The notes under the pieces: generated by a model
Database searches by the model: none
Seen by the model: only the letters and a program-made list of their open reading frames with translations
What the model was told of the DNA's origin: nothing
Source of the DNA: Oscillospiraceae bacterium
GTDB lineage: Bacteria; Bacillota; Clostridia; Oscillospirales; Oscillospiraceae
DNA length: 46,796 nucleotides
Reading direction: 5' to 3'
NCBI GenBank assembly: GCA_017535865.1
Contig: JAFXTM010000037.1
Span: 1-46,796, forward strand
Part shown: positions 1-46,796 of the stretch, piece by piece
How positions within the stretch are numbered: the first letter of the stretch is position 1
Layout: every line of letters begins with the position of its first letter
Translations under genes and position numbers: made by a program

Positions 1-1
1 C

Positions 2-976
<975 letters not shown>

Positions 977-979
977 AGG

Positions 980-1007
980 TTTACAGCACCGCATGTGTTT
1001 GTAATAA
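980..1007 (+). promoter_or_regulatory. Possible weak promoter before rpsP
   Basis: TTTACA at 980-985 and TAATAA at 1002-1007 are separated by 16 bp in the 61-bp ffh-rpsP gap. The match is modest and readthrough from ffh is equally possible. Confidence 0.35.
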
Positions 1008-1037
1008 AATCGATTTTTATTTGGAGGTGAAAATAGA

Positions 1038-1274
1038 ATGGTTAAGATCAGACTTCGCAGAATGGGCGCCAAGAAGGCCCCCTACTACCGCATCGTCGTG
1101 GCGGATTCCCGCAGCCCGCGTGACGGCCGCTTCATCGAGGAGCTCGGCACCTACGATCCCATGGCGGACAGCGAGAAGCTGAAGGTCGACCAGGAGCGCG
1201 TGGCGTATTGGATCGCCAACGGCGCGCAGCCCACGGATACGGTCCGCGGCCTGCTGAAGAAGACTGAGGCCTGA
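1038..1274 (+). CDS. rpsP: 30S ribosomal protein S16
   Basis: This 78-residue protein starts [20 protein letters not shown], the highly conserved S16 N-terminus, and has the following [17 protein letters not shown] motif. S16 binds 16S rRNA in the 30S body. The ATG is preceded by TTGGAGGTGA, a strong ribosome binding site at the right distance. It lies 61 bp after ffh and 18 bp before khpA. The usual continuation rimM-trmD-rplS is missing, because the unit ends with a terminator after khpA. Confidence 0.97.
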
Positions 1275-1292
1275 TAAGGAGTTTCTACCGGC

Positions 1293-1523
1293 ATGAAAGA
1301 ACTTTTGACCTACATCGTACAGAGCCTTGTGGACAATCCCGATCAAGTCTCTGTGACCGAGCGCAAGGCCGACGGCGAGACCGTGTTTGAGGTCCGCGTT
1401 GCCGACGGCGATATGGGCAAGGTCATTGGCCGGCAGGGCAGGATCGTCAAACAGATCCGTATCCTCATGCGGGCCGTCGCCCAGCGTAAGGGCAAGAAGA
1501 TCTCCGTGGAGATCATGGATTGA
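1293..1523 (+). CDS. khpA: KH-domain RNA-binding protein KhpA (YlqC family)
   Basis: A 76-residue single type-II KH domain with the RNA-binding GxxG loop in GKVIGRQGRIV at about residues 43-53. KhpA in Gram-positive bacteria binds small and messenger RNAs and forms a heterodimer with KhpB (Jag/EloR), affecting cell elongation and division in streptococci. The partner Jag is also in this window at 23.2-24.0 kb. The gene follows rpsP as in most Firmicutes and is closed by an intrinsic terminator. Confidence 0.93.
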   Translation: MKELLTYIVQSLVDNPDQVSVTERKADGETVFEVRVADGDMGKVIGRQGRIVKQIRILMRAVAQRKGKKISVEIMD

Positions 1524-1528
1524 CGCGA

Positions 1529-1559
1529 AAAAGACAGAGCGCAATGCTCTGTCTTTTTC
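1529..1559 (+). terminator. Intrinsic terminator after khpA
   Basis: A perfect 12-bp stem, AAAAGACAGAGC (1529-1540) with GCTCTGTCTTTT (1546-1557), loop GCAAT. It ends the ffh-rpsP-khpA unit; the arms carry A and T runs, so it can also work for the minus strand. Confidence 0.9.
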
Positions 1560-1643
1560 ATATCCGCAGGCACGCTGCCGACGGAACCCTTTTTGATTAT
1601 TTCTTTGAAAAACAAGAATAATAACTGCGGGCGGCCTGCACTC

Positions 1644-2138
1644 TCATTCCGGCAGCCCGATCCGGGAGCGGATATAGGGCTCGACCTCGGCGATGTCCAT
1701 ATCCAGCGCGACGGCCAGCTCCCCGTGCAGCATCTCCTTCGCGCGCTTCATCGTGGCCTCGGCCCGGCTGCTCTTGGTCTTGCGCTCGGCCATGCGGGTG
1801 CTCAGCCCCTTCACGATCGACACCAGCGCTTCGCAGCTGTGGGCGCGGAACAATTCCTTATAAAATGCGTCTACATGATTGAAGCGGCTGTCAGAGCAGA
1901 TCGCCGGCTCGATGCCGGGAATCGCGTCTATCAGCGCCTCGGCCTCCCGCCGGTCCATGACCGGGCGCATATAAGCCTCTGAATCCACCGGGGCGAAGAA
2001 GGTGCCGCTTCCGACCAGCGGGGAGAGATGATAGTACAGCCTGGTCTTCGGCACGCCGGACATGTCAAGCGGCGCGACTTTGTCCACCGTGCAGACGCCG
2101 TGCTCTCCGTACACGATCTTCTGTCCGACTTCAAACAA
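1644..2138 (-). CDS. CarD/CdnL-type transcriptional regulator (RNAP-interacting domain)
   Basis: The chosen TTG start gives 164 residues beginning LFEVGQKIVYGEHGVCTV (first residue read as Met), which matches the RNA-polymerase-beta-binding Tudor-like fold shared by CarD, CdnL and the RID of Mfd. The helical C-terminal half (about residues 60-164) fits the CarD DNA-binding region. CarD proteins stabilise open promoter complexes, often at rRNA promoters. The start is set by a GGGGGGAG run 6 nt before the TTG; an ATG at 2183 would add 15 residues (MVRWIQIEYDGG) not seen in the family. It is a single gene running opposite to both neighbours. The target set cannot be told from sequence. Confidence 0.85.
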   Translation of the reverse strand: MFEVGQKIVYGEHGVCTVDKVAPLDMSGVPKTRLYYHLSPLVGSGTFFAPVDSEAYMRPVMDRREAEALIDAIPGIEPAICSDSRFNHVDAFYKELFRAHSCEALVSIVKGLSTRMAERKTKSSRAEATMKRAKEMLHGELAVALDMDIAEVEPYIRSRIGLPE

Positions 2139-2290
2139 GCTATACTCCCCCCCATCATATTCTATCTGTATCCATCTTACCATATCCCGCCGTGGATTTC
2201 CAGCGTTTTTTGTTGGAAAAAAGGTGAAAAATCTTGAAATAATCGGGACTGCGCTTTGTGTTTGTTTACTGAATGTTTGCAAATCTCATC

Positions 2291-2319
2291 TTGAAATCCT
2301 CTTTCGCCCGGTGTATATT
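2291..2319 (+). promoter_or_regulatory. Promoter for the DUF4342 gene
   Basis: TTGAAA (2291-2296), 17-bp spacer, TATATT (2314-2319). About 80 nt of leader precede the ATG at 2407, ending in AAGGAGG. Confidence 0.7.
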
Positions 2320-2406
2320 GACCCCCGGAAAGCAGGCGTGCCGGGCCCCGGCGATCCGGCAGACATTTTGTAAAAAATATAAGTTTACTGTCAAGGAGGT
2401 ACTGCC

Positions 2407-2790
2407 ATGTATATCACGATCGAAGATATCGACGCCGTGCGCGAGCGCAGCGGAGCCAGCTACGAGGAAGCACGGGAAGCCCTGGAGGTCTCCGGCGGCA
2501 GCGTGGTGGACGCGCTGGTCTATCTGGAGCAGAAAAAGAAGAGCCGGAACGATGATTTGCTCGAGAAGGTCAAGGCCATCGTAAAAGAGGGCAACGTCAA
2601 CAAGATTCGGGTGAAAAAGGACGAAAAGGTCCTGCTGAGCGTACCGGTGAACGTCGGTATCGCGGGCGGGCTGGTCACGCTGGCCGCCGCGCCCTGGTGG
2701 GGCATTCTCGCCGCCGGCGCCGCCGCCTACGGCTTTGACGTGAAGTTCGAGATCGTCAAAGAGGACGGCAGCGTCACCGACGTGTTCTGA
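2407..2790 (+). CDS. DUF4342 protein with N-terminal UBA-like helix bundle
   Basis: The 127-residue product starts with a UBA/TS-N-like three-helix segment (residues 1-45, with ERSGASYEEAREALEVSGG) of the kind found in EF-Ts and NAC proteins. A basic linker follows, then a DUF4342 region (about 50-127) with a glycine/alanine-rich hydrophobic hairpin that may touch or span the membrane. No enzyme motif is visible and the function is not known. The ribosome binding site AAGGAGG lies 7 nt before the ATG. It has its own promoter and its own terminator, so it is probably a single-gene unit. Confidence 0.85.
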   Translation: MYITIEDIDAVRERSGASYEEAREALEVSGGSVVDALVYLEQKKKSRNDDLLEKVKAIVKEGNVNKIRVKKDEKVLLSVPVNVGIAGGLVTLAAAPWWGILAAGAAAYGFDVKFEIVKEDGSVTDVF

Positions 2791-2811
2791 GTCGGCAAAA
2801 AACGGAAAACC

Positions 2812-2850
2812 TGCGGGAAACGGCAGTCATGCCGTTTCCCGCATTCTGTT
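2812..2850 (+). terminator. Intrinsic terminator after the DUF4342 gene
   Basis: A perfect 14-bp stem, TGCGGGAAACGGCA (2812-2825) with TGCCGTTTCCCGCA (2830-2843), loop GTCA, followed by TTCTGTTT. Confidence 0.88.
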
Positions 2851-2865
2851 TGCGCGGAGATCGGA

Positions 2866-2895
2866 TTGGACAAAGTCGGATGCGCATGGTATGAT
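2866..2895 (+). promoter_or_regulatory. Promoter for the PIG-L gene
   Basis: TTGGAC (2866-2871), 18-bp spacer, TATGAT (2890-2895), just after the preceding terminator. Confidence 0.7.
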
Positions 2896-2931
2896 TCTGA
2901 CAGAGAGAATCGGGCGAGAGGAGGCTGGCGC

Positions 2932-4290
2932 ATGCAGGAACAGAGAAGCTGTGGGGCGGAGAACACGGCTCCCGCACGGCCGGGACCGGGCGCGCGGCTG
3001 GCGCGGATCCCTCTGCCGCGCTTTGCCGCACTGGTCGCCGCCCTGTTTCTGCTGAGCGCGCTGGCGTGCGCCGGTGCTTTCCTCCTCCGGGGGAGAGGGC
3101 AGGCTGCGGCGGACGAGGAGACGGCGCTGATCGCCGCGGCGGCCCCTGAAGAGAGCCCTGCGGCTCCGGAGGCGGAGACCGCGCCGGAGGAAAGAACGCC
3201 CGAAACGGCTCGTCTCCTTTCCGTCTCCACGAGCCTCGGCGAAGAGCAAAGCCTTCTCCTGCTGGACGGCGACTACCGGACAGATGTGAGCCTGCGCGAT
3301 ATGGCGATCACGGTTCGTGCCGAGGAGGAGATCGCCGCCCTCTATCTGATCTGGGGGGACTATCCGGAGACCTGGGAGCTCGAAGTGGAGGGAGTACGGT
3401 ACGACGAGGGGAAGAACGGCTTCCTGCACGAGCTCGTTCTGCTCGAGAGCCCCGCGGACAGCCTCACGATCCGCACGCCCGCCGCCGGGACGCGGCTCTG
3501 CGATCTCTATGCCTACGCCGCCGGGACCCTCCCGGATGAGGTCCAGCAGTGGTCCTGCCCGGAGGAAAAGGCCGAGCTCCTGATCTTTTCGACGCACGCG
3601 GACGACGAGCTCGTCTTTTTTGGCGGGCTGATCCCCTACTATGCCCAGGTCTGCGGGAAAAAGGTGCAGCTCGTGTACATGACCACGAACTACTACGACG
3701 AGGATGACTACCGGCTGCGCCCGCACGAGGCCCTCAACGGCCTGTGGACGGCCGGCGCGCGGGTTTACCCCATGACGAACATGCAGCCGGATCACCTCTG
3801 CTGGAGCGTCGAGGAGGCGGAGAAGCTGTACGATAAGGAGCAGTTTCTGGCCTTTCAGGTAGAGCAGATCCGGAGATTCAAGCCGGAGGTGATCGTCGCA
3901 CAGGACCACAACGGCGAATACGGCCACGGTGTCCACCAGCTTGCGGTCCGGACGCTGGAGCGGGCAGTCGAGGCGGCTGCGGACAGCGCGCAGTTTCCCG
4001 AGAGCGCCGCGGAATACGGCGTGTGGGACACGCCCAAGACCTACCTGCATCTATACGGCCCAAAGGAGGAGCGGACAGTCCTCAACTACGAGACTCCCGC
4101 TGCGGTCCTGGGCTGGCGTTCCCCCTTTGAGATCGCGCTTTTGGCCTATGAAAAGCATGAGACGCAGCAGAAATGGGACTTTGAGGTCTACGGCTATGAG
4201 AGCGAGTACGATTCCCATAGCTTCGGCCTGTACCGCAGTCTGGTCGGGCCGGACGAGGAGCGCCGGGACCTCTTCGAGCATCTCCCCTGA
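2932..4290 (+). CDS. Membrane-anchored PIG-L family deacetylase
   Basis: The 452-residue protein has a short basic N-terminus, one membrane segment (about residues 24-46) and an Ala/Glu/Pro-rich linker, so the rest should lie outside the cell. A beta-rich region of about 120 residues precedes the PIG-L fold (about residues 213-445). Zinc/catalytic motifs are HADDE at about 223 (the family usually has HPDDE) and DHNGEYGHGVHQ at about 325-336. PIG-L enzymes remove N-acetyl groups from sugar conjugates such as GlcNAc-inositol or mycothiol precursors; the substrate here is unknown and an envelope glycan is an inference. The ATG at 2932 is chosen because AGAGGAGG lies just upstream; a TTG at 2866 is inside the promoter. 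Confidence 0.85.
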   Translation: MQEQRSCGAENTAPARPGPGARLARIPLPRFAALVAALFLLSALACAGAFLLRGRGQAAADEETALIAAAAPEESPAAPEAETAPEERTPETARLLSVSTSLGEEQSLLLLDGDYRTDVSLRDMAITVRAEEEIAALYLIWGDYPETWELEVEGVRYDEGKNGFLHELVLLESPADSLTIRTPAAGTRLCDLYAYAAGTLPDEVQQWSCPEEKAELLIFSTHADDELVFFGGLIPYYAQVCGKKVQLVYMTTNYYDEDDYRLRPHEALNGLWTAGARVYPMTNMQPDHLCWSVEEAEKLYDKEQFLAFQVEQIRRFKPEVIVAQDHNGEYGHGVHQLAVRTLERAVEAAADSAQFPESAAEYGVWDTPKTYLHLYGPKEERTVLNYETPAAVLGWRSPFEIALLAYEKHETQQKWDFEVYGYESEYDSHSFGLYRSLVGPDEERRDLFEHLP

Positions 4291-4296
4291 CGCCGT

Positions 4297-4325
4297 TTGA
4301 CAGAGGCGGAAGGGGCACGTATAAT
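4297..4325 (+). promoter_or_regulatory. Consensus promoter for mutY
   Basis: TTGACA (4297-4302), exactly 17 bp, TATAAT (4320-4325). It is a full consensus sigma-A promoter, unusual for a repair gene, and starts 7 bp after the upstream stop. Confidence 0.88.
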
Positions 4326-4355
4326 ACAGAAAAACGCAGGGTTGGGGAGAAGGGC

Positions 4356-5402
4356 ATGACGGACGCAGAGATCATACGCGAGGCCGCGGCGCGGCTGACG
4401 GACTGGTATCGCCGGAACCGGCGGGACCTGCCCTGGCGCTGCGCGCCTACGCCCTATCATGTCTGGATCTCGGAGATCATGCTGCAGCAGACCCGGATCG
4501 AGGCGGTGCTTGGCTATTATGCGCGTTTCCTGGAGGCGCTGCCGGAACTGTCCGATCTCGCGGCCGTGGAGGAGGACAGGCTCCTGAAGCTCTGGGAGGG
4601 CCTGGGCTATTACAGTCGCGCCCGGAATCTGAAAAAGGCGGCCGGGCAGGTCATGGAGCGCTATGGCGGCGTGCTGCCGCGTTCCGCGGCGGAACTGAAA
4701 ACGCTCCCCGGCATCGGGGACTACACCGCCGGAGCCATCGCCTCCATCGCCTACGGCGAGCCGGAGCCCGCCGTGGACGGGAACGTCCTGCGGGTCGTGA
4801 TGCGCCTGCTGGCCTGCCCGGACGATGTACTGCTCCCGGCGACACGAAGACGCGTCACGGAACTGCTGCGCGCGGCCTATCCCCGCGGGGAGGAGGCGGC
4901 GCTGCTCACCGAGGGGATCATGGAGCTCGGCGAGACGCTCTGCGCCCCGAACGCCGAGGCGCGCTGCGACCTCTGTCCGCTCAGCGGGCTCTGCCGCGCC
5001 TGCCGGAACGGCTCGGCGCGGGAGTATCCGGTCCGCTCTCCGGCAAAGGAGCGGCGCCGGGAGACGCGCACGGTGCTGCTGCTGCGCTGCGGCGAGGCCT
5101 TCGCGATCCGTCGCCGGCCGGAGACCGGGCTGCTGGCCGGGCTTTGGGAGTACCCGAACTTTGAGGGAGACCTGGGCCCCGACGAGCTCTCCGAGCGTCT
5201 CGGCGTGCCGCTGCGCTGCACACCCTGCGGGAACGCGAAACACGTCTTTACACACGTGGAGTGGCAGATGCACGGTTACCTCGCGGACTGCGAGACAAGG
5301 CCGGTGGGCTTTGACTGGCATACGGCGCGCGAGATCGAGGAGAGCTTCCCGATCCCGACGGCCTTCCGCCAGTATCGGAAGATCATGCTAAAGCAAGCAT
5401 GA
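4356..5402 (+). CDS. mutY: A/G-specific adenine DNA glycosylase MutY
   Basis: A 348-residue protein. It removes adenine mispaired with 8-oxoguanine. The HhH-GPD domain shows the LPWR start, SEIMLQQTRIEAVLGYY, and the hairpin LPGIGDYTAGAIASIAYGEPEPAVDGNV, whose final Asp is the catalytic residue. A [4Fe-4S] site is present as C196-x7-C-x2-C-x5-C. The C-terminal 110 residues form the NUDIX-like 8-oxoG recognition domain ending in a FPIPTAFRQYRKIM tail. It is monocistronic with its own consensus promoter and shares a bidirectional terminator with the next minus-strand gene. Confidence 0.96.
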   Translation: MTDAEIIREAAARLTDWYRRNRRDLPWRCAPTPYHVWISEIMLQQTRIEAVLGYYARFLEALPELSDLAAVEEDRLLKLWEGLGYYSRARNLKKAAGQVMERYGGVLPRSAAELKTLPGIGDYTAGAIASIAYGEPEPAVDGNVLRVVMRLLACPDDVLLPATRRRVTELLRAAYPRGEEAALLTEGIMELGETLCAPNAEARCDLCPLSGLCRACRNGSAREYPVRSPAKERRRETRTVLLLRCGEAFAIRRRPETGLLAGLWEYPNFEGDLGPDELSERLGVPLRCTPCGNAKHVFTHVEWQMHGYLADCETRPVGFDWHTAREIEESFPIPTAFRQYRKIMLKQA

Positions 5403-5407
5403 AAAAA

Positions 5408-5440
5408 GGGACGGCAGCGAAAGCTGCCGTCCCTGCCGTT
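5408..5440. terminator. Bidirectional terminator between mutY and the surface-protein gene
   Basis: GGGACGGCAGC (5408-5418) pairs perfectly with GCTGCCGTCCC (5423-5433), loop GAAA. An A-run lies on the left and GTTTTCT on the right, so it can serve both convergent genes. Confidence 0.85.
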
Positions 5441-5456
5441 TTCTGTTGCGTGAGGA

Positions 5457-6617
5457 TCACTTGTCCTCGTCCTCACCCTCGTCATCGTATTCGTCGTCAT
5501 ATTCGTCGTCGTATTCGTCGTCATATTCGTCGTAGTCGTCGCTCCCGCGGTAACGGTTGCGGATGGAATGGATTACCAGCGAGACGATCCCCGCCAGGAT
5601 CCCGAGCAGGATGAGCCCGATCACACCGCGCAGCAGCCAGGGGTTGAGCGAGGAACCGGAGCGCGTGGGCGCGGGGGTTGGCTCCTCAGTCGGCTCCGGC
5701 TCGACCTTCGGCGTGGGGATGGGCGTCGGTTCCGGGGTCGGTTCCGGCGTCGGCTCCGGGGTGGGCTCCACAGTCGGCTCCGGCGTAGCCGGCGTCTCGG
5801 TCAGCTGCTCTGTGCCGGCTTCCGGTGGGGCCTCGGTCCTCTCTGCGGGTGGCGCCGTCTCGGTGACCGCGGCGGCCGCGGCGGTCTGGGTGCCGCGATG
5901 CACAAAGATGGGGGCCGGGGCGCTCCAGACGCGGCTGATATGGCCGACGCTCCAGAGCATACAGATAGCCCGCCAGCCGTCCATTTCAGCCGGGATGTTG
6001 CTCAGCACCAGTTCTTCCGTTTCGTTTCCGCTGAACTGCAGCGTCGGAAAGAGCTCGGCGATATTCTTCAGATTGTACCAGTCGTTGCCATCCGGACGCT
6101 GCAGGCACCACTCGTAGTCGGCTACATACTCGCCGGAGACGGTGAATGTGGCAGAGCCGCCGGCATTGACCTCCACCGACACGGGGCTCTTCAGAACATT
6201 GGGAGCCCAGGCGTCCGGCACGTATTCATGGCTGCGGACGGTCAGAGAGGCGGCGGCGTTGGACACGACGGTAGCGGCGGAACCGTTGATACGGGCTTCC
6301 ACGCTGTTGCCGAAGGAATAGTTTCCGGTCGCCTCAAGCGTGACTTCCAGGTAGACCAGATCCGTTCCGAACTTCCCTTCGACCGGCGTGCCATTTGTCG
6401 TGTACCAGGCAGAGCTCGCAACACGGCAGCCGTCCGTCGTTGTTCCGACGATGATGAGATCGAGATCCATCAGCGCGATCGGCGTGTAATTGGTCTGGAT
6501 GCGGACGGCGTTGACGGGCCAGCCGCTCGCCGCCTCGCCCTGGATCGGGGCAAAGACAAGGAAGGACAGACAGAGGAGCATAAAGAGACTGATCAGACGC
6601 TTGACAGTGATTCGCAT
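5457..6617 (-). CDS. Secreted, membrane-anchored surface protein with Pro-Thr stalk and acidic cytoplasmic tail
   Basis: The 386-residue protein has a signal peptide (about 1-30, ending GEAAS), two beta-rich regions (about 30-235; the second, SPVSVEVNAGGSATFTVSGE, resembles a bacterial Ig-like domain), a Pro/Thr/Glu stalk with PEPT repeats (about 255-320), one transmembrane helix (about 333-355), a basic stop-transfer segment and a tail of DDEY repeats ending EDEDK. It has no LPXTG motif. It looks like a cell-surface adhesin or sensor whose very acidic tail stays in the cytoplasm. Function is unknown. The gene has its own promoter and a GAGGGGGA ribosome binding site. Confidence 0.75.
   Translation of the reverse strand: MRITVKRLISLFMLLCLSFLVFAPIQGEAASGWPVNAVRIQTNYTPIALMDLDLIIVGTTTDGCRVASSAWYTTNGTPVEGKFGTDLVYLEVTLEATGNYSFGNSVEARINGSAATVVSNAAASLTVRSHEYVPDAWAPNVLKSPVSVEVNAGGSATFTVSGEYVADYEWCLQRPDGNDWYNLKNIAELFPTLQFSGNETEELVLSNIPAEMDGWRAICMLWSVGHISRVWSAPAPIFVHRGTQTAAAAAVTETAPPAERTEAPPEAGTEQLTETPATPEPTVEPTPEPTPEPTPEPTPIPTPKVEPEPTEEPTPAPTRSGSSLNPWLLRGVIGLILLGILAGIVSLVIHSIRNRYRGSDDYDEYDDEYDDEYDDEYDDEGEDEDK
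5481..5540 (-). repeat. 12-bp tandem repeat coding for DDEY units
   Basis: About four and a half copies of a 12-bp unit (plus strand form TCGTCGTCATAT with third-position changes) encode the YDEYDDEYDDEY acidic tail. Such repeats vary in copy number by slippage. Confidence 0.85.
5680..5800 (-). repeat. Imperfect 12-bp repeats coding for the PEPT stalk
   Basis: Repeats of a GGCTCCGGNGTC-like unit on the plus strand encode consecutive TPEP blocks of the surface-protein stalk. Third positions vary, so this is protein-level repetition that has partly decayed in the DNA. Confidence 0.75.
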
Positions 6618-6656
6618 GGATAAGTCCCCCTCACTTTTGACAGATTTCTTCTTTGC

Positions 6657-6685
6657 ATTATACCCGTATTCACGGCTGCGGTCAA
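6657..6685 (-). promoter_or_regulatory. Promoter of the surface-protein gene
   Basis: On the minus strand TTGACC (6685-6680), 17-bp spacer, TATAAT (6662-6657), 40 nt before the ATG. Confidence 0.8.
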
Positions 6686-6725
6686 GGGAGAAGCGCGGCT
6701 TTTTACAATAAATGGGGAATTTGGA

Positions 6726-6753
6726 TTGTTTTTTATACTAAATCTGGTATACT
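6726..6753 (+). promoter_or_regulatory. Promoter for mnmG
   Basis: TTGTTT (6726-6731), 16-bp spacer, TATACT (6748-6753); a second TATACT lies at 6734-6739. The leader to the ATG at 6789 is about 28 nt. Confidence 0.55.
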
Positions 6754-6788
6754 GTGAGCACAGAAAAAAGGAAGAGAGCGAGGAAAGC

Positions 6789-8659
6789 ATGGTGAGACCT
6801 TACCGGGCGGGATGTTGTGATATTGCGGTGATCGGGGCCGGACACGCCGGGATCGAGGCGGCGCTGGCCGCGGCACGCCTGGGGATGGATACGCTCTGCT
6901 TCACGGTCAATCTGGACAGCGTTGGCAATATGCCCTGCAATCCGGCCATCGGCGGCACAGGCAAGGGCCACCTCGTCCGCGAGCTCGACGCACCGGGCGG
7001 CGAGATGGCGAAGGCCGCGGACCGCGCCTGTATCCAGTACCGGATGCTCAACCGCGGCAAGGGCCCGGCAGTCCATTCCCTGCGCGCGCAGGCAGACCGC
7101 CGCCGTTACCAGGAGGTCATGAAGGAGACGCTGGAGCGGCAGGAGCACCTGCGCGTCAAGCAGGCGGAGGTCGTGGACATCGGCGTGGAGGACGGGCGGG
7201 TCGTGAGCGTCACGACGCACACCGGAGCGGTCTATGCCTGCCGCGCGGTGATCATCGCCTCGGGCACCTATCTGGACAGCCGCACCATTGTGGGCGAGGT
7301 CGTTCGCGCCTCCGGCCCGGACGGCCTGGCCTCGGCGCCGGCGCTCTCCGTGTGCCTGCGCGGGCTGGGGCTGTCGCTGCGCCGCTTCAAGACCGGCACG
7401 CCGCCGCGCGTCAACGCCCGGAGCGTGGACTTCTCCAAGATGGAACTGCAGCCGGGCGACGAGGAGCCGGAGGCTTTCTCCTTCTCGACCGGGACACCGC
7501 CGGAAACCGTGCCGTCTGCTACCTGACCTATACCAACGAACAGACGCACGCGATCATCCGCGAAAACCTCGACCGCAGCCCGCTCTACGGCGGGGCGATC
7601 GAGGGCGTCGGGCCGCGCTACTGCCCGAGCATCGAGACAAAGATCGTGAGCTTTCCGGACAAACAACGCCACCAGCTCTTCATCGAGCCGATGGGCCTGC
7701 ACACGCAGGAGCTCTATATCCAGGGCTTCTCCTCCTCCCTGCCCGAGGAGGTGCAGGTCCGCATGCTGCACACGGTCCCGGGGCTCGAACACGCGGAGAT
7801 GACGCGCTGCGCCTACGCCATTGAGTACGACTGCCTGGACCCGACCGAGCTGCGCCCCACGCTCGAGTGCAAAACGGTCGCCGGCCTCTACGGGGCCGGG
7901 CAGTTCAACGGCTCTTCCGGCTATGAGGAGGCGGCGGTGCAGGGCTTCGTGGCAGGTGTGAACGCAGCGCTCAAGCTCAAGGGCGAAGAACCGCTGATCC
8001 TGCGCCGCAGCGACTGTTATATCGGCACGCTCATCGACGATCTGGTCACCAAGGGCACGAACGAGCCCTACCGCATGATGACGTCCCGCAGCGAATACCG
8101 TCTGCTGCACCGCCAGGACAACGCCGACGAGCGCCTGAGCGCGATCGGGCGGCGCATCGGCCTTGTAAGTGAGGAGCGCCTCCGGGCTGTGCAGGAGAAA
8201 TACGCGGCGGTAGAGCGGGAGCTTGCGCGGCTCGAGCGCTGTCACATCGCGCCCACGGAAGCGCTCAACGCGCTGCTCGCGGAACGCGGGACGGCACCGG
8301 TCGCGAGCGGGGTCTCCCTCGCGGACCTGATCCGCCGCCCGCAGCTGAGCTATGCGGATACGGCGCCCTTTGATCCCGAACGGCCGGAGCTGCCGCGCCC
8401 CGTGGCCCGTCAGGTGGAGATCCGCCTGCAGTACGAGGGCTATATCAAGCGCCAGCTGCGGCAGGTCGAAGACTTTACGCGCCTGGAGGACCGCGCGCTG
8501 CCCCCGGAGCTCGACTACGACCGGGTGACGGGGCTGCGCCTCGAGGCGCGGGAGAAGCTGAAAAAGATCCGCCCCGAGAGCTTCGGCCAGGCGAGCCGCA
8601 TCTCCGGCGTCTCTCCGGCGGATATCGCCGTGCTGATGATCTGGCTGGAGACAAAGTAA
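6789..8659 (+). pseudogene. mnmG: tRNA U34 carboxymethylaminomethyl synthase subunit MnmG (GidA), interrupted by a one-base frameshift
   Basis: MnmG with MnmE makes cmnm5U34 in tRNA using FAD and 5,10-methylenetetrahydrofolate. The first frame (from ATG 6789, ribosome binding site GAGGAAAG) has the FAD motif [12 protein letters not shown], the conserved CNPAIGG and [10 protein letters not shown], then runs into a stop at 7526. The rest of the protein ([46 protein letters not shown], and a complete C-terminal MnmE-binding domain ending at 8659) lies one base earlier in register. Adding one A to the AAA run at 7504-7506 restores [15 protein letters not shown] and a normal protein of about 624 residues. 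Everything else is intact, so a sequencing or assembly error is as likely as a true mutation. mnmE is not next to it. Confidence 0.9.
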
Positions 8660-8663
8660 TACG

Positions 8664-8715
8664 GCACAGGAAGGATCCGGCCTGACGCTTCCGTCAGGCC
8701 GGATCCTTCCTGTGC
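8664..8715. terminator. Long perfect hairpin terminator between mnmG and the PAP2 gene
   Basis: GCACAGGAAGGATCCGGCCT continuing to 8687 pairs without mismatch with 8692-8715, a 24-bp stem with loop CTTC. It abuts the stop codon of the convergent PAP2 gene (8716), so it probably serves both directions. Confidence 0.85.
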
Positions 8716-9672
8716 TTATTTCATGTGCTTGCCCTGGTAGTTGTTTGCGGAGCGGCGGGGATGAAAGAAGGAACGCTCCGTCTCTTCGTCCGGATCTTCG
8801 CCGTCCGCGCCGGCGCTGCTGCCGCGGCGGCGCTCCGACACGATCTGGTCGAAGGTGGCGGAAATGTCGAGTTTTTCGGGATCGGTGTATTCCCACGCGT
8901 CCTTGCGGACCTTGACCTCGCTCTCCTTTTCCGGTTCGTCGTCGTATTCCTCGTCGTCCCCGGGCTCCTCGTCATATTCCTCATCGTCGAGCTCGTCTTC
9001 CTCCGAGCGGCGGCGCAGCGAGGGCAGGCGCAGCGGCAGATCAAAGTCCAGCAGCAGCGCGCAGAGGCGCTTGTCGTCGTGCTGCTCGAGCAGACGGAAG
9101 ATCAGCTGCGTGATCGCGTAAGCGATGAACGCGGCGATCAGACCGATGAGCGCGGCAAAGAGCACGTCGGAGGGGAAGTGGGCCATCAGATAATTGCGGG
9201 AGACGGCCATCAGGAGCACCCAGATCACGGAGGGCAGGATCCATTTGCGCCCGCGCGTCAGGCAGAGCCCGGTCAGCCCGGCGACCGCGGCGGTCACGTG
9301 GCCGGAGGGGAAGGAAAAGCCGTCCTCAGCGGGGGCACCGAGCGCCTCCCACCACTGGCGATAGGCGGTAAAGCTCTCAAAGGGGCGCGGCCGTGCGACC
9401 CAGTCCTTGAGGATGAAATTGGTCAGGATCGCCCCGCAGGCGATGGCGCCGAACATACAGACGCCGGTACGGCGGGTACGGGAGAAGAGCATCAGCACGA
9501 GGCTGATCACGATCAGGATCAGGCCCTTTTCGCCGAGAAAGGTGATCCCCTTCATCAGGGGGGTCAGCACGCTGCCGAGAGAATCGGCCATGCTGTGCAT
9601 CAGCCGGAGAAGAAAGCGGTCATAGCCGCCGAAGGCGCTGTTCAGCCAGCCGGCAAACGCGGTAAGTTCCAT
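8716..9672 (-). CDS. PAP2-family membrane phosphatase with acidic C-terminal tail
   Basis: A 318-residue integral membrane protein with about five to six helices in residues 45-185. It carries the full phosphatase signature: K89-x6-RP (KDWVARPRPF), PSGH (FPSGHVTAA) and R-x5-H-x3-D (SRNYLMAHFPSD). The family dephosphorylates undecaprenyl pyrophosphate or phosphatidic acid/PGP at the membrane. An extra tail of about 110 residues is disordered and very acidic (DDEEYDEEPGDDEEYDDEPE), then basic. The start at 9672 follows AAAGAGGT. It lies downstream of the CotH gene in the same direction after a 176-bp gap. Confidence 0.88.
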   Translation of the reverse strand: MELTAFAGWLNSAFGGYDRFLLRLMHSMADSLGSVLTPLMKGITFLGEKGLILIVISLVLMLFSRTRRTGVCMFGAIACGAILTNFILKDWVARPRPFESFTAYRQWWEALGAPAEDGFSFPSGHVTAAVAGLTGLCLTRGRKWILPSVIWVLLMAVSRNYLMAHFPSDVLFAALIGLIAAFIAYAITQLIFRLLEQHDDKRLCALLLDFDLPLRLPSLRRRSEEDELDDEEYDEEPGDDEEYDDEPEKESEVKVRKDAWEYTDPEKLDISATFDQIVSERRRGSSAGADGEDPDEETERSFFHPRRSANNYQGKHMK

Positions 9673-9848
9673 GTCGAATACCTCTTTTCTTACTTGTTTA
9701 CTGCGTCCCCGAAATAAAGCTTGAATGATCGGGGCGCAGATTTGCCGTGTGTCACGGCCGCCCCGTTAAGGGACAGGTGAAACGGCAATCAAATTGTTAT
9801 GGATGCGCCACGGAGATGCTATGCCTTGATCCGGGATCAAGCGGCACA
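9673..9848 (-). other. Intergenic leader with inverted repeats before the PAP2 gene
   Basis: No gene is seen here. An imperfect inverted repeat CTGCGTCCCCGA (9701-9712) / TCGGGGCGCAG (9729-9739) lies in the PAP2 5' leader, and a second hairpin CTTGATCCCGGATCAAG lies just after the CotH stop, without a clear T-run. They could be an mRNA structure and a weak terminator. Confidence 0.45.
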
Positions 9849-12227
9849 TCAATAACCAAAGTATGCCATACGCTCCTCGTCCGAGACCTTCAGGTATCGG
9901 CAGAGCGTGTCGGTGCACAGCGAAGCCCAGCTCTTGTCCCGGATGAAGGAGCGCAGCTCCTCCACGCGGCGGACCCAGCGGTCGGGCTCGAGCCCCCAGC
10001 GCGTCCAGTCACGCGGCACCTCCGGGGCGAGCAGAGCCTCATACTCGTCGATCCGGGAGAGGACGTGCTCGTCGGAGAGCACGCCGCCCACGAGCTCGGC
10101 CCAGCGGCGCAGGACCATATCGCGGAATTCCGTGTTGCGGCAGAGGTTCTGCAGGAGCGGCGGGACCTGGGGGCCGGGGTGCCCGTAACCAAGAAGCAGC
10201 ACGCTGAAGGGATCGGGATTGCGGAAGGCCCAGTCGAGATCATAGAAGGCCAGATCCCAGAGATAATCGCCCTGTGACGTGCGCAGGAAGCGGATGTTCC
10301 CCTCCGTGTCGGTGTTGGAGCAGTAGCTCTCCAGCAAAAACCAGTCGCAGAGGCTGCGGATGTCCACGTTCTCACAGATCTGACGGTAGTTCTCCTTGCT
10401 GCTCAGGTCGTTGTACCAGGAAAACTCGATCACGTTTTTATAGAGATCCGCCCGTGTGGGCAGCATGCCGCGCAGGCTCTCCACACTTTCCACGTCCACG
10501 CCGCAGTGCGAAGCATAGAAGTGGCGGTTGATCTCCTCCTTGAGGCAGTAGATGCCCCAGTACTCCCCGTTGAGATAGAGGACGCAGTACTTGCTCGCCT
10601 GGGCGAGAACGGCGTCGCTCGCCTCGAGGCAGAGATCCTGCATGAGCTCGTTGCGGAAGATGCTGAACAGGTAGTCCTGCCCGGCGCGGATGGCCAGAGA
10701 GTGGAAGGACGTGATGCCGTTGGAGAAGACGTCGGCCTCCAGATCGCCGCCGTCGCAGGTCCGGAAGCGCACGCCCATGCTCTTCTTCGGAAGACTCAGG
10801 CTTGTCCAGCCCTTCATGGAGACGGCACAGGCGTGATGGAAACTGTGCTCTCCGTCGAAGAGCGTGAGACTGCCGCCGTATTCTTTGTGCTTTTCGCCCC
10901 AGTCATAGGTGGTTTTGAAGTGCTTCCGGTCGTTTACCACGAGGCTCAGAACGGGCAGGACGTGGCCCTCGTTGAGGATGTAGCTGCGGTCGTAGACCCG
11001 GCTGGGGAGCGCGTCCGGCTCGACGTTGACGGCGCGCAGCAGGCCGGTCTTCCCGATCGTCACAGGGTCGGCATAGACCGGGGAATCCGCCGTAGGCGTG
11101 CTGCCGTCGAGCGTGTAATGGATCTCGCCGCTGCCGCGGAGCGTGACCGTGACGCTCTCTACGCCCTCGAAAACGCCGTCCGCCTCGGGGCTCTCCGGCA
11201 TCGCGGACACCCGGCGTACGCCGCCGGTGTTCGCCGCGCGGGGGCTTGGCGCGCCGTAATAGAGGAAGCCGGGACGGCTATCCTCGCGGCCGAGGGAACA
11301 GTTTTCCGGGATGCTGCACAGCGCGGCGAAGTCGAGCAGAGTCCCGTCCGTGCGGCTGAGATAGAGCTGCTCGCTCTCGGCGTTGAGGGAGAAGCCGGTG
11401 TTCGCCTCGCGGACGCCGGACGTCTCCTCCGAATCCTTGTTGCAGATCACGACCCGCAGCTCCCCGGGTTTGAGCGAGCCGGAGGGGAAGGTCCATTGAT
11501 CGAGACGATCCAAATCGTCGGAGAGACAAAAGCCGGTCAGGTCCACGGTCTCGTCGGAGACGTTCCGGATCTCCACCCAGTCAAAACAGGGGGCGCCGGA
11601 GTGCAGAGGAACGCCGGTATTGGAGACGACGACCTCGTTGATGACGAGCGGTCCCTCGGGGACCCGCTCGGCGCAGAAAAGCTCATAGCCTTCGCTGCCG
11701 TTGGGATAGCCGGGGCTGATCCAAGGGCTCTCGCGGAAGCTCCCGTCCTCCTGCCGCTGCAGGGAATGGTCGGCCGTGTCGCTCGTAAGGATGACGCGCT
11801 CCTGCACGACGTCGTCCGGCGCGCGCAGCCAGAGCGTCTCTCCCCGGGAGAGGGAGAAGTCCGCCCCGTCCAGCGGAAGCAGCAGCAGCGCGCCCGGCTC
11901 AAGCTCGCCCGTGAGCGCGAGGCCCGCGCGGCCGGGCCGGTCCGAAAGCGTCCAGCCCTCCAGCGAGAGGGGTTTGCCGGAGATGTTCTCGAGCTCGACC
12001 CAGTCGGGGAAGCCGTTCCGGTAAAAGCTCGCGCGGTTTTTCACCCCGATCTCGCTGATCTGCAGCAGTCCGCTGTAATCGACGGGCGGCGGCGTCGGCG
12101 CCGGGGTCGCGGTCGGCTCCGGCGTGGGAGAAGCCGTCGGCTCCGGCGCGGCGGGCAGCGCGCAGCCGCAGAGCAGGGCCAAAAGCAGCAGATAGGCAAG
12201 GGCGATAGAAAGACGTTTCATTCTCAT
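9849..12227 (-). CDS. Lipoprotein with two lamin-tail domains and a CotH kinase domain
   Basis: A 792-residue exported protein. The signal peptide ends LLALLCGC, so Cys22 can be lipidated, followed by a short Pro/Thr/Glu stalk (PEPTASPTPEPTATPAP). Two lamin-tail-like domains follow (about 50-175 and 185-320; each with WVEL/IRNVS, LxGxxLSD and WTFPSG motifs), then a chitobiase/hexosaminidase-like beta domain (IHYTLDGSTPTADSPVYADP) and a CotH domain (about 430-790; YLNGEYWGIYCLKEEINR and YLWDLAFYDLDWAF). CotH proteins are atypical protein kinases of spore coats; this extracellular arrangement recurs in clostridia but its role is unknown. An ATG at 12221 is an alternative start. Confidence 0.87.
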   Translation of the reverse strand: MRMKRLSIALAYLLLLALLCGCALPAAPEPTASPTPEPTATPAPTPPPVDYSGLLQISEIGVKNRASFYRNGFPDWVELENISGKPLSLEGWTLSDRPGRAGLALTGELEPGALLLLPLDGADFSLSRGETLWLRAPDDVVQERVILTSDTADHSLQRQEDGSFRESPWISPGYPNGSEGYELFCAERVPEGPLVINEVVVSNTGVPLHSGAPCFDWVEIRNVSDETVDLTGFCLSDDLDRLDQWTFPSGSLKPGELRVVICNKDSEETSGVREANTGFSLNAESEQLYLSRTDGTLLDFAALCSIPENCSLGREDSRPGFLYYGAPSPRAANTGGVRRVSAMPESPEADGVFEGVESVTVTLRGSGEIHYTLDGSTPTADSPVYADPVTIGKTGLLRAVNVEPDALPSRVYDRSYILNEGHVLPVLSLVVNDRKHFKTTYDWGEKHKEYGGSLTLFDGEHSFHHACAVSMKGWTSLSLPKKSMGVRFRTCDGGDLEADVFSNGITSFHSLAIRAGQDYLFSIFRNELMQDLCLEASDAVLAQASKYCVLYLNGEYWGIYCLKEEINRHFYASHCGVDVESVESLRGMLPTRADLYKNVIEFSWYNDLSSKENYRQICENVDIRSLCDWFLLESYCSNTDTEGNIRFLRTSQGDYLWDLAFYDLDWAFRNPDPFSVLLLGYGHPGPQVPPLLQNLCRNTEFRDMVLRRWAELVGGVLSDEHVLSRIDEYEALLAPEVPRDWTRWGLEPDRWVRRVEELRSFIRDKSWASLCTDTLCRYLKVSDEERMAYFGY

Positions 12228-12267
12228 AGAAAGTTCCGTTTCGCTTCGTTTGGTAGATAACAAATCT

Positions 12268-12296
12268 ATTATAGCAGGCTGCCGTCAGACTTGCAA
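12268..12296 (-). promoter_or_regulatory. Promoter of the CotH lipoprotein gene
   Basis: On the minus strand TTGCAA (12296-12291), 17-bp spacer, TATAAT (12273-12268). Confidence 0.75.
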
Positions 12297-12329
12297 CCGG
12301 TGGGCGCGGGGAAAAATCTGTCTTTTCGG

Positions 12330-12358
12330 TTGACGAGCGGACAAGAAAAGGGTAAAAT
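12330..12358 (+). promoter_or_regulatory. Promoter of holB-ricT
   Basis: TTGACG (12330-12335), 17-bp spacer, TAAAAT (12353-12358). It is divergent from the CotH promoter, with 33 bp between the two -35 boxes. Confidence 0.8.
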
Positions 12359-12395
12359 AAATCAGTTAAGATGTGTACAGCATAAGGAGGCGGCC

Positions 12396-13196
12396 ATGGC
12401 GGCGTTTACGATCCGCAGCGCGGAGCATCTGTCCCACGCCTATATCCTCTCCTCGCCGGACCGGGCCGCGTGCCTGGAGCTGGCGGAGCAGATCGCGGCG
12501 GCGGCCGTCTGCGAACGGGGGACGGACGCGCCCTGCGGCAAGTGCCGGGGCTGCCGGAAGGCCCGGGACGGTGTGCACCCGGACATCATCCATATCCGGC
12601 GCGAGGAGGGGCGGCAGTTCGTCTCGGTCGACCAGATCCGCGCCATGACGGCGGACGCGTATGTGCTGCCGAACGAGGCGGCGCGGAAAGTGTATATCCT
12701 GGACGAGGCGGACCGGATGAAGACCCCGGAGGCGCAGAACGCCGCGCTCAAGACGCTGGAGGAGCCGCCCGCGGGCGTGATCTTCCTGCTGTGCGCGGAG
12801 AACGCCGGCGTGCTGCTGCCGACGGTGCGCTCCCGCTGCGTGGAGCTCAGCACCAACAGCGAGCGCGCCGGGGAGACGGACGCGGGAAAAAAGCTCGCGA
12901 TCGAGTATCTAGATCTCACGGCGAAGGGCGACAGGGCCGGGCTCTGCGCCTGGTGCCTGAAAAACGACCGCATGGAAAAGACAGACACGGCGGCCTTCCT
13001 GGAGAGCGTGCAGACGCTGCTCGCGGAGCTCCTCACCGGACGGCGGGAGGAGCCGCGGCTGGAGCGCGTACGGCTCTGGGCTCTGCAGGCGCTGATCGAG
13101 CGCTGCAATACGTATCTGCAGGGAAACGTCGGCAGCCGGCAGTTATTTGGCCTGCTCGCGGTGGACAGCATCGCGGAGGGCGGAAACAGAGGATAG
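12396..13196 (+). CDS. holB: DNA polymerase III subunit delta'
   Basis: A 266-residue clamp-loader subunit of the DnaX/HolB AAA+ family. The zinc module C-x8-C-x2-C-x2-C (CERGTDAPCGKCRGC, about residues 39-53) and GVHPDIIHI are clear, as are VYILDEADRMKTPEAQNALK-like (here AQNAALKTLEEPP) and the sensor-1 arginine region LLPTVRSRC. The N-terminal Walker A lysine is absent, as expected for delta'. It is shorter than the usual 320-330 residues, mostly in the C-terminal collar domain. GGAGG lies 6 nt before the ATG. It is followed after 4 bp by ricT, the standard Firmicutes order. Confidence 0.9.
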   Translation: MAAFTIRSAEHLSHAYILSSPDRAACLELAEQIAAAAVCERGTDAPCGKCRGCRKARDGVHPDIIHIRREEGRQFVSVDQIRAMTADAYVLPNEAARKVYILDEADRMKTPEAQNAALKTLEEPPAGVIFLLCAENAGVLLPTVRSRCVELSTNSERAGETDAGKKLAIEYLDLTAKGDRAGLCAWCLKNDRMEKTDTAAFLESVQTLLAELLTGRREEPRLERVRLWALQALIERCNTYLQGNVGSRQLFGLLAVDSIAEGGNRG

Positions 13197-13200
13197 AGCA

Positions 13201-14481
13201 TTGCTTGAAGTAGTCAGTATCAAATTCAAAAACCGGGGGAAATGCTATTATTTCGCCCCGCGTTCCCTGGACATCCGGACAGGGGACAAGGTGATCGTCG
13301 AGACCGCGAAGGGGCTCGAGATCGCCGACTGTGTCCACGGCAACCACACGGTGGAGGAGGACGCGGTCGTCCAGCCGCTGCGCCCGGTGGCGCGCATCGC
13401 GACGCAGGACGATCTGCGCGTGGAGCAGCTGAACAAAAAGCGCGAGAAGGAGGCCTTCGAGATCGGCCGCGAGAAGATCGCCGAGCACGGGCTGGAGATG
13501 AAGCTCGTGGATGTGGAGTGCAACTTCGAGGGCAATAAGACCACCTTCTTTTTCACCGCCGACGGGCGCGTGGATTTCCGCGAGCTCGTGAAGGACCTGG
13601 CCGGGATCTTCCGCAACCGCATCGAACTGCGGCAGATCGGCGTGCGCGACGAGACCAAAATGCTCGGCGGCATCGGCATCTGCGGCCGGCCCTATTGCTG
13701 CAGCCAGTTTCTGGACGAGTTCCAGCCCGTCTCCACCAAAATGGCAAAGGTGCAGTCCCTCTCGCTCAACCCGACCAAGATCTCCGGCAGCTGCGGGCGG
13801 CTGATGTGCTGCCTGCGCTATGAACAGGAGGCCTATGAGGACCTCGTGAAAAAGGTCCCCAAGCAGGGCGCGTTCGTGGAGACCATAGACGGCTACGGCA
13901 CAGCGGTGCAGGTCAATCTCCTTCGCCAGACTGTCAAGGTCCGCCTGGACGGGGACAGCGAGGACACGCTGAAGGTCTACAAGGCCAACGAGCTCGCGGC
14001 GGTCCCCGGCGGCCGCCCGAAGGAGGGCGAGCCGCTGCCCTCGGTGCTGCACTATGTGCCCGAGCCGGAGGAGACACCCGAGGAACCGGAGGAGGAGACC
14101 TGGTCCGCGCCGCTGCTGGTCGTGCCCGAGCCGGTATATCCCGCGGAGACCGAGGAAAAGAGCGAAGAGAAAAAGCCGCGCCGCTGCCACCGCGGCGGAA
14201 GAGGCCGCGGCAAGGGCGAGGAGGCCCAGACCGTCCAGCAGCCGGAGAAGAAGCTCGAGAAGCCCCACGAGGAGAAAAAGGGCGAAAAGCTCGCCCGGGG
14301 GGAGAGACACGGCCGGAAGCCGAACGCCGACAAGCAGGCTACGGTCAAGCCCGTGCGGGTGGAGCCGAAAGCGGGCGAGGAGGGGCGGAGCGCCGAGAAG
14401 AGCGGGGAAAAGCCACACCGCTCCAATCGCCGCCGCCACTACCGCAAGCCAAAGCCCAAGACCGGCGGAGAGAACGGATAA
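13201..14481 (+). CDS. ricT: RicT (YaaT), PSP1-domain subunit of the RicAFT Fe-S complex, with long charged tail
   Basis: The TTG start at 13201 (AGAGGA 7 nt upstream) gives MLEVVSIKFKNRGKCYYF, the family N-terminus, and 426 residues. The PSP1 core (about 1-270) has the cysteine clusters GICGRPYCCSQF and GSCGRLMCCLRYE that hold Fe-S centres with RicA and RicF. In Bacillus the complex helps RNase Y mature mRNA and affects sporulation and competence. After residue about 280 an extra Lys/Glu/Arg-rich, low-complexity tail of about 145 residues is added; usual RicT ends near 275. The tail looks like a disordered, possibly RNA-binding extension. It is the second gene of holB-ricT. Confidence 0.93.
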   Translation: MLEVVSIKFKNRGKCYYFAPRSLDIRTGDKVIVETAKGLEIADCVHGNHTVEEDAVVQPLRPVARIATQDDLRVEQLNKKREKEAFEIGREKIAEHGLEMKLVDVECNFEGNKTTFFFTADGRVDFRELVKDLAGIFRNRIELRQIGVRDETKMLGGIGICGRPYCCSQFLDEFQPVSTKMAKVQSLSLNPTKISGSCGRLMCCLRYEQEAYEDLVKKVPKQGAFVETIDGYGTAVQVNLLRQTVKVRLDGDSEDTLKVYKANELAAVPGGRPKEGEPLPSVLHYVPEPEETPEEPEEETWSAPLLVVPEPVYPAETEEKSEEKKPRRCHRGGRGRGKGEEAQTVQQPEKKLEKPHEEKKGEKLARGERHGRKPNADKQATVKPVRVEPKAGEEGRSAEKSGEKPHRSNRRRHYRKPKPKTGGENG

Positions 14482-14487
14482 ACAACG

Positions 14488-14516
14488 GAGCCCGGATCGA
14501 AAGATCCGGGCTCTTT
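14488..14516 (+). terminator. Intrinsic terminator after ricT
   Basis: GAGCCCGGATC (14488-14498) pairs with GATCCGGGCTC (14503-14513), loop GAAA, followed by TTTGATG. It lies between convergent genes. Confidence 0.85.
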
Positions 14517-14527
14517 GATGTGTTTGT

Positions 14528-16438
14528 TTACTCCAGCTCGAAGGCGCCGGTGTAGAGCTGGTAGTAGGTACCGCGCTCGGCAATGAGCTTCTCGTGGCTG
14601 CCGCGCTCGATGATGCGGCCGTGGTCGAGGACCATGATGACGTCCGCGTCCATGACGGTCGAGAGCCGGTGCGCGATCACGAAGACCGTGCGGCCCTCCA
14701 TGAGCTTGTCCATGCCGCGCTGTACGATGGCCTCGGTGCGGGTGTCGATGGAGGAGGTCGCCTCGTCGAGGATCAGACAGGGGGGATCGGCCACGGCCGC
14801 GCGGGCGATGGCCAGCAGCTGCCGCTGCCCCTGGGAGAGGTTTGCGCCGTTGTTCGTGAGCTCGGTGTCGTAGCCCTGCGGCAGACGGGTGATGAAATCG
14901 TCCGCGCCGGCGAGCTTCGCCGCCGTGACGCACTCCTCGTCCGTTGCGTCGAGCCGCCCGTAGCGGATATTGTCCATGACGCTGCCGGTGAAAAGGTTCG
15001 TCTCCTGCAGCACGAGGCCGAGCGAGCGGCGCAGGTCCTTCTTTTTGATCTTGTTGACGTTGATGCCGTCGTAGCGGATCTTGCCGTCGGCGATGTCGTA
15101 GAAGCGATTGATAAGGTTCGTGATGGTGGTCTTGCCCGCGCCTGTGGCCCCGACGAAGGCGACCTTCTGCCCGGGCTCGGCGTAGACCGAGATGTCGTAA
15201 AGCACCTGCTTGCCCTCGACGTAGGCGAAGTCTACGTCCACCATGCGCACGTCGCCGCGCAGCGGCGTGTAGGTCACGCTGCCGTCGGCCGTGTGCGGGT
15301 GCCGCCAGGCCCACCTGCCCGTGCGCTCCTCCGTCTCCTCAAGGCTGCCGTCTGCCGCCTCGCGGACATTCACGAGCGTCACGTAGCCGTCGTCGGACTC
15401 GGCGGGCTCGTTCACGAGGCTCAGCACGCGCTGCGCGCCCGCGCCGGCCATGACGATGGAGTTGATCTGCTGGCTGAGCTGGTTGACGTTCCCGGTGAAC
15501 TGACGGGACATGTTCAGGAAGGGGACGAGGATCGTGATATCCAGCACCTTCCCGGAGAGGGAGAGGTTCGGCACCTTCAGCAGCAGAAACACGCCGCCGA
15601 CCAGAGCCAGGGTCACATAGAGGATGTTGCCGATGTTGCCGATGATCGGACCGAGCACGCTCGCGTAGGCATTGGCGCGCAGGCTGTCCTCGTAGAGCGC
15701 GCCGTTGACGCGGTCAAAGTCGCGCAGGGCCTGCTCCTCGTGGCAGAAGACCTTGATGACCTTCTGGCCCTCCATCATCTCCTGTGCGAAGCCCTCCATC
15801 GCGGCGGTGGATTTCTGCTGCCGCAGGAAGTACTTGGCCGAGCCGCCGCCTACGGTCTTCGTGACGTAGAACATCGCCACGACACCGAGCAGCAGCACGA
15901 GCGTGAGCCACACGCTGAACCAGAGCATGATGGCAAAGACGATCAGCACCGTGGAGCCCGCGCGGATCAGCGAGGGCAGCGACTGGCTCACGAGCTGGCG
16001 CAGGGTGTCGATGTCGTTGGTGTAGAAGCTCATGATGTCGCCGGTCTGATGGCTGTCAAAGTAACGGATCGGCAGATCCTGCATGCCGTTGAAGAGCTCC
16101 CGGCGGAGCTTGTCCAGAAAGCCCTGCGTCATGACGGCCATGATCTGCGTCTCAAAAAGCTGAGAGAGCAGCGAGAGCGCGTAAAGGGCGATCAGGATAT
16201 AGACATAGCGCAGCACGGCGGGCCGGGCCGCGGCCCAGTCGCCGCTCTCATACCACAGCTCCACCACGGCCAGGATACGCTGGACAAAGAGGGAGGGGAT
16301 GGCGGAGACGACGGCGGTAAAGAGGATACAGAAGACCGCGAGCGGGGCCAGCACGGGGTAATAGCCAAAAAACTTCTTCAGCGTCCACGCGATGCCGCCG
16401 AAGTTCTCACGGAGTATTTCGCCGCGGGATTTATTCAT
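14528..16438 (-). CDS. ABC exporter half-transporter, catalytically complete subunit with degenerate signature
   Basis: A 636-residue protein with an N-terminal six-helix exporter domain (about 25-330) and a C-terminal ATPase domain. It has Walker A GATGAGKTT, signature LSQGQ (second Gly replaced by Gln), Walker B LILDEA with the catalytic Glu, and switch histidine IAHRLST. An insertion of about 60 residues (SDDGYVTLVNVREAADGSLEETEER region) separates membrane and ATPase domains. The ATG at 16438 overlaps the upstream partner by 8 nt and has AAAGG 11 nt upstream; a GTG at 16447 is possible. Together they form a heterodimeric multidrug or lipid exporter of the BmrCD/TM287-288 type. The substrate is unknown. 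Confidence 0.92.
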   Translation of the reverse strand: MNKSRGEILRENFGGIAWTLKKFFGYYPVLAPLAVFCILFTAVVSAIPSLFVQRILAVVELWYESGDWAAARPAVLRYVYILIALYALSLLSQLFETQIMAVMTQGFLDKLRRELFNGMQDLPIRYFDSHQTGDIMSFYTNDIDTLRQLVSQSLPSLIRAGSTVLIVFAIMLWFSVWLTLVLLLGVVAMFYVTKTVGGGSAKYFLRQQKSTAAMEGFAQEMMEGQKVIKVFCHEEQALRDFDRVNGALYEDSLRANAYASVLGPIIGNIGNILYVTLALVGGVFLLLKVPNLSLSGKVLDITILVPFLNMSRQFTGNVNQLSQQINSIVMAGAGAQRVLSLVNEPAESDDGYVTLVNVREAADGSLEETEERTGRWAWRHPHTADGSVTYTPLRGDVRMVDVDFAYVEGKQVLYDISVYAEPGQKVAFVGATGAGKTTITNLINRFYDIADGKIRYDGINVNKIKKKDLRRSLGLVLQETNLFTGSVMDNIRYGRLDATDEECVTAAKLAGADDFITRLPQGYDTELTNNGANLSQGQRQLLAIARAAVADPPCLILDEATSSIDTRTEAIVQRGMDKLMEGRTVFVIAHRLSTVMDADVIMVLDHGRIIERGSHEKLIAERGTYYQLYTGAFELE

Positions 16439-18185
16439 CGCGCTCACCGCCTTTCGTCTGCTGCTCGTATACCTCGCGGTAGATCGGACTGCTCTTCAGG
16501 AGCTCCTCGTGCGTTCCCGCGGCGGCGATGCGGCCGTTTTCCATGACGAGGATGCAGTCCGCGTCCTGCACGGATGCCACGCGCTGGGCGATGATGATCT
16601 TGGTGGTTTCGGGGATGTAGGAGCGGAAGCCCGCGCGGATCAGCGCGTCGGTGCGGGTGTCCACGGCGGAGGTGGAGTCGTCGAGGATCAGGATCTTCGG
16701 CTTCTTCAGCAGGGCGCGCGCGATGCACAGGCGCTGGCGCTGCCCGCCGGAGACGTTGGAGCCGCCCTGTTCGATCCAGCGGTCATAGCCGTCCGGGTGG
16801 GCCAGGATGAACTCCTCCGCCTGCGCGAGCCGGCATGCCTCGGCGATCTCCTCGTCCGTGGCCTCGGGGTTGCCCCAGCGGAGGTTGTCGCGCACGGTGC
16901 CGGAAAAGAGCTGGTTCTTCTGAAGCACGACGGAGACGGCGTTGCGCAGCGTCTCCAGGTCGTAGTCGCGCACGTCCACGCCGCCGACCTTCACACTGCC
17001 CGCGCTCACGTCGTAGAGGCGGGGGATGAGCTGGATGAGCGTCGTCTTGCCGGAGCCCGTGCCGCCGAGGACGCCGACGGTCATGCCGGAGCTGATGCGC
17101 AGATCCACGTCATAGAGCGCGTCGTTCTGTGCCTCGCGGGAGTAGCGGAAGGCCACGTCCGTGAACTCGACGGAGCCGTCCTTCACCTCTCGCACCGGGT
17201 TTTCGGGGTTGCGCAGGCTGGGCTCCTCCCGGAGGACCTCGGCGAGACGCTTCATGGACTCGTAGGACAGGGTCATCATGACGTAGATCATCGAGATCAT
17301 CATCAGGGACATGAGGATCTGCATGCCGTAGTTGAGCATGGCGGAGATCTGCCCCACGTCGATGACCGAGCCCTGTCCGGAGACGATGAGCTTCGAGCCG
17401 ACCAGCAGGATGAAGACCATGTTGAAGTACATGCACAGGCTCATCAGCGGGCTGTTGAGCGCGACGAGCCGTTCGGCGTGCGTGAAGTCCTTCCGGATGT
17501 TGTCGGAGGCCGCGGCGAACTTCTCCTTCTCGTAGTTCTCGCGGGCGAAGCCCTTCACGACGCGCATGCCGCGCACGTTCTCCTCCACGGACTCGTTGAG
17601 CTTGTCATACTTGCGGAAGACCGCGCGGAAGGCGGGCATGGCCTTGCGCGCGATGAGCAGCAGCCCCGCGATCAGCACGGGGATGACCACCACGAAGGTC
17701 ATGGCGAGCGTGCCGCCCATGCGCCAGGCCATGACAATGGCGAAGACGAACATCAGCGGCGCGCGCACCGCGATGCGGATGGCCATCATAAAGGCCATTT
17801 GCACGTTCGTGATGTCGGTGGTGAGCCGGGTCACGAGCGAGGCGGTGGAGAAGCGGTCGATGTTCTCAAAGGAGAAGCGCTGGATGCGCTCGAAGGCGTC
17901 GTGCCGGACGTTCTTCGCAAAGCCCGCCGAGGCGCGCGCCCCGAAAAAGCCCGCGCCGCCGCCGCAGGCGAGGCTCAGCAGCGCCATCGCCACGAGGATC
18001 AGACCCAGCCGCAGCACCTCGCTCATCGGGACGGCAGCTTTGATGTCGTTGACCAGCTCAGCGGTGAAGAAGGGGATCAGCACCTCGATCGCGACCTCGA
18101 GGACGATGAGGAGCAGGGTCAGGATCGTGGGCGTTTTGTATTCCCGTATGCACTTGAGGAAGGTTTTGATCACGTCTGTTTTCAC
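16431..18185 (-). CDS. ABC exporter half-transporter, degenerate-site subunit
   Basis: A 584-residue exporter subunit, first gene of the pair. It has six membrane helices (about 15-310) and an ATPase domain with Walker A GGTGSGKTT and a canonical signature VSGGQRQRL. Its Walker B reads LILDDS (Asp in place of the catalytic Glu) and the switch histidine is Gln (IIAQRVASV). This is the known pattern of heterodimeric exporters in which one composite ATP site is non-hydrolytic and pairs with the altered LSQGQ of the partner. It is transcribed from its own promoter and translationally coupled to the next gene. Confidence 0.92.
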   Translation of the reverse strand: MKTDVIKTFLKCIREYKTPTILTLLLIVLEVAIEVLIPFFTAELVNDIKAAVPMSEVLRLGLILVAMALLSLACGGGAGFFGARASAGFAKNVRHDAFERIQRFSFENIDRFSTASLVTRLTTDITNVQMAFMMAIRIAVRAPLMFVFAIVMAWRMGGTLAMTFVVVIPVLIAGLLLIARKAMPAFRAVFRKYDKLNESVEENVRGMRVVKGFARENYEKEKFAAASDNIRKDFTHAERLVALNSPLMSLCMYFNMVFILLVGSKLIVSGQGSVIDVGQISAMLNYGMQILMSLMMISMIYVMMTLSYESMKRLAEVLREEPSLRNPENPVREVKDGSVEFTDVAFRYSREAQNDALYDVDLRISSGMTVGVLGGTGSGKTTLIQLIPRLYDVSAGSVKVGGVDVRDYDLETLRNAVSVVLQKNQLFSGTVRDNLRWGNPEATDEEIAEACRLAQAEEFILAHPDGYDRWIEQGGSNVSGGQRQRLCIARALLKKPKILILDDSTSAVDTRTDALIRAGFRSYIPETTKIIIAQRVASVQDADCILVMENGRIAAAGTHEELLKSSPIYREVYEQQTKGGERDE

Positions 18186-18212
18186 TTCCCGTTTATGTCA
18201 GTCTAATGCTCT

Positions 18213-18240
18213 ATTTTATCACACACAGCGCCCCAGTCAA
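18213..18240 (-). promoter_or_regulatory. Promoter of the ABC exporter operon
   Basis: On the minus strand TTGACT (18240-18235), 16-bp spacer, TAAAAT (18218-18213). Confidence 0.7.
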
Positions 18241-18263
18241 GGCGGAAGATGTGAACAAATGCG

Positions 18264-18298
18264 GGAAAAGGCCCGCTGCATCGGAAATGCAGCGGGCC
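18264..18298 (-). terminator. Terminator of the met operon
   Basis: On the minus strand GGCCCGCTGCAT (18298-18287) pairs with ATGCAGCGGGCC (18281-18270), followed by TTTTCC. It ends the T-box-metNIQ-M20 unit. Confidence 0.85.
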
Positions 18299-18317
18299 TC
18301 CTGCTTCCGGAAGGCTC

Positions 18318-19520
18318 TCACACCAGACCGTTGAGGTATTCCACCGTGTAGCAGACGTACAGCGCGGCCGCGACGCGGAGCGCGTCCTCGTCAATGTCGT
18401 AGCGGGCGCTGTGCTGCGCGAGCAGCGTGTCGGGCAGCGCCGGGTTGCCGGTGCCGATGTAGGCGTAGGCGCCGGGGACGCGCAGGATGTACTCCGCAAA
18501 GTCGTCCCCGCCCAGCGAGGGCTGACGGGAACGAATCAGCTTGTCCTCCCCGAAGAGGGAGACGGCGACCCGCTGCGCTTCGGCCGTGGCAGCGGGGTCG
18601 TTGATCAGGGGCGAGGTGTTGTCGTTCCACGCGATCTCCGCCGTACCGCCGAAGAGCGCGGCCGTCTGCTTAACCAGCGCGTCCAGCTGCGCCTTCGTCT
18701 GCCGGCGCAGCTCCGGCGAAAAGACGCGTATCGTCCCCTCCAGCTCCGCCTCCTGGGCGATCACGTTGTAGGCGGTGCCGGCGCTGAGCTTGCCGATGCC
18801 GATGAGGACGTTCTCCATCGGGCTCGTACGGCGGGTGACGAGCGCCTGGGCCGCCACGACGATCTGGCTTGCGATATAGAGGGCGTCGACGCCGCGCTCG
18901 GGCGTGGAGACGTGCGCGCCCAGCCCGTGGACGCGGATGCGGAAAAAGTCCACGCTTGCGTTGTTGGCCCCGGGCATCAGCACCACGGAGCCGACCGGGA
19001 CGTTGGACGCCACATGAACGCCGAAGCTGCGCGTCGCACCGTCGATATCGCCGTCGGCAAGGAGAACGCGCGCGCCGTAGCCGACCTCCTCGCCCGGCTG
19101 CCAGGTGAGGATGACCCGGCCGGAAAAGCGCTCACGGTTCGCGTTCAGGATGCGGGCCGCGCCGATCAGCGCGGCGGTGTGCGCGTCGTGCCCGCAGGCG
19201 TGCATCCGCCCGGGATACAGGCTCTTATAGGGCACTTCGTTCTCCTGCTGGATGGGCAGCGCGTCGATGTCCGCGCGCAGCGCGATACAGCGGGGCTCGC
19301 CCTCGGAGGGGAGCGTCCCCTCGATCTCGGCGCGTACGCCCGTGACGGCGCAGCGGCGGTGACTCACGCCGATCGCGTCGAGCTCCTGCTCGATGCGCTG
19401 CGCGGTCCCCTCCTCCTCGCGCGCGAGCTCGGGATGGCGGTGAAAATGGCGGCGCAGCGCCACGACGTAGGCGTGGTCGGCGAGCACCTGGTCATACAGT
19501 TCCCTTTCCAGTTCGGTCAT
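18318..19520 (-). CDS. M20D amidohydrolase (N-acyl amino acid / peptide deacylase)
   Basis: A 400-residue M20D metallohydrolase. The dinuclear metal-site motifs are visible: MHACGHDAHTA (about 103-113), RADIDALPIQQENE before it, and PGEEVGYGAR (about 141-150); the dimerisation insert follows. Members cleave N-acyl or N-carbamoyl amino acids, indole-acetyl amino acids or aminobenzoyl-glutamate. It is the last gene after metQ in a methionine T-box operon, 71 bp downstream with an intervening hairpin, and starts after AAAGGAGG. The context suggests release of methionine from an N-acylated or conjugated form imported by MetNIQ; that substrate is inference. Confidence 0.9.
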   Translation of the reverse strand: MTELERELYDQVLADHAYVVALRRHFHRHPELAREEEGTAQRIEQELDAIGVSHRRCAVTGVRAEIEGTLPSEGEPRCIALRADIDALPIQQENEVPYKSLYPGRMHACGHDAHTAALIGAARILNANRERFSGRVILTWQPGEEVGYGARVLLADGDIDGATRSFGVHVASNVPVGSVVLMPGANNASVDFFRIRVHGLGAHVSTPERGVDALYIASQIVVAAQALVTRRTSPMENVLIGIGKLSAGTAYNVIAQEAELEGTIRVFSPELRRQTKAQLDALVKQTAALFGGTAEIAWNDNTSPLINDPAATAEAQRVAVSLFGEDKLIRSRQPSLGGDDFAEYILRVPGAYAYIGTGNPALPDTLLAQHSARYDIDEDALRVAAALYVCYTVEYLNGLV

Positions 19521-19537
19521 GGGATCCTCCTTTCGGA

Positions 19538-19568
19538 AAAGCAGGCGCCGGTTTTCCCGGCGCCTGCG
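19538..19568 (-). terminator. Partial terminator or processing hairpin between metQ and the M20 gene
   Basis: On the minus strand GCAGGCGCCGG (19568-19558) pairs with CCGGCGCCTGC (19552-19542), followed by TTTTCC. The short T-run suggests partial termination, leaving less mRNA for the last gene. Confidence 0.65.
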
Positions 19569-19591
19569 CGCAAGCTTTCTTCAGCCGCGGC

Positions 19592-20518
19592 TTACTTCGC
19601 GCCGGCGGCCTCCTTGAGGGCGTCGACGGAGTCGAACTGCTTGGAGTAGAGAGTCAGGGGGGCCATTAGGGTGTCGCCGATGGTCTCGATCTCATAACCG
19701 GCCGCGTCGATCTCCTTGGCAAGATAGGCCTTGTGCTGGAAGGAGTTGAGGTCGATGTCGCCGCTGTTGAGGGCCTCGTTGGGCAGGTTGTAGGCGTCAA
19801 ATTCGACGAGCTCGATATAGATGCCGGCCTCCTGCTGGTCGAGGACATACTGGCAGGCGTTCCAGTGGTCGTTGGACGCGCCGCAGACGCCGACCTTCAC
19901 GACGGTTTTGCCGGCCTTGTCAGACTTGTAGCCGTCGATCAGAGCCACAAGCTCCTCGTTGGAGTACTCCGTGTTCGCATACTCAAAGGCGGGGATGAAA
20001 GCCTCGCTGTACTTGGCGATCAGGTACTGGCCGACGATGTCGGTCTGGAAGGCGGCCACGACGGTCTGATAGACCTCGTTGTCCTTGTCCTCGCTGCGGG
20101 CGACGATGACGTTCACGAAGGGGTTGCCGTCCTCGGTGGTGGCGCCGGCCTGGGACTCAATGGCCAGACCGTCGCGGGAGGGAACCAGACCGGTCGGAAT
20201 GGCGTAGGTGCCGTTGATGGTGGAGGCGCCGAAGTCGTCCAGCGTGGCGGGCAGGGTATTGGCCTGCGTGGGGACGATCTCGATGTTGTAGTGATAAGCG
20301 GTGATATCCTTAAGCTCCGGGACCCAGCCGGCGGCGGGATCGACGTCGATCAGGCCGACGGACTCGAGCAGCTTGATGGCGCGGCCGCCGTTGGTGGCGT
20401 CGTCGGGGATGCCGATGAGGATGTCGTGGGCGGCGGAGGCGGAGGTGCTCAGCACGGGGGAGATGGCCAGCACGGCGAAGAGCAGGATGCTGACAAGGGC
20501 GATGAGTTTCTTGGACAT
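19592..20518 (-). CDS. metQ: Methionine-binding protein MetQ, circularly permuted
   Basis: A 308-residue exported solute-binding protein of the NlpA/MetQ family. After a signal peptide (1-29, ending STSASA) residues 33-178 match the segment that is C-terminal in usual MetQ (GIPDDATNGGRAIKLLE, INGTYA, NPFVNVIVAR). A new linker (about 179-205) follows, then residues 206-308 match the usual N-terminal half (KVGVCGASNDHW, ELVEFDAYNLPNEALNSGDI, SFQHKAYL, YSKQFDSVDALKEAAGAK). The end GAK joins exactly onto the DILIGIP start, so the order is circularly permuted with nothing lost. There is no lipobox cysteine, so the mature protein may not be lipid-anchored. The ATG has AAAGGAGA upstream and lies 26 bp after metI. 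Confidence 0.93.
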   Translation of the reverse strand: MSKKLIALVSILLFAVLAISPVLSTSASAAHDILIGIPDDATNGGRAIKLLESVGLIDVDPAAGWVPELKDITAYHYNIEIVPTQANTLPATLDDFGASTINGTYAIPTGLVPSRDGLAIESQAGATTEDGNPFVNVIVARSEDKDNEVYQTVVAAFQTDIVGQYLIAKYSEAFIPAFEYANTEYSNEELVALIDGYKSDKAGKTVVKVGVCGASNDHWNACQYVLDQQEAGIYIELVEFDAYNLPNEALNSGDIDLNSFQHKAYLAKEIDAAGYEIETIGDTLMAPLTLYSKQFDSVDALKEAAGAK

Positions 20519-20544
20519 GATGATTTCTCCTTTACAGATGTTTT

Positions 20545-21258
20545 TTATTCGACTTCGATATTGTGCCGGAACAGGGCCCGATTGGTGGTGCGTCGTGCCA
20601 GCGCGTTCCCGATGCCCTGGAGCAGAGAGACGAAGACCAGCAGCACGACGACGCAGACGTTGACGATATCCTGATGGTGGAGGTTCTGCCCGTAGTTGAT
20701 GGCGAAGCTCCCGATGCCGCCGGCCCCGACCGCGCCGGCCATGGTGGTCAGGCCGATCAGGCTGATGGCGGTGATGGTGACGGCCCGGATCAGATCGGGT
20801 ACGGACTCGTGCAGATAGACACGGAAGACGATGCCGAGCTTCCCGCTGCCCATGGCCGCCGCGGCCTCGATCTTGCCGGGGCTGACGTTCGCCAGCGCGG
20901 CCTCAACCTGCCGGGTGAAGAAAGGCGTCGCGCCGAAGACCAGGGGGACGATCGCACCCTTGACGCCGATCGCCGTGCCGACGATCCAGCGCGTCAGCGG
21001 GATCAGGAAGATCAGCAGGATCACAAAGGGGATCGAGCGGAACACGTTGGTCACGATGTTCACGAAGTTGTAGACCGCGGCGTTCCCGGCGATGCCGCCC
21101 TTCTTCGTCACGGTCAGCAGCACCCCGAAGACGCCGCCGAGCACGAGCGTGAAGCCGCCCGCGATCAGGAACATCTGTCCGGTAGCCAGACAGCTCGACC
21201 AGAATTTCCCGCTGTAATCCACCACGTTCGGCATGATACTCGCCAGCCATTCAGCCAT
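20545..21258 (-). CDS. metI: Methionine ABC transporter permease MetI
   Basis: A 237-residue permease with about five membrane helices, slightly longer than the usual 217-220. The coupling helix/EAA loop that docks MetN is clear (EAAAAMGSGKLGIVFRVYLHES, about residues 130-151, shown here as one motif in two parts: EAAAAMGSG and KLGIVFRVYL). The conserved SLIGLTTMAGAVGAGGIG follows. The start overlaps the end of metN by 8 nt, so the two are translationally coupled. It acts in the cell membrane with MetN and MetQ to import methionine. Confidence 0.95.
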   Translation of the reverse strand: MAEWLASIMPNVVDYSGKFWSSCLATGQMFLIAGGFTLVLGGVFGVLLTVTKKGGIAGNAAVYNFVNIVTNVFRSIPFVILLIFLIPLTRWIVGTAIGVKGAIVPLVFGATPFFTRQVEAALANVSPGKIEAAAAMGSGKLGIVFRVYLHESVPDLIRAVTITAISLIGLTTMAGAVGAGGIGSFAINYGQNLHHQDIVNVCVVVLLVFVSLLQGIGNALARRTTNRALFRHNIEVE

Positions 21259-22333
21259 GCTCGATCACCTCCACGATCACGTTGTTTTCACATAGATGTT
21301 GGATGGCGGCCCGGCGCTTTTCCATATCGCCGCCGACCAGTACGATCAGGCCGCCGAGGGGACTGCCCTGCAGGAGCTCGAGGCTTCCCAGCAGGATATT
21401 CATGTTCACGCCGTAGAGGCGGGACACTTCGGAGATCAGGGCCTCGCCCACGCAGTCCTTGTTGTAGGTGCAGCGGATCAGCGTCCCGCCGCCCGAGAGC
21501 ACCTCGGACTGCTCCTCGATGAGCTTGTTGATGCGCCCGAGACCGGAGGAGCTGTCGACAAACTTGCGGGTGATGGCCGCCTGCGGCGCGGAGAAGACCT
21601 CGTACACGCCGCCCTGCTCGACCACGCGGCCGCTCTCCATGACGGCCACCTTGCTGCAGATGGACTTGACCACCGCCATTTCGTGCGTGATCAGCACGAT
21701 CGTGAGGCCGAGCCTACGGTTGAGCTCCTTCAGCAGCCGGAGGATGGACTCCGTGGCGTCCGGGTCCAGCGCGGAGGTCGCCTCGTCCGAGAGCAGGATG
21801 CGGGGGTTGTTGGCCAGCGCGCGGGCGATGGCCACGCGCTGCTTCTGCCCGCCCGAGAGCTCGGAGGGATAGGCGTTGGCCTTCTCGCGCAGGTCCACCA
21901 GATCCAGCAGCTCCAGCACGCGCGCGCGGATGGCCGCCTTGCTCAGACCGCTGTGCCTGAGGGGGTAGGAGATGTTCTCAAAGACGCTGCTGCGGTCGAG
22001 GAGGTTGAAATGCTGGAAGATCATACCCATGCTGCCCCGCAGCTGCCTGAGCTGCTTCTCGCTGAGCGCCGTCTCCGCTTCGCTCCCCTCCTGCCGACAG
22101 AAGGCGCGGCCGCTCTCGAAGCGGACCGTGCCGAAGCCCTTGACGCGGAGCGTGCCGGCGTCCGGCCGCTCGAGGAGGTTGATGCAGCGGACCAGCGTGC
22201 TCTTGCCGGCGCCGGAATAGCCGACGATGCCGTAAACGTCGCCCTCCCGGATCTCGAGGCTCACGTCCTCCACCGCACGGATCACGCCCTCGGGCCCGGC
22301 AAAGCTCTTGTACAGCGACTGCAGTTCGATCAT
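21251..22333 (-). CDS. metN: Methionine ABC transporter ATPase MetN with NIL domain
   Basis: A 360-residue ATPase. The start at 22333 gives MIELQSLYKSF and follows GGGAG; longer frames run into the T-box terminator. Walker A is GYSGAGKST, signature LSGGQKQRV, Walker B ILLSDEATSALD. Residues about 270-360 form the NIL/ACT-like regulatory domain (TLIRCTYNKDCVGEALISEV) that in E. coli binds methionine and shuts the transporter when the cell is replete (trans-inhibition). A short insertion near residue 70-85 follows the A-loop region. First gene of the T-box-controlled metNIQ-M20 operon. Confidence 0.96.
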   Translation of the reverse strand: MIELQSLYKSFAGPEGVIRAVEDVSLEIREGDVYGIVGYSGAGKSTLVRCINLLERPDAGTLRVKGFGTVRFESGRAFCRQEGSEAETALSEKQLRQLRGSMGMIFQHFNLLDRSSVFENISYPLRHSGLSKAAIRARVLELLDLVDLREKANAYPSELSGGQKQRVAIARALANNPRILLSDEATSALDPDATESILRLLKELNRRLGLTIVLITHEMAVVKSICSKVAVMESGRVVEQGGVYEVFSAPQAAITRKFVDSSSGLGRINKLIEEQSEVLSGGGTLIRCTYNKDCVGEALISEVSRLYGVNMNILLGSLELLQGSPLGGLIVLVGGDMEKRRAAIQHLCENNVIVEVIEHG

Positions 22334-22382
22334 CTGATTACTCCCGTTCACTTTATGAAATACATCCCCAAAGGGGCGGCCA

Positions 22383-22662
22383 GAAAAAAGAAAACCGCCC
22401 TTACACACGTAAGGACGGACAATATCCGCGGTACCACCTTGCTTCGCAGCCGTATCACACGACTGCCTCCATAGCGCGCCAACACGCGCATCCTCTGTAA
22501 CGGGAGTACCCGTCGGACGCTTGGTTTCCTTCGCGCCCGCTGCTCCGAGACCATGTTCGCCCGCCTTGCTCCTATCCCTTTTCAGCTGCCGGGATTCTCT
22601 GTAAAGACCTCCGGTGGGTTACTCTTCTCTTCCTCGCCATTGTGGGGTGATGTGAAGTTGAT
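22383..22662 (-). promoter_or_regulatory. T-box riboswitch with methionine (AUG) specifier
   Basis: On the minus strand the leader has the Stem I features AAGAGTAACC and CAGAGAATCC, a specifier region CGAACATGG whose ATG lies at 22554-22552, the CCCGTTA motif, and the T-box AAGGTGGTACCGCG (22440-22427) that pairs with the NCCA end of uncharged tRNA. It is followed by terminator CCGTCCTTAC/GTAAGGGCGG (22418-22395, one G-U pair) and TTTTCTTTTTT. Uncharged tRNA-Met should favour the antiterminator and switch on metNIQ. The promoter is directly upstream. Confidence 0.93.
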
Positions 22663-22668
22663 GGTCGT

Positions 22669-22698
22669 ACTATACCACCCGGCGCCGCCGACTGTCAA
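22669..22698 (-). promoter_or_regulatory. Promoter of the T-box/metNIQ operon
   Basis: On the minus strand TTGACA (22698-22693), 18-bp spacer, TATAGT (22674-22669). Confidence 0.8.
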
Positions 22699-22824
22699 GC
22701 CGCCATTTCCCACAAACATAATGGGAAAGGAACAGGAAAAACGGCACGGTTTTCACAAAATGACGACCCGTGCAGGGCAGGGCGTTTTCTCCCGGAAAGA
22801 GCTGAAAAAAAGGAAAAAGGCATG
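22699..22824. other. Intergenic region with short inverted and direct repeats
   Basis: No gene is seen. TTTCCCA (22706-22712) / TGGGAAA (22722-22728) is an inverted repeat just upstream of the met promoter and could be an operator. GCACGGTTTTCACAAAA near 22745 recurs nearly unchanged in the acpP terminator arm at 22831. Confidence 0.4.
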
Positions 22825-22862
22825 AAAAGTGCACGGTTTTCAAAAAACCGTGCACTTTTATG
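22821..22862 (-). terminator. Terminator of the rpmH-acpP operon
   Basis: AAAAGTGCACGGTTTT (22825-22840) pairs perfectly with AAAACCGTGCACTTTT (22844-22859), a 16-bp stem right after the acpP stop. Confidence 0.88.
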
Positions 22863-22869
22863 GGCGAGC

Positions 22870-23097
22870 TTACTGAAGCTTCTCGAGATACTCCACGATG
22901 CGGCCGACCGTGTAGAGCTCGGCGGCGGCCTCATCGGAGATGGCGATGCCGAATTCGTCCTCGAGCTCCATGATGAGCTCCACGACGTCCAGCGAATCGG
23001 CGCCGATGTCGTCGATCAGATTGGTCTCCATCGTGATGGTGGCGGGATCCAGCTCAAACTGGCTGGCCAGCGCGGCTTTGACTTTCTCAAAAATCAT
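22870..23097 (-). CDS. acpP: Acyl carrier protein
   Basis: A 75-residue acidic four-helix protein with the phosphopantetheine site GADSLDVVEL (Ser about 36). It carries acyl chains in fatty-acid synthesis. The ribosome binding site AAGGAG precedes the ATG. It lies 57 bp after jag at the end of the rpmH operon; acpP usually sits in a fab or plsX cluster, and the place after jag usually holds mnmE. It might be a second ACP rather than the housekeeping copy; the window cannot tell. Confidence 0.93.
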   Translation of the reverse strand: MIFEKVKAALASQFELDPATITMETNLIDDIGADSLDVVELIMELEDEFGIAISDEAAAELYTVGRIVEYLEKLQ

Positions 23098-23154
23098 GAC
23101 AAATCTCCTTACCGTTTCGTTTGTTTTGCGGATCTGCGGCCTGTTTCCCGAACT

Positions 23155-23988
23155 TTAGGCCCACTCGCGGGACTGCGGCTTGTTGCTGGGGGTCTCGGGC
23201 TTGACGTAGGAGACGACCACGCGGCGGTTCGGCTCGACGCCGGTGGAGCTGGTGGTGACGCCCTCGTAATTCTGCAGCGCGGTATGGATCACGTGGCGCT
23301 CGTAGGAGTTCATCGGCTCCAGCGCCATGCTGCGCTTGTACTTGATTGCCTTCTCCGCCATCTTCTCGGCGAGGCGCGCCAGGGATTCCTCCCGCTTGCT
23401 GCGGTAGTTCTCGGCGTCCACGCTGATGTGCATGTGCTTGTCGCTGCCGCGATTGACCACATAGTTGGTCAGATGCTGGATCGCGTCGAGCGTCTCGCCG
23501 CGGCGGCCGATGATGGCGCCCATGCCGTCGCCGGAGAGGTTGACGTTGATGCCGCCGTTGTCGCGGCGGGAGATCTCGATCCCGGCCTCCACGCCCATGC
23601 GGGCCAGCAGCCCGGTCAGAAAGGCGCGGATCGCGGCGTATTCGGGATCCTCGTCCGCAGCGGCGGGCTCGGGCTCGGCCTTGGGAGCGGCGGCAGCCGG
23701 GGCGGATTTTTTCTCTGCCTTGGGGGCGGGGGCCGGCGCCTTCTCCGCTTTCGGGGCGGGGGCCGGCTTCTTTTCGGCTCTGGGGGTCTCGACGACGGGC
23801 TCGTCCTTGCCCTCGTAGCTCACGCGGACCACGGCCGGAACGGAGCCGATGCCCAGAAAACCGGACTTGGGACGGGTGACGATCTCATAGGTGTAGCTGA
23901 CGCCGTCCACGTCCAGTCCCAGCTCATCCAGGGCGGCTCTGAGAGCCTCGTCCACGGTGCGGCCGGATTTTTCCATAGTTTTTATCAT
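23155..23988 (-). CDS. jag: RNA-binding protein Jag / KhpB (SpoIIIJ-associated)
   Basis: A 277-residue protein with the Jag-N domain (1-50, KSGRTVDEALRAALDELG and FLGIG), an Ala/Pro/Lys/Glu-rich linker (about 68-115), a KH domain (about 120-200; IIGRRGETLDAIQHL holds the GxxG loop) and an R3H domain (NSYERHVIHTALQ, with Arg-x3-His). KhpB pairs with KhpA, whose gene is at 1.3 kb, to bind RNA and tune cell elongation. It lies 3 bp after yidC, the standard pairing. Confidence 0.95.
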   Translation of the reverse strand: MIKTMEKSGRTVDEALRAALDELGLDVDGVSYTYEIVTRPKSGFLGIGSVPAVVRVSYEGKDEPVVETPRAEKKPAPAPKAEKAPAPAPKAEKKSAPAAAAPKAEPEPAAADEDPEYAAIRAFLTGLLARMGVEAGIEISRRDNGGINVNLSGDGMGAIIGRRGETLDAIQHLTNYVVNRGSDKHMHISVDAENYRSKREESLARLAEKMAEKAIKYKRSMALEPMNSYERHVIHTALQNYEGVTTSSTGVEPNRRVVVSYVKPETPSNKPQSREWA

Positions 23989-23991
23989 AGT

Positions 23992-25344
23992 TTACTCCTG
24001 TTCCGTTTCGGTCGCCGCAGCCTCTTCAAGCTCGGTCACGGCCTCGGCGGTCTCGACCGCAGTCTCGACGAGCTCTTCCGCGACGCTCTCATCGATGGAA
24101 GCGGCGCCTTCGGATTCCTGCGCGGCGGCCTCGGTGGCCTCGGCGGCGGACTCCGGATTGGTGAAGCGGTCGGGCACATAGGCGCGGCCGCGGGCATAAC
24201 GGCGGTTGCCCACCTGCGAGGCGGGGATCTCGTTCTCCTTCACGCCCAGACGCTCCCGGCGCGCGGCGCGGTCGGCGCGCTCCAGAGCGGCCCGGCGCTC
24301 TTCCTGCTTCTGCTTTTCGCTGGCCTGCAGCTTTTTCTTGCTGGTGTTGACGTTGACCTCGGTCTTGCCCTCGGCCTTGAGGCGCTCGGTCTCGAGCCGC
24401 TTCTCCTCCAGCTCCTTCTCCCGCTCGCTGCGGAGTGCTGCGCGCTCCGCCTCTTCGATGTCGAGCTGCTTGCGGTACTTCTTGGTGAGCAGGTAGTCGC
24501 GCGCCATGCCGAAGACGGAGTTGGCGATCCAGTAGATGCCCATGGCGGCGGGCATGATGAAGCAGATCCAGATCGACATGAGCGGCATGACCATGTTCAT
24601 GCTCTTCGACATCGCCTGCGCCTGGTCGTTGCCGGCCGCGGCGGGAGGATTGATCATGGTGCTGACTTTCATCGAGGCCCAGGAGAGCGCGGCGGAGACG
24701 AAGGGGATCAGGAACAGGCCGATCGCGGCCCAGGTCCAGTTCCCGTTCATGAAGAAATTCCACTGCGGCTGGTCGCCCAGGTTCAGTCCGATGAACGAAA
24801 AGTCCACGTTCAGCAGGTTGGGGTCGAGCTTGTCGGCTAGACCGGTCTGGACCAGATCCCAGTTCTCATGCAGGATCTTGGTCAGCTCGATCTCCGAGTA
24901 GGCGCTGGCGCGCCCGCTGGCGACAGTGTAGAGACCTTTCTCCACAAAGAACTCCTGCAGCGTGTTCACAAACTCCGAAGCCACAAACATCATGCGGCTG
25001 AGCGGCTGGCGGATAACGCTGTACAGCGCGATCAGGATGGGGAAGGGGATGAGGGACCAGAGGCAGCCGGACATCGGGTTGACGCCCTCCTCGCGGTAGA
25101 GCTTCTGCATCTCCTCGTTGAGCTTCTGCGGATTGCCCTCATGCCGGCGCTGCAGTTCGCTGATCTTCGGCTGCAGGCGGGTCTGGCGCATCATGCTCTT
25201 CTTGCTCTTGGCCATGAAGGGGGTGAGCACCAGGTTCACGACCAGGGCGAAGAGGATGATGGCCCAGCCGTAGCTGCCGGTCAGATTGTAGAGCCAGACC
25301 ATCAGCTTGGCAAAGGGCCAGGTGATCATTTCCCAGAATGACAT
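23992..25344 (-). CDS. yidC: Membrane protein insertase YidC/OxaA (SpoIIIJ)
   Basis: A 450-residue insertase of the Gram-positive type without a large periplasmic domain. Helices lie at about 20-45, 95-115, 195-225 and 240-280, with the cytoplasmic hairpin KKSMMRQTRLQPKISELQRRH between the first two. It inserts and folds membrane proteins alone or with SecYEG. After residue about 300 a charged, probably coiled-coil tail (about 70 residues, Glu/Arg/Lys) and a final Ala/Glu-rich stretch follow; basic tails help YidC bind ribosomes, but this end is acidic. No lipobox cysteine is visible at the N-terminus. Confidence 0.95.
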   Translation of the reverse strand: MSFWEMITWPFAKLMVWLYNLTGSYGWAIILFALVVNLVLTPFMAKSKKSMMRQTRLQPKISELQRRHEGNPQKLNEEMQKLYREEGVNPMSGCLWSLIPFPILIALYSVIRQPLSRMMFVASEFVNTLQEFFVEKGLYTVASGRASAYSEIELTKILHENWDLVQTGLADKLDPNLLNVDFSFIGLNLGDQPQWNFFMNGNWTWAAIGLFLIPFVSAALSWASMKVSTMINPPAAAGNDQAQAMSKSMNMVMPLMSIWICFIMPAAMGIYWIANSVFGMARDYLLTKKYRKQLDIEEAERAALRSEREKELEEKRLETERLKAEGKTEVNVNTSKKKLQASEKQKQEERRAALERADRAARRERLGVKENEIPASQVGNRRYARGRAYVPDRFTNPESAAEATEAAAQESEGAASIDESVAEELVETAVETAEAVTELEEAAATETEQE

Positions 25345-25385
25345 AGCTTACTCCTTCAAAAGATGGAATAGGGAGCGTGCCTTGC

Positions 25386-25604
25386 CTAAGGCACGGGATC
25401 GTAGACGCCGCGCTTCCCGTGATAAAAGGGATGGCAGCAGCATATGCGGCGCAGGGCCAGCCAGCCGCCCTTGAGGGCGCCGTACTTTTCAATGGCCTGC
25501 AGCGCATATTCCGAGCAGGTGGGACGAAAACGACAGCAGGGGGCGCGATGCGGGGAGATCTGCCGCCGGTAAAAGCGGATCATGGCGATAAGGATCTTTT
25601 TCAC
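25386..25604 (-). CDS. yidD: Membrane protein insertion efficiency factor YidD
   Basis: A 72-residue protein with the family hallmarks [32 protein letters not shown] and [16 protein letters not shown] (each noted as motif). Conserved Cys residues and a basic amphipathic helix are present. It assists YidC at the membrane. The ATG overlaps the rnpA stop by 4 nt, so it is translationally coupled. Confidence 0.96.
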
Positions 25605-25936
25605 AGCGTCAGCTCCAGACTCTCACAGGCACGCAGAAAGGCTGCCTCGAGCACGCGATAGGGCGCGCCCACGGCGCGGGCGCGGGCGACGACCACCAGG
25701 TCGTAGCCCTGCCGGAGCCGGGGGGCGTTGAGCCGATAGATCTCGCGCAGACGGCGCCGCACCCGGTTGCGGACCACGGCGTGTCCGAGCTTGGCGGACA
25801 CGGTGTAGCCCAGACGGTTCTCCCCCAGCTTGTTGCGCCGGGCGTAGAGGACCAGACAGGGTGTGACGGCGCTCTTCCCTTTGGCGTAGAGCCGCCGAAA
25901 GTCGCTGTTCTTTTTTAAAGTCCCACGCACTTTCAT
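25601..25936 (-). CDS. rnpA: Ribonuclease P protein component
   Basis: A 111-residue basic protein with the RNase P signature [12 protein letters not shown] (about 58-69) and the N-terminal [10 protein letters not shown]. It supports the RNase P RNA in 5' maturation of tRNA. It lies between rpmH and yidD as in nearly all bacteria. The ribosome binding site is weak (GGAGCAGAG), in keeping with low RnpA demand compared with L34. Confidence 0.95.
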
Positions 25937-25971
25937 GAATCCGCTCTGCTCCAGACGCGTTTCGTTACATA

Positions 25972-25998
25972 CACCGAAAGGGCGGATCGCTCCGCCCT
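25972..25998 (-). terminator. Attenuator hairpin between rpmH and rnpA
   Basis: On the minus strand AGGGCGGA pairs with TCCGCCCT (25979-25986 / 25991-25998), loop GCGA, followed by TTTCGG. A weak T-run suggests partial termination that lowers rnpA expression. Confidence 0.6.
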
Positions 25999-26035
25999 GA
26001 TTGCTTATTTCGTTTTCGACCTGCTCACGGGCGGA

Positions 26036-26170
26036 TCAGTAGCTGAGCTTGGCTCTGCCCTTCGCTCTGCGGCGGGAAAGGACCTTGCGGCCGTTCGCGG
26101 TGGCCATTCTCTTGCGGAAGCCGTGCTCCTTCTTGCGCTGAAGCTTCTTGGGCTGGTAGGTACGCAGCAT
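26036..26170 (-). CDS. rpmH: 50S ribosomal protein L34
   Basis: A 44-residue, very basic protein, [20 protein letters not shown] onward to [12 protein letters not shown]. The motif HGFRKRM and the spacing to rnpA (99 bp) are diagnostic. The ribosome binding site AAAGGAG is 7 nt before the ATG. In most bacteria dnaA lies just upstream in the opposite direction; here thiT does, on the same strand. Confidence 0.97.
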
Positions 26171-26233
26171 GTCTTGCACTCCTTTCAGGTCAAAAATACT
26201 CAACATTCCGCGGAAAACGCGGAAAGTAGTTGA

Positions 26234-26271
26234 TAAAAGAAACTACCCGGCGGCACAGGCCGCCGAGTAGT
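26234..26271 (-). terminator. Hairpin downstream of thiT
   Basis: On the minus strand ACTACTCGGCGGC (26271-26259) pairs with GCCGCCGGGTAGT (26254-26242) with one T-G pair, loop CTGT, followed by TTCTTTTATC. It can end thiT transcripts, yet it lies downstream of the rpmH promoter. Confidence 0.75.
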
Positions 26272-26272
26272 C

Positions 26273-26302
26273 AGTATACCGTATGGAAACGGGCTTTGTC
26301 AA
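26273..26302 (-). promoter_or_regulatory. Promoter of the rpmH operon
   Basis: On the minus strand TTGACA (26302-26297), 18-bp spacer, TATACT (26278-26273). It sits between the thiT stop and the hairpin. Confidence 0.65.
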
Positions 26303-26309
26303 TCTTTTT

Positions 26310-26867
26310 TTACTTTTGCAGGTCCTCGCCGCGGATGTATTTGCCGAGCGGCTTCCAGAGCAGCGCGCCGACGAGCAGGCAGACCAGCATGTCGATGAGC
26401 ATGTAGCTGCCGTTATAGAGCAGGGAATAGAACCACGGGCTGTGCATGGTCATGCCGAAGAAGGTCTCGGGCATATACTCGCCCCAGACGGTCGCGCCCA
26501 CAACGTAGTGGATCAGCAGGCGGGCCAGGCAGCCCACGACGATGCCGACGAAAAAGCCGTTCTTTTGCTTGTGAAACAGACCTGCCAGACCGAGCGCGGT
26601 ATAGGCCACGATGTAGTCGCCCAGAATGGACTGCCAGCCCCAGGCGTAGGCCCCGTCGAGCAGGAGCTGCAGCACGGAGTAGACGAAGCTCGCGAGAATG
26701 CCGGGGCCGAAGCCCCACCGGGCGCAGTAGAGGAAGATGGGCAGCATGGCCACGGTAATGGAGCCGCCCTGAGGCAGGCGAAAGAGCTTCAGATAGCTGA
26801 GGATCTGCGCGAGGGCCACAAAGACGGCGCCCTCGGTCAGCGCGCGGAGAGTGAGATTCTTTTTCAT
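26310..26867 (-). CDS. thiT: Thiamine ECF transporter S component ThiT
   Basis: A 185-residue membrane protein with six hydrophobic helices. The family motifs LPQGGSITVAMLPIFLYCAR (about 32-51) and GWQSILGDYIVAYT (about 77-90) match ThiT, which binds thiamine and docks with the shared EcfA-A'-T module encoded elsewhere. A TPP riboswitch and terminator precede it, which fixes the substrate assignment. GGAGGT-like GAGGTAAAC lies before the ATG. Single-gene unit. Confidence 0.94.
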   Translation of the reverse strand: MKKNLTLRALTEGAVFVALAQILSYLKLFRLPQGGSITVAMLPIFLYCARWGFGPGILASFVYSVLQLLLDGAYAWGWQSILGDYIVAYTALGLAGLFHKQKNGFFVGIVVGCLARLLIHYVVGATVWGEYMPETFFGMTMHSPWFYSLLYNGSYMLIDMLVCLLVGALLWKPLGKYIRGEDLQK

Positions 26868-26903
26868 GTGAGTTTACCTCCCTTTTGTTTTGCGGGAAGC
26901 GGC

Positions 26904-26941
26904 GAAGACAAAACCGCAGGTCCAAAAAATGAACCTGCGGT
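26904..26941 (-). terminator. Expression-platform terminator of the TPP riboswitch
   Basis: On the minus strand ACCGCAGGT (26941-26933) pairs with ACCTGCGGT (26921-26913), followed by TTTGTCTT. It should form when TPP is bound. Confidence 0.85.
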
Positions 26942-26952
26942 AAAGGCCTTCA

Positions 26953-27042
26953 CGGTTTCCTACGCCGGCATTATCCGGATCAGGTTCCAGGGTTTCAGAG
27001 CTCGCTTACTCTGTCTCAGCCGGGAAGACCCAGCGCCCCTTG
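26953..27042 (-). ncRNA. TPP (THI-box) riboswitch aptamer
   Basis: On the minus strand the conserved elements appear in order: GGGGCGCTGGGT, GGCTGAGA, ACCCTGGAACCTGATCCGGA and TAATGCCGGCGTAGGAA. It is a textbook thiamine pyrophosphate aptamer upstream of thiT, turning it off when TPP is plentiful. Confidence 0.96.
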
Positions 27043-27058
27043 TTCTGTTGACAAAAAC

Positions 27059-27087
27059 AGTGTAGTCCCGCACGGGGAGATTGTCAA
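27059..27087 (-). promoter_or_regulatory. Promoter of the thiT unit
   Basis: On the minus strand TTGACA (27087-27082), 17-bp spacer, TACACT (27064-27059). The -35 box overlaps the galU stop codon. Confidence 0.7.
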
Positions 27088-27965
27088 GCCTTTTTGAACA
27101 GCTCCGCCTTGTCGATAATGAACTGCCGCAGCCAGTCGCCGGCCTCCTCGTTCTCGAGCGCGAAGTCGATGATCGACTCGAGGTAGCCCTTGAGGTTGCC
27201 CGTATCGTAGCGGCGGCCCTCAAAGTCCACGCCGACCATCGGCTCGTGCCGCACGAGCTCCTTCATGCCGTCGGTGAGCTGGATCTCGTTGTTGCGGCCG
27301 GGAGGGGTATCCGCGAGGATGTCGAAGATTGCCGGGGTCAGCACGTAGCGGCCGAGGATCGCAAACTGGGAGAGCTTCTCCTCGAGCGTGGGCTTCTCGT
27401 TCATGTCGCTGATGCGCCAGACGCGCTCGCCGCGCGGCTCCTCGAGCTTGACGGAGGAATACTTGACGATCAGCTCGTCCGGGACCTCGTGGATCGCCAC
27501 GGCGCTGCAGGAGTTGGCCTCAGCCGCCTCCACGAGCTGCTTGAGCACGGGCTTTTTCCCGAGCATGATGTCGTCGCCGAGCAGGATGGCGAAGGGCTCG
27601 TTGCCGACGAAGCTCTTGGCGCGCCAGATGGCGTGGCCCAGGCCCTTGGTCTCCTTCTGGCGCAGAAAGAGCACGTCGGCCATGTCGGCCACACGGTGGA
27701 CGACGGCGGCGTCCTTCTCCTTCCCGTCGGCGAGCAGACGCTCCTCCAGGTCGGGGGCGTAGTCAAAGTAGTCTTCGATGGCGGTCTTGCCGCGGTTGGT
27801 GATGATCAGGATCTGCTCGACGCCGGCGGACACGGCCTCCTCCACGATGTACTGGATGACGGGCTTGTCCACCAGGGGCAGCATCTCCTTCGGGATGCTC
27901 TTGGTGTTGGGGAGCAGCCGGGTCCCGAGACCCGCGGCGGGGATGACGGCTTTACGGACACGCAT
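27084..27965 (-). CDS. galU: UTP-glucose-1-phosphate uridylyltransferase
   Basis: A 293-residue nucleotidyltransferase making UDP-glucose for envelope glycans. The N-terminus has KAVIPAAGLGTRLLPNTK with the nucleotide-binding GLGTR and IPKEMLPLVDKPVIQY; GLGHAIWRAK and LLGDDI follow. Full length for the family. It lies 44 bp after queT with AAAGGAG before the ATG, so it may be cotranscribed with queH-queT, a link without obvious metabolic meaning. Confidence 0.96.
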   Translation of the reverse strand: MRVRKAVIPAAGLGTRLLPNTKSIPKEMLPLVDKPVIQYIVEEAVSAGVEQILIITNRGKTAIEDYFDYAPDLEERLLADGKEKDAAVVHRVADMADVLFLRQKETKGLGHAIWRAKSFVGNEPFAILLGDDIMLGKKPVLKQLVEAAEANSCSAVAIHEVPDELIVKYSSVKLEEPRGERVWRISDMNEKPTLEEKLSQFAILGRYVLTPAIFDILADTPPGRNNEIQLTDGMKELVRHEPMVGVDFEGRRYDTGNLKGYLESIIDFALENEEAGDWLRQFIIDKAELFKKA

Positions 27966-28009
27966 GGGACAGGCTCCTTTCCGCGCGGACGCAGTGAACT
28001 CCGCGGCTT

Positions 28010-28558
28010 TCAGGTGTTGAACCGCTCGATATACTTCCGGAAAAACGCCTGCTTCGGCAGCCAGCGCATGAGCGGCAAGCCGAGCACGAAGAGCACGACG
28101 AGCTCGCCGAAGCCGACGGAAGCGGCGTTGAGAATATAGGAGAGGACGGCGCTGCCCGGAGCCATCCGGATCTCATAGGCCCAGGTAAGGACGGCGCCGA
28201 CGATGACGGCGTTGAAGAGCACAGGCATCAGGCAGCCGAGAATGCTGCTGGTCAGGCTGCGGCTCCTGCGGCCCAAAGCGGCGGTGCACAGGCCCGCCAG
28301 CAGTGTGGCCAGGGAACCGAATACCACGTCAAAAACGCTGACGCCCAGAGGGCTGAGCAAATTTGCGACGATGCAGCCGATGAACAGGCCCTGAGACGCG
28401 CAGGGGAAAAACCAGGGCAGGATGCACAGCACTTCGGAAACACGGAATTGGATGCTGGAGAAACTGATGGGCGCGAGGAGCAGCGTGAGCACGGCATAGG
28501 CGGCGCCGACGATGCCGGCCAGCGCAAGCTTGCGGGTGGTGTTGCGGGATGCGTTCAT
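28010..28558 (-). CDS. queT: QueT-family queuosine-precursor transporter (ECF S component)
   Basis: A 182-residue membrane protein with about five to six helices, beginning MNASRNTTRKLALAGIVGAAY. The motif SFSSIQFRVSEVLCILPWF followed by GLFIGCIVANLLSP is typical of QueT proteins, the S components thought to import preQ1 or queuine through a shared ECF module. queH lies directly upstream, which supports the assignment. The start is fixed by GGAGGT 7 nt upstream, and that site lies in a hairpin that could hide it (see leader). Confidence 0.88.
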   Translation of the reverse strand: MNASRNTTRKLALAGIVGAAYAVLTLLLAPISFSSIQFRVSEVLCILPWFFPCASQGLFIGCIVANLLSPLGVSVFDVVFGSLATLLAGLCTAALGRRSRSLTSSILGCLMPVLFNAVIVGAVLTWAYEIRMAPGSAVLSYILNAASVGFGELVVLFVLGLPLMRWLPKQAFFRKYIERFNT

Positions 28559-28560
28559 GT

Positions 28561-28675
28561 GAGGTACCTCCATTTTTTGTTGGATCGCATGGAGGCATAC
28601 GGACAAAACGCGCGGCGCGCATCCATTTTTTATCCGACCCTCCACAGGATCGCGGCAGGGTGTGGAAACCTGCCG
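28561..28675 (-). promoter_or_regulatory. Candidate riboswitch leader of queT (preQ1-like, translational)
   Basis: On the minus strand: hairpin 1 CGGCAGG/CCTGCCG (28675-28653) with loop TTTCCACAC; hairpin 2 CGATCC/GGGTCG (28652-28635) with loop TGTGGA, which is fully complementary to TCCACA of loop 1; then CCTCCAT (28595-28589) and ATGGAGG (28573-28567). The last holds the queT ribosome binding site. CCTCCA can pair either with the ribosome binding site or with TGGAGG of hairpin 2, so two exclusive states exist. The element does not fit the preQ1-I consensus. Ligand is inferred from the gene neighbours. Confidence 0.55.
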
Positions 28676-28685
28676 GTATTGCATT

Positions 28686-29324
28686 TTATGGCTCCGGGGA
28701 GACGGCGCGGTCGTGCGCCTCGCGGGAGCGGAGCGAATACTCGCAGCCGCAGTAGCGCTGCTGATAGAGGCCGTACTGCCGGGCCAACTGGGTGGAGCGC
28801 TGCTCGCGCCCCTCCTTCTTGAAATCGGAGGGCAGCCAGGCCACGCCGTAGGCGGCGCCGAGCTCCTCCCCGAGGGCGTTGATGCGCACCGCGTCCTTGT
28901 AGCGCGAGAGGGAGAGCGTCGTGCAGAAGTAGTCGAAGCCGCCGCGTTTGGCGAGCTTCGCCGTCTCCTCCAGACGCAGGCGGAAGCAGACGGTACAGCG
29001 TTCCCCGCCCTCGGGCTCATCCTCGAGCCCCGGGACGGCGGCGTAATACTCCCCGCTCCGCCAGGGTTCGGCGAGGATGGCGACCGTGTCTGCCAGACCC
29101 ATCTTCTCGACGAGCTCACGCTGCGTCCGCAGGCGCTTTTCAAACTCCGCCTCCGGGTAGAGGTTGGGGTTGAACCAGAGAAGCGTCACATCGAAGTATC
29201 GGGTCAGGTATTCCAGCACCGCGCTGGAGCAGGGACCGCAGCAGCTGTGCAGCAAAACGCGGGGTCGGCGCCCGTCAAGCGAGGCGAGGATCCCGTCCAG
29301 CTCCTTTTGATAATTCCGTTTCAT
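28686..29324 (-). CDS. queH: Epoxyqueuosine reductase QueH
   Basis: A 212-residue QueH (DUF208) protein. It reduces epoxyqueuosine to queuosine in tRNA in place of the cobalamin enzyme QueG. Metal/Fe-S ligands are visible: LLHSCCGPCS (about 25-34), GERCTVCFRLRL (about 103-114) and YCGCEY near the end; SLSRYKD and WLPSDFKKEGR are conserved. The ATG at 29324 has no Shine-Dalgarno and lies only 6 nt after a TATAGT -10 box, so the mRNA may be leaderless. It is followed by queT after 127 bp. Confidence 0.93.
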   Translation of the reverse strand: MKRNYQKELDGILASLDGRRPRVLLHSCCGPCSSAVLEYLTRYFDVTLLWFNPNLYPEAEFEKRLRTQRELVEKMGLADTVAILAEPWRSGEYYAAVPGLEDEPEGGERCTVCFRLRLEETAKLAKRGGFDYFCTTLSLSRYKDAVRINALGEELGAAYGVAWLPSDFKKEGREQRSTQLARQYGLYQQRYCGCEYSLRSREAHDRAVSPEP

Positions 29325-29330
29325 AAGAAC

Positions 29331-29359
29331 ACTATACCATAAAATACTTAAAAAATCCA
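29331..29359 (-). promoter_or_regulatory. Promoter of queH, possibly giving a leaderless mRNA
   Basis: On the minus strand TATAGT (29336-29331) with a weak TGGATT (29359-29354) 17 bp upstream. Transcription would start at or next to the queH ATG. Confidence 0.5.
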
Positions 29360-29388
29360 CTGCTTTTTCCGGGGACCTTTCTTTGCGC

Positions 29389-29417
29389 TTGACGCATGGC
29401 GGCGGGCGGGGTATGAT
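29389..29417 (+). promoter_or_regulatory. Promoter of the dCMP deaminase gene
   Basis: TTGACG (29389-29394), 17-bp spacer, TATGAT (29412-29417). Confidence 0.75.
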
Positions 29418-29453
29418 GAAAACAAATAAAGCACCGCGAAAGGGGAACCCGCT

Positions 29454-29948
29454 ATGGATAACCGGACCAGCAAACAGAATTACTATCTCGACATCGCCGA
29501 CTCCGTGCTTGAGCGCTCGACCTGTCTGCGCCGCAAATACGGCGCGATCATCGTGCGCAACGACGAGATCATCTCCACCGGTTACAACGGCGCGCCGCGC
29601 GGCCGCCGCAACTGCTCCGATCTCGGCTACTGCACGCGCGAGAACCTGCACATCCCCTCCGGCGAGCGCTACGAGCTCTGCCGCAGCGTCCATGCCGAGG
29701 CCAACGCCATCATCTCCGCCCCGCGGCGGGACATGATCGGCGCGACGATCTACCTTGTCGGGCGCGATGCAAAGACCAACGCGCTGCTCCCGGACGCGAT
29801 GTCCTGCTCCATGTGCAAGAGGCAGATCATCAACGCCGGCATCGACAAGATCGTGATCCGCATCACGGAGACGGAGTACCGCACGATCCCGGTCAGCGAC
29901 TGGATCGAGAACGACGACTCGATCTTCGCGCCCGTCGTGATCGGCTGA
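29454..29948 (+). CDS. dCMP deaminase (ComEB family)
   Basis: A 164-residue cytidine/deoxycytidylate deaminase. The zinc-site motif HAEANAI (about 83-89, with catalytic Glu) and the second part SCSMCKRQIINAG (about 119-131) are intact, and GYNGAPRG is the usual substrate loop. It turns dCMP into dUMP for dTTP synthesis. ComEB is the Bacillus name for the same protein from the competence operon; no comEA or comEC lies here. Start follows AAAGGGG. Confidence 0.93.
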   Translation: MDNRTSKQNYYLDIADSVLERSTCLRRKYGAIIVRNDEIISTGYNGAPRGRRNCSDLGYCTRENLHIPSGERYELCRSVHAEANAIISAPRRDMIGATIYLVGRDAKTNALLPDAMSCSMCKRQIINAGIDKIVIRITETEYRTIPVSDWIENDDSIFAPVVIG

Positions 29949-29986
29949 GCAGGTACATATTTTTTTATATGCATACTGGGAAGATT

Positions 29987-31972
29987 ATGAAAACGATGAA
30001 AAGAACGATCGCTTTTCTTCTGGTACTTATCCTGTGCTTCTCTCTGAGCGCGGTCTCGTTCGGCGCCGGGCATACGGTCCCCGCCGCAGGCTCTTTTGCA
30101 GACAGGGATGGCTTTTGCGTGTCAGCCGGAGAGTATTTCTCGGCGCTGGTGGATCTGCTGTCGGCAAGCGATTCGCCCTTTGATATCGGATCGGACGTGA
30201 TGCTGCTGAACGGCAGTACGACGCCGGAGATCAAAAGTCTCCTGGTCGAATCTGCGTCCGCGCCTCTGCAGGTGTCGGCGCTCCGGAAGGATCCGGAAGG
30301 CTTCTCCGATGGGAATGAGCCGTTTGAAATGCTCATGATCATCGGTGTGCTGGATGAAGACGAGAACATGGAGGCTTTTTCTTATTCCGCGGCGGCGGCC
30401 GCATATCTGATGAACAGGGAGATAAGCGACTACTCTGCGGCGCTGGATTTCCTCGAGGAGCTGGTGGAGCAGGAGGGCACCTGGGTCCGGATCGACCCGC
30501 TTGAGTATCAATTCTCCCAGATCTCGGGTGATTACTATGCCTTTGTTGTTCGGGAGATCGCAGCCTATCAGGAGAATTACACGCCGCCCTCCGGCGGACA
30601 GACCACGGTCGGGACGGCGGACGGACTGACGGTGAAGGAGTATATGGCTGCGCTGCCCGACGTCATCAGACAGCTGAATACGGACGTCGATCCCAATCTA
30701 AAGGTCGCGGTCAGCAAAGAGAAGACCGGATATTACAAGGTCAATCTGCCGCAGTTGTCCGACACGCCGGCCACGTTCGGTTTTCTGAAGGACGGAAAGG
30801 CGGCGGCAGACGGCGATCGCTTCGATGCGGTGCAAGTCCTGATAGAGAGCGGCGATGAATATAACAGGGCGCAGTTTCTTGTTCTGATCACCGCCATGAT
30901 CTATCTGTCCCGGGACGATATCGTCAGCTTTGACCAGGTAAATGAGCTTGCCATGAGAGTGACCGACGCGTATGCCGACGGGATATCTCCCTATGTTGAG
31001 GGCGGGAAAGAATACACGATTGCGGGCACCTCGTCTCTCCTGTTTTTCGCGATCACGGACGCGGAGCCGGGAAGCGGTCCGGAACCGGGCCAAAGCGGGC
31101 AGTCCGGCGAGAAACCGGGTCAGACCGCGTCGGACTATGTCATCCAGAGCGCGTCAGACTTCGTCAAACTGAAGGTTACCAAGGGCGTCCCGATCCGCGA
31201 GGTCGTCGAAATCACGGATTACTGGTTTTCGGATGAACTCACATCCGGGGCCGCGGCGGTCTATCGTGTGACCGCCCAGCAGCTGGACAACGGTTACACC
31301 CGCCTGTGCGTAGAGTTCACAGGTCCGAAAAAATACAGCATTTCGGCGTTCGATCCGCCGAACGGCAAAAAGTTTATGATCTGGAAGGAGAAGCTCACGA
31401 CCGGGAACAGGAGCCTCCTGGTGGTCGACCTGAAAGACGCCAAGCTCAAAAACGTTTCGCATATAACGTTAAAGTTCTTCAACAAGAATGCCAGCAGTCG
31501 CTTCTGGGTGTCGCTTTCCTCGGCGGAGATCAAAAAAGCCTGGGCGGCGGGCAGGCTGATCGATCAGGCGGTGTCGGACTTCGTCAAATTGAAGGTGACC
31601 AAGGGGATCCCGGTTCGTCCGGCCGTCGAGATCAAGGACTACGATCTTGTAACGGACCTCACATCCGGGACCGCGGCGGTCTACCGGGTGACCGCGCAGA
31701 AGCTGGACAACGGCTATACCCGCCTGACGGTGGAGTTCTCAGGACCAAAAAAGTTTGACATATCGGTATTCGATCCGCCGAACGGCAAAAAATTCATGAT
31801 ATTGGAAGAAAAGCTCACGACGGGGAAGAGAAGCCTTCTGGTGGTCGATCTGAAAGACACCAAGCTCGACGCCGTTTCGTATGTAACGCTGAAATTCTTT
31901 GAGAATAAAAGAGAAAGCAATTGCTTCTGGGTCGGTTTTAACACGAGCCAGATAAAGAAAGCCTGGTCCTGA
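29987..31972 (+). CDS. Secreted protein with two C-terminal repeat domains, function unknown
   Basis: From ATG 29987 (GGGAAG upstream; ATGs at 29969 and 29996 are alternatives) the product has 661 residues. A signal peptide (about 1-28, MKRTIAFLLVLILCFSLSAV core) ends near SFGAG. Residues about 30-370 form a mixed helical domain I do not recognise. A Gly/Pro/Gln-rich linker (PEPGQSGQSGEKPGQ) follows, then two direct repeats of 140 residues (starting SDFVKLKVTKG) that fill the C-terminus. No LPXTG, SLH or catalytic motif is seen. The repeats look like beta-sandwich binding or anchoring modules; that is inference. Confidence 0.75.
   Translation: MKTMKRTIAFLLVLILCFSLSAVSFGAGHTVPAAGSFADRDGFCVSAGEYFSALVDLLSASDSPFDIGSDVMLLNGSTTPEIKSLLVESASAPLQVSALRKDPEGFSDGNEPFEMLMIIGVLDEDENMEAFSYSAAAAAYLMNREISDYSAALDFLEELVEQEGTWVRIDPLEYQFSQISGDYYAFVVREIAAYQENYTPPSGGQTTVGTADGLTVKEYMAALPDVIRQLNTDVDPNLKVAVSKEKTGYYKVNLPQLSDTPATFGFLKDGKAAADGDRFDAVQVLIESGDEYNRAQFLVLITAMIYLSRDDIVSFDQVNELAMRVTDAYADGISPYVEGGKEYTIAGTSSLLFFAITDAEPGSGPEPGQSGQSGEKPGQTASDYVIQSASDFVKLKVTKGVPIREVVEITDYWFSDELTSGAAAVYRVTAQQLDNGYTRLCVEFTGPKKYSISAFDPPNGKKFMIWKEKLTTGNRSLLVVDLKDAKLKNVSHITLKFFNKNASSRFWVSLSSAEIKKAWAAGRLIDQAVSDFVKLKVTKGIPVRPAVEIKDYDLVTDLTSGTAAVYRVTAQKLDNGYTRLTVEFSGPKKFDISVFDPPNGKKFMILEEKLTTGKRSLLVVDLKDTKLDAVSYVTLKFFENKRESNCFWVGFNTSQIKKAWS
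31154..31969 (+). repeat. 420-bp in-frame tandem duplication
   Basis: Copy A is 31154-31573 and copy B 31574-31969 (last part shorter). Both encode SDFVKLKVTKG, TSGxAAVYRVTAQ, LDNGYTRL, FDPPNGKKFMI, LTTGxRSLLVVDLKD and IKKAW. Long stretches match at the DNA level, so the duplication is fairly recent or kept alike by recombination. Confidence 0.92.
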
Positions 31973-31993
31973 GGTACAGGACCCACTCCGCAT

Positions 31994-32035
31994 GCGCGGG
32001 CTCCCGGTGGAGAAAACCGGAAGCCCGCGCGCTTT
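31994..32035 (+). terminator. Terminator after the repeat protein
   Basis: GCGCGGGCTCCCGGT (31994-32008) pairs with ACCGGAAGCCCGCGC (32016-32030) with one C-A mismatch, followed by GCTTTTCT. Confidence 0.8.
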
Positions 32036-32165
32036 TCTGGGAATAATTGACTGGACAGACCATACTGCTTCTGATAAAATCAAATCCAGAAGTAGTTTGT
32101 GTGCAAAGAGATAATCGGCGCGCAAGCTATGCCCCCCTAATCTTTTTATCAGGAGGAAAAACGCC

Positions 32166-33782
32166 ATGAGAAACATCACCCGCCGGGATTTTCTGAAGGG
32201 CAGCGTCGCTGCGGCCGCCGCTCTCGGCCTGGCCGGCATCGTTCCCGCCTTCGCGGATGACGCCGCGGAAAAGGAAGTCCTCGTCCCCTCTGCCACCGTC
32301 GACTGCGACGCCGTCGTCGTCGGCTGCGGCGCCGCCGGCATCCATGCCGCGCTGGTGCTGGCCGCCGCCGGCAAGAAGACCTACCTGCTCGAAAAGGGCG
32401 GCAGCTGCGGCGTGTCCAACGGCTGCATGGCCGGCGGCCCCGCGCTGGCCGAGACCCGCGTGCAGGAGGCGGAAGGCGCCGTCGTCTCCGCCGAGCAGCT
32501 CTACAGCTTCGAGTATGAGTTCAGCCGCGGCACCGTGAACGGCTCCCTGCTGCGCAAGTGCACCGATCAGGGCGAGCGCGTCGTCTCCAACTTCATGGAC
32601 AACGGCATCAACATGGGCCTGCGCATCGACGCATACGGCGTCGGCTTCCGCGCCCGCCACAACTTCCAGAACACCGAGGGCACCCAGGTCTCCGGCGCCC
32701 CGCGCTTCCAGCCCCTGGTCGAGAAGTTCGAGGCCGACGGCGGCGTGTTCGAGGCCAACCGCGAGGCCGTGCAGCTCGTCAAGGACGGCGACGCCGTCAC
32801 CGGCGTGCTCGCGAAAAACACCGAGGACGGCAGCGTGATCCAGTACAACGCCAAGGCCGTGCTGATCGCGACCGGCGGCTATGCCGGCAACGCCGAGCGC
32901 CTGAAGCAGATCTACGGCGACATCGAGATCTGGCCCCTCTGCAACGCGCTCTCCACCGGCCAGGGCTTCGACATGGTCATGGAGGCCGGCGGCATCGCCG
33001 ACCGCAACTGGGCGCTCTGCTGCAACGAGTTCGGCGGCGCCAACCACAAGATCCCCGACCGTCCGGGCCCGTCCATGGCTTTTGCCAACCAGGCGCAGAA
33101 GTTCGCCATCTACGGCGGTCTGATCGTCAACACCCTGGGCGACCGCTTCATGAACGAGCAGTATCTGTCCGACCGCCCGCTCGCGCTCGGCGGCGAGATG
33201 AGCCTGCGCGAGGGCCGTTACTTCGCGGTCGTCGATCAGGAGATGTACGAGACCTGCCGCGACCAGAGCGTGTACGCGTACTTCGGCAGCCCCGCCGACT
33301 GGTATGTCGCCATGCAGCCCGGCGCGCAGCAGGCAGCCGCCCTCGGCAAGCTGGACGATGAAATGGCCGCGGCCATCGAGCAGGGCTGGGCCGTCAAGGG
33401 CAGCCTCGCCGAATGCGCGGAATTCTTCGGCCTGAAGAACCTCGAGGCCACCGTCGAGGCCTACAACGCCCTCTGCGAGGCCGGCGCCGACAGCCAGTTC
33501 TACAAGAGCGGCTATCTGCTCAAGGCCCTCAGCGGCGACACCTTCTACGTCGTCGAGTACGAGCCGTCCATCTGGTCCACCTTCGGCGGCGTCAAGACCG
33601 ACGACTACTGCCGCGCCCTGGCCAAGGACCAGAGCGTCATCCCGGGCCTGTACGTCGCGGGCGTCGACAACGGCTCCCTCTATTGCAGCCCCTACTACGA
33701 GAACGAGGGCGCGTCGCTCGGCATCGCCTACACCAGCGGCATCGTGGCGGCCGACTGCATGCTCGAGTACCTGAACGCGTAA
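32166..33782 (+). CDS. Tat-exported FAD-dependent fumarate-reductase-like flavoprotein
   Basis: A 538-residue protein. The Tat signal RRDFLKGSVAAAAALGLAG (about 6-24) sends it across the membrane folded. The FAD fold starts at VVGCGAAGIHAALVLAAAGKK (about 49-68; GxGxxG) and ends with FGGVKTD and the C-terminal FAD motif IPGLYVAGVDNGS. It belongs to the FAD-binding-2 family (fumarate, urocanate and related reductases) but has no FMN-binding or haem domain, and the usual fumarate-reductase QxHPT motif is replaced by IEIWPLCNALSTG. It probably acts outside as a reductase of an unsaturated acid; donor and substrate are unknown. Ribosome binding site AGGAGG. Confidence 0.88.
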   Translation: MRNITRRDFLKGSVAAAAALGLAGIVPAFADDAAEKEVLVPSATVDCDAVVVGCGAAGIHAALVLAAAGKKTYLLEKGGSCGVSNGCMAGGPALAETRVQEAEGAVVSAEQLYSFEYEFSRGTVNGSLLRKCTDQGERVVSNFMDNGINMGLRIDAYGVGFRARHNFQNTEGTQVSGAPRFQPLVEKFEADGGVFEANREAVQLVKDGDAVTGVLAKNTEDGSVIQYNAKAVLIATGGYAGNAERLKQIYGDIEIWPLCNALSTGQGFDMVMEAGGIADRNWALCCNEFGGANHKIPDRPGPSMAFANQAQKFAIYGGLIVNTLGDRFMNEQYLSDRPLALGGEMSLREGRYFAVVDQEMYETCRDQSVYAYFGSPADWYVAMQPGAQQAAALGKLDDEMAAAIEQGWAVKGSLAECAEFFGLKNLEATVEAYNALCEAGADSQFYKSGYLLKALSGDTFYVVEYEPSIWSTFGGVKTDDYCRALAKDQSVIPGLYVAGVDNGSLYCSPYYENEGASLGIAYTSGIVAADCMLEYLNA

Positions 33783-33797
33783 ATCTTTTCTTCAAGA

Positions 33798-33837
33798 CAA
33801 AGAAACGAGCTTCCCGAACGGGAAGCTCGTTTCTTTG
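33798..33837. terminator. Bidirectional terminator between the flavoprotein and symporter genes
   Basis: CAAAGAAACGAGCTTCCCG (33798-33816) pairs perfectly with 33819-33837, a 19-bp stem with A-rich and T-rich ends, between two convergent genes. Confidence 0.88.
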
Positions 33838-33851
33838 CTGTCGGCAGAGCC

Positions 33852-35033
33852 CTATGCGGTCTCGCCCTCCGCGATGCGGTGCTTCTCGGCATAACCGGTC
33901 AGGAAGAGCGTGAGCGCTCCGTCGCCGGTGACGTTGCAGGCGGTGCCGAAGCTGTCCTGCAGGGCAAAGATGGCGAGCATCAGGGCCGTGCCCGCGTCGT
34001 CGAAGAGCAGCACGCCCGTGATCAGCCCCAGCGAGGCCATGACCGTACCGCCCGGGACGCCGGGGGCGCCGATGGCAAAGATGCCGAGCAGCAGGCAGAA
34101 GAGGACCATCGTCCCAAGGCTCGGGAGATGCCCGTAGAGCATCTGCGAGATGGTCATGCAGAAGAAAACCTCCGTCAGGACCGAGCCGCAGAGATGGATG
34201 TTCGCGAAGAGGGGAATGCCGAAGTCCACCAGGTCACGGCGCAGCGCCTTGCTCTTGCGCGCGCAGTCGAGCGCGACGGCGAGCGTGGCAGCGCTGGACA
34301 TGGTACCGACGGCGGTCATATAGGCCGGGCCATAGTGCCGCACGACCTCCCAGGGGTTCTTCCCGGAGTAGGCGCCGGCGATCAGATACAGCACCGCGAG
34401 CCAGATATAGTGGCCCAGCATGACGATCAGAATGACCTCCACGAAGGCCGGGAGCTGGCGGGTGATCATGCCCTGGTAGCTCAGGTTGCAGAAGGTCGCG
34501 CAGATGTAGAAGGGCAGCACGGGGATGATGACGCGCTCCACGATCTTCAGTACGATGTTCTGGAACTCCTCCAGAAGCTGACAGGTCAGAGCGGATCTGG
34601 TCCACACGGCGGCGAGGCCGAGCATCAGGCTCAGAGCCAGGGCGCTCATGACGGACATGATCTGCGGGATGTTGAGCTGAAAGACCACGGGCGGCAGCTC
34701 CCGCAGCCCCTCGATGTCGGTGGCGATGGCGAGATGCGGGATCAGCGCGTAGCCCGCGCCGGTACTCATAAAGGCGGCGCAGATGGAACTGAGATAGGCC
34801 AGGACGACGGCCAGGCGGAGCATCCGGGAAGCGTTGCCGCCCATGCGGGTGATGGAGGGAGCGATAAAGCCGATGACGATCAACGGCACACAGAATGTGA
34901 TGAGCTGACCCAGCACATATTGCAGGGAGACGACGACCTTCATGGGACCCTCGCCGAAGAGCTGACCGAGACCGATGCCGATCAGGAGCGCGAGGATCAG
35001 GCGGAAGGGCAGGGACGAGAACAGTCTTTTCAT
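33852..35033 (-). CDS. Dicarboxylate/amino acid:cation symporter (SDF/DAACS family)
   Basis: A 393-residue membrane protein of the glutamate-transporter fold. Family features include the re-entrant serine loop TMSSAATLAVAL (about 250-261), the GAPGVPGGTVMASLG hairpin (about 328-342) and the substrate/cation region CNVTGDGALTLFL (about 368-380). Members take up C4-dicarboxylates, Glu/Asp or Ser/Thr with Na+ or H+. The Asn-Val-Thr-Gly-Asp motif supports a Na+-coupled member. It faces the flavoprotein gene across a shared terminator and follows pgi after 86 bp. Confidence 0.9.
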   Translation of the reverse strand: MKRLFSSLPFRLILALLIGIGLGQLFGEGPMKVVVSLQYVLGQLITFCVPLIVIGFIAPSITRMGGNASRMLRLAVVLAYLSSICAAFMSTGAGYALIPHLAIATDIEGLRELPPVVFQLNIPQIMSVMSALALSLMLGLAAVWTRSALTCQLLEEFQNIVLKIVERVIIPVLPFYICATFCNLSYQGMITRQLPAFVEVILIVMLGHYIWLAVLYLIAGAYSGKNPWEVVRHYGPAYMTAVGTMSSAATLAVALDCARKSKALRRDLVDFGIPLFANIHLCGSVLTEVFFCMTISQMLYGHLPSLGTMVLFCLLLGIFAIGAPGVPGGTVMASLGLITGVLLFDDAGTALMLAIFALQDSFGTACNVTGDGALTLFLTGYAEKHRIAEGETA

Positions 35034-35055
35034 TTTTTTTCTCCTTTGTCCGCAG

Positions 35056-35090
35056 TTCTGCGCGCCGTCCCGACAGGACGGCGCGCAGAA
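35056..35090 (-). other. Strong hairpin between pgi and the symporter gene
   Basis: TTCTGCGCGCCGTCC (35056-35070) pairs perfectly with 35076-35090, loop CGACA. No T-run follows on the minus strand, so it is more likely an RNA-stabilising or processing hairpin than a full terminator. Confidence 0.55.
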
Positions 35091-35119
35091 GGCGGCCTTT
35101 TGTTTTGGCGTCCGGACAA

Positions 35120-36394
35120 TCAGGCGCCGGGCTTGCCGAGCATGCGGAACATGTTCTTCTTGTAGGCCTCGACGCCCGGCTGGTCGAAGGGATTGACCCG
35201 GGACATATAGCCGGAGATCGCGCAGGCGAGCTCAAAGAAGCAGACCAGAGAGGTGAAGCCCTCCTCGTCGCGCTTGTCCACATGGATGACAAGATTGGGC
35301 ACGCCGCCGGAGACATGGGCGTCGCGCACCGCGTCGGCGGCGATCATCGCGATGTCGGCGATGTCGCGCCCGGCGAGGTAGTTGAGCCCGTCGGCGTTGG
35401 CCTCATCCGTCGGGAAGGGGAAGGCACTGAGGCTGTGGTCAAAGCGGACGATGGTCTCCATCAGGCTGCGGCGGCCCTGCTGGATGTACTGGCCCATGGA
35501 GTGCAGGTCGGCGGTGAACTCCACGCTCGCGGGGAAGATGCCTTTGAGGTCCTTGCCCTCGCTCTCGCCGTAGAGCTGCTTCCACCACTCCGCCATGAAG
35601 CGGAAAGAGGGCTCGTAGCAGCCGAGGATCTCGGTGTCAAAGCCCTTGCCGTAGAGATTCTGACGCGCGGCGGCATACTGCCAGGCGGGGTTGGCCGGGC
35701 TGCGCTCATCAAGGGCCTTGAACTCGGCGATCGCGCAGTCGATGATCTTCTCCACGTCGATGCCGGCCACGGCCATCGGCAGCAGGCCGACCGCGGAGAG
35801 CACGCTGAAGCGGCCGCCCACGTCGTCGGGGACGACGAAGCTCTCCCAGCCGTGGTCGTTGGCCAGGGATTTCAGTACGCCGCGTTTGGCGTCGGTGGTG
35901 GCGAAGATGTGCTCGTCGGCCTTGTCGCCGTACTTCTTCGCGAGCAGTTCGCGGAAGATGCGGAAAGCGGCGGCGGGCTCGAGCGTGGTGCCGGATTTGG
36001 AGATGACGTTGACGTCAAAATCGTCGTCGCCAAGCTGGCCGATGCAGTCGCACAGCGCGTCGGCGGAGAGGCCGTTGCCCATGAAAAAGACCTTCGGGTC
36101 GTCCTTGCCGGGGACGGGGCGCAGCATCTCGATCGCGCCGCGCGCGCCGAGATAGGAGCCGCCGATGCCGATGACCACGAGGGCCTTCGAGCGGCCGCGG
36201 ATGAGCTTTGCCGCCGCGAGGATGCGGTCAAGCTCAGTGGCCTTCACGCGCTGGGGCAGCTCGAGCCAGCCGGTGAAGTCGGAGCCGAGGCCGGTCTTGC
36301 TCGCGAGCGTCTCATGGGCGAGCGCGGCGAGCGCGTAGTCGGGACCGGCGCCGGTGAAGAATTTTTCCGCGCCGGAGAGATCCACTTTAACCAT
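35120..36394 (-). CDS. pgi: Glucose-6-phosphate isomerase
   Basis: A 424-residue enzyme interconverting glucose-6-P and fructose-6-P. It has VVIGIGGSYLGARGAIEML (about 74-92), the sugar-phosphate site NVISKSGTTLEPAAAFRIF (about 132-150) and the signature SFRFMAEWWKQLYGESEGK (about 261-279); the conserved His and Lys near the C-terminus fall in QGRRS and QPGVEAYKKNMF. Slightly shorter than the 450-residue Bacillus form. Own promoter; ribosome binding site AAGGAGG. Confidence 0.96.
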   Translation of the reverse strand: MVKVDLSGAEKFFTGAGPDYALAALAHETLASKTGLGSDFTGWLELPQRVKATELDRILAAAKLIRGRSKALVVIGIGGSYLGARGAIEMLRPVPGKDDPKVFFMGNGLSADALCDCIGQLGDDDFDVNVISKSGTTLEPAAAFRIFRELLAKKYGDKADEHIFATTDAKRGVLKSLANDHGWESFVVPDDVGGRFSVLSAVGLLPMAVAGIDVEKIIDCAIAEFKALDERSPANPAWQYAAARQNLYGKGFDTEILGCYEPSFRFMAEWWKQLYGESEGKDLKGIFPASVEFTADLHSMGQYIQQGRRSLMETIVRFDHSLSAFPFPTDEANADGLNYLAGRDIADIAMIAADAVRDAHVSGGVPNLVIHVDKRDEEGFTSLVCFFELACAISGYMSRVNPFDQPGVEAYKKNMFRMLGKPGA

Positions 36395-36443
36395 ATAGAT
36401 ATCCTCCTTCGGTATGAGTCAGATCGTTTGATCGCCTGCTTCC

Positions 36444-36471
36444 ATTATACCGATTTTCCGGAAGATTGCAA
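36444..36471 (-). promoter_or_regulatory. Promoter of pgi
   Basis: On the minus strand TTGCAA (36471-36466), 16-bp spacer, TATAAT (36449-36444). Confidence 0.75.
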
Positions 36472-36479
36472 GGGCGGGA

Positions 36480-37625
36480 TCAAAATCCGACGAGGCTGCG
36501 CGCGAGCTTTGTGAAGATCCCGGTAAAGCCGAGACGCGGCACGTCCGCGCCTGTGAGGATCGGAACCTCCGCCAGCGCCTTCTCGCCCTGCGCGACGTAC
36601 AGCGTCCCGACGCGCTCGCCGGCGCGGACGGGGGCGCTGAGACGGGCGGGCAGCTCCAGCCGGAACTGCGGCGCGCCGCCGCCTTTCGGCACGACGGCAA
36701 AGGATTCCCCATCCAGCACGAGCGGAACGGCGGCTGTCCGCCCCATTTCCACCGGCAGCGCGTCCGGCCCCGTCCCGGGGCGGAGCGGGCAGAGCGCAAA
36801 GTTGGCGAAGGCGTAATTGAGGAGGGTCGCGGCGTCGGTATTGCGCGAGTCGATGCTCTCGCCGTGCAGCACCACAGCGATGTACTCCACGCCGTCCCGC
36901 TCCGCCGTCGCCGACAGGCAGTACATGGCCTCGCTGGTGTAGCCGGTCTTGAGACCGGTGCAGCCGGGATAGCGGGCGACGAGCTTGTTGGTGTTCGTGA
37001 GCTCGAAAGCGCCGCCGCGGATGCTGTCCATCCAGATGCAGCTGTATTGCTTGATCAGCTCATGGCGGATGAGCGCACGCGACATGAGGGCGATATCCCG
37101 CGCCGTGGAATAGTGCTCCGCGTCCTCAAACAGCCCGGTGCAGTTCGTGAAATGCGTGTTCGCCATCCCGAGCTCCTCCGCACGGCGGTTCATGCGCTCG
37201 ACAAAGACCGCCTCCGTCCCGTTCACGTGCTCGGCCATGGCCACGGCACAGTCGTTTGCGGAGACGACGGCGATGCACTTGAGCATGTCGCTCACGCTCA
37301 TCCGCTCGCCCTCTTCGAGATAGACGCAGCTGCCGCCAAAGGAGGCTGCCCGGGCGCTCGCGGTCACGACGTCGTCAAGGGCGATCCGCCCCGCCTCGAT
37401 GTCCTCGATCAGCAGGAGCAGCGTCATGATCTTGGTGACGCTCGCGGGCGGCTGAGGGCGGTCGGCGTCCTTCTCATAGAGGACCGTACCGGTCTCCTTC
37501 TCCATCAGGATCGCGGAGGGCGCGGCGATGGGAAGCGCGGCGCCCGCGGACGGCTCGAGGGCCGCGGCGCAGACCGGCCGGAGCAGAGCAATGAACAGGC
37601 AGAGAGCCGAGAGCGTTCGTTTCAT
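36480..37625 (-). CDS. D-alanyl-D-alanine carboxypeptidase (DacF/PBP5-like)
   Basis: A 381-residue exported penicillin-binding protein that trims the stem-peptide D-Ala. The signal peptide is 1-21. Catalytic motifs are S62-V-T-K65 (PASVTKIMT), SAN (VVSANDCAVAM, about 120) and KTG (LKTGYTSEAM, about 224). A C-terminal beta domain (about 280-381) follows. It lacks an obvious basic amphipathic anchor at the extreme end. The ATG at 37625 follows GGAGGT; an upstream in-frame ATG at 37652 would put residues before the signal peptide. DacF-type enzymes are often sporulation-linked, which cannot be judged here. Confidence 0.93.
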   Translation of the reverse strand: MKRTLSALCLFIALLRPVCAAALEPSAGAALPIAAPSAILMEKETGTVLYEKDADRPQPPASVTKIMTLLLLIEDIEAGRIALDDVVTASARAASFGGSCVYLEEGERMSVSDMLKCIAVVSANDCAVAMAEHVNGTEAVFVERMNRRAEELGMANTHFTNCTGLFEDAEHYSTARDIALMSRALIRHELIKQYSCIWMDSIRGGAFELTNTNKLVARYPGCTGLKTGYTSEAMYCLSATAERDGVEYIAVVLHGESIDSRNTDAATLLNYAFANFALCPLRPGTGPDALPVEMGRTAAVPLVLDGESFAVVPKGGGAPQFRLELPARLSAPVRAGERVGTLYVAQGEKALAEVPILTGADVPRLGFTGIFTKLARSLVGF

Positions 37626-37689
37626 AGAGACCTCCGGGAGATACAGGATCATGTCCCCAGTCTATGTGTCGGCGGGCGCCGCCATGCCC

Positions 37690-37917
37690 CGGTTTACAAA
37701 ATTATGAATAATTTATGTCCGCGCGAGTGAATATTCGATTCGAGCCCGGCGTAAAAATGGCGTGCGGAGTAGGGTTTTCCACATTATCAACAGAGTTTCC
37801 CACAGAGTCAGACCTGCATAAAAACGGGAAAAAGTTTACATAACAACAGGAAAAGCGGAGAAATGTAAATTATTACAGAAAAAAGACAAATCGAAACGCA
37901 GATTTTACAAAAAGGAG
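37690..37917. other. AT-rich intergenic region with DnaA-box-like cluster (possible oriC element)
   Basis: No gene is seen in the 357-bp gap. Three 9-mers in one direction, TTTTCCACA (37775-37783), TTATCAACA (37784-37792) and TTTCCCACA (37796-37804), differ from TTATCCACA by one, one and two bases. AT-rich DNA follows (37815-37917: AAATGTAAATTATTACAG and similar), unlike the GC-rich surroundings. Such a layout fits a replication origin or a DnaA-regulated site. The rpmH cluster normally near oriC is 11.5 kb away and dnaA is not in the window. Confidence 0.4.
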
Positions 37918-37946
37918 TTGACGAGGGGGAAGGCAGAGAGTAGAAT
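37918..37946 (+). promoter_or_regulatory. Promoter of the AI-2E family transporter gene
   Basis: TTGACG (37918-37923), 17-bp spacer, TAGAAT (37941-37946). Confidence 0.75.
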
Positions 37947-37982
37947 GAATTTGCATGCGGATTTCGCTCGGGAGGTGGGTCT

Positions 37983-39287
37983 GTGAGACGGCATTTCCGT
38001 TGGGATAAAAAGTATCTCTACTGGGGCGTGACGGCTTTTCTGGTGGTCGCGGCCTCCATTCTGTTCTATATGGCGCTGAACTATATGCCCGCTCTCGGGA
38101 AGGCGCTGCAGAAGCTTGCGCGTATCCTCAATCCGTTCATCTGGGGCCTGGTTTTCACCTATCTGCTGACCCCGCTGATGCGCAGCCTGGAAAAAAACTG
38201 CTTCTATCCGCTCGGGAAGAAGCTCCACAAATCGAACGAACAGCGCGCCGCCCGCTTCGGACGGGGCCTTTCGGTCCTGGTTTCAATCATCGTGCTGCTC
38301 GCGGTGCTGGCCGCCCTGGTCTACATGATCCTGCCGCAGCTGTACAGCAGCATCGAGACGATCGTGACCAACAGCCCGGCCTATCTGGAGAACCTCGGGA
38401 TCTGGGTGGAGCAGACGCTCAAGGATTTTCCGGCCGTGGCCGATTTCTTTGAAGAGCGGCTCGCGGAGCTCAACAGCAACCTCGGCAGCGATCTCTTCGC
38501 CTGGATCCAGACCAACGTCCTGCCGCAGCTCGGCAGCTTCGTCACCAACGTCACCTCCGGCGTGTATTCTGTGGTGCGCGCGGTGTACAACCTCGTCATC
38601 GGCATCATCGTCTCCATCTATCTGCTGAACGGCCTCGAGCACTACGGCGCGGCCTTCAAGCGCGTGCTGTACAGCCTCCTGAACATCGAGAGCGCCGAGA
38701 AGCTGCTGGAGGGCATCCGCTTCACCGATCGGACCTTCATAGGCTTCATCAACGGCAAGCTCCTCGACTCGGCCATCATCGGCCTTATCTGCTACATCGT
38801 CTGCGCGATCCTGAAAATGCCTTATACCCTGCTGGTCAGCGTGATCATCGGCATCACGAACATCATCCCCTTCTTCGGGCCGCTGATCGGCGCGGTCCCC
38901 AGTGCCTTCATCATCCTGATGGTCGATCCGCTCAAGTGCCTGATCTTCATCATCTTCATCATCCTGCTCCAGCAGGTGGACGGAAACTTCATCGGACCGA
39001 AGATCCTCGGCAACTCCGTGGGTATCAGCGGCTTCTGGGTGATGTTCTCCATCATCCTCGGCGCGGGACTCTTCAGCTTCTGGGGCATGCTCCTCGGCGT
39101 GCCGGTCTTTGTGGTGATCTACACGCTCATCAACAGCCTGATCGAGAAGAAGCTGCGGCGCAGCGACCTGCCGGTCGATGTGGCGGAGTACCGCGACCTG
39201 GACCACATCGACGCCGTGACGCGGCAGAGCATCCGGCGCACGCCGCCTTCCGAGACGGCGGAGGAAGAGAAGCCGACCGAGAGCTGA
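37983..39287 (+). CDS. AI-2E family transporter (PerM/YdiK-like)
   Basis: A 434-residue membrane protein with seven to eight helices: two N-terminal, one near 90, then a soluble alpha region (about 120-190) and four more helices (about 195-350). The family signature IIGITNIIPFFGPLIGAVPSA (about 290-310) and QQVDGNFIGPKILGNSVG (about 334-351) are clear. Members are proposed to export AI-2 or act as Na+/H+ antiporters; the substrate is uncertain. The GTG start has GGGAGGTGGG just upstream. A hydrophilic tail of about 60 residues ends the protein. Confidence 0.92.
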   Translation: MRRHFRWDKKYLYWGVTAFLVVAASILFYMALNYMPALGKALQKLARILNPFIWGLVFTYLLTPLMRSLEKNCFYPLGKKLHKSNEQRAARFGRGLSVLVSIIVLLAVLAALVYMILPQLYSSIETIVTNSPAYLENLGIWVEQTLKDFPAVADFFEERLAELNSNLGSDLFAWIQTNVLPQLGSFVTNVTSGVYSVVRAVYNLVIGIIVSIYLLNGLEHYGAAFKRVLYSLLNIESAEKLLEGIRFTDRTFIGFINGKLLDSAIIGLICYIVCAILKMPYTLLVSVIIGITNIIPFFGPLIGAVPSAFIILMVDPLKCLIFIIFIILLQQVDGNFIGPKILGNSVGISGFWVMFSIILGAGLFSFWGMLLGVPVFVVIYTLINSLIEKKLRRSDLPVDVAEYRDLDHIDAVTRQSIRRTPPSETAEEEKPTES

Positions 39288-39302
39288 GGCGTACAGAAAA
39301 TG

Positions 39303-39335
39303 AAAACGGCATCCCGTTCGGGGATGCCGTTTTTG
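39303..39335. terminator. Bidirectional terminator between the AI-2E transporter and cysteine desulfurase genes
   Basis: AAAACGGCATCCC (39303-39315) pairs with GGGATGCCGTTTT (39321-39333), loop GTTCG. Confidence 0.87.
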
Positions 39336-39343
39336 TCCGCTTT

Positions 39344-40477
39344 TTACCGGTGCGCCAGGGTCGCATGCGCCGCGATCAGACCCTCGCAGAGCGCGTCGAT
39401 ATCCGTCTGTGTCGTATAGCGGGACAAGCCGACGCGGATCGCTCCGTCGATCGTGCGCGCGTCGAGCCCGATAGCCTCGAGCACGTGGCTGCGGGCCCCC
39501 TTCTTGCAGGCCGAGCTCCGGGAAACGTAGACCTCCCGCGCCTCAAGATAGTTCATAAGGACCTCGCTGCGGTAGCCGGGAAGGGAGAGACTCAGGATGT
39601 GCGGCGCGGCGCTCTCGACATAGCGAAGCTCCGGGATCGCCGCGGCGAGCTGCTCGAGGCAGTTTTGCTTGAGCGCGGCCATGCGCGCGCCGTTCTCGTC
39701 GAGCCGCGCCTTCGCGAGCGCGCAGGCGGTCCCAAAGGCCGCGATCTGCGGCAGGGCTTCGGTCCCGGCGCGGCGGCCCTCCTCCTGCCCGCCGCCCACG
39801 ATAAAGGGCTTGAGACGGAGCCCCGAGCGGATGTACAGCGCGCCGACGCCCTTGGGCGCGTGGAGCTTGTGCCCGCTCACGCTGATGAGATCGGCCCCGA
39901 GACTCTTTGCGGTGAAGGGGAGCTTGCCGAAGGCCTGCACGGCGTCTGTGTGCAGCAGGGCGGGAGAGCCCGCCTCCCGCAGCAGCCGGGAGATCGCCGC
40001 GATATCCGTGACGCCGCCGGTTTCGTTATTGACCAGCATCAAAGAAACGAGTATAGTATCGGGGAGAAGCGCCTCCCGCACGGCCTCGGCGGGGATGGCC
40101 CCGCTGCGGTCGGGCTTCAGGCGCGTGACCGAAAAGCCGCGGCTCTCCAGCTCGTCAAGGCTCCTGCGGATCGCGTCGTGCTCCACGGCGGAGCTGATCA
40201 CGTGCCCGCCGCGGCGCTTCATGGCCTCCGCGCCGGAGAGGAGCGCCCAGTTGTCGCTCTCCGAGCCGCAGGAAGTGAAGACCAGCTCCGGCGGCCGGCA
40301 GCCGAGGAGCGAGGCGACCTGCGCTCTCGCCTGATCGAGGAGCTTCCTCGCCTCGCGGCCCTTGGTGTGGGTGGAGCTGGGATTCCCGTAAGTCTCGGTC
40401 ATGGCGGCGAGGGCCGCCTGCGCCGCCTCGGGGCAGACCCGCGTGGTGGCGGCATTGTCCAGATAGTGTTCCATCAT
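39344..40477 (-). CDS. Cysteine desulfurase (NifS/IscS family)
   Basis: A 377-residue PLP enzyme taking sulfur from cysteine. It starts YLDNAATTRVCPEA, has SAVEHDAIR, NNETG, the PLP lysine in SVSGHKLHAPKGVGALY (about 205) and the persulfide cysteine in VSRSSACKKGARSHVL (about 323). The short loop around that Cys is seen in class-I enzymes that feed Fe-S or tRNA thiolation. No iscU or thiI lies next to it; it is divergent from mtaB, a sulfur-using tRNA enzyme. Start may be either of two adjacent ATGs (40477 or 40474). Confidence 0.93.
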   Translation of the reverse strand: MMEHYLDNAATTRVCPEAAQAALAAMTETYGNPSSTHTKGREARKLLDQARAQVASLLGCRPPELVFTSCGSESDNWALLSGAEAMKRRGGHVISSAVEHDAIRRSLDELESRGFSVTRLKPDRSGAIPAEAVREALLPDTILVSLMLVNNETGGVTDIAAISRLLREAGSPALLHTDAVQAFGKLPFTAKSLGADLISVSGHKLHAPKGVGALYIRSGLRLKPFIVGGGQEEGRRAGTEALPQIAAFGTACALAKARLDENGARMAALKQNCLEQLAAAIPELRYVESAAPHILSLSLPGYRSEVLMNYLEAREVYVSRSSACKKGARSHVLEAIGLDARTIDGAIRVGLSRYTTQTDIDALCEGLIAAHATLAHR

Positions 40478-40489
40478 ACAATAAACCTT

Positions 40490-40558
40490 CCTTTGAGCCT
40501 CCTCTGAAAGGGGAGGGGGACCGCGCAGGCGGCAGAGTGGGCTTGCCCCGGACAGAGG
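40490..40558. repeat. Possible dispersed palindromic repeat
   Basis: CCTCCTCT (40498-40505) / AGGGGAGG (40509-40516) forms a hairpin, followed by CCGCGCAGGCGG and AGAGTGGGCTTGCCCC. The order (CCTC hairpin, GC-rich centre, GGAG/GGGG-TTG end) resembles a short intergenic repeat common in gut clostridia. Only one copy is seen in this window. Confidence 0.4.
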
Positions 40559-40578
40559 TCAGAAAAAGGTGAAGCAAT

Positions 40579-41877
40579 ATGCGTTATATTATAGCAACCT
40601 TGGGCTGCAAGGTCAACCAATACGAGACCCAGGCGATGGAGAACCTGCTGCGCGAGCGCGGACATGAGAGCGCAGCGCCCGGCGGGATCGCCGACGCGGT
40701 GATCGTGAACACCTGCGCGGTCACGGCGGAGAGCGGGCGCAAGTCCCGTCAGACGATCCGCCGCCTGCGCGACGAGAATCCCGGCGCCGTCGTGGCGGTG
40801 GCGGGCTGCTATTCCCAGCTCAGCCCGGAGGAGAGCGAGGAGATCGGCGCGGACGTCGTGTTCGGCACGCACGAGCATGCGCGCTTCATCGAGGCGGTGG
40901 AACGGGCGGTCGAGAGCCGGGAGAACGCGCGCTTTCACGACGACCCGTTCCGGCGGCACGAATTTGAGCGGCTGCCCGCCGGCGCGATCGACGGGCGTAC
41001 CCGTGCGATGCTGAAGATCCAGGACGGCTGCGTGAACTTCTGCAGCTACTGCATCATCCCCTACACCCGCGGCCGCCTTCGCTCTCTGCCGCTCGCGGCC
41101 GCCGCGGCGGAGACCGCGCGCCTCGCCGCGGAGGGCTATCGGGAGCTTGTGCTCACCGGCATTGAGATCGCCTCCTACGGCGTCGATCTGCCCGGAAAGC
41201 CGACGCTCGCGGATCTGATCGAGACCGTCGCCGCAGCCGCGGGCGCGATGCGGCTGCACCTCGGCTCGCTCGAGCCGACGGTCGTTACGGAGGACTTCTG
41301 CCGCCGCGCGGCGGCGACCGGAAAGCTCTGCCGCCACTTCCATCTCTCGCTCCAGTCCGGCTGCGACCGGACGCTGAAGGCTATGAACCGCAAGTACGAC
41401 ACCGCCGGCTTCTATCGCGCCGTCGAGCTGCTGCGCGCCTTTTTCCCCGGCTGTGCGCTGACGGCCGATCTCATCACGGGCTTCCCCGGCGAGACCGACG
41501 GGGACCAGGCCGAGACGCTGGCTTTCATCGAAAAATGCGCCTTTTTCGCCATGCACATCTTTCCCTATTCCCGCCGCCCGGGCACCCCGGCGGACAGAAT
41601 GCCGGGCCAGCTCACCGCCGCCGTCAAGGCCGCGCGGGCGCACGAGGCCAAGGCCGTTGAGCGGAGGATGCACGAGGCCTTCCTGCTCGGATGTGTGGGG
41701 CAGACGCTGCCCGTGCTGTTCGAGACCGGCGAGAGCGGTGGCTCCACAGGCCACAGCGACACGTATATCCTTGTGCATGTGCCGGAGGAGGGGCTGCGCG
41801 GTGAAGTGCGGGATGTGAAGATCACAGGCACGGACGGCGTACGGCTGGAAGGGGAACTCTGTGCAGAAAGCAATTGA
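40579..41877 (+). CDS. mtaB: tRNA t6A37 methylthiotransferase MtaB
   Basis: A 432-residue radical-SAM methylthiotransferase that turns t6A37 into ms2t6A37 in tRNAs reading ANN codons. The N-terminal UPF0004 domain holds one cluster through C10 (TLGCKVNQYET), C46 (NTCAVT) and C77 (GCYSQ). The radical SAM cluster is C151-x3-C155-x2-C158 (CVNFCSYCIIPYTRGRLRS). A short TRAM-like end follows. The KVNQYE motif separates MtaB from MiaB and RimO. Ribosome binding site AAGGTG. The last codons overlap the serC promoter. Confidence 0.95.
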   Translation: MRYIIATLGCKVNQYETQAMENLLRERGHESAAPGGIADAVIVNTCAVTAESGRKSRQTIRRLRDENPGAVVAVAGCYSQLSPEESEEIGADVVFGTHEHARFIEAVERAVESRENARFHDDPFRRHEFERLPAGAIDGRTRAMLKIQDGCVNFCSYCIIPYTRGRLRSLPLAAAAAETARLAAEGYRELVLTGIEIASYGVDLPGKPTLADLIETVAAAAGAMRLHLGSLEPTVVTEDFCRRAAATGKLCRHFHLSLQSGCDRTLKAMNRKYDTAGFYRAVELLRAFFPGCALTADLITGFPGETDGDQAETLAFIEKCAFFAMHIFPYSRRPGTPADRMPGQLTAAVKAARAHEAKAVERRMHEAFLLGCVGQTLPVLFETGESGGSTGHSDTYILVHVPEEGLRGEVRDVKITGTDGVRLEGELCAESN

Positions 41878-41902
41878 CGAATTGCACGAATCTGAGTATA
41901 AT
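41874..41902 (+). promoter_or_regulatory. Promoter of serC-serA
   Basis: TTGACG (41874-41879, overlapping the mtaB stop), 17-bp spacer, TATAAT (41897-41902). Confidence 0.85.
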
Positions 41903-41939
41903 AAATTATTCATTTTGACAAGAACGAGGGGCGATACCC

Positions 41940-43025
41940 ATGTCGCGTGAACAGGTATATAATTTCTCTCCCGGGCCTTCCGTGCTGCCGGAGAGCGTGC
42001 TGCTCCGGGCGCAGCGGGAGCTGCCGGACTTCGCGGGCTGCGGCATGTCCGTCATGGAGATGAGCCACCGCAGCAAGATCTTTCAGGCGATTTTCGACGA
42101 GACAAAGGAAAAGTTCCGGCAGGCGCTGGGCGTGCCGGACACGCACGAGATCCTCTTCCTCCAGGGCGGCGCCACGCTGCAGTTTGCAATGGTGCCGATG
42201 AACCTGCTCGAGGGCGCCTCCGCCGACTACGCCGTGACCGGGAACTTCTCCGGCAAGGCGGCGAAAGAGGCGGCGAAGTACGGCGCTGTGCGCCTCGCGG
42301 CAGACACCACGGCTACCGGCCACGACCGCATCCCGACGCAGGAGGAGCTTTCGCTCGACCCGGCGGCGAAGTATTTTTACTACTGTGCGAACAACACCAT
42401 CTACGGCACCGAGTGGCAATATGTGCCGGAGACGCCGTCCCCCCTGGTCTGCGACATGTCCTCGGACATCCTGACCCGGCCGGTAGACGTGTCGAAATAC
42501 GCGCTGATCCTGGCCGGCGCCCAGAAGAACATGGCCCCCGCGGGCCTCACCGTGGTCGTGATCGACCGGCGTCTCGCCGGACGGGAGCTGCCCATTACGC
42601 CGGAGATCATGAGCTATCGGACCATGATCGAGAAGGACTCCATGCACAACACGCCCCCCTGCTGGTGCATCTACATGCTCGGTCTTGTGCTCGACTGGCT
42701 GGCGGAGCAGGGCGGCATCCCCGCGATGGAGGAGCGCAAGCATGCGCGCGCGCAGCTTCTCTACGACTATCTGGACGAGAGCGGGCTGTTCATCCCCCAT
42801 GCCAGGCCCGGCTCGCGCAGCGAGATGAACGTGACCTTCCGCACGTCGAGCGAGGAGCTGGACGCGGAATTCGTCAAAGGCGCCGCCGCGCGCGGCCTGC
42901 TGAACGTGAAAGGCCACCGCATCACCGGCGGCATGCGCGCCTCTCTCTACAACGCCATGCCCATGGAGGGCGTCGAGGCGCTGCTCGCCTACATGAAAGA
43001 GTTCGAGGTACATCACCATGTTTAA
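41940..43025 (+). CDS. serC: Phosphoserine aminotransferase
   Basis: A 361-residue class-V PLP enzyme making 3-phosphoserine from 3-phosphohydroxypyruvate. It begins VYNFSPGPSVLPESVL, has GMSVMEMSHRS, LFLQGGATLQFAMVPMNLL, and the PLP lysine in YALILAGAQKNMAPAGLTVV (about 197), ending with GHRITGGMRASLYNAMP. The ATG follows GAGGGG and the stop overlaps serA by 8 nt, so the two are coupled. No serB is near. Confidence 0.97.
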   Translation: MSREQVYNFSPGPSVLPESVLLRAQRELPDFAGCGMSVMEMSHRSKIFQAIFDETKEKFRQALGVPDTHEILFLQGGATLQFAMVPMNLLEGASADYAVTGNFSGKAAKEAAKYGAVRLAADTTATGHDRIPTQEELSLDPAAKYFYYCANNTIYGTEWQYVPETPSPLVCDMSSDILTRPVDVSKYALILAGAQKNMAPAGLTVVVIDRRLAGRELPITPEIMSYRTMIEKDSMHNTPPCWCIYMLGLVLDWLAEQGGIPAMEERKHARAQLLYDYLDESGLFIPHARPGSRSEMNVTFRTSSEELDAEFVKGAAARGLLNVKGHRITGGMRASLYNAMPMEGVEALLAYMKEFEVHHHV

Positions 43026-44181
43026 GATCCTGACCATGAACGCCATCGCCCCGGCCGGCATCGAGACGCTGATGAAGCGCGGCTGCACGGTCGGCCCGGC
43101 GCTGGACCGGCCCGAGGGCCTGCTGCTGCGCAGCGCCGATCTGCACGAAGTCGAGTTCCCGAAGGAGCTGCTGGCCATCTCGCGCGCCGGCGCCGGCACC
43201 AACAATATTCCCCTCGAGCGCTGCACCGAGGAGGGCATCGTCGTCTTCAACGCCCCCGGCGCGAACGCCGAGGCCGTGAAGGAGCAGGAGATGGCCGCTC
43301 TCGTCATGTGCTCGCGCGACGTTCTGGGCAGCATCGCCTGGGTGCGTTCCATCGCGGACCGGGGGGACGAGATCCCCGCCCTCGTGGAAAAGGGCAAGTC
43401 CGCCTTCGCCGGTCCCGAGCTGCTGGGCAAGACCCTGGGCGTGATCGGCCTCGGCGCCACGGGCGCGCAGGTCGCCAACGCCGCCCTCGCCATCGGGATG
43501 GACGTCGTTGGCTACGACCCCTTCCTGTCCGTGGAGGGCGCCTGGATGCTCGCGAAGGAGATCCGCCGCGCCGACCGGCTCGACGAGATCTATGAACAGA
43601 GCGACTACATCTCGCTGAACATCCCCTATACCGAGGACACCCACCACATGCTCGACGCCGCCGCCTTTGCCAAGATGAAGAACGGCGTGCGCATCCTCAA
43701 CGAGTCGCGCGCCGAGGTCGTGGACGACGAGGCGATCACCCGCGCGCTCGAGAGCGGCAAGATCGCCAAATACGTGACCGACTTCCCGAATGCGGCCATC
43801 CTCAAGGCTCCGAACGTGATCGCGATGCCCCATCTCGGCGCCTGCACGCCCGAGAGCGAGGACCGCTGCGCGGTCATGGCGGCCAATGAGCTCTACGACT
43901 ATCTGCTCAACGGCAACATCAAGAACTCCGTGAACCTGCCGAATGTCGCGCTCAGCCGCATGGGCGTGTGCCGTCTCTGCGTCATCCACCGCAACGTCCC
44001 GCGCATGATCACCAATATCCTCGACTTTATCAGCGCGAAGAACATCAACGTCGAGCACATGATCAACAAGCCGCGCGGCGAGTATGCCTATACGATTGTC
44101 GACCTCGGCGAAAAGATCGGGGAGGAAACGGCGCAGGGTATCCGCAGCATGCCCAACGTCCTGAGGGTACGCGTGATTTGA
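43018..44181 (+). CDS. serA: D-3-phosphoglycerate dehydrogenase with ACT domain
   Basis: A 387-residue enzyme for the first step of serine synthesis. The NAD site is LGVIGLGATGAQVANAAL (about 141-158), the catalytic region LNIPYTEDTHHMLDAAAFAKMK follows, with LNESRAEVVDD and the His in MPHLGACTPES (about 279). Residues about 318-387 are an ACT domain (RMITNILDFISAKNINVEHM), the usual serine feedback site. Many enzymes read NxARG where this has NESRAE, a common variant in this shorter class. Overlaps serC. Confidence 0.95.
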   Translation: MFKILTMNAIAPAGIETLMKRGCTVGPALDRPEGLLLRSADLHEVEFPKELLAISRAGAGTNNIPLERCTEEGIVVFNAPGANAEAVKEQEMAALVMCSRDVLGSIAWVRSIADRGDEIPALVEKGKSAFAGPELLGKTLGVIGLGATGAQVANAALAIGMDVVGYDPFLSVEGAWMLAKEIRRADRLDEIYEQSDYISLNIPYTEDTHHMLDAAAFAKMKNGVRILNESRAEVVDDEAITRALESGKIAKYVTDFPNAAILKAPNVIAMPHLGACTPESEDRCAVMAANELYDYLLNGNIKNSVNLPNVALSRMGVCRLCVIHRNVPRMITNILDFISAKNINVEHMINKPRGEYAYTIVDLGEKIGEETAQGIRSMPNVLRVRVI

Positions 44182-44273
44182 ACCATTGCGAAACTTTTTT
44201 CGCAAGTGATCCGAGCCTGTTTTCGGCTTTCGCAGCAGCTTCCTGTGAGGAAGGGAAAGAGGGGGCACGTAAT

Positions 44274-44951
44274 ATGAAGAGGATCGGCATGCTGGTCGCC
44301 GTGGAGATGGGAGCGGTGCTGAGCCGTTACGGCACGGCGCGCGCGGTTGAGAATCACTGCGGCTTTGAGGTCCGCACTTACGATATGGAGGGCTACACGC
44401 TCCATGTGATCCACTCCGGCGCGGGCGAGATCGCGGCGGCGGCGGCCGCCGCTCTGCTCATCGACCGCTATGAGGTCGAACTGCTCGTGAACTTCGGCGT
44501 AGTGGGCGGCCTCACCCCGGAGATGGCGCAGACGAAGACCTGCGTGGTGGAGCGGGTCGTTCACTACGATTTCGACACCTCCGCTTACGACGGGACGCTG
44601 CCCGGTCAATACGCGGAGTATCCCGACGTATACCTTCCGGCCACCGCCGCGCTCGTGGAGAAAGCCGTGCGGATCGCACCGGAACTCAAACGGGTGACCT
44701 GCGCCTCGGCGGACAAGTTCGTCGACGGGCAGGAGGCCAAAAAAGCGCTGCATGAGAAATACGGCGCGGACATCTGCGAAATGGAAGCGGCGGCCGTGGT
44801 GCTGACCTGCAACCGCGGCGGCGTGCCCTGCCTGCTTATCAAGACCGTCTCCGACGGGCTGATGGGCGGCGCGGAGGAGTTCGGCGCCGCGCTCGCGCGT
44901 ACCTCGGAGCTCTGCCTCGAGGTCGCGGATAAGATCATCCGGGAGCTGTAA
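44274..44951 (+). CDS. MTA/SAH nucleosidase-like (purine nucleoside phosphorylase superfamily)
   Basis: A 225-residue PNP/UDP-superfamily protein. It begins RIGMLVAVEMGAV, has FGVVGGLTPEM and the nucleoside-binding end CEMEAAAVVLTCNRGGVPCLLIKTVSDG (Glu of MEAAAV and Asp of VSDG are the catalytic pair). It should cleave methylthioadenosine or S-adenosylhomocysteine (MtnN/Pfs) or a related nucleoside; the N-terminal GAMxxE motif of Pfs reads AVEMGAV, so the exact substrate is open. The ATG lies 93 bp after serA; a weak GGGGG precedes it. Confidence 0.8.
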   Translation: MKRIGMLVAVEMGAVLSRYGTARAVENHCGFEVRTYDMEGYTLHVIHSGAGEIAAAAAAALLIDRYEVELLVNFGVVGGLTPEMAQTKTCVVERVVHYDFDTSAYDGTLPGQYAEYPDVYLPATAALVEKAVRIAPELKRVTCASADKFVDGQEAKKALHEKYGADICEMEAAAVVLTCNRGGVPCLLIKTVSDGLMGGAEEFGAALARTSELCLEVADKIIREL

Positions 44952-44956
44952 AACGA

Positions 44957-44981
44957 ACAGGGCGGCCGCAGGCCGCCCTGT
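44957..44981 (+). other. GC-rich hairpin between the nucleosidase and AlaX genes
   Basis: ACAGGGCGGCC (44957-44967) pairs perfectly with GGCCGCCCTGT (44971-44981), loop GCA. It has no T-run, so it is probably an mRNA-processing or stability element inside one transcript. Confidence 0.5.
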
Positions 44982-45000
44982 CAGACTGGAAGGAGACGCC

Positions 45001-46158
45001 ATGACGGAAAAACTGTATTATACCGACAGCCATCTCTTCACCTTCGAGGCGGTCGTGACAGACTGCCGCGAGGGGAAAAACGGCTGGCTCGTCGAGCTCG
45101 ACCGCACGGCCTTTTTCCCCGAGGGCGGCGGGCAGCCGGCGGACACCGGCCGCATCGGCCCGGCGCGCGTCCGGGACGTGCACGAGCGGGAGGGACATAT
45201 CCTCCATGAAACTGACAAGCCGCTCATGGTGGGCGAATGCTATTCCGGCGCGCTCGACGCCGAGCAGCGCCACCGGCGGATGCAGAACCACTCCGGCGAG
45301 CACATCGTCTCTGGCCTTGTCCACGGGCTCTACGGCTACGAGAACGTGGGCTTCCACATGGGCGAGGACTGCATGAGCGTGGATTACAGCGGCGAGCTCG
45401 GACAGGAGGACCTGAGGAAGATTGAGCGCCTTGCCAACGAGGCCGTGCGCGCAAATCTGCCTGTCCGTGCGTGGTTCCCCGAAGAGGCGGAGCTCATGCA
45501 GCTCCCGTACCGGAGCAAGAAGGAGCTCGCGGGGGCGGTGCGCCTGGTGGAGATCCCGGGGATCGACCGCTGCGCCTGCTGCGCGCCGCACGTGGGCTTC
45601 ACGGGCGAGGTGGGGCTCGTCAAGATCCTTGACGCCGAGCGGCACCGCGGCGGCATGCGGCTGAGCGTGCTCTGCGGCATGGACGCGCTGGACGACTGCC
45701 GCAAACGGCAGGAGAGCGTCGCGGCGATCTCAGCCCTGCTCAGCGCAAAGCGCGACGGCGTGAGCGCCGCGGTGGAGCGGCTTCTGGGGGAACGGGACGC
45801 GCTCAAGGAGCGCGTGGCCACGCTGAGCCTGCGGCTCGTGGACGGGCTGGCCGCCGCGCAGGAGGAGACGGCGGGGAACCTCTGCGTCTTCAACCCGGGC
45901 CTGGATGAGATCGGCTCCCGCGAACTGGTCAATCGGCTGATGGAGCGCTGCGGAGGCTTCGCCGCGGTCTTTACCGGCTCGGACGCGGAGGGCTGGCGCT
46001 ACATTGTCGGCAGCCGGCATGTGGATCTGCGCGCCAACGCCCGCGCGCTCAACGCCGCCCTCCGGGGGCGCGGCGGCGGTCGGCCGGAGATGATCCAGGG
46101 CCAGGCGGCGGCCTCGGAACAGGAGATCCGCGCCTGGGCGGCGGAGGTCCGCTTCTGA
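45001..46158 (+). CDS. Alanyl-tRNA editing protein (AlaX family with DHHA1 domain)
   Basis: A 385-residue free-standing relative of the AlaRS editing domain. Zinc ligands are HSGEH (NHSGEHIVSGL, about 98-102) and C-x3-H (CACCAPHVG, about 180-186); the GGGQPADTG loop is intact. The C-terminal part (about 250-385) is a coiled-coil/DHHA1 segment with GGRPEMIQGQA, used in tRNA binding. It clears Ser- or Gly-mischarged tRNA-Ala. Ribosome binding site GGAAGGAG. It is probably cotranscribed with the nucleosidase gene. Confidence 0.93.
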   Translation: MTEKLYYTDSHLFTFEAVVTDCREGKNGWLVELDRTAFFPEGGGQPADTGRIGPARVRDVHEREGHILHETDKPLMVGECYSGALDAEQRHRRMQNHSGEHIVSGLVHGLYGYENVGFHMGEDCMSVDYSGELGQEDLRKIERLANEAVRANLPVRAWFPEEAELMQLPYRSKKELAGAVRLVEIPGIDRCACCAPHVGFTGEVGLVKILDAERHRGGMRLSVLCGMDALDDCRKRQESVAAISALLSAKRDGVSAAVERLLGERDALKERVATLSLRLVDGLAAAQEETAGNLCVFNPGLDEIGSRELVNRLMERCGGFAAVFTGSDAEGWRYIVGSRHVDLRANARALNAALRGRGGGRPEMIQGQAAASEQEIRAWAAEVRF

Positions 46159-46186
46159 ATATCCACAGCAAAAAGATAGGAATTCT

Positions 46187-46223
46187 GCCGGGCAGGCCCC
46201 CACAGGGGCCTGCCCGGCTTTTT
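46187..46223 (+). terminator. Intrinsic terminator after the AlaX gene
   Basis: GCCGGGCAGGCCCC (46187-46200) pairs perfectly with GGGGCCTGCCCGGC (46205-46218), loop CACA, followed by TTTTT. Confidence 0.92.
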
Positions 46224-46319
46224 GACAAATCGGATACTTTTTTATGGACAAATCCAGCAAAATGTATAGGGATGGCCGAGAATCGCCTCCTTTTTTTGTC
46301 GAAAACAACGGGTAATGAA

Positions 46320-46348
46320 TTGACAATCTTCTGACACTTGACTATAAT
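46320..46348 (+). promoter_or_regulatory. Consensus promoter of the dehydratase gene
   Basis: TTGACA (46320-46325), 17-bp spacer, TATAAT (46343-46348): a perfect sigma-A promoter, suggesting strong expression. The 96-bp stretch before it (46224-46319) shows no gene. Confidence 0.88.
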
Positions 46349-46431
46349 ATGAATTGTGAAAGTGACGGCTCTTTTCCGTTCACAGGGGAAAAACCGTCCC
46401 AACAGGAAGAAGAAAATATGGAGGGTTATCT

Positions 46432-46796
46432 GTGAAAGATCTCAAGCATCTGATCTACTTTGAGAATCTGCTTCAGGAAGCCAACAACGAACTGGTACAG
46501 CAGGGAAAGAAGGATGGCAAGAGGGCCATCGGCTATACCTGCTATTTCATGCCTGAAGTGCTTCTCGACCTGCCCGGCTGCTTCTCCGTCCGTCTGAGAG
46601 CGCCGCGCTGCACGTCCCCCGACATCGCGACCTATTATCTGTCCGGTCGTGTCTGCCACTACGCCCGCTCTCTGCTGGAGCGCGCGCTCGAGGGCGGCTA
46701 CAACTTCCTTGACGCGCAGATGGGCACCGAGACCTGCACCGCCACCTGCCGTTTTCAGGAACACCTCCAGCAGAAGAAGCTCGATTCCGTCGAGGA
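46432..46796 (+). CDS. 2-hydroxyacyl-CoA dehydratase-family subunit (HgdB/FldC-like), 3' truncated
   Basis: The GTG start at 46432 (GGAGGG 8 nt upstream) opens a frame that runs off the window; 121 codons are seen. IGYTCYFMPEVLLDLPGCFSVR and the C/H-rich stretch APRCTSPDIATYYLSGRVCHYARSL (each cited as motif) match the N-terminal region of the 2-hydroxyglutaryl-CoA dehydratase D-component/benzoyl-CoA reductase family, in which the protein holds a [4Fe-4S] cluster and acts on 2-hydroxyacyl-CoA after ATP-driven electron transfer. The family also has double-cubane proteins of other function, so the substrate is open. Confidence 0.8.
   Translation, partial: MKDLKHLIYFENLLQEANNELVQQGKKDGKRAIGYTCYFMPEVLLDLPGCFSVRLRAPRCTSPDIATYYLSGRVCHYARSLLERALEGGYNFLDAQMGTETCTATCRFQEHLQQKKLDSVE

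Follow-up and report, generated by a model that had tools for sequence, protein, structure and literature searches.

The chain of a type II binding protein goes back to lobe 1 after lobe 2 and ends there as a C-terminal tail. The two substrate-binding domains of GlnPQ, SBD1 and SBD2, stand in tandem within one chain. Both are named in PMC6450668, where the hinge is described as the most defining feature of the clusters of substrate-binding proteins (SBPs). In the MetQ of Neisseria meningitidis (NmMetQ), methionine is contacted by R156, N213 and N238 on one lobe and by Y81, F98, H100 and Y103 on the other (PMC6739813). A natural circularly permuted SBP was described with TpMglB-2 (Tp0684) of Treponema pallidum, termed ‘Type Ic / Cluster Bc’ (PMC4990184). 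It is probably the binding protein of an ABC importer, and its ligand binding and conformational change were shown experimentally (PMC4990184). TpMglB-2 is a type I sugar-binding protein in which strands of the N-lobe sheet were moved to the C-terminus, adding a fourth crossover, and it forms one permuted family with two clades (PMC4990184). Permuted halves of the T. maritima ribose-binding protein were engineered and yield separate lobes (PMC9815098). The same paper, citing Fukami-Kobayashi (1999), names C-terminal helix swapping as a necessary step to the hinge-bending motion of binding proteins. In the open-licence literature, outside of which most subscription papers lie, the titles and abstract openings of the papers listed report no permuted MetQ, and TpMglB-2 was the only natural permuted binding protein found. 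One open-licence paper contains both ‘MetQ’ and ‘circularly permuted’ (PMC8804523, by its title an imaging review), and the main text of a permutation survey (PMC12667903) has neither ‘MetQ’ nor ‘NlpA’.

Here, we analyzed a stretch of 46,796 nucleotides from a gut bacterium of the Oscillospiraceae (the window), for which an earlier note, made from the letters of the DNA, had described a MetQ with swapped halves. The protein, termed cpMetQ, matches PF03180 (MetQ/NlpA) as its sole Pfam family with 180 bits against a curated cut-off of 27 (E 5.6e-53). The better of two stretches pairs residues 35-178 with profile positions 100-236; the second, located by coordinates in the genome search, follows downstream in the same frame and pairs residues ~207-305 with positions 1-98. 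A collinear match to the whole PF03180 profile is absent in the native protein, which shows these two stretches in swapped order. Aligned with E. coli MetQ (4yah), as the note had suggested, the two halves likewise match in exchanged order, with query residues 196-304 on chain residues 22-130 and query residues 35-163 on chain residues 133-256. Altogether, 22 distinct solved sequences match cpMetQ, 21 of them as two stretches and one as a single half, and the halves are swapped in all three solved-sequence alignments listed. None of these 22 solved relatives spans cpMetQ or either permuted profile as one full stretch; all matches are partial.

For a rotation test, a canonical profile was built from 97 of the 106 canonical MetQs among the loci collected. 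Native cpMetQ reaches 145.6 bits and covers profile positions 101-240, about half, while the mature chain rotated at residues 178-204 gives one match over positions 1-240 with 253.2 bits. Over 139 rotations of the mature chain the median is 193.3 bits, and the best 12 of 139 start within residues 178-204. The best rotations fall inside the linker, where a natural permutant is expected to have them. The residue ranges given by the note agree with these results, as does its new linker of about 27 residues between the old ends (residues ~179-205). Its junction of EAAGAK with DILIGIPDD is also correct, and the site of the break corresponds to ...LKDG-x-IAIPND... in canonical MetQ. The reading frame is intact, with an ATG start, a stop and AAAGGAG ahead of the start. 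Together with the occurrence of the same order in many genomes, the rotation test supports a natural circular permutation with its break at an inter-lobe connection, as had been claimed. The cut-off of the NCBI MetQ model TIGR00363 is missed by cpMetQ (150.7 versus 228.85 bits), which is expected because the match is split, although an unpermuted relative (L074) falls short of it as well (174.8 bits). A regex scan detected no lipobox Cys in the signal peptide of cpMetQ; the source genome contains a match to lgt. By a crude regex, the lipobox is mixed among permuted MetQs, being present in L037, L041 and L071 and absent in the protein of the window. The features of the locus are listed in Table 1.

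Table 1. Features of the cpmetQ locus in the window, with the evidence for each.
Feature	Position	Strand	Evidence and remarks
M20 amidohydrolase, next gene downstream	18318..19520	-	Pfam Peptidase_M20; TIGR01891 315.9 bits, cut-off 153.75
cpmetQ, circularly permuted MetQ	19592..20518	-	308 aa; Pfam, solved-structure matches, rotation test
Old N-terminal half (lobe 1)	19595..19903	-	residues 206-308; PF03180 profile 1-98
Linker from old C- to old N-terminus	19904..19984	-	residues 179-205
Old C-terminal half (lobe 2 and C-terminal tail)	19985..20422	-	residues 33-178; PF03180 profile 100-236
Presumed second inter-lobe connection	20069..20098	-	residues 141-150, after VNVIVA; lobe assignment in part from general knowledge of the fold
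Signal peptide, AxA-type	20429..20518	-	residues 1-30, by eye; lipobox Cys absent
metI, permease	20545..21258	-	Pfam BPD_transp_1
metN, ATP-binding protein with NIL domain	21251..22333	-	start read at MIELQSLYKSF; Pfam ABC_tran and NIL on a longer ORF
T-box leader (RF00230)	22408..22643	-	Rfam 108.8 bits, gathering 93

The search of related genomes for the same order covered 101 genomes of the genus including the source genome, 88 of which have any PF03180 match. The order of the window was found in 17 of the 101, a second permuted type in five, a third order in one and an in-frame double MetQ in five; one genome (G070) carries both a double and a permuted MetQ. Among the 17, nine (window counted) were read at residue level and the remaining eight were assigned from coordinates, while all five second-type, the one third-order and all five double proteins were read at residue level. 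In 8 of the 17 genomes the permuted protein is the sole PF03180 match. A similarity search of genome contigs with the window protein fetched 77 loci, of which 39 show the order of the window and three the third order. They are titled Oscillospiraceae, Ruminococcaceae, Lachnospiraceae, Christensenellaceae, Clostridia and Erysipelotrichaceae, many come from ruminant guts and nearly all are metagenome-assembled genomes (MAGs); among the loci with the same order, L065 (Holdemanella porci) carries the title of a strain. Across 391 genomes of the class, the first-lineage profile at E 1e-38 detected the type of the window in two (G000 and G762), and the second-lineage profile at E 1e-60 detected the second type in 17, all with E 4.2e-142 or better. 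With the first-lineage profile alone, 398 genomes of the phylum yielded two second-type proteins (G141 and G394), the latter from a genome counted among the 17. Linear profiles under-score permuted proteins, so that further ones may hide in annotations.

The second permuted lineage (cp2) is cut at the same LKDG-x-IAIPND site as the first (cp1), but the linkers differ. After removal of exact copies, 180 of 203 re-ordered MetQ entries were kept for a tree, in which a branch with SH-aLRT 100 sets the second lineage apart from all other rows, at a large distance from the first. A single origin of both lineages was rejected on 59 chosen rows of the 180 (lnL 216 lower, p-AU 0.0003). The computation shows that the two lineages arose independently.

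The third order (L071, L073 and L075) is cut after VNVIVAR and keeps the permuted linker. These proteins consist of a signal peptide, the last ~30 residues of the old C-half with the cp linker, the N-half and the remainder of the C-half, and they end shortly past the VAR motif; the cut site corresponds to residues 141-150 of cpMetQ. L071 shares 74% and 77% identity with the window protein in two blastp segments and 84% in the best tblastn segment. On the DNA level, L071 and L036 stay collinear across metI and the signal peptide (82%); the two inner blocks have then traded places (84% and 89%), after which collinearity resumes (76%). L128:3035-4057 is the same gene as L071, with the third order and collinear flanks. 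The retained permuted linker points to a permuted parent of the third order. A single origin of the third order was rejected on 63 chosen rows of the 180 (lnL 86 lower, p-AU 0.0004), and the partner-gene tree likewise separates L071 from L073/L075. The third order arose twice, in L071 and in L073/L075 as separate events. The groups in both AU tests, on the two lineages and on the third order, were chosen after the first tree had been viewed, for which the AU test does not account; the differences in likelihood are large. Compared with the earlier note, the finding is wider in scope: the family is old, its permutation originated twice independently, and secondary re-permutations followed.

The closest unpermuted relatives are L074, L076, L077 and L079, the last of which is fused behind metI. 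Common to all four are an insert where the later cut lies and an extension of the C-terminus that resembles the linker, and L074 reaches up to 66% identity to the window protein in its best segment. It is possible, and we suggest it only tentatively, that the canonical order of these four is derived, i.e. that they returned from the permuted order and carry the junction insert and the extension as scars. Both scars are present in all four. In the free MetQ tree, from which seven near-copies had been removed, the four lie inside the permuted clade, with bootstrap 97 for the four and 99 for a mixed group of 18 rows. They are also nested among permuted rows in the free partner-gene tree, which included 65 of the 69 loci that have metN as well as metI. 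Later partner-gene trees and tests excluded L036 and L126 (paralogous metNI) and L097, L082, L085 and L089 (long branches). However, one clade of permuted rows is not rejected, with p-AU 0.068 for MetQ, 0.67 for MetN and MetI and 0.51 for all three genes, and in the two latter tests the constrained tree, overlooked by the free search, even outscored the free tree. Moreover, a pre-adaptation, with insert and extension preceding the permutation, accounts for the same features of the four.

Tandem duplicated MetQ, for which the earlier note had proposed a search as an intermediate, occurs in the genus. Five loci (L115-L119, from G007, G033, G038, G082 and G070) encode a complete MetQ twice within a single frame of 524-548 aa from the chosen start, and in the 180-row tree such doubles arose several times within the genus. 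They show that tandem forms occur. Descent of the permuted lineages from present-day double MetQs is unsupported; the doubles branch elsewhere, are sister to neither lineage and are not direct parents of the lineage of the window. At L080:616-2317 and L131:1078-2769, two separate metQ genes are adjacent, possibly a pre-fusion stage. Other fusions were also observed. The MetI-MetQ fusion of L079 (L079:5167-6852, Acholeplasmatales assembly) is a 562-aa frame with canonical MetQ, and a 595-aa frame at L120:1233-3017 has, by eye, an amino-acid-type substrate-binding-like stretch followed by canonical MetQ.

All seven methionine-contact positions of NmMetQ are present in cpMetQ. R46, N102 and N136 in the old C-terminal half correspond to R156, N213 and N238, and Y243, F260, H262 and Y265 in the old N-terminal half correspond to Y81, F98, H100 and Y103. 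The mapping rests on motifs, since the published contact spacings of 58 and 27 differ slightly from those of E. coli (57 and 25). The seven contacts are kept in all 44 first-lineage rows, except for Y103 with one F (43/44), and in 23/23 second-lineage and 3/3 third-order rows. In 96 canonical rows used as a control, Y81 is Y in 85, Y103 is Y in 73 and N238 is N in 90; these positions are more variable there than in the permuted rows. Four close pairs gave dN/dS values of 0.19, 0.11, 0.27 and 0.24, and a fifth pair yielded no value. The permuted MetQ is under purifying selection, as the computation shows.

The setting in a metNIQ operon, as noted earlier, was recovered: metN, metI and the T-box lie upstream of cpmetQ, and the operon arrangement was read from the gene order. 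The best NCBIfam match of metN is MetN (TIGR02314, 349 bits), under its cut-off of 499.7, and metI matches MetI (PRK10782, 184.9 bits), under its cut-off of 212. The specifier loop of the T-box aligns as GAA-C-AUG-G, which suggests AUG (Met) as the specifier codon. Of the ORFs listed, with duplicates counted, metN and/or metI adjoins 50 of 51 in the first lineage, 35 of 36 in the second and all 4 of the third order. Two ORFs lack such a neighbour: the available DNA of L062 stops with the gene itself, and next to L192 neither gene was detected. Elsewhere in the window, a TPP riboswitch (26940-27048, minus strand) precedes a gene for a membrane protein (26310-26867), which presumably resembles the thiamine transporter ThiT.

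That cpMetQ binds a different amino acid, or methionine in N-acyl or dipeptide form, instead of free methionine is unlikely. The product of the M20 amidohydrolase gene, which adjoins cpmetQ and many relatives, though not all, could cleave imported conjugates and set an amino acid free. On the other side, the seven contacts are kept, the T-box specifier reads as Met and MetN contains a NIL domain. Very probably, judging from the sequence, cpMetQ is a genuine, working and naturally circularly permuted MetQ of a methionine MetNI importer. Its single polypeptide, with the old C-terminal half first, a linker of ~27 residues and the old N-terminal half last, most likely adopts the two-lobed fold typical of type II binding proteins. 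It would hold methionine via the same seven contact residues and would hand it to MetNI.

The motif VNVIVAR, which contains N238, closes lobe 2. If the chain returns to lobe 1 after this motif, the cut of cp1 and cp2 falls in the first inter-lobe connection and that of the third order in the second; the published contact positions and the topology usual for type II proteins thus point to cuts at both inter-lobe crossovers. Mean-field couplings of the C-tail with the N-half are 1.37-1.48 times expectation over five cut-offs and those with lobe 2 are 0.62-0.92 times expectation, a signal in the expected direction but weak at Neff 84. With the new ends in the first inter-lobe strand, each lobe is probably continuous and the chain of cpMetQ probably crosses between the lobes only once, after VNVIVAR, instead of twice. 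From these sequences, we infer a single covalent hinge and continuous lobes in every permuted form encountered. It is reasonable to suppose that the permutation changes how opening and closing are coupled, as the earlier note had put forward.

A single covalent hinge could also allow an exchange of lobes between chains, and the permuted chain might work only as a domain-swapped dimer, in which lobe 2 closes on lobe 1 of another molecule. We regard this as very unlikely, given that the second connection and the linker are retained, for which an intramolecular fold is simplest. An artefact of assembly or annotation, either a merger of two normal metQ copies, which the earlier note had named as its refuting case, or a chimeric contig, can be dismissed despite the fragmented source assembly (118 contigs, 80.5% complete), because independent assemblies share order and linker: 16 more genomes of the genus have this order, 39 of 77 loci from other records show it too, with L065 titled as a strain, the linker is conserved, dN/dS is 0.11-0.27, and copies of the second lineage stand in a one-contig (G873) and a two-contig (G715) genome.

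Taking the natural permutation as given, we slightly favour a view of MetQ as a ring of sequence which was repeatedly reopened, in all cases observed at one of its two inter-lobe connections. The first connection would have been opened twice (cp1 and cp2) and the second twice, starting from cp1 (L071; L073/L075), and spirochaetes and Acholeplasmatales may have regained the canonical order. With each opening, the two-crossover form would have given way to continuous lobes with a single covalent hinge. If this holds true, the double crossover, deemed necessary for hinge bending by others, would be dispensable in working transporters. Most likely, MetQs lost one crossover several times while the site and the transporter genes were kept, which would provide a natural test of whether the crossover is necessary. 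Permuted, re-permuted (up to 84% identity) and unpermuted (up to 66%) relatives form a ready series for studies of hinge mechanics.

Among the known systems, MetQ/NlpA (PF03180, TIGR00363; E. coli 4YAH, N. meningitidis 3IR1/6CVA) is closest. Rotated cpMetQ is homologous to it over the full length, shares its contact residues and has a MetNI-type partner, but its halves are exchanged and joined by a new linker. Like the SBDs of GlnPQ, the double MetQs (L115-L119) have two binding domains per chain; the GlnPQ domains are unpermuted, unlike cpMetQ, and the doubles are independent side branches. In the engineered halves of the T. maritima ribose-binding protein the permutation makes each lobe continuous, as it probably does in cpMetQ, which is in contrast a natural full-length protein. 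TpMglB-2 shares with cpMetQ that it is a natural permuted SBP. However, cpMetQ does not fit the Type Ic class: it matches PF03180, is cut at the hinge connection, is expected to lose a crossover and belongs to a family with at least two independent origins of the permutation.
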